NCBI GenBank assembly: GCA_030018585.1
Contig: JASEHZ010000004.1
Span: forward strand, 1 to 37,830
Origin: Patescibacteria group bacterium
Lineage (GTDB): Bacteria > Patescibacteriota > Minisyncoccia > UBA6257 > GWB1-50-10
Direction of reading: 5' to 3'
DNA: 37,830 nucleotides
Shown here piece after piece: positions 1 through 37,830 of the stretch. A program made the translations under genes and the position numbers. Under the pieces are notes generated by a model. That model was not told the DNA's origin, ran no database searches, and saw only the letters and a list, made by a program, of their open reading frames with translations. The number at the start of each line of letters is the position of its first letter. The stretch's first letter is position 1.

Positions 1-49
1 GCCCGCCGAAGCGAGGGGCGAAGCCCCGAGCGAGGCGACTAATTCAATA

Positions 50-123
50 TGGTGGACCTTGGGGGAATCGAACCCCTATCTCCCGGATGCAAACCGGGTG
101 CTCTGCCACTAAGCTAAAGGCCC
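50..123 (-). tRNA. tRNA-Ala (anticodon TGC)
   Basis: Reverse complement GGGCCTTTAGCTTAGTGGCAGAGCACCCGGTTTGCATCCGGGAGATAGGGGTTCGATTCCCCCAAGGTCCACCA: acceptor, anticodon and T arms pair; CCA encoded. Confidence 0.95.
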
Positions 124-147
124 GTAAGATATAAAAATCCAAATCGC

Positions 148-222
148 TGGTGGGTGTGGAAGGAATCGAACCTTCGACCTCTGTCTTATCAGGACAGCGT
201 TCTACCACTGAACTACACACCC
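148..222 (-). tRNA. tRNA-Ile (anticodon GAT)
   Basis: Reverse complement GGGTGTGTAGTTCAGTGGTAGAACGCTGTCCTGATAAGACAGAGGTCGAAGGTTCGATTCCTTCCACACCCACCA; CTGTC-CTGATAA-GACAG anticodon arm. Confidence 0.95.
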
Positions 223-251
223 TTATAATAAAAGAATAAACTTCAATAAAT

Positions 252-464
252 TTATTTTATTAAGTTTAACTTTTCAAAACCTTCAATGTCAAATTGAACA
301 GGTTGAGCGGCCTTAACATCGGCATTTAATGCCTGATTTAAATTAGCAATTAAAAATCCCGACGAATAAATAATAAAACCGAAAATAAAAATAATGAAAA
401 ATATCGCCGCTAACGGAAAAATCCATTGTCTTATAATTTTCTTTTTGTGTGACAAGGGTTTCAT
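252..464 (-). CDS. small single-TM protein downstream of pilO-like gene
   Basis: 70 aa ORF with one strong TM segment, adjacent to and same strand as the PilO-like gene. Confidence 0.6.
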   Translation of the reverse strand: MKPLSHKKKIIRQWIFPLAAIFFIIFIFGFIIYSSGFLIANLNQALNADVKAAQPVQFDIEGFEKLNLIK

Positions 465-478
465 TTTAATCGATTCCG

Positions 479-1009
479 TTATCGATAAAATACCTGACCT
501 TTTAAAACGATTTCTGATTTAGCTTCGTCTTGCCGCACAATAGTAAAACCATTAATGGCGGTAAGATATCTAAATTGATGCACCGCTTTTATAAATTTTA
601 AAACATTCTCAAGATTCCCTCTTAAAGTTAATTTAAATCTGATTGAGCCGAAATTTTCACCGCCTGGTCTTATCTCATCCACGATCGAAAAAGAATAATC
701 GAGACCGGTTTGAGTTGCAAGCGACTGAAAATCCTGGTTTAAATTGATAACAAAAAGTTCGTTTTTTTTAGGAACGACATTATAAAGGGCGTCCAAATAT
801 CTTTTTGCTTTAGCGTTATATTGATCAGAAAGAGATGCCAAAGTATCGAGAGTCGTAGAACGCTCAATAAGCTCCCGTCGATTATCTACTAATTGATTGC
901 TATAGCGAGCAATGCTTTTACCAAAATAAACCGTTCCGGTTGTAAGAGCGGCTATAATAACAAAACTGGTAGTTAATTGAAATATTAGACGTCTACGAAA
1001 ACTTTTCAT
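479..1009 (-). CDS. PilO-like type IV pilus assembly protein
   Basis: N-terminal TM, coiled-coil, then ferredoxin-like domain; overall PilO-like layout. Confidence 0.55.
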   Translation of the reverse strand: MKSFRRRLIFQLTTSFVIIAALTTGTVYFGKSIARYSNQLVDNRRELIERSTTLDTLASLSDQYNAKAKRYLDALYNVVPKKNELFVINLNQDFQSLATQTGLDYSFSIVDEIRPGGENFGSIRFKLTLRGNLENVLKFIKAVHQFRYLTAINGFTIVRQDEAKSEIVLKGQVFYR

Positions 1010-1113
1010 AAAATATGGTTAATTTGCAAACTAAAATCGAATAGAATATTATTTCCAAAGTGAAGTATTTTTTTCTACTTCTACCTTATTTTAATATATC
1101 TTAACACAACTTT

Positions 1114-1998
1114 ATGAAACTCGCCATTAAAACAGTGCAATTAAAAGAACGAGATTTCCCAATATTTCTTTCCGAGATCCCCGATCCTCCGAAAATTCTT
1201 TATTACTTAGGCAACTTGCCGAAAAAAGACGAAAAACTAATTGCCATAGTTGGCACAAGAAAAGCTACTCACGAAGGCAGAACGCTTGCCAAACAAATAG
1301 CCTCGGAATTAACTCGTCAAAAAATTTCAGTGGTGAGCGGCCTTGCTTTAGGTATTGATGCTGCAGCTCATGAAGGTGCGCTTACAAATAACGGGAAAAC
1401 TTATGCAGTACTCGCTAATGGCCTTGATACTATTTATCCATACCAACACGAGCAGTTAGCTAGAAAAATAATAGATTCCGGCGGCGGGATTATTTCCGAA
1501 TACAAAGTCGGAACCCCGGCTTATCCCAACCAATTTTTGGAACGAAATAGAATTGTAAGCGGCTTATGCATTGCCACGATTATAATTGAAGCACCAATTC
1601 ATTCAGGCACGCTTGTTACGGCAAAATACGCAAGCGAACAAGGCCGAGAAGTTTTTGTTTTCCCGGGAAATTCAAATCATCCAAACTTCAAAGGATCGCA
1701 TATGCTTATAAGAAACGGCGCCAGGCTTGTCGCTAATATAAATGACATTTTAGAAGATTTAAGCTTAGAGCCCCTTGAAGAACATTTTTCAGATGCAGAT
1801 TTAGAAACAAACAATTCCGACGATTCAATAAAAAATGTTATTATAAAAACTATCCAAAAAAGCAAAAAACCCATTTCAGCCCATGAAATTGTAGAAATAA
1901 CAAAATTAAAACCGGACGTAATCCACCAACAATTGACTTTTTTAACGCTTAATGGAACTATTGACGAAAAGCAAGGCAAATTTACTGTTAAAAAATAA
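1114..1998 (+). CDS. dprA: DNA processing protein DprA/Smf
   Basis: IAIVGTRKAT..., VVSGLALGIDAAAHEGAL, GNSNHPNFKGSHMLIRNGARLV motifs; C-terminal winged helix. Confidence 0.95.
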   Translation: MKLAIKTVQLKERDFPIFLSEIPDPPKILYYLGNLPKKDEKLIAIVGTRKATHEGRTLAKQIASELTRQKISVVSGLALGIDAAAHEGALTNNGKTYAVLANGLDTIYPYQHEQLARKIIDSGGGIISEYKVGTPAYPNQFLERNRIVSGLCIATIIIEAPIHSGTLVTAKYASEQGREVFVFPGNSNHPNFKGSHMLIRNGARLVANINDILEDLSLEPLEEHFSDADLETNNSDDSIKNVIIKTIQKSKKPISAHEIVEITKLKPDVIHQQLTFLTLNGTIDEKQGKFTVKK

Positions 1999-2178
1999 AT
2001 CCTGTTAGAGATAATTAAATTATTAAACTTATGAATACTAGTCATTTATCTAAATCAATAAAATGGATGAATCCCGTTAGAAAATCTAACCAACAAGGTT
2101 TCTGCTTTTCTGCTCACTATAAGCTTTTAAAGCTCTGTCTTGGTCAAACAGACAAAGATTGTTCGATTTTCTAACGGG
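1999..2178 (+). promoter_or_regulatory. intergenic structured element (ATCCCGTTAG type) filling dprA stop to topA ATG
   Basis: Perfect 16-bp inverted repeat ATCCCGTTAGAAAATC (2071-2086) / GATTTTCTAACGGGAT (2165-2180) overlapping the topA ATG; additional diverged 5' arm ATCCTGTTAGAG directly after the dprA TAA; ATGAATACTAGTCATTTATC core shared with the rpsC copy. Confidence 0.8.
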
Positions 2179-4350
2179 ATGAATCTAGTTATTGTTGAAA
2201 GTCCGACAAAAACAAAAACAATCGGAAAATATCTTGATCCGTCATTTGTAGTCCACGCCAGCGTCGGCCATATTCGCGACCTACCCAAAAGCAACAAAAA
2301 AGCTATTGATATCCCGGGCGGATTTATCCCCCATTATGAAATTTCAAAAGGTAAAGAAAAAATTGTTGAAGAAATTAAAAAACTAGCGAAAAAAGCCGAA
2401 AACATATATCTCGCCACTGACCCCGACCGCGAAGGAGAATCGATTGCTTGGCACATAAAAGAAGCATGCGGTCTAAAAAATCCAAAACGCATTGCATTTT
2501 ACGAAATCACGGAAAATGCCGTAAAAGAAGCCTTAGAACATCCTCGACATATTGACTTGAATTTATTAAAAGCCCAAGAAGCGCGCCGCGTTTTGGACCG
2601 GCTTGTGGGTTATGATCTTTCGGGTTTAATCTGGAAAAAAGTCCGTTACGGCCTTTCAGCGGGCCGCGTCCAATCGCCGGCTCTCCGCATTTTAATGGAA
2701 CGCGAGCGGGAAATCCGCGCTTTTATCCCCCAAAAATTTTGGACCATCCAAGGCAGATTTGAAACAAAAGAAAAACAAATAATTATTTTTACTTGCGAAG
2801 AAGAGCCAAAAAAAATCGAAGAAGTTGAACGCATTGCAAAAATTGCCAGCACTCATCCATGGCAAATTATTCAAATCAAAGAAACCGAAGTTAAACGCTC
2901 CCCCAAACCGCCCTTTATTACCTCTACCCTACAACAAACCGCGAGCTCACGTTTGGGATATTCGCCGTCGCGCACCATGTCTATTGCCCAAAAACTTTAC
3001 GAACAAGGTTTTATCACTTACATGCGCACTGATAGCGTCACCTTAAGCAAAGATATTCTAGGGCAAATCTATCACGAAATCGAATCAATATTCGGAAAAG
3101 AATATTTAGAACCGCGAATCTATAAAACCAAAAGCAAAAGCGCTCAAGAGGCTCATGAAGCAATTAGGCCATCAAAAATTGCCGTGAAAAATGCCGGCCA
3201 TACTGACGATCAAAAAAAGCTCTACACATTAATTAGAGAAAGAACATTGGCCTCTCAAATGTCTGACGCTAAAATGCTCCGGACAAAAGTTTCAGCAAAT
3301 ATTATTGGAAACGAGTCTATCCCGAATTTTTCTGTTTCCGGAAGTATTATTTTATTTCCCGGCTGGCTTAAAGCTGATCCACGCGCAAACGGCGAAGAAA
3401 AAGAACTGCCGAAATTAAAAGAAAAAGAACTATTGAAATTAAACGAAATTACAAATGAAGAAAAACAAACCGAACCGCCAGCCCGTTACACTGAAGCCGG
3501 TCTGATTAAAGAGTTGGAAAAACGGGAAATCGGCCGCCCCTCGACATACGCCACAATTATTTCCACTCTTTTAAACCGCGGTTATGTTGAAAAAGAAGGA
3601 CAAGCATTAAAGCCAACTGATACCGGTGATGTGGTGAGCTCATTTCTCGAAAAAAACTTTACAAATTACATCAGCGATTCTTTTACCGCGGAAATGGAAC
3701 GAGACCTTGATGAAATTGCGGAAGGTACTCGCGATTACACAAAAACCCTAAAAGATTTTTATAAGCCGTTTTCTGAAGACATAAAGCATAAAGCTAAAGA
3801 CGCGGAAAAAATCACTACCCTTGGCGAAAACGAGAAATTTAAGTGCCCGCTTGATGAAAACCACGGCACTATGCTTATTAAGCTTGGCCGGACCGGTAAA
3901 TTTTTAAGTTGTAGAAAATTTCCTGATTGTATGGGGGCAAGAAAAATTGACGGCAGTATCATGGAACCGCCAAAAGAAACGGGAGAGTCTTGCCCTAAAT
4001 GCGAGAAAGGAAAACTCATTGAACGCGAAGGAAGATTCGGTAAATTTATTGCTTGTTCCAATTATCCAAAATGTAAATACGTGAAAAAAAGCGCCGAAGA
4101 AGAAGCGAAAAACAAAACCGGCGTTTCCTGCCCTGAATGCAAAAAAGGCGAACTTACCGGTCGACGAGGACGATTCGGCGTATTTTACAGCTGTTCCAAT
4201 TATCCGGATTGCAAATTTATCATAAAATCAAAACCTACTGGTAATAAATGTGAGCTTTGCGGATCATTAATGATGGAAGGCACAAAAACAATTCCGGAAA
4301 GATGTTCAAATAAAAACTGCAAAAATCACAATCCGCATAAAAATAAATAA
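2179..4350 (+). CDS. topA: DNA topoisomerase I with C-terminal zinc fingers
   Basis: MNLVIVESPTKTKTIGKYL start, ATDPDREGESIAWHI, QGFITYMRTDSVTLS, repeated C-terminal Cys4 modules; start taken at ATG 2179. Confidence 0.97.
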   Translation: MNLVIVESPTKTKTIGKYLDPSFVVHASVGHIRDLPKSNKKAIDIPGGFIPHYEISKGKEKIVEEIKKLAKKAENIYLATDPDREGESIAWHIKEACGLKNPKRIAFYEITENAVKEALEHPRHIDLNLLKAQEARRVLDRLVGYDLSGLIWKKVRYGLSAGRVQSPALRILMEREREIRAFIPQKFWTIQGRFETKEKQIIIFTCEEEPKKIEEVERIAKIASTHPWQIIQIKETEVKRSPKPPFITSTLQQTASSRLGYSPSRTMSIAQKLYEQGFITYMRTDSVTLSKDILGQIYHEIESIFGKEYLEPRIYKTKSKSAQEAHEAIRPSKIAVKNAGHTDDQKKLYTLIRERTLASQMSDAKMLRTKVSANIIGNESIPNFSVSGSIILFPGWLKADPRANGEEKELPKLKEKELLKLNEITNEEKQTEPPARYTEAGLIKELEKREIGRPSTYATIISTLLNRGYVEKEGQALKPTDTGDVVSSFLEKNFTNYISDSFTAEMERDLDEIAEGTRDYTKTLKDFYKPFSEDIKHKAKDAEKITTLGENEKFKCPLDENHGTMLIKLGRTGKFLSCRKFPDCMGARKIDGSIMEPPKETGESCPKCEKGKLIEREGRFGKFIACSNYPKCKYVKKSAEEEAKNKTGVSCPECKKGELTGRRGRFGVFYSCSNYPDCKFIIKSKPTGNKCELCGSLMMEGTKTIPERCSNKNCKNHNPHKNK

Positions 4351-4374
4351 TCTTGATTAGTTTTATACTAATTT

Positions 4375-4402
4375 AAAGCGCTTCAATTAATTGAAGCGCT
4401 TT
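4375..4402. terminator. palindromic terminator downstream of topA
   Basis: AAAGCGCTTCAATTAATTGAAGCGCTTT perfect palindrome. Confidence 0.7.
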
Positions 4403-4559
4403 GTTTCTTATGCCAATTTCAATAAATTACATTTCTTCCAATTTCAAATAAAAAAGCATTACAAACATAATTCATATAAATCTTAATCCACATAAATTTA
4501 AGAAATAGAACTCCATAAATTGACACTTATAATTTACGCAAAAAAACTCACAAAAATTT

Positions 4560-4586
4560 ACCACCATCTGAAAAGATGGTGGTTTT
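4560..4586. terminator. hairpin terminator
   Basis: ACCACCATC tgaaaa GATGGTGGTTTT. Confidence 0.7.
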
Positions 4587-4601
4587 CCAATAATTTAATA
4601 T

Positions 4602-4883
4602 TTAAAAGATAGAATCACAAAAGCTTCTAAAAGGAGTTATTACTTCAAATTTATAAATTATAGATAAAACAATTAGAAGCACAATAAACAAAGCCGCAAT
4701 CGTGTTAAAACCAACGCTTAGTTTAGTTTTTGGGTTAGTGTCCCCCGCACACCACAATGTCATATACAAAACAAGGAAACTAAATAAAGAAAAAACGGGA
4801 GAATATTCACTAAAATATAGTAATATTGCTAAAACTAAAATCCAAAGCATGCCCAATACAACGCCGAATAGATATTGTTTCAT
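4602..4883 (-). CDS. small multi-TM protein of unknown function
   Basis: 93 aa hydrophobic ORF with upstream SD-like AAGGAT. Confidence 0.6.
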   Translation of the reverse strand: MKQYLFGVVLGMLWILVLAILLYFSEYSPVFSLFSFLVLYMTLWCAGDTNPKTKLSVGFNTIAALFIVLLIVLSIIYKFEVITPFRSFCDSIF

Positions 4884-4942
4884 TTCAATCCTTCTTTATT
4901 TGTCAATAAAATTGTTAATTAAGCTATTAAAAGCCTATCATA

Positions 4943-5707
4943 TCAACTAAACTTTGTCAATACCTCGCATCCGCCATCAGTAATCGCCACGGTATGTTCA
5001 AAATGAGCTGATAAACTTCCGTCAGCGGTCATAAAACTATCATCATTTCTTTGCACAATCTGCGACGAACCAATACTGACCATTGGTTCAATGGCCAAGA
5101 CCAAGCCCGGCTTTAATTCCATGCCATCGCCTTTTTTACCGTAATTATAAATTGTCGGATCTTCATGAAGCTCAAAACCAACGCCATGTCCGGTTAAACT
5201 CTGAATAATATGAAATTTTTCTTTTTTAACGGCATTTTCTATTGCAAAACCAATATCACCTAAATATTTTCCCGGCTTGCAAGTTTTTATTGCTTCTTTT
5301 AAAGATTTTTTGGTTATATTAATTAACCGCTTTGCATCTTTTGAAATATCGCCCGCTCCCACGGTAATTGCCGCATCGGTAAAATATCCTTGGTAATTTA
5401 TGCCAAAATCAATTTTAACAAGGTCGCCATTTTGAATAACATAATTATTTGGGATACCATGGACAACCACTTCATTTATAGACGCGCAAATCGCCGCGGA
5501 ATATGGCTTGGACGCGCCTTCGGGATAATAACCTGAAAAAGCTGGTTTTGCCCCGGCTTTTTCCGATAGTTCTCTTGCAAGCTTATCAAGATAAGAAAGT
5601 TTTGCTCCTTCTTTTATTTCTTTTTCAATTTTCTTTAATATTTCACTTAAAATCTTTCCTGAAATCCGCAAAAATTTTAAATCGTTTTCTGATTTCAATC
5701 TAATCAT
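4943..5707 (-). CDS. map: methionine aminopeptidase type I
   Basis: INEVVVHGIPN, DFGINYQGYFTDAAITV, GHGVGFELHEDPTI, LAIEPMV, EHTVAIT motifs; start taken at MIRLKSENDL. Confidence 0.95.
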   Translation of the reverse strand: MIRLKSENDLKFLRISGKILSEILKKIEKEIKEGAKLSYLDKLARELSEKAGAKPAFSGYYPEGASKPYSAAICASINEVVVHGIPNNYVIQNGDLVKIDFGINYQGYFTDAAITVGAGDISKDAKRLINITKKSLKEAIKTCKPGKYLGDIGFAIENAVKKEKFHIIQSLTGHGVGFELHEDPTIYNYGKKGDGMELKPGLVLAIEPMVSIGSSQIVQRNDDSFMTADGSLSAHFEHTVAITDGGCEVLTKFS

Positions 5708-5711
5708 CTTA

Positions 5712-6395
5712 TTATTCCAAACCAACGGCTTTTTGAACTTTTTCAAAAACTTTATATGGCGGAGGTTTACCATTTATGCCTTGTACTTTATAACCTGATT
5801 TTTTCATATAAGCGAGAATGGGATAAGTTCGATCCCGATACTCATTCAACCTCACTTTAATTACGGCCGGCTTGTCTAGAGTTCTTTTTCTCATTCCGCC
5901 GCCGCAAAAAGCGCAGCGCTTGGTTTTAGCGCTCGCCAAAATCGGCAATCCGCAAACTTTGCAAAGCAGACGGCGACTATTTCTCTTCATAGTCGTACTT
6001 TCCCTAATTTTAAGCCATAAAATAAATATATTTTTCCGGCCGTAAAGCCTGGATAAATGATTGATTAAGCCTTTTTGTTTTTTATCTCCCATAACTTCGT
6101 ACATTGTTCTTGGCGAACCGCTAAAAACCAAACTCCAATTACTCTTTGCCAAACGCGTGGCTTCTTCTTTCACTATTTTTAAAACCCAAGCCGGCGTGCA
6201 AAGCCTGCCCGTATCAAAATTCTTTTTTTCACGTTTCAATACCAAATCATGGTTTGCTTCAGGCGAATGCACGATATTTTCAATAAACCGACCAGTGTCA
6301 AAATGGAAAAAGCCATACTTACGGGCTAAAAGTTCAGCTTGCGTACCTTTACCAGAACCAGGCGGACCATAAATAATAATTGCTTTATTTGCCAT
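5712..6395 (-). CDS. adk: adenylate kinase (zinc-binding lid)
   Basis: GPPGSGKGTQAELLARKYGFFHFDTG P-loop; CKVCG...CAFCG; secY-adk-map context. Confidence 0.9.
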   Translation of the reverse strand: MANKAIIIYGPPGSGKGTQAELLARKYGFFHFDTGRFIENIVHSPEANHDLVLKREKKNFDTGRLCTPAWVLKIVKEEATRLAKSNWSLVFSGSPRTMYEVMGDKKQKGLINHLSRLYGRKNIFILWLKIRESTTMKRNSRRLLCKVCGLPILASAKTKRCAFCGGGMRKRTLDKPAVIKVRLNEYRDRTYPILAYMKKSGYKVQGINGKPPPYKVFEKVQKAVGLE

Positions 6396-6642
6396 TAATT
6401 TAATATAACATTACTAAATTTAAAAATAAATGTTTGCCAAAAAAGAACAACTACTTTTGAGTGAATATTGCCGAAGAAGCGTAAAAATTACCGAGCAAGG
6501 AGGCAAAGCGTAGGAATTCATCACTGTTTGAATCCCGACCCCGCAGTACGGGGGAGGTTAAGTTTGATGAATTCCGTGACGCCTAACGACGAGCAAGGAT
6601 AATTTTAGCGAGTGAGGTCTATGAACGAAAGAGTGGTTGTTC
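6396..6642. repeat. long nested inverted repeat between secY and adk
   Basis: AAGAACAAC...GTTGTTCTT outer arms, GGAATTCATCA...TGATGAATTCC inner 11-bp arms, central CCCCGcagtaCGGGG hairpin. Confidence 0.65.
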
Positions 6643-7908
6643 TTAAAATATCCCCTCGTATTCACGGATTGTAAGCTGGGATTCGATTTGTTTCATTACT
6701 TCGAGCGCAACCGAAACAACAATCAAGAGCGCCGTACCGCCAATGGAGAGCGCTTCAATACCGGTAAACATTTGAGTCACGTTCGGCAAAATCGCGACAA
6801 TACCTAAAAATAAAGCGCCAAAAAAGGTTATTCTTCGAACAGTTCTGCCAATCACGTCAGCTGTAGCCGAACCGGGCCTAATGCCAGGGATAAAACCGCC
6901 GCTACGCTGCAGGTTCTTAGCAATCTCCTCTGGATCAAAAGTAATGGCCGTATAAAAATAAGTAAAAACAACGACTAAGATAAAATATAAAATGCTGTAA
7001 ATAAAAATATTATTGAAAAATCCAGAAACAAAATCATTGATACGAATTGAAAGATCAGAAGAAACAATGGCAACAGTTTGGGCAAAAAACTGAGGAAAAA
7101 GAAGCAATGAAATAGCAAAAATAATCGGGATAACGCCGGCCTGATTTACCCGAAGCGGTAAATAAGTTGAAACACCGCCGTACATTTTATTACCCCTCAC
7201 TTGTTTAGCATAAGAAACAGACAATTTCCGTTCACCTTCGGTAATAAAAACAACGCCAGCCACAACTAAAATACTTAGAATAATAAAAGCAATATAAGTC
7301 GGCAAAATTCCCGGGTTTGCCAAACTTTCTGCCACATTCGCAGGCAAACTACTTACAATACCAGCAAAAATAACCAAAGAAATGCCATTGCCGATTTTAT
7401 ATTCGGAAATCAATTCACCAATCCACATCAAAAGAATGCTGCCGGCAGTAATAACGATGACATTGCTGATAAGCGGCAAAAAATCAAGCTGGGGTAATAC
7501 TCCACGAGACGTTAAAAGATTTAAAAAACCATAACCGGAGAGAGCGGCAAGCGGCACGGTGAGATACCGAGAAATACGATTAAACTTAGCCCGACCTTCT
7601 GCTCCTTCTTCATAATAATATTTTTTAAGATTAGGGAAGATAATCGTAAGAAGCTGCATAATAATAGTGGCGGTGATATAAGGACCAACACCTAACATCA
7701 TAATTGAAAGATTAGATAAGCCGCCGCCGGAAAAAACATTTAAGAAACCAAAAAGTTGATTAGAAGAGAAAAACTCTTCAAGCTTTTGGGCGTCAATGCC
7801 CGGAATAGGAATAGTAGCAAGTAACCTAAAAACTAAAAGCCAAAAAAGAACCATTAAAATCTTTTTCCGTAAATCTGGTATTTTAAAAATTTGAAGAAAT
7901 TTGTTCAT
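6643..7908 (-). CDS. secY: preprotein translocase SecY
   Basis: Multi-TM protein with IPIPGID, GVGPYITATIIMQLL, GERKLSVSYAKQVRG; start taken at MNKFLQIFK (ATG 7908). Confidence 0.97.
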   Translation of the reverse strand: MNKFLQIFKIPDLRKKILMVLFWLLVFRLLATIPIPGIDAQKLEEFFSSNQLFGFLNVFSGGGLSNLSIMMLGVGPYITATIIMQLLTIIFPNLKKYYYEEGAEGRAKFNRISRYLTVPLAALSGYGFLNLLTSRGVLPQLDFLPLISNVIVITAGSILLMWIGELISEYKIGNGISLVIFAGIVSSLPANVAESLANPGILPTYIAFIILSILVVAGVVFITEGERKLSVSYAKQVRGNKMYGGVSTYLPLRVNQAGVIPIIFAISLLLFPQFFAQTVAIVSSDLSIRINDFVSGFFNNIFIYSILYFILVVVFTYFYTAITFDPEEIAKNLQRSGGFIPGIRPGSATADVIGRTVRRITFFGALFLGIVAILPNVTQMFTGIEALSIGGTALLIVVSVALEVMKQIESQLTIREYEGIF

Positions 7909-8028
7909 CCCGTTAGAAGCAGGTCGCCTGAGGCGACCGTAATACAACGGCCCTTTTTTTAATATCTATGTTTTTTGGTAAATGCTTGATCATTATAAAT
8001 TTAGTAATTTAGTTGCTTCTAACGGGAT
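7907..8028 (-). promoter_or_regulatory. intergenic structured element (ATCCCGTTAG type) filling rplO stop to secY ATG
   Basis: 15-bp terminal inverted repeat ATCCCGTTAGAAGCA/TGCTTCTAACGGGAT; internal GGTCGCC tca GGCGACC hairpin; core AAGCATTTACCAAAAAACATA. Confidence 0.85.
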
Positions 8029-8451
8029 TCATAGTTTGATTTTGCCTTTTGCTGCTTCAATTTTTTTCTTAGCGCTTGCCGATACTTCCAAACCTTCCAA
8101 ATTTATAGCCTTCTTTAATTCTCCTCCGCCTAATATTTTAACACAATCAGAGTTTTTCTTAATAAATCCTTTTTCAATTAATATTTTTTTGGATAAATTT
8201 GAATCTACAGCTAACCTTGCCAAATCTCCGACTTTGATAATAAGTGGCTTCGTTCGAGTTGATTTATTTTTATTGCCTCGAAGCTTCGGCAAACGGATAA
8301 AAAGATCCCGTTCGCTCGGACGAATTTTGTGGCCGGCACGAGCCCGCTGACCTTTTTGACCATGACCAGAATAAGTGCCGCGTTTTCCGCCACGTCCAAT
8401 GCGTTTTATTTTTTTTCTTTTAGCTAAAGATGTTAATTCGTGAAGCTGCAT
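8029..8451 (-). CDS. rplO: 50S ribosomal protein L15
   Basis: RIGRGGKRGTYSGHGQKGQRARAG. Confidence 0.96.
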   Translation of the reverse strand: MQLHELTSLAKRKKIKRIGRGGKRGTYSGHGQKGQRARAGHKIRPSERDLFIRLPKLRGNKNKSTRTKPLIIKVGDLARLAVDSNLSKKILIEKGFIKKNSDCVKILGGGELKKAINLEGLEVSASAKKKIEAAKGKIKL

Positions 8452-8455
8452 ATTA

Positions 8456-8956
8456 CTAAAGGATTTTTTTGTTGTTGACGACCATTTCTACGCCAATAAA
8501 TGATTGTAGGGCTTTTATGGTTGCCATGGCATTAACAATTTTATTTTTTGTCCTACCTATAGTTTTCGCAGAAACATCTTTTATACCGGCTAATTCCAAA
8601 ATAACCCGCGAAGCGCCACCAGCAATAACGCCGTGGCCAGGCTTGCAGAGTTTGATTCTAACCACTGCTGCGCCAAATTTAGCTTCAGTATCATGAAGAA
8701 TAGTTCGCGCGTCCTTTAACTGAACCTTAATAACGTTTTTTTCTGCTTGATGTTTGGCTTTTTGAACAGCCGCCGCCACGTCCAATCCCTTCGCTGTGCC
8801 AAACCCAACTCGCCCCCTTTCATCACCAACCACTACCGCGGCACGAAAACTAAAACGTTTACCGCCAGCCATAACGCGAGCTACTCGTCTAATTTCGAGA
8901 ACTTTTTCTTTAAACTCGCTCTTTTTTATTATTTTTTCATTACGTCTCATAATCAT
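8456..8956 (-). CDS. rpsE: 30S ribosomal protein S5
   Basis: RVARVMAGGKRFSFRAAVVVGDERGRVGFGTAKG; N-terminus trimmed to MIMRRNEK. Confidence 0.95.
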   Translation of the reverse strand: MIMRRNEKIIKKSEFKEKVLEIRRVARVMAGGKRFSFRAAVVVGDERGRVGFGTAKGLDVAAAVQKAKHQAEKNVIKVQLKDARTILHDTEAKFGAAVVRIKLCKPGHGVIAGGASRVILELAGIKDVSAKTIGRTKNKIVNAMATIKALQSFIGVEMVVNNKKIL

Positions 8957-8969
8957 TTTTACAAAAAAT

Positions 8970-17581: not shown

Positions 17582-18781
17582 TTATTTCGATATCTTCGTT
17601 ACTGCGCCAGCACCAACAGTTTTTCCGCCTTCCCGGATAGCAAACCTCTGTTTTTCCTCAAGCGCTACTGGCGCAATAAGTTTCACAGTGATACTTACAG
17701 TATCTCCCGGCATAACCATTTCAACACCCTGCGGCAAAATGACTTCACCGGTCACATCAGTTGTTCTGATATAAAACTGCGGCTTATATCCCTTAAAGAA
17801 CGGCGTATGTCTTCCGCCTTCTTCTTTTGAAAGCACGTAAACTTCGGCTTCAAATTCCGTATGAGGCGTCACACTGCCTGGTTTCGCAATAACTTGACCA
17901 CGTTCAACGTCTTCTTTTTTCAAGCCGCGGAGAAGAATACCGACATTATCACCGGCGCGAGCTTCATCAAGAGTTTTTTGGAACATTTCAACGCCAGTTA
18001 CAACAGTCTTTTGCGTCGGCCTCAAACCAATAACTTCTACTTCTTCGTTAACTTTTAAAATACCGCGTTCTGCCCGGCCAGTCACAACCGTACCGCGTCC
18101 TTCGATTGAGAAAATGTCTTCAATCGGCATCAAGAACGGCTTATCAATCTCACGAACTGGCTCTGGAATAAACGTATCCAATGCTTTTACTAATTCTAAA
18201 ATCGGCTTAGCCGCTTCATCATCAGCAGATTTTGTTTCTAACGCCTTGGTGGCTGAACCTCGAATAATCGGAGTGGTATCGCCCGGAAAATTATATTTTT
18301 TCAAAAGTTCGCGAATTTCTGATTCAACAAGATCAATAAGCTCCTTGTCATCAACCATGTCGATCTTGTTCAAAAAAACAATTATTGCCGGCACGCCCAC
18401 CTGCCTCGCAAGCAAAATATGTTCACGGGTTTGAGGCATTGGACCATCAGCCGCCGAAACCACAAGAATAGCGCCATCCATTTGAGCCGCGCCGGTAATC
18501 ATGTTTTTAATATAATCAGCGTGACCGGGCGCATCAATATGCGCATAATGACGATTTTCTGTTTCGTATTCTGAATGGTGAAGAGCAATTGTAATTCCGC
18601 GCGCTTTTTCTTCCGGCGCGTTATCAATCATATCAACCGTCTCCACTTTCTTTGTCAGACCTTTCATATGAAGCACATGCGTAATCGCCGCCGTAAGAGT
18701 CGTCTTCCCGTGGTCGACATGCCCAATAGTTCCCACATTTACATGCGGTTTGGTTCTTTGAAATTTTTCTTTTTCTGCCAT
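17582..18781 (-). CDS. tuf: translation elongation factor Tu
   Basis: [59 protein letters not shown]. Confidence 0.99.
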
Positions 18782-18874
18782 ATTTCTCTAAATTTTCTAT
18801 TTTTTGTATTTTTTTCGACCTAAAATTAAATTTGTACGACAGCTATCATTTTTGCTGATAAAATCAGACTTGTC

Positions 18875-19010
18875 AACCCTCACACCAATTGGGGATAACC
18901 TTCGTGTTAATTTCTGTTTCATTCAGACAAAAACCGAACTTTTTACAATATTTCTTTCTAGAGAATTAATTTTTTAACTCCTCAATCCCCGATTAGTGTA
19001 AGGGTTAAGC
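18875..19010. repeat. imperfect 22-nt inverted repeat upstream of tuf overlapping a candidate TTGACA
   Basis: AACCCTCACACCAATTGGGGAT and AATCCCCGATTAGTGTAAGGGTT. Confidence 0.6.
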
Positions 19011-19046
19011 CTCCCACCCTAACTGTGGATAAAACTTCAATAATTT

Positions 19047-20147
19047 CTATGGTAACGCCGGTGGTGGTATTGGTAACAAAAGCGGTTCCGCATATTTAAC
19101 AAGGGGGTCATGGCGAAGCCTGCATGCCCACTGCAGTTCTTCGCCAATTGGAACATAAAAAGCATTAATATGATAGACAAATCCCTTGATAGCGATAGGC
19201 GGCGAAATAAATAATCCTTTCGCTTCAGCGAATTCCCTTGCTCGCGCCTCCGAAATCCCCTCTTTAAAAACAATTGAAAGCGCTCCATGCGAGTACACTT
19301 TTTCAAATCCTTCGGCAGTTGTCATATCAAAATTCACAAATTGCTTTTTCCATTCATTCATACATACGGTTATGTCTAGGATAGATGAACCAGAGGTTGG
19401 CTCAATAAATTTGAAGGTAGAGAGAAAATTACTATAAATATTTTCCGTTTCTGACAAATTGGTCTCATTAGTATAACTACCAAAAGCAGTCATGTCTATC
19501 TCAAAAAGATACCTGTCATATTCTAAAAAATTTAAAATATTCAGCCATGATTTACCCTCACTTTTATAGAACGTTCTAAGTTGACGAACATCCTGGTTTG
19601 CCACCAACGCCACCGACTCATTAATTTGAGCCAACTTATCAAACATCTGTGCGCCTAATCGATTATAGTTAAATTCCTTATCTATGTCCTTAGAATTTTT
19701 TTCAAAAATTCTAATAGATATAAAAACCTGGCTAGTTTGTGGTAACAACGGTGAAGCGCGCTGAGTTTCTGGAGAATCGAAACGCAGGATATCTAAAGTA
19801 CTACCAAGAGAGTTTGGTAACATATCTTGTTCTTGCCACCCTGACGGATACTTCACCTCAAACCCATACTGCTCATTGCGGTAGGTTTGCTAAGTGGAAA
19901 TGTCAATTGTTACGGCTTTTTCCGTAGGATACCACCCTTTTTGAAAATCTTTCGGACACTTATAATCGCACAATTGAAGATTGCATATCTTATTTGTTTT
20001 CTGTTCACATTCTTGTTTAGAAGAAAAAACTTGAGTCGGCAAACCAGTAAAAGTATTGTTTCGAGAAATATAAATATAACCGGCAACGCCAATGGCAATA
20101 ATAATCGCCACCACCGCTGTAATATTTATAAATCCTTTTTGGTTCAT
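19047..20147 (-). pseudogene. secreted/membrane PsbP-like-domain protein interrupted by in-frame TAG
   Basis: ORFs 19890-20147 and 19047-19856 are in one frame; ...VTIDIST*QTYRNEQYGFEVKYPSGWQ..., where the paralogue at 21.8 kb reads ...DVSDWQTYRNEQYGFEVKYPMSWQ. Confidence 0.7.
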
Positions 20148-20155
20148 GGATAAAA

Positions 20156-20492
20156 TCAGATCTTAATATTTTCGATTTGTTTCTTCTTAAAAATAGGCAA
20201 GTCCTTTTTGATTGTTTCCCATAAAATATCTTCGGCCACGCTGAAGTATTCGTGCATAACTTTATTTCTCATGCCAATAATTTCGTTCCAGGGGATATCT
20301 GAATATTTTAACTATTTCTTCGGGAATATTTTTTACTGCTTCCCCGATAATTGACAGATTTCTTACCACCGCATCGATAGTTTTATTATCTTTCACGAAC
20401 TCTCCAAAAGACAAACCAACAACATATTCCTCTATTCTTTTTATAGATTCGTTAATATCCTCCAAATGAAGAGCGGCATCCCTTTTAGACAT
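20156..20492 (-). pseudogene. HEPN-domain protein (DUF86 family), frameshifted
   Basis: N-part MSKRDAALHLEDINESIKRIEEYV...NLSIIGEAVKNIPEEIVK; after a +1 shift at the AAAA run the frame continues KYSDIPWNEIIGMRNKVMHEYFSVAEDILWETIKKDLPIFKKKQIENIKI. Confidence 0.8.
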
Positions 20493-20775
20493 AAATTGCT
20501 TCCCGAAGAATATTCTCTCGAATCAAAGGCTTTAAGGCATTACGGGTTACTAAATCGACTTTTCTCTGAAGTAATTCGCTTAAAAATTTTTCCAATCTTA
20601 TAAAATCAAAAAAGCCAACAGGAGATTCAAGCTCCACAAGAATATCAATGTCGCTGGTTTGCGTTTGGCTTCCTCTTGCTACTGAGCCAAAAAGCGCAAG
20701 TTTTTCCACTTGATATTTACTCTTTAAAATGGGCAAGTTTTCTTTAATTCTCCTTTTAATTTCTTCTTTGTCCAT
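20485..20775 (-). CDS. MNT-type minimal nucleotidyltransferase (partner of HEPN)
   Basis: ALFGSVARGSQTQTSDIDILVE motif; overlaps HEPN gene. Confidence 0.88.
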   Translation of the reverse strand: MDKEEIKRRIKENLPILKSKYQVEKLALFGSVARGSQTQTSDIDILVELESPVGFFDFIRLEKFLSELLQRKVDLVTRNALKPLIRENILREAIYV

Positions 20776-20861
20776 GCTTTTATTATAGCAACAAAAAAGA
20801 AAAAATCAAAAATTTATAGACCGACAAAAAGTAAATGACGAAAGTAAGATATATAATATAT

Positions 20862-22400
20862 TTACTCTAATATAATTCTGACACGGAAATTCGGTGCTGA
20901 CCATCTAGTTGAACTAAGCTCATAAAAATCATTTGCTAGATTAAGCGAATTTGACCTTGTTTTTTTATAATCTACTTTTAAATGGTAATCAACAGTATCG
21001 TCATACCCCAACTGTTTATTCCGTCTTTCGGTCCTACTAATTACACTTATTGGATGATTCTTTATAATATCCAAAAAATATTTTTCTTTTTGTAGCCAAA
21101 CCGACACGGTAATTTCATCAGTCAGTAATAATATTGGTGAATCTGAACCACTGCCATATAGAGCTTCATCAGCCGAAATAATATATGGTTCTTGTCGTAG
21201 CTGAAAAATAAAATTCAATTCATCTTGATACGAATGTTCAAGTATAAAACATATTTCGCACTCTGATTCTATCTTTTTAATCTGACTAAATTTCTTTAGT
21301 TTATTTGTAATTTCAGCTAACTCAAATGCTTGATTAGTTACAATTGTCACTTTTCCTGGCGGATGAACTAAGAGGATTTTTTTACCGCCACCCCAATAAT
21401 AAAGGTCGTACGACTCAATTTGATTAGAAATAAATTTGAAGGTGGAGAGGATTTGATCTTCTAATTCTCTAGCGGCAATTGAGGAAGCTCTTAATTCAAT
21501 TGAAATAAACGGTGCTTCTACGACGTCAAATTTTTTTACAAATATACCGTAGTTATTAACCGCGTTAGAAGACTGCCAATTTGTTGAGTAAAAGTATGCC
21601 TTTTTGCCTAGAAAAAGACCTGGTGAAAAAGGGGGCGGCAAAGAATCGTTATTAGGAGAGGATTGGGTGATACCTTGAGTGATAGCCTGGGATGATAATG
21701 ATGCTACGCTTATCACATCATTGGGTTTGCTCCCCGGGACAGGGTTATAGAACTCCACTATTCTTAGAGAAGGTACTGTAGTCTGCCACGACATTGGATA
21801 TTTCACTTCAAACCCATACTGCTCATTGCGGTAGGTTTGCCAATCACTCACATCAATCGCTGATGTTGGAGTTGCTTTTTCAATTTTCTTTTCAATTTTT
21901 CCTTTTATTTGCTCAATTCCTTTTTGTGACGCTTCAATTGCTCTTTCTAATCCCTGCTTTGCAGCCTCAGGAACTTTAGCGAGATTTTCTTGGAGAACTT
22001 GCAAATGCTTTACGGTTGTTTCTTCTATATTTTTTGTAAATCCCACAATATCCTTACCTTTGTCTTTTAATTCTTTTGCTTTTTCAAGAGCGCGGTTTAA
22101 TTGATCTTCGTATTTTTGAAGCGTCTTGTCTGCAATCTCTTGCTTCCCCTTTTCAATCATTTTCTGATACTCCGCAAGCCGCACATCCGCGAGGTGAAGA
22201 TACTGCCGCGCTTTTTGTTCAGCATCAAAAGTGAAAAAGAGTTGAATTTGCTCTTTCCAAGTTTTTAAGAAATAAAAAGGATTATCCGGTGTAATGCCCG
22301 GATCCGGAAGCGTCGATGTAGTTTGCGCCAATGCAACATTCGACACAACCACAAATAACAAAGTACATACAGCAAAAAATGAGAGAAAAAAATTGTTCAT
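20862..22400 (-). CDS. exported DUF5667-like helical domain plus PsbP-like domain protein
   Basis: Signal peptide; PDNPFYFLKTWKEQIQLFFTFDAEQKARQYLHLADVRLAEYQKMIEKGK...; QTYRNEQYGFEVKYPMSWQ. Confidence 0.7.
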   Translation of the reverse strand: MNNFFLSFFAVCTLLFVVVSNVALAQTTSTLPDPGITPDNPFYFLKTWKEQIQLFFTFDAEQKARQYLHLADVRLAEYQKMIEKGKQEIADKTLQKYEDQLNRALEKAKELKDKGKDIVGFTKNIEETTVKHLQVLQENLAKVPEAAKQGLERAIEASQKGIEQIKGKIEKKIEKATPTSAIDVSDWQTYRNEQYGFEVKYPMSWQTTVPSLRIVEFYNPVPGSKPNDVISVASLSSQAITQGITQSSPNNDSLPPPFSPGLFLGKKAYFYSTNWQSSNAVNNYGIFVKKFDVVEAPFISIELRASSIAARELEDQILSTFKFISNQIESYDLYYWGGGKKILLVHPPGKVTIVTNQAFELAEITNKLKKFSQIKKIESECEICFILEHSYQDELNFIFQLRQEPYIISADEALYGSGSDSPILLLTDEITVSVWLQKEKYFLDIIKNHPISVISRTERRNKQLGYDDTVDYHLKVDYKKTRSNSLNLANDFYELSSTRWSAPNFRVRIILE

Positions 22401-22407
22401 AGATACA

Positions 22408-22686
22408 TTAAATCTTAAGTACCTGCTTAATTTTTTGTATTTCGCTCTCGACGCGCTCCACCCACTTCGCCGAAAAAATGCGTTCGTGGTCTAAACGTTC
22501 AAGGATGGTGACTATTTTATCTTGAGTAGTTGAAACCTGATTGCGAAACTCACTAAATTCGCTCTTGGTAACGAGCACATCTTTCATTCCATGAATATCG
22601 GTTACGATATCCGTTATTTTATTATCTAATTTATCAAACTGCTTATCATGTTCCAGTAGTTTTTGAATTATTTTATCTTCGTTCAT
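22408..22686 (-). CDS. coiled-coil protein of unknown function
   Basis: 92 aa heptad-rich ORF directly upstream of the 20862-22400 gene. Confidence 0.65.
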   Translation of the reverse strand: MNEDKIIQKLLEHDKQFDKLDNKITDIVTDIHGMKDVLVTKSEFSEFRNQVSTTQDKIVTILERLDHERIFSAKWVERVESEIQKIKQVLKI

Positions 22687-22711
22687 ATTAGTATTATATC
22701 ACTAAATATCA

Positions 22712-23974
22712 CTAAGGCTGAAATAGAGTTTCCGGAATAAATTTAACTTCATCTACGCCGGAAAATTGCTTGGCGGTTTTTTCAATTTGAGCCCATAAAA
22801 GACCAACTCTACACGAACCGCCGGTTGTTTTGTTTGCCGGATCATCAAATTTTAAAGTTAAAACCCCGTCTTTTAAATTAGCACTCGATAATTTAAATCC
22901 GGCTAACGGAAATTCGGTTGTAAATCCTTCTTGTTTCTCTGCTTCTGAAATCTTCCCTTGAAGCAAAATTTTTATTGCGTCCTGAATTGGAGTCATGGAA
23001 ATTGAAACTGTCCGCAAAACCGGCAAAACCGCATCACTGCTACAAGAAGTATTTTTATCTTTATTTTTATTATAAAAATATAATTCTATTTTTTTGGATT
23101 TTTCGGCTTGATTATAGGCAAACTCAACTGGTATTCGATAGGTTTTTAAATTTTCCGGCAAACCGCTTGGATTGTCGCTTTCAAACAAAAGTTCACCAGT
23201 TTTAGTAGTTGATTTGTTAAAAATCAAGCTCGCTTCAAATTTTGTTGGCGGTTTCATCCAATCGCTTTTAGCATCAAGCCGCGCGTAGCCAAGCTCTTTT
23301 CCGTTCGAATCAAAAATCGTTACTTTGCCGGCCACGGCCTCAAAAACAGTCCAACCAGCATTTACCATCCCCAAAATTTTAACTGGCGAAGAAATTGCGC
23401 CGTTTGCTTCCGGTAAAATCACGGTTATTAAATCCGAATTGTCTTCTTCGTTTCTACCGACTATTTTTTGAAATTCGTCCCGAATACCTCTCAAAAATTT
23501 ACTTACTGCGGAAATACCATAATTGCCCAAATTACTTTTAACTGTTTCCAAAGATAGATTACCTAAAATATTGCGATGATTTTTTATTACGTCTTGTATT
23601 TTTTGACCCAACTCGTCTACTACGCCACTAACAGAACTTGATTTGATTTCCGTATATTTGCTAAGCGCGTGACTCAATTGATCTTGATATTTTTTTAGGG
23701 TTTTCTCCGCTAAATCAATTCTCCCCTCTTCAAGCATTTTTTTATATTCCGCGAACCGAACTTGAGCTAAATGCAAATATTGCTCGGCTTTATTTTTTGC
23801 CCCAAATGTAAAGAAAAGATTAATCTGTTCGCGCCAATTTTTCAAGAAATAAAAGGGGCTGTCCGGCGCGATATTTACTTCCGGCAGCAAATCTTGAACC
23901 CCGAAAACAAAAGATAAATTAAAAGCAAATGCTGTAAAAATGACTACGGCTAAAATTATTTTTTGAGATTTCAT
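22712..23974 (-). CDS. exported DUF5667-like protein with Gmad2-like and GerMN-like domains
   Basis: PDSPFYFLKNWREQINLFFTFGAKNKAEQYLHLAQVRFAEYKKMLEEG; VILPEANGAISSPVKILGMVNAGWTVFEAVAGKVTIFD; C-terminal domain resembling GerMN; start taken at MKSQKIILAV. Confidence 0.7.
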   Translation of the reverse strand: MKSQKIILAVVIFTAFAFNLSFVFGVQDLLPEVNIAPDSPFYFLKNWREQINLFFTFGAKNKAEQYLHLAQVRFAEYKKMLEEGRIDLAEKTLKKYQDQLSHALSKYTEIKSSSVSGVVDELGQKIQDVIKNHRNILGNLSLETVKSNLGNYGISAVSKFLRGIRDEFQKIVGRNEEDNSDLITVILPEANGAISSPVKILGMVNAGWTVFEAVAGKVTIFDSNGKELGYARLDAKSDWMKPPTKFEASLIFNKSTTKTGELLFESDNPSGLPENLKTYRIPVEFAYNQAEKSKKIELYFYNKNKDKNTSCSSDAVLPVLRTVSISMTPIQDAIKILLQGKISEAEKQEGFTTEFPLAGFKLSSANLKDGVLTLKFDDPANKTTGGSCRVGLLWAQIEKTAKQFSGVDEVKFIPETLFQP

Positions 23975-24012
23975 AAGTTTATTATAACAAAAAAATATGC
24001 TCATAAAAATAT

Positions 24013-24043
24013 AAAAGCCCAAACGTTTGTGTCCGGGCTTTTT
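24013..24043. terminator. hairpin terminator
   Basis: AAAAGCCC...GGGCTTTTT. Confidence 0.65.
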
Positions 24044-24097
24044 CGTCGAGTTCCTTAATCTCGACTTAATTATTTTAGAGCTTTAAGTTCACGCGTG

Positions 24098-24289
24098 TCA
24101 CTGACCATCTTTTATATTCTTCAATAGGTATAAAGCTTGGCCAATCCCTATTAATATCAATCCTCCCATCAAATAAAGAACGAAGAGAAGATCCCCCCGA
24201 TTAATCATACCTAAGTTACTTAAGAAGCTAGTTACTACCATTAAGAATCCTAGTAGTACAAGAATGGCTGAAGTCCCTCTTATTATCAT
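24098..24289 (-). CDS. small two-TM protein
   Basis: 63 aa hydrophobic ORF in a three-gene minus-strand cluster. Confidence 0.55.
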   Translation of the reverse strand: MIIRGTSAILVLLGFLMVVTSFLSNLGMINRGDLLFVLYLMGGLILIGIGQALYLLKNIKDGQ

Positions 24290-24291
24290 AG

Positions 24292-24513
24292 CTACTTCAC
24301 TCCTTCCTGACTTCGGCTAATAGTAAGTTCCTGGATTGATAATCCAAAAACTTCTTTAAAATCAGCTTCGCGTCGAAGAAGGCGAATCTCCTCGGGTAAT
24401 GGCCGGTCGCCGTTCGAAAAGGGAACAAACATTTCGAAACCAACATCAACAACGATAGCACCAGCTTCTCTTAGTTTTGCTATGAGAACAAATAACATTT
24501 CGTCTGTTCCCAT
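24292..24513 (-). CDS. hypothetical protein
   Basis: 73 aa ORF, tight spacing with 24098-24289. Confidence 0.5.
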   Translation of the reverse strand: MGTDEMLFVLIAKLREAGAIVVDVGFEMFVPFSNGDRPLPEEIRLLRREADFKEVFGLSIQELTISRSQEGVK

Positions 24514-24534
24514 AAGCCATGTATCGCGATGATA

Positions 24535-24741
24535 TCAATATTGATCTCCTGCAAACACAAAGACCGTGAGCGAACGTTTTTCTTTAGCGATTGCCGAATT
24601 GAGAAATTTCTCAACGCTTTCTTTTGATTGGCGAAGCGTTTCCAGTTGTTTGTAGGTGTTTTGATCCGCGATAGCAAATACTCCGCGATTCTGGGCAATA
24701 TAGTACACCTGTCCCGTATGATGAATCAATCTTGGGTCCAT
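24535..24741 (-). CDS. hypothetical protein
   Basis: 68 aa ORF preceded by AAGGAAA SD-like sequence and a candidate promoter. Confidence 0.5.
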   Translation of the reverse strand: MDPRLIHHTGQVYYIAQNRGVFAIADQNTYKQLETLRQSKESVEKFLNSAIAKEKRSLTVFVFAGDQY

Positions 24742-24896
24742 AATATTTTCCTTTCTTTTTATTTGGACGTGATCGATTTTTTTCTACTTACTTTTCTAGA
24801 AAACTATTTAGCGTAAATAGAAAAACCTTGGCCGGTGATTAATCACTACAATCCTACAGTAGGTTTGTAATTCTTCGGTTTTTAAAAAACACTATA

Positions 24897-24926
24897 ATTA
24901 TACACTATTATATAGTAATTTATCAA
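24897..24926 (-). promoter_or_regulatory. sigma70-type promoter for the 24.1-24.7 kb cluster
   Basis: Minus strand TTGATA-N18-TATAAT. Confidence 0.55.
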
Positions 24927-24958
24927 TAGCGGGGAAAAAGAAAAATATGAGGTAAAAC

Positions 24959-26782
24959 CTACTTAATTACAGCGCGGATGCGCCTTACGCCCGCCGAGCT
25001 TGCTTCTTCTTTTATAATCTTAAAACTGCCGATTTCGCGGGTGTTTTTTACATGCGGTCCGCCGCAAATTTCTTTTGAATAATCACCGATAAAATAAACT
25101 TTTAATTTGTTCCCTAGTTGCGCGTATTTATCCTCAAAAATGCCATGCGCGCCTTTTGCCTTTGCTTCTTCAACCGTCAAAAGCTCAAAATGCACCGGCA
25201 GTTCTTCTTTGATTTTTTGATTGACTATTTTTTCCAAATTCGCAATTTCATCGTCCGTAAGTTTCCGCGGGCACGCAAAATCAAACCGCAGACGCTCGGG
25301 CGTTATATTAGCTCCTTTTTGATCAACTGTGCCGCCTAAAATGTCCGTTAAAGCCTGATGAAGAAGATGGGTGACGGTATGAAGCTTAACCACTTCTTCT
25401 GAATTATCAGCCAGGCCGCCCTTGAATTTCCCAGCCGAAGCAGTCCGGGAAAGTTCTTGATGTTTTTTATAACTTTCGTTGTATTCTTCTTCGGTCTCCA
25501 GACTAAATATATAGCCGCCTTTTTCTGCGACCATTTTCATCTGCGCCCAACTTACTCCAAGAGATTGACGTATATCGAATAGAGATTTCCCACTCAAATC
25601 AATCTCACCGGGCTTGTTATTAGTTGGCCATACCTTTTTGGGTTTAAAATCGTTATATAGTTTTCTTAGATCTGACACATCTCTAATAAGTTTTAATATT
25701 TCAGAATAGTCCTCTGCTTCTTTTAAAAGAACTGAAAGAATATTATTTTTCTTATTTAATAACTCTGGATAATCATTTCTATAGATTTCAATAACTTTAT
25801 TAACCGGTTCTAGAAAAAAATTCACGTTTATAGATCCTTCAATAAATAAATAATGGACTGTCATAGCATCGCGTATAAGACGTCTAGGAATATAATTTCT
25901 CTCTTCTTTGCCGGGTATTACCCCATCAGCAATTAAAAAGCACACAGCTTTTATATGATCCGCAACAATATATACCTTACGCTCATCATAATAAGAAGTA
26001 GCACGTTTCTTTAAAGCATCAATAATAGGTACAAATAATTCGGTTTCATAAACTGATTGTTTTCCATTCAATACTACTAACGTTCTCTCTAGTCCCATCC
26101 CCGTATCAACGTTTTTTTGTTTTAATTGCTCAAATCTACCATCAGCAGTTTTGTTATACTGCATAAACACATCATTCCAGATCTCAACCCAACCGCTTTT
26201 ATTATCACCCGTAGTTAAAGGTTCTGGCTCACCCTCGCCAGTCCAATAAAACATTTCAGTATCTGGTCCGCAAGGTCCAGTAATACCTGCCGGCCCCCAC
26301 CAATTATCTTTTTTGCCAAAAAAATAAATCCGGTTCTTAGGAATTCCTAATGCTTCCCAAACTTTCGATGATTCTTCATCGCGCGGTGCATCGCTATCTC
26401 CCACAAAACAAGAAACAGCCAATTTTTCTTTTGGCAATTTTAATACCTTAGTCAAAAACTCAAAACTCCATTCAATTGCTTCTTTTTTCCAATAGTCGCC
26501 GAAAGACCAATTGCCGAGCATTTCAAAAAAAGTTAAATGAACATCATCGCCTACCTCATCAATATCGCCGGTTCGAATACATTTTTGCACTGAAGCAACC
26601 CGCTTGCCGCCGGGATGAACCTCACCTAAAAGATAAGGCACTAAAGGATGCATACCGGCCGTAGTAAAAAGCACGGTCGAGTCATTTTCCGGAATTAAAG
26701 AAGCCGAAGGAATAATCGTGTGCCCCTTACTTTTAAAAAAATCAAAAAAAAGTTTTTTTAATTCTCCTGATTTCATTTCCAA
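24959..26782 (-). CDS. alaS: alanine-tRNA ligase, short form lacking C-terminal DHHA1/C-Ala region
   Basis: FFDFFKSKGHTIIPSASLIPENDSTVLFTTAGM; VTHLLHQAL; EICGGPHVKNTREIGSFKIIKEEASSAGVRRIRAV then stop. Confidence 0.95.
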   Translation of the reverse strand: MEMKSGELKKLFFDFFKSKGHTIIPSASLIPENDSTVLFTTAGMHPLVPYLLGEVHPGGKRVASVQKCIRTGDIDEVGDDVHLTFFEMLGNWSFGDYWKKEAIEWSFEFLTKVLKLPKEKLAVSCFVGDSDAPRDEESSKVWEALGIPKNRIYFFGKKDNWWGPAGITGPCGPDTEMFYWTGEGEPEPLTTGDNKSGWVEIWNDVFMQYNKTADGRFEQLKQKNVDTGMGLERTLVVLNGKQSVYETELFVPIIDALKKRATSYYDERKVYIVADHIKAVCFLIADGVIPGKEERNYIPRRLIRDAMTVHYLFIEGSINVNFFLEPVNKVIEIYRNDYPELLNKKNNILSVLLKEAEDYSEILKLIRDVSDLRKLYNDFKPKKVWPTNNKPGEIDLSGKSLFDIRQSLGVSWAQMKMVAEKGGYIFSLETEEEYNESYKKHQELSRTASAGKFKGGLADNSEEVVKLHTVTHLLHQALTDILGGTVDQKGANITPERLRFDFACPRKLTDDEIANLEKIVNQKIKEELPVHFELLTVEEAKAKGAHGIFEDKYAQLGNKLKVYFIGDYSKEICGGPHVKNTREIGSFKIIKEEASSAGVRRIRAVIK

Positions 26783-26792
26783 ATATTTTTTA

Positions 26793-27995
26793 TTAATATC
26801 CTTCTAATTTTTTTACCTTGGAGTGTTCTCTTATTTTTTGAAGCGCTTTAGCTTCAATCTGACGAATTCTTTCGCGGGTGACGCCAAAAACTTTCCCCAC
26901 TTCTTCCAAAGTATGGGTAATACCATCTTCCAAGCCGAAACGCATAGCAAGGATTTTTTGTTCCCGTTCCGCCAGATCAACCAGCACTTCCTTAATTTGA
27001 TCGCGCAAAAGCGCCAAATTCGCGAGCTGATCCGGACTCATGCTTGTTTCATCTTTAATAAAATCAGAAAGAGTAGAATCTTCATCATCATCGCCAACCG
27101 GCGATTCTAAAGAAATCACTTCCTGGGAAATTTTCTGAATATAATGGACTTTTTCAACATCCATACCCATTTCTGTGGCAATTTCTTCCGGCAGAGGCTC
27201 ACGGCCAAGTTCCTGCATTAACCGCCGCTTGGTTTGCGTATATTTGGTAATTGTCTCAACCATATGAACCGGGATGCGGATAGTGCGCGAATAATCAGCA
27301 AGCGCTCTTGTTACCGCTTGCCTAATCCACCACGTGGCGTAAGTCGAAAATTTAAAACCTTTGTGGTAATCAAATTTATCAACCGCACGCGACAAACCAA
27401 TATTCCCCTCTTGAATTAAATCTAAAATGCCCAAATGCGGACTGCGGTTAACATAACGTTTGGCAATTGAAACTACCAAACGCAAATTAGCTTGAATAAG
27501 TTTTTTTCTTGAAATTTCATCACCCCGCTCGATGCGTTTAGCTAATTCTTTTTCCTCTTTTGAATTAAGAAGCGGCGTCCGGCCGATTTCTTTTAAATAC
27601 ATTTGTACCGCATCCGGCAAATCCGTATCAAACCGCGTGGCCTCTTGAAGCTCTTTTACAGTTACTTCTTCGCGGTCTTTGGTTACTTGTTTCACTAAAG
27701 GACTTGATTCCTGGATTTTGATTCCTTCTTTATCGAGCCGCGCATAAACTCTTTCCAAAAACGGCAGGTTTTTTTCTATTTGCGGAAAATAATTTAAAAC
27801 TTCAGCATCGGTCACAAAACCGCGGCTTCGGCCCCGCCTTATTAAATCGTTCAAACTCTGTCCGTATTCTTCCTCTAGAAGAAATTGCTTTTTGGTTTTG
27901 TGATGTTTTATTTCTTTTTTTGCTTTCTTTTTACTGACTTTCAAATATTTTCTAAAACGCTTTTTAGTTGATTTTTTGGAAGTTCTTTTTACCAT
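26793..27995 (-). CDS. rpoD: RNA polymerase primary sigma factor
   Basis: [83 protein letters not shown]. Confidence 0.97.
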
Positions 27996-28040
27996 ATGGA
28001 TTCTTCTATTATGCGACGGTTTTAAAAATTTAGCAAAATT

Positions 28041-29762
28041 TTACGTTTTAACCCGATTTTTTAAATCATCTATCCTTTTAGATAGTAAAGAAAATTTTTC
28101 CATTAATTCTGGCGATTCTTCTTCGTTGTCCCCCTTTTTAACTTTCATTTCTCTACTTTTGCTCTGCAAATCTAACCGTTCTTTCTTCAAAGATTCAATT
28201 TGTAATTCAATTAAAAGTTCGCCGAATTCTTCGTTGATTTCTTTCTGATCTTCACTTTGGATCATGCTTGATAGCATTTGAAATTTTGCTGCTTCCGATG
28301 ATTTTGGATCATTAAAAACTTTTCTGTAGATTAACGGTAAGAATTCAATATATTTTTTTGTTCTTTCAAAAAAATCATCCCCGCTAAAAGCAATGGCAAG
28401 CAAGCGATCGGCAATTAAATTTATTCTTTCATTGGAAACTTTAACATTTTCTTCTTGTTCTTCGACTCCACGCTGGGGAATTTTCTCATCGGGCATTTCT
28501 GATATTTCTGAAAGCAAAACTGTTTCCGAAATACCGGAAAATTTTGCAAGCTCCCGAATAAGGCTGTTTTGCTCAACGGCGCTTTTAACTTTTTTAATCA
28601 ATTGAAGCAAATAACGAAGCAGTCTTTTTTCTGAAACTCTATCGCCGTCACTTTCTCCCTTTTTAAAATAATGGCTGAAAATATAAGTAAATGCTGGTTT
28701 TGTTTCTGCCACAACTTTTTTGAAATTTTCGGGATTTTCTTTTACAGCTTCAGCCGGATCTTTGTATTTGCCCAAATCCATTGCTTTAACATGAAAATCA
28801 AACGCGCTAATTGCTTCCAGACTCCGTTCCAACGCTTTTAAACCGGCCTCGTCATTATCAAAACTCAAAATCACAGTATCGGCTAACCGCCGCAATCGTT
28901 CCAGGTGATAAGCCGTAAGCCCCGTGCCAGAAACCGACACCGCGTTTTTAACACCTGTTTGCCACGACATTAAAAAATCCATTTGCCCTTCAACCAGCAA
29001 AACCGATTTTGCCCTGGCAATTTCATTTTTCGATTTATGGAAACCGTAAAGCGCTTTTGATTTATTAAAAATCGGAGTTTCGGGGCTATTCAAATATTTC
29101 GGCATATCGCTTGGCCCGCGGACCAAACTCTCAAGAAACCGGCCGGTAAAAGCGATTGTCCGGCCAACTTGATTGCAAATCGGAAAAATAAGCCGGCTCT
29201 GAAAACGATCACGATAAAGCCCGGAGGTATTTTTATTAGTAAGTCCAGCTCGGACAATATCCTGAATATCAAAACCTTTATGAATCAAATAAACCGTAAG
29301 CGCTTCACCGCCCGGCGCAAACCCAAGTTCAAATTCATCAATCGTATCTTTCATCAAACCGCGATTCTTTAAATAATCCTGCGCATTTTTATTCTTGAAT
29401 AATTCCTGTTTGTAAAATTCTTTGGCTGCTTCGTGAATGTCAAAAAGCGCGCCAAATTCCCGTTCGGCTTGCAAACCCATTGATTGAAGAGTAATGCCTG
29501 CTCGTTCGGCTAAAAACCTTAACGCTTCCGGAAATTCAAGATTTTCATAACGCATCGCAAAACCAATTACATCGCCGCCCGCGCCGCAACCAAAACAATG
29601 CCAAATTTGCCGCTCGGGCGAAACGATAAAAGACGGGGTCTTTTCCTGATGAAAGGGACAAATTGCTTTAAAATTTTTTCCAGCCGGCGAAAGCGTTAAA
29701 TAAGAACGCAAAAAATCAACGAGTTCAATTTTCTCTTTAATAAGATCAATGTCTTTTGCCAT
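28041..29762 (-). CDS. dnaG: DNA primase
   Basis: CPFHQEKTPSFIVSPERQIWHCFGCGAGGDVIGF; LLVEGQMDFLMSWQTGV; SFDNDEAGLKA. Confidence 0.96.
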   Translation of the reverse strand: MAKDIDLIKEKIELVDFLRSYLTLSPAGKNFKAICPFHQEKTPSFIVSPERQIWHCFGCGAGGDVIGFAMRYENLEFPEALRFLAERAGITLQSMGLQAEREFGALFDIHEAAKEFYKQELFKNKNAQDYLKNRGLMKDTIDEFELGFAPGGEALTVYLIHKGFDIQDIVRAGLTNKNTSGLYRDRFQSRLIFPICNQVGRTIAFTGRFLESLVRGPSDMPKYLNSPETPIFNKSKALYGFHKSKNEIARAKSVLLVEGQMDFLMSWQTGVKNAVSVSGTGLTAYHLERLRRLADTVILSFDNDEAGLKALERSLEAISAFDFHVKAMDLGKYKDPAEAVKENPENFKKVVAETKPAFTYIFSHYFKKGESDGDRVSEKRLLRYLLQLIKKVKSAVEQNSLIRELAKFSGISETVLLSEISEMPDEKIPQRGVEEQEENVKVSNERINLIADRLLAIAFSGDDFFERTKKYIEFLPLIYRKVFNDPKSSEAAKFQMLSSMIQSEDQKEINEEFGELLIELQIESLKKERLDLQSKSREMKVKKGDNEEESPELMEKFSLLSKRIDDLKNRVKT

Positions 29763-29884
29763 TTCATTAAAAGTTTAACCCGTTATAAATCTTAGAGCAA
29801 CTTTTATATATAATATTTGCAATAAATAAAATAAGGATTTAAAATCTTGATAGATCTAAAAAATAAAATAAGGATTTTAGAATT

Positions 29885-30502
29885 ATGACTATCTTTGCTG
29901 TTTTGGGTATTCTTTGGGCCTTTTTCCTTGGCTCAATCCCGACTGGCTATATCTTGGGAAAAATAAAGGGTGCCGATATCAGAAATTCTGGCAGCGGCAA
30001 TATTGGCGCTACCAATGCCTTTCGAACATTTGGTAAACTAATTGGCTTGCTTGTCCTTATTTTTGATATTTTTAAGGGCTGGTTCTCGGTCGCGATTATT
30101 TACAAAATTGCTTTTGCGCCATTTATTGCTGATTATGATCCGAATTTAATTAAGGCCTTGCTTGGTGTTGTTGTTATTGCTGGTCATATTTGGACACCAT
30201 TTTTAAATTTCAAAGGCGGCAAGGGCGTAGCTACGGCTTTTGGCGTAATGATCGCAACGGACTTTTCGTTGACAGCTATTGGCTTTGGCGCATTTATCAT
30301 TACTCTTATTGCCACTCGTTATGTTTCCGCCGGATCCTTAATTGCGGTGCTTGCTATTTGGGCGTTGTCAATAAGTTTTGCCTTCCCGCGAGCTGTTATA
30401 TTGCTTACAATTTTCATATTTATTGTAATTTGGCTAAGACATCTATCGAATATAAAACGAATATTAAAAGGCACCGAAAGAAAAATCAAAAAAATTATCT
30501 AA
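29885..30502 (+). CDS. plsY: glycerol-3-phosphate acyltransferase PlsY
   Basis: GSIPTGYILGKIKGADIRNSGSGNIGATNAFRTFGK; FKGGKGVATAFG. Confidence 0.95.
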   Translation: MTIFAVLGILWAFFLGSIPTGYILGKIKGADIRNSGSGNIGATNAFRTFGKLIGLLVLIFDIFKGWFSVAIIYKIAFAPFIADYDPNLIKALLGVVVIAGHIWTPFLNFKGGKGVATAFGVMIATDFSLTAIGFGAFIITLIATRYVSAGSLIAVLAIWALSISFAFPRAVILLTIFIFIVIWLRHLSNIKRILKGTERKIKKII

Positions 30503-30508
30503 AAAATA

Positions 30509-30534
30509 CCCCGCTAATTAGCGGGGCGTTTTTA
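30509..30534. terminator. terminator between convergent plsY and ferritin-like gene
   Basis: CCCCGCTAATTAGCGGGGcgttttt. Confidence 0.8.
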
Positions 30535-30819
30535 TTCTTTTCCGGTTATTTCATCAACTTCTTTTTTGCCTTTTTCAAGCTCCTCTGCCTGCTCTTTATC
30601 TTCCTTTAAAAGCATGGCTTGAAACTCGCCAACATGAGTTTTTTCTTCTTTAGCAATATCCAAGAAAAGCTCTTTAATATCCGGCCGGTCAGTAAAAGAC
30701 GCAAGCTGTTCATAAAGATTAACCGCGTCAAGTTCGGCAATCATACCAACTCTTAAAAGTTCTTTATCCAAATCCTCTTTTTTAACTTTTTTAAAATCAA
30801 CTGGGATACTTGATAACAT
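30532..30819 (-). CDS. encapsulin-type ferritin-like (EncFtn/rubrerythrin-like) protein
   Basis: AELDAVNLYEQLASFTDRPDIKELFLDIAKEEKTHVGEFQAMLLKED: strongly resembles the ferritin-like domain fused to archaeal (Pyrococcus) encapsulin. Confidence 0.75.
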   Translation of the reverse strand: MLSSIPVDFKKVKKEDLDKELLRVGMIAELDAVNLYEQLASFTDRPDIKELFLDIAKEEKTHVGEFQAMLLKEDKEQAEELEKGKKEVDEITGKE

Positions 30820-30829
30820 TTTTGTTTTT

Positions 30830-30962
30830 ACCCCTCACCTCTCAAAGATTGTTTAATACACAAAACCAAAAAACATATTTATGAATCACAAACAATTAAA
30901 AACAGTAAATTTAAAAACATTTCTTTGGTCACGAAGTGACTTATCTTCGAAGAGTAAGAGAT
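30830..30962 (+). repeat. diverged copy of the rplX-type intergenic element
   Basis: ACCCCTCACCTCT...ACCAAAAAACATA...ATGAATCACAAACAATTAAAAACAGTAAATTT...GGTCACGAAGTGAC; near-identical core to the reverse complement of 11.5 kb. Confidence 0.75.
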
Positions 30963-31127
30963 TTATTCTTCAAACTTTAGTTTTTCGACCATTTGAAACA
31001 TCTAATTTATTCTAATATACTATTTAATAGCAAATCAACATATGGCGTGGCTTAAAATGTCACGCAATTAGACCCATTTTCGCTCTTTAATCGACATGCA
31101 TAGCAAAGAAAGCAAAGGCCGAAAAAA

Positions 31128-31961
31128 ATGAAATTTTCTATGAAAAAAATTATTTTTAGTGTAATTATTCTGTTTGTTGGAATTAGTTTTTTTCTGCAAT
31201 TCACGCCTATCGTCAACGCCGAAACTCAACTGAAAAATGCGACGATTAGCCAAGAAGAAGCCGCCGTACTTCAAGCAAGCCTTAATGTATTAAAAAATAT
31301 GCTGCTTGAATTGCAAAACAAAGCAAATTCAGTGCCGCAAGCAACAATCGTAAAATCGGAAAATGCAGATATTGCAATTTTGAAACAAGGTCTTGATACT
31401 CTTTCCGTCATTTTAACTGAAATGCAAGCACGGCTCCGAGAATCTCAAGAATTAAAAATAGATAAAACCGCTTTGAATACTAATTTAGATAGTATTGCGA
31501 AAAATCTTGTAGCTCTAAGTTCCAATCTGAAAAACGTGAATCTGAAATCTATTATTACAATTATAAACAAGCCGACACAAATAATTACCAAAAATAAACC
31601 GCCCGCACCAGAAGAAAATATTATCGCGACAAAAGAGCAACGCGATGAAATATTATCCGCGCAATTAATCAATGATTCGGAAAAATTATCGCTAGCGACT
31701 ATCATCGGCATTATCAGCATTCTAATTTTAGGTATAGCAACATTCCTATTCTTTAAAGAAAAGCCAGAAAATAAGAAGATTGAAGCTGCTTACCAGAAAA
31801 AAGAATTAACGCCGCAAATGCAAAATTCATCAGCAATTCATCCAGCTCAACCTCCTCGTCCGCCGCAACACACGAGAATACCGCAAGGGATAAGAACACC
31901 CCAACAACCGCAAACCGAATCATATTTCATCAAAACAGAAGACAAAAGAAAACCCGCCTAA
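31128..31961 (+). CDS. membrane-anchored coiled-coil protein with Pro-rich tail
   Basis: N-terminal signal/TM, helical region, second TM (LATIIGIISILILGIATFLFF), proline/glutamine-rich C-terminus. Confidence 0.65.
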   Translation: MKFSMKKIIFSVIILFVGISFFLQFTPIVNAETQLKNATISQEEAAVLQASLNVLKNMLLELQNKANSVPQATIVKSENADIAILKQGLDTLSVILTEMQARLRESQELKIDKTALNTNLDSIAKNLVALSSNLKNVNLKSIITIINKPTQIITKNKPPAPEENIIATKEQRDEILSAQLINDSEKLSLATIIGIISILILGIATFLFFKEKPENKKIEAAYQKKELTPQMQNSSAIHPAQPPRPPQHTRIPQGIRTPQQPQTESYFIKTEDKRKPA

Positions 31962-31980
31962 AAGCGGGTTTTCTTTTGTC
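31941..31980. terminator. 17-bp perfect terminator overlapping the 3' end of the CDS
   Basis: GACAAAAGAAAACCCGC ctaaaa GCGGGTTTTCTTTTGTC. Confidence 0.85.
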
Positions 31981-31988
31981 TTCTTGTA

Positions 31989-32654
31989 TTATTGTACCGC
32001 GTTTCTTTTTCTGACATACACGAAAATCGATCCTAAAACAAACGCAATAAGCATCACAAGCAAACTCCCGTAAAGAAACCTATCAAGTACATACCAAAGG
32101 GTTTTTGCGTAGAAAAAATATCTGATTGAAACTTTTAAACCGTGAATAATAAGCGAATATAAAATACCAAGAAAAAACATATTGCCATACTTAAAATCAG
32201 GGATTTTACTTAACTTGTAAGCAGAGGCTAAAACCATAATTTCCCACACCCACTGACTGACTCTTAATTGCCAAGTTTCGTCTTCTATTGTCACTCCAAC
32301 CAGATATTGCCAAAAAACTGTTGCCACTGATATTAACACAAAACCCCAGATCGGTTTTAGGTATTCCATCAAAGTTTTGCCGAAAATTTTTATTTTAAAA
32401 ATCACGGCGGAAAATAAACCCAAAACCACCGCAAGAAAAATCAAACAAAAAACTAAATCATTTCTTACATCCAAAGAGGGGTTCGGAGACAAAACATCAA
32501 GATTACTCGAACCCGGCTCATAAACTCCTGACTGCATAAAAGGCCTTTCAAACAAAGATTGCCCGCCTTGAGGGCAATCTATTTTTTCTCCTCCGACATA
32601 ACAGCCATCCTTTTGCACTTCAATTTTTCCGGAATAATAAGATATTGTTTTCAT
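31989..32654 (-). CDS. multi-TM protein of unknown function
   Basis: 221 aa ORF with several TM segments. Confidence 0.6.
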   Translation of the reverse strand: MKTISYYSGKIEVQKDGCYVGGEKIDCPQGGQSLFERPFMQSGVYEPGSSNLDVLSPNPSLDVRNDLVFCLIFLAVVLGLFSAVIFKIKIFGKTLMEYLKPIWGFVLISVATVFWQYLVGVTIEDETWQLRVSQWVWEIMVLASAYKLSKIPDFKYGNMFFLGILYSLIIHGLKVSIRYFFYAKTLWYVLDRFLYGSLLVMLIAFVLGSIFVYVRKRNAVQ

Positions 32655-32662
32655 TTCCTAAC

Positions 32663-32720
32663 TGGCGAGAGGCAGGGATTCGAACCCTGGGTACGTTTTA
32701 CCGCATACTCGCTTTCTCCC
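32663..32720 (-). pseudogene. 3' portion of a tRNA-Ser-like sequence
   Basis: GGGAGAAAGCGAGTATGCGGTAAAACGTACCCAGGGTTCGAATCCCTGCCTCTCGCCA: long variable arm, T arm, acceptor 3' strand and CCA, no contiguous 5' half. Confidence 0.6.
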
Positions 32721-32725
32721 GCACA

Positions 32726-32813
32726 TGGCGGAGAGGGCGAGATTCGAACTCGCGGTGGGTTTCCCCACTCACGCTCTCCAAGCGTGTGCATTAGACCACT
32801 CTGCCACCTCTCC
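32726..32813 (-). tRNA. tRNA-Ser (anticodon GGA)
   Basis: GGAGAGGTGGCAGAGTGGTCTAATGCACACGCTTGGAGAGCGTGAGTGGGGAAACCCACCGCGAGTTCGAATCTCGCCCTCTCCGCCA; CACGC-TTGGAGA-GCGTG. Confidence 0.95.
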
Positions 32814-32884
32814 GCCATAAGCGGGATTGCGATTTGTAGAAAAAATTTTAAGCCGGCTAAAAATTTTATACAAAACGGGAACAA

Positions 32885-32917
32885 GCTTCGCGCACTAGAC
32901 CACTATGCGACCTCTCC
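32885..32917 (-). pseudogene. 5' half of a tRNA-Ser-like sequence
   Basis: GGAGAGGTCGCATAGTGGTCTAGTGCGCGAAGC matches the 5' half of the adjacent tRNA-Ser but no 3' half follows. Confidence 0.55.
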
Positions 32918-33011
32918 TAAATTCTTAATTATTTCTAATTTTTCTAAATACCCTTTGGGGCTATACGACCTCTCTGCGTGTAACCAGCTTATAATAAATC
33001 CTTAAAAATTT

Positions 33012-33890
33012 CTACTGCGGATTTGACGGTAATTCTACCGGCGGATTTTCTGCAACTTCATCTAATTTTTTCTGCGGCAGAAGATTAAGCCAAACCACTA
33101 TTAAAACCAAAAAGGAAAAAAGAAACAAAACACTGATCGGCAAAATTAATGTAAGCGCATAATAAACTAATCCTAAAGTCATTGCATGAATACCGATTCG
33201 ATAAGAATTTTTATAACTCGAAACTACGCCTTTAATTTTTGCTATCAATAAAATAATTAATGCCAAGATCAGTAAATGAACAAGTTTAAAAGAAAAACCG
33301 GCAATTAAAAAAGCGAAAATTCCCAAAACCGCAAGCGGGGGAATAATTTTCATAATCGGTTTTATTTTATCAACAAAAGAAACGAAAATCGGCTTGTCAA
33401 CAACCACATCGGGTATTTGCTCCAAACTCATAATTCTTATACCTCCATCATCATAGCCAACAATACTGTCGCCAGTCAGCCAAAAAAGAGTTTTGTATTC
33501 TTTGAATCTATCTATTGAAAAACTGGTTTTAGTATCAATAACCAGAAAATTTTCCGGCGATGATACTTCTTTATTTTTCTGATTTTCGGCTTTAAAATCA
33601 TTCGGCATTTTCACAAAAAACGGCTCTAAAACATTAGTTGATGCTTTACCGGCTTTAATGGTTATGATCAAATTATCAGGAAAAGATTTTACTGCCGCTG
33701 TACTTAAGTTATTAAAAAGCAAACTTAAACCCGGCACTAAATTAATAGAAATAATAATTGTCAAAATAAAAGCCAAAATCAAGACTAATGAATAAAAATA
33801 CTTTATTGAAAAAGAAAACGGCTTTTGCGTAAGCCCTTGATAAAACTTCGGCGAAAAAATACTTTGTTTAATATTATTTAAAATGGTCAT
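33012..33890 (-). CDS. DUF1189-like multi-TM protein
   Basis: SIFSPKFYQGLTQKPFSFSIKYFYSLVLILAF N-terminus and four or five TM segments; family call from memory. Confidence 0.5.
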   Translation of the reverse strand: MTILNNIKQSIFSPKFYQGLTQKPFSFSIKYFYSLVLILAFILTIIISINLVPGLSLLFNNLSTAAVKSFPDNLIITIKAGKASTNVLEPFFVKMPNDFKAENQKNKEVSSPENFLVIDTKTSFSIDRFKEYKTLFWLTGDSIVGYDDGGIRIMSLEQIPDVVVDKPIFVSFVDKIKPIMKIIPPLAVLGIFAFLIAGFSFKLVHLLILALIILLIAKIKGVVSSYKNSYRIGIHAMTLGLVYYALTLILPISVLFLFSFLVLIVVWLNLLPQKKLDEVAENPPVELPSNPQ

Positions 33891-33905
33891 ATGTAAATTA
33901 TAAAA

Positions 33906-34886
33906 CTAAACCGACATATCCCTCAAGGCCTTTAAACGTTCCTCTACCGGCGGGTGGCTCATAAACATTTTATGAAACCAAGCGCCTTTAATTGAACGTT
34001 TGTCGCCGATGCCGCTCGTGAAAGGATCGTCAAACCATAAATGCGAGGTAGTATTTCTAGCCACTTTAAGCGGGGTTGAGTCCATAGCGATTTTTTCAAG
34101 GGCGCTCGCCAAACCTTCCGGATAACGGGTTAAAAGCGCACCTGACGCGTCGGCTAAAAATTCCCGTTTTCTTGAAATTGCCAACCGCAAAAGTGTTGCC
34201 GCGATCGGCGCTAAAATCGCGAGAATAACACCGGCCAAAAATAAAATCATGCCAAGCTGACCGCCACCTCTATCGTCGCGATTGCTAAATCCGAACAGCC
34301 GCGAACGCAAAAACATATCGGAAATCAAAGATATAAAACCAACCAAAATCACAGCAACGGTTGAAATTAAAATATCACGATTGCCGATATGGGATAATTC
34401 ATGCGCAATCACGCCTTCTAATTCTGTTTTATTTAACTTCTGCAAAAGCCCGTGCGTCACAGCCACAACAGCATGCTCGGGATTACGACCAGTGGCAAAA
34501 GCATTCGGCGCCGATTCGTTAATTATGTAAATTCTAGGCATTGGCAATCCGGCCACAATACTCAAATTTTCAACAATATTATAGAGTTCGCGGGCGTTTT
34601 CTTTTGAAACTGGTTCAGCGTGCGACATTTGAAGCACGATCTTATCAGAATACCAATAACTTATAATGCTCATTGCGCTTGAAAAAATAACCGCAAACCA
34701 CAAAATACTTGAATCCCCGTAAATTTGCGCAAAAATAAATCCCAAACCAATAACAACAATAAAAAATCCGAAAAACAAAAAATATGTTTTTCTGATATTT
34801 GAATCATAATACGTATAAAGAGTAGCCATATTAAATATTATACGATAAAATGCATTATTTTTTTCTAATTTTTTGGATATAAACAA
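33906..34886 (-). CDS. htpX: HtpX-like membrane zinc metalloprotease
   Basis: GVIAHELSHIGNRDIL; PMPRIYIINESAPNAFATGRNPEHAVVAVTHGLL; start probably at the internal MATLYTYYD. Confidence 0.93.
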   Translation of the reverse strand: MFISKKLEKNNAFYRIIFNMATLYTYYDSNIRKTYFLFFGFFIVVIGLGFIFAQIYGDSSILWFAVIFSSAMSIISYWYSDKIVLQMSHAEPVSKENARELYNIVENLSIVAGLPMPRIYIINESAPNAFATGRNPEHAVVAVTHGLLQKLNKTELEGVIAHELSHIGNRDILISTVAVILVGFISLISDMFLRSRLFGFSNRDDRGGGQLGMILFLAGVILAILAPIAATLLRLAISRKREFLADASGALLTRYPEGLASALEKIAMDSTPLKVARNTTSHLWFDDPFTSGIGDKRSIKGAWFHKMFMSHPPVEERLKALRDMSV

Positions 34887-34890
34887 GCCA

Positions 34891-34919
34891 TTGACAAATA
34901 AAACCGAGAAGCATATAAT
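34891..34919 (+). promoter_or_regulatory. perfect consensus sigma70 promoter
   Basis: TTGACA-N17-TATAAT, followed by CAAGGAGATATGG SD before ATG 34969. Confidence 0.85.
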
Positions 34920-34968
34920 TACACGCAGTTAATTAATAATTTTATTCAATAATTCAAGGAGATATGGA

Positions 34969-35571
34969 ATGAAAATCAATACGAATAGCCTGCTTTGGCA
35001 AATTGCTTACGAGCACTGTTTCCGCGATAAAAGACCTCTAAATCAAGTTTCGGTTTGCAGACTTTTCTGGACTGTCGTTGGCGGTGTATTTGCTTGGTTA
35101 TTTCAAATAATCGCAGTGATTCTGCTTTTAACTTTTGGAAACTTAATTTGCTTTTTTGCCGCCAAAAGAATTCCTTTTGATCTGGAACGGGTAACTCCCT
35201 ATAAACATTGGCCAAAAATTAAAGGACATAGAATCTATCCAATTTCTATGTTGGGATTTTTGTGGATTATTTATTCAATCTGGTTTAAATGGGGTAGTCT
35301 TTGCTACTTGCTTTGGAAACCTGATCTTGAAAAGTTCATGGAATCAGATGGCAATGCGCTTTATTTTTTTACGGCTTTTACTGATTTTGTAATCGCCACG
35401 GTAGTTGTTGTAATTGTTATTAGTGCGATAAGCGCTGGCATATGTTTGTTTTTTGAAAAAATAAGAGAAAGTGATTTCGGCACGCTCTTATTAGAATATC
35501 TGAAAGCAAAAAAACAAAAAATCTGCCCTATGATTGATATTGTTGAAGAAAAAACGAAACAATCAGATTAA
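34969..35571 (+). CDS. multi-TM protein of unknown function
   Basis: 200 aa ORF with consensus promoter, AAGGAG SD and terminator. Confidence 0.75.
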   Translation: MKINTNSLLWQIAYEHCFRDKRPLNQVSVCRLFWTVVGGVFAWLFQIIAVILLLTFGNLICFFAAKRIPFDLERVTPYKHWPKIKGHRIYPISMLGFLWIIYSIWFKWGSLCYLLWKPDLEKFMESDGNALYFFTAFTDFVIATVVVVIVISAISAGICLFFEKIRESDFGTLLLEYLKAKKQKICPMIDIVEEKTKQSD

Positions 35572-35576
35572 TTTTA

Positions 35577-35601
35577 AAAACTCCCGAATTTCGGGAGTTT
35601 T
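35577..35601. terminator. terminator
   Basis: AAAACTCCCGAATTTCGGGAGTTTT. Confidence 0.8.
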
Positions 35602-35605
35602 AATT

Positions 35606-36157
35606 TTAAAACTTAACTTTTACCGGCTCTTTAGCGACAGCATCATCTGCGCCAAGTTCAAAAAACTCGCGTTTCTCAAATTTAAACATTTGAGCAATAA
35701 AATTATAGGGAAATGATTCAATTTTAGTATTTAAATCGCGAACATTGCCGTTATAAAATCTGCGAGCGGCTTGAATTTTATTTTCTGTATCAGAAAGTTC
35801 GTTTTGTAATTGTATAAAACTTTCAACTGCTCTAAGCTGCGGATAAGCCTCGGCAATTGCAAAAATACTTTTCAGAGCCGAAGTAACCATATTATCGGCT
35901 TTTTCTTTTTCTCCAACACTTTGCGCACCTAAAGCCTGCGCCCGAGCTTTCGTTACTTTTTCAAAAGCTTCAGTTTCGTGTTTGGCATAACCTTTTACAG
36001 ATTCAACCAAATTGGGAATTAAATCATACCGGCGCTTTAACTGAACATCAATATCAGCCCAGGCTTCTTTAGTACGATTTACCAACCGTACAAAACTGTT
36101 ATAAATTCCAATAAGCGAAATAACTATTACGGCCAAAATTATAATTAATAATGTCAT
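35606..36157 (-). CDS. lemA: LemA family protein
   Basis: IYNSFVRLVNRTKEAWADIDVQLKRRYDLIPNLVESVKGYAKHE; AARRFYNGNVRDLNTKIESFPYNFIAQMFKFEKREFFE. Confidence 0.95.
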   Translation of the reverse strand: MTLLIIILAVIVISLIGIYNSFVRLVNRTKEAWADIDVQLKRRYDLIPNLVESVKGYAKHETEAFEKVTKARAQALGAQSVGEKEKADNMVTSALKSIFAIAEAYPQLRAVESFIQLQNELSDTENKIQAARRFYNGNVRDLNTKIESFPYNFIAQMFKFEKREFFELGADDAVAKEPVKVKF

Positions 36158-36207
36158 TTTTTTAATTCATAAAAATTACTTACGACCTTTCCTGATAATT
36201 ATAACAA

Positions 36208-36245
36208 AAATCCCTTGTTCTTAATACTCCAAGAACAAGGGATTT
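36208..36245. terminator. terminator
   Basis: AAATCCCTTGTTCTT aatactcc AAGAACAAGGGATTT. Confidence 0.8.
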
Positions 36246-36248
36246 GAT

Positions 36249-36710
36249 TTAAACAATTTTAAAAATTTTCCTTGCGATTCCGGTAATAACGAAATAACTT
36301 AAAATTACACAAACAAACAAAACTAGCAAAAAAAACAATCCGTCTTTATCAATATTTACCCTAAGAGTATTTTGTTTTAATTCTATGCTTTCAATTTGCG
36401 TAAGAAATTTTGCAAAAGTTTTTCGCGTATAATCGATTTTACCGTCTGACATAATTCCCACGAAAAAAGCATCGTGGACTGAAGGCATAATAATAAGTGC
36501 TTTATAACAATGATTAAAAAAAATCTGATAATCAACGCCTGACACATTAAAGCTCGAATAAGCTTCCTTTAAAAGATGAATTTCGCCAGTACATGACAAA
36601 ATATTAATCGTTTCGGTTGATTTGTAGTCGGCATTATAAATATAAAGCGCAGCCATAACCAAGACAAAAAGCACCAAAATTCGAAAAATAGCAAAGAAAT
36701 TCTGTTTCAT
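36249..36710 (-). CDS. two-TM protein of unknown function
   Basis: 153 aa ORF with N- and C-terminal TM; minus-strand promoter TTGACG-N17-TATTAT at 36753-36781. Confidence 0.6.
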   Translation of the reverse strand: MKQNFFAIFRILVLFVLVMAALYIYNADYKSTETINILSCTGEIHLLKEAYSSFNVSGVDYQIFFNHCYKALIIMPSVHDAFFVGIMSDGKIDYTRKTFAKFLTQIESIELKQNTLRVNIDKDGLFFLLVLFVCVILSYFVITGIARKIFKIV

Positions 36711-36878
36711 TTCATGTTTCCTTTATATTATTAAGTTAAATTTACTACCTAAATAATACGCTAACAAAATCAATTCGTCAAACGCCATGGCAATAAACCA
36801 AAGATCAAATTCATTAATTTTCCCTGCAATTCGGATTTCCGCCCCTCCCGAACCGCACGGAATAGCCATATTAACTTC

Positions 36879-37229
36879 CTACGGTACTCTCAGAGTATTC
36901 TTATCAAAAAATAACGGCTCTATAACCAACATTCCTTTTTTCTCGTAATTTACATATCTTGTAGATTCTTGAGAATAAGAAGCAAGGCGATGCCGCACTA
37001 TCTCATGAGTTACACCGCGATCGCAAATTACCCGCACAGTTACTTTTTCGTGCTCAATAACTGATTCATGACCGGACGCCAAAATACTCTTTACAAAATC
37101 TCAAGCTGAAGTTTCAGTAATGCGTTTTTCGCTTTTATAACAAGTCCGACCATAACGCTCAATATTCTTTAAAATTTGCTCTCCATCAATTTTATCTTCA
37201 ATAACAAAATAAGCTTTTATAACTTCCAT
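36879..37229 (-). pseudogene. thyX: decayed FAD-dependent thymidylate synthase ThyX
   Basis: [98 protein letters not shown]; in-frame TGA at 37101-37103 and loss of the C-terminal part. Confidence 0.85.
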
Positions 37230-37320
37230 ATCAATCCTTTCTCTTTATTTAATTAATTAAAAAACTAAATAGAGTTTATATTAAAACTATCAATAATTCA
37301 AGAAAACAAATCGACAAAGA

Positions 37321-37352
37321 AAAAACCGCTTCAATTAATTGAAGCGGTTTTT
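37321..37352. terminator. palindromic terminator
   Basis: AAAAACCGCTTCAATTAATTGAAGCGGTTTTT. Confidence 0.75.
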
Positions 37353-37366
37353 AATCGAACTACCGA

Positions 37367-37708
37367 TTAATTATTTTTAACTTCTTCTCTGGCGAATTGC
37401 AAACGAATCCATGGCATCTCATCTTCTTCTCTTGACAGATTAGTTAAATGAAGACATAAAAGAACCTCATCCCAACCCTCTTCTTTAAAATTAAGAACTA
37501 ACGCCCAAAGTAATCGCATATCATAATTTTTCCTAAATCGATAAAAAACCATTCCAAGCTCATAACTAAGTGCCTCGTCATGAGTTTGTTTTTCTCCCGG
37601 TTTCAATTGTCGAAATTGATGACGGGCAAAAGTTTCAATATCAATTTTTAATTCATTTACAATAATCTCTTCAGATTTAGAAAGTGATAATATGTCTATC
37701 GGTTTCAT
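37367..37708 (-). CDS. hypothetical protein
   Basis: 113 aa ORF with AAGGAA SD and upstream TTGACA-N18-TATCAT. Confidence 0.6.
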   Translation of the reverse strand: MKPIDILSLSKSEEIIVNELKIDIETFARHQFRQLKPGEKQTHDEALSYELGMVFYRFRKNYDMRLLWALVLNFKEEGWDEVLLCLHLTNLSREEDEMPWIRLQFAREEVKNN

Positions 37709-37764
37709 ACAACATTCCTTTCAGATAATATTAGATTGACAATAAATAGTTAATTACTGATTGA

Positions 37765-37794
37765 ATGATAGCATACTCCTGTGCTATTTGTCAA
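37765..37794 (-). promoter_or_regulatory. sigma70-type promoter for 37367-37708
   Basis: Minus strand TTGACA-N18-TATCAT. Confidence 0.65.
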
Positions 37795-37830
37795 CCCAGC
37801 GTAATGGTTCAATAGCTTGTATCCACCCCC

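Follow-up and report, generated by a model that had tools for sequence, protein, structure and literature searches.

The sequence separating rplO from secY in the window, i.e., the whole stretch of 37,830 nucleotides analysed here, probably belongs, as a non-autonomous, MITE-like copy, to a mobile DNA family that is bounded by terminal inverted repeats (TIRs), encodes a GIY-YIG nuclease in its long form, and inserts at start codons. An earlier note had presented it as a candidate leader RNA of secY; the observation itself was sound, but the reading was too narrow. We also favour, with rather more belief than doubt, the broader proposal that the family represents an undescribed prokaryotic class, GIY-YIG transposons. 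These would be minimal TIR-bounded units transposed by a nuclease of ~90 aa, of which the TCCCG and CCCAGTA types would recognise start codons, borrow the start of the host gene and give it a new ATG, with short copies mobilised in trans widespread in Patescibacteria.

The element at the secY start

On the minus strand, rplO...CAAACTATGA is followed by ATCCCGTTAGAAGCA ... TGCTTCTAACGGG and then by ATGAACAAATTT of secY, with the rplO stop TGA at 8031-8029 and the secY ATG at 7908-7906. The arms ATCCCGTTAGAAGCA (8028-8014) and TGCTTCTAACGGGAT (7921-7907), identified by sequence, fold, and covariation, form a perfect 15-bp inverted repeat between the two genes, which confirms the end stem described in the earlier note. 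It was claimed there that the element fills the stop-to-start gap. The repeat does span it, but the element proper, delimited by its sequence and by family copies, is the 120-bp TCCCGTTAGAAGCA...TGCTTCTAACGGGA at 8027-7908 (core TCCCGTTAG...CTAACGGGA, TCCCG...CGGGA), and the outer A (8028) and T (7907) are parts of a duplicated TGAA lying outside it. Both copies of this target site duplication (TSD) were found by sequence and a TSD scan: the left one (8031-8028) includes the rplO stop and, together with A8032, gives the captured ATGA; the right one (7907-7904), preceded by A7908, the last base of the element, gives the secY ATG. Deleting one repeat unit in silico regenerates CTATGAACAAA, in which the rplO stop and the secY start overlap as ATGA. 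From its true ATG, the host gene secY (7908-6643, minus strand; Pfam SecY, E 1e-98) encodes 421 aa. The automatic ORF caller starts it at TTG 7947 inside the element (434 aa), and such elements will mislead start-site annotation elsewhere.

The RNA fold of the element has an energy of -38.1 kcal/mol vs -18.5 +/- 3.4 for shuffled sequences (z -5.8), and both the minimum-energy and the centroid structures contain the long stem. The hairpin GGTCGCCTCAGGCGACC (GGTCGCC/GGCGACC, minus strand, 7938-7922), also pointed out earlier, is present, adjoins the 3' arm, and is supported by fold and covariation. A switch to an alternative fold through the internal GGCCGTT was rejected, as neither structure contains it.

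The window holds three intact copies and a truncated one. The second intact copy (13718-13843, minus strand) lies between rplV and rpsC and ends at the rpsC ATG, its left TSD being eroded; the third (2072-2179, plus strand) has a different interior, ends at the topA ATG, and is flanked by TGAA. The truncated element (ATCCTGTTAGAGATAATTAAATTATTAAACTTATGAATACT..., 1999-2070, plus strand), recognised by similarity to 122-bp copies, is located directly 3' of the dprA stop and was broken by the insertion of the topA copy. Two further repeats were seen in the window. A 53-nt pair at 11534-11586 and 30863-30915, 85% complementary and containing the element core ACCAAAAAACATA, possibly represents decayed copies or a TIR-less fragment family, and two copies, 93% alike, of a 28-bp palindrome (AAAGCGCTTCAATTAATTGAAGCGCTTT; 4375-4402 and 37323-37350) are probably terminators or another small repeat.

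A dispersed and mobile family

The sequence ATCCCGTTAG occurs nine times in the window with at most one mismatch (1.6 expected), and the 681,944-bp Patescibacteria genome carries 23 exact occurrences per strand, vs none of the reversed control pattern. Most occurrences pair up as elements of 110-128 bp with several interior types, and the genome contains about thirty copies. For the breadth of distribution, the pattern CCCGTTAGN{75,105}CTAACGGGATG was scanned against one genome per species, and at least 116 stretches matched. Among the matches listed, the majority came from Patescibacteria (Paceibacteria groups, Saccharibacteria, Kerfeldbacteria, and others) and one each from Omnitrophota, Planctomycetes, Desulfobacterales, Deltaproteobacteria, and Bacteroidia bins; some of the latter could be binning errors. 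A phage or plasmid origin was rejected, as viral contigs gave only two matches and the plasmids searched gave no close one.

TIRs, TSDs, and empty sites in relatives, by which a mobile TIR element is generally recognised, were all found. Copies have the layout NTGNN-TCCCGTTAG...CTAACGGGA-TGNN, the 4-5-bp TSD beginning at the second base of the start codon (A followed by TGNN). Among 136 distinct ATG-flanked copies, drawn by an ATG-containing pattern and followed by an ORF of at least 60 aa, the exact TSD was 4 bp long in 93 and 5 bp in 7; an intact TSD was missing in 31, by age or another mechanism. The captured upstream start codon in this sample was ATG in 100 cases, GTG in three, and TTG and CTG in one each; the A contributed by the element makes the downstream codon an ATG. 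A whole-genome scan for perfect inverted repeats returned 20 pairs with a 4-6-bp duplication vs none in shuffled sequences. In the congener G001, the secY, rpsC, and topA starts are all empty, i.e., none of the three intact window copies has a counterpart there. Three further genomes have an element at the secY start and four have one at the topA start, with different interiors where these were compared, and the same start is occupied by other subfamilies in other genera. In the fetched loci, an element was observed at the start of topA in 5 of 20 (L388, L396, L400, L402, and L407), of secY in 4 of 27, and of rpsC in 1 of 20, and the topA start is a possible insertion hot spot. Nested insertions (L012:1019-1198; window 1999-2180) and near-identical copies in front of different genes (L185/L193, 100%; a pair in L021, 99%) were also found.

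These data bear on the proposal that the element is a cis-regulatory leader RNA, riboswitch-like or of the ribosomal-protein type, that evolved to control secY and other genes. A stable, covarying hairpin that takes in the start codon and a location in a ribosomal operon would suit such a role. However, the TSDs, the nesting, the empty orthologous sites, the unrelated hosts, the several unrelated interiors, and the GIY-YIG-bearing versions described below largely refute it, so that a dedicated secY leader is now hardly credible. The comparison with Rfam suggested in the earlier note returned no family matching the element, which is also not conserved at orthologous genes in the manner of riboswitches or ribosomal leaders. 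The Rfam search revealed no group I/II intron core, and an integron attC site was rejected by eye, the orientation of the core being unsuitable.

Long forms encode a GIY-YIG nuclease

A search for TIR pairs spaced further apart yielded two long elements, one in L184 (2986-3260, from G026) and one in L210 (275 and 278 bp), which have the ends of the short copies and the TGAA duplication at a start codon. Each contains a single ORF, which opens with the captured ATG and closes with the TGA within the downstream ATGA. The encoded protein (MNPVRDDEYYYVYVLRS...YTGYTNDLRKRLREHN...SREQYLKSGMGKRFLKNRLKRFLSLTG, then the stop), whose two ends, MNPVR and LTG, are both encoded by the TIRs, belongs to the GIY-YIG superfamily (PF01541, E 1.2e-16, 61 bits against a cut-off of 22.6), and the catalytic motifs Y-x-Y, YTG, R, H, and E are near-invariant in an alignment of 28 sequences. 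Of the 244 genomes examined from the order, 156 gave relatives, and in 25 of the 29 best GIY-YIG loci the stop overlaps the ATG of the next gene (ATGA). Since the long forms with the TIRs of the short copies carry the GIY-YIG gene, the short copies are read as non-autonomous relatives. Most of their interiors are not recognisable as deleted GIY-YIG genes; a subterminal TTCCT is common to some short copies and the GIY-YIG form (15 vs 0.2 expected). Judging from these sequence relationships, the nuclease may mobilise the copies in trans, and the hairpin may be what it recognises.

In the genome under study, a GIY-YIG copy occupies the start of a livM-like gene; its TSD is TGGA, and its TIRs (CCCGTACGAAAC/GTTTCGTACGGG) have drifted yet remain complementary. 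In this genome, the sole GIY-YIG copy of the start-codon TCCCG type carries a TIR that has drifted (CCCGTACG), and the enzyme responsible for moving the CCCGTTAG copies is therefore not seen in it. Repeats listed by the whole-genome scan enclose other GIY-YIG genes with other ends at C24:1195-1499, C25:7092-7377, and C1:1636-1897. The first of these (L225, in G000) has the ends CCCAGTACTACAAC and a TATG duplication at a start; elements of a CCCAGTA...TACTGGG type were observed at start codons in L225, L351, and L360, and in L225 and L351 the TATG duplication includes the host ATG. In a sample of distant GIY-YIG genes, most are bounded by perfect repeats of 11-19 bp, and some are without clear inverted repeats.

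One may ask whether the GIY-YIG gene is a mere passenger of a real mobile TIR family that another transposase moves in trans. The abundance of CCCGTTAG copies in a genome without a GIY-YIG gene having exactly that TIR would fit this idea, but it is made unlikely by the fact that GIY-YIG is the sole ORF in the forms of ~280 bp and that a GIY-YIG gene of its own lies within each of five unrelated TIRs, CCCGTTAG, CCCGTACG, CCCAGTAC, ACCCCGTTAGATA, and ACCGAGCAC. A long autonomous element encoding a DDE transposase was also considered and was rejected, since TIR pairs of up to 7-8 kb at the loci fetched included none.

Insertion at start codons

The earlier note had asked whether matches end at start codons, and they do: of the 24 copies that could be placed in the genome under study, 22 have their end exactly at a long ORF's ATG. 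The hosts are functionally unrelated, with secY, rpsC, topA, nusG, rplI, and eno among them, and those confirmed by Pfam comprise YchF, NusG, phosphoglycerate mutase, beta-CASP, L9, LigA, enolase, a class I Trp/Tyr-type tRNA synthetase, RecR, and SecY. The sample of 136 copies was drawn by an ATG-containing pattern, and the count was therefore repeated without the ATG requirement. Among 107 elements from five genomes, 80 adjoined the ATG that opens an ORF of at least 40 aa and 6 that of a short ORF, and 21 were located elsewhere, many of the last belonging to a related type that ends in C...G and has duplications such as TTGA, TCAA, and TAAA.

The TSDs of start insertions prefer TNNA (84 of 100, vs 237 of 500 starts of the genome; p 5e-12). 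By crude gene calls, the genome contains ~10,650 noncoding TNNA sites vs 237 ATGNA starts (about 45:1), so that motif preference alone would place only ~2% of insertions at starts. Upstream contexts are mixed, including TATAAT-like boxes near the ATG, stop/start overlaps, and a few Shine-Dalgarno-like sites, and a promoter feature therefore does not explain the choice. These observations point to active targeting or very strong selection. The latter corresponds to a variant of the favoured explanation, to which we give some but limited weight, in which insertion at TNNA is untargeted and only the start-codon copies survive or are favoured. It is in keeping with the few non-start T-type copies having TNNA-like duplications without TG (TCAA, TTGA, and TAAA), which imply that the enzyme does not need TG, and with the related C-type elements (CCCCG...CGGGG), which lie mostly outside starts. 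However, neutral noncoding TNNA sites are ~45 times as numerous as ATGNA starts, and despite this they were found to harbour few intact copies and almost no relics. Survival bias acting on a large pool of decayed non-start copies was rejected, as few decayed copies were found.

A sister type with the ends CCCCGTTAG...CTAACGGGG was observed mostly away from start codons (L208:11660-11737, L211:3681-3757, L211:9669-9744, L216:14808-14907, and L180:9682-9781; also in L352, L356, L364, and L366). Its short copies have TSDs such as TTGA, TTTA, TCAA, and TAAA, and its longer versions, ACCCCGTTAGATA...TATCTAACGGGGT, contain their own GIY-YIG gene. At G047:C25:24210-24314, a tRNA-like sequence lies within a CCCGTTAGATT...AATCTAACGGG inverted repeat; this element perhaps captured a tRNA or was built around one.

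Reading frame and translation of the host gene

Within the secY-start element, an open frame was noticed (7913-7993, minus strand; MIKHLPKNIDIKKRAVVLRSPQATCF) whose TAA stands 4 nt ahead of the secY ATG (TAA CGGG ATG) and which is probably a ribosome relay. In 119 of 195 short copies, the host start is the exact end point of an ORF of 20 codons or more, as TAA-CGGG-ATG or ATGA. Shuffling the interiors gives 33 +/- 5 such cases (at most 47), and inverting the element gives 35. Purifying selection on the peptide was not found, pN/pS in the ORF frame being no lower than in the other frames; with no dN/dS signal, selection on the small peptide was rejected, and it is the frame rather than the product that seems important. 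Covariation of the stem, proposed earlier as a check, was found. In the closing stem and the hairpin, 98.3% of cells are paired vs 34-42% when the pairing is slid, and nine pairs are changed on both sides (0 of 500 shuffles); in the hairpin at 7922-7938, six of the seven pairs are altered on both sides among 16 copies. The closing stem could have a function for the nuclease, for translation, or for both.

In the favoured explanation, an element with TIRs beginning TCCCG inserts at a start codon with a stagger of 4-5 bp and a preference for TNNA, converting NTGNN into NTGNN-T...A-TGNN. In the long form, the captured upstream start drives the nuclease ORF, and the stop of the element's ORF overlaps the regenerated ATG or precedes it by 4 nt, so that the host gene would remain translated by stop/start coupling, aided by the closing hairpin. 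On the sequence evidence, ribosomes may thus traverse the element and start anew at the host ATG, and such coupling may keep the host gene expressed. An effect of the insertion on host-gene translation is likely, as a consequence rather than the origin of the element. A different way to hide the element from the host gene, either self-excision at the RNA level or ribosome bypassing between the two ATGA copies, might be suggested by the identical ATGNN on both flanks, which the closing hairpin brings together. We regard it as very improbable: neither an intron-like core nor an Rfam match is present, an ORF that ends at the start suggests coupling, and the right ATG alone opens an intact host ORF, so neither excision nor bypassing is needed.

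Relation to known systems and significance

The short copies resemble MITEs in being short, TIR-bounded, TSD-flanked, numerous, nested, and without a transposase of their own. They differ in inserting at start codons, in TIRs that vary by compensatory change, and in a reading frame that is kept open. Their ends are shared not with a DDE-transposase element, as is usual for MITEs, but with a GIY-YIG element, which makes a nuclease the presumptive autonomous partner. T4-like phages carry free-standing GIY-YIG and HNH homing endonucleases, segA-G and mobE, the seg genes being of the GIY-YIG kind, mobE overlaps its neighbour (UAAUGA), and hairpins lie near the start (PMC2988022). The small nuclease gene, the overlap with the neighbour, and the hairpins near the start are likenesses to our element (PMC2988022). 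However, these enzymes home into one allelic site by recombination, whereas the element has TIRs, TSDs, many unrelated sites, and short non-autonomous copies. Many unrelated genes are hit, unlike the one specific allelic site of a homing endonuclease.

The closest solved structure by sequence is a UPF0213/YhbQ-like GIY-YIG protein (BH0048, PDB 1zg2; E 7e-10). To our knowledge, UPF0213/YhbQ-like proteins are not known as mobile elements, and they are without the TIR-encoded MNPVR... and ...LTG ends of the long form. Penelope-like retroelements use a GIY-YIG endonuclease for insertion, but they are eukaryotic and need a reverse transcriptase, of which the present family has none. Insertions in CPR rRNA genes, some encoding GIY-YIG, others short and ORF-less, and not introns, have been described (PMC11270868). 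They share with the element the hosts, the GIY-YIG ORFs, and the short ORF-less forms, and differ in lying in rRNA rather than at start codons; TIRs or TSDs are not reported in the text searched (PMC11270868), and the insertions may be relatives of the element. The open-access PMC literature, to which our search was confined, gave no description of TIR-bounded GIY-YIG elements inserting at start codons.

If our explanation is right, a further kind of mobile DNA joins those already described. Its enzyme would be a nuclease for which bacterial DNA transposition is not known, and its insertion strategy, at the start codon, spares essential genes. The many small GIY-YIG genes and palindromic repeats in the tiny genomes of Patescibacteria would then be explained, start-site and leader annotations would be corrected, and a compact tool for placing DNA at the starts of genes could be obtained. 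By what means a DNA element locates start codons is a new question, and one that can be tested.
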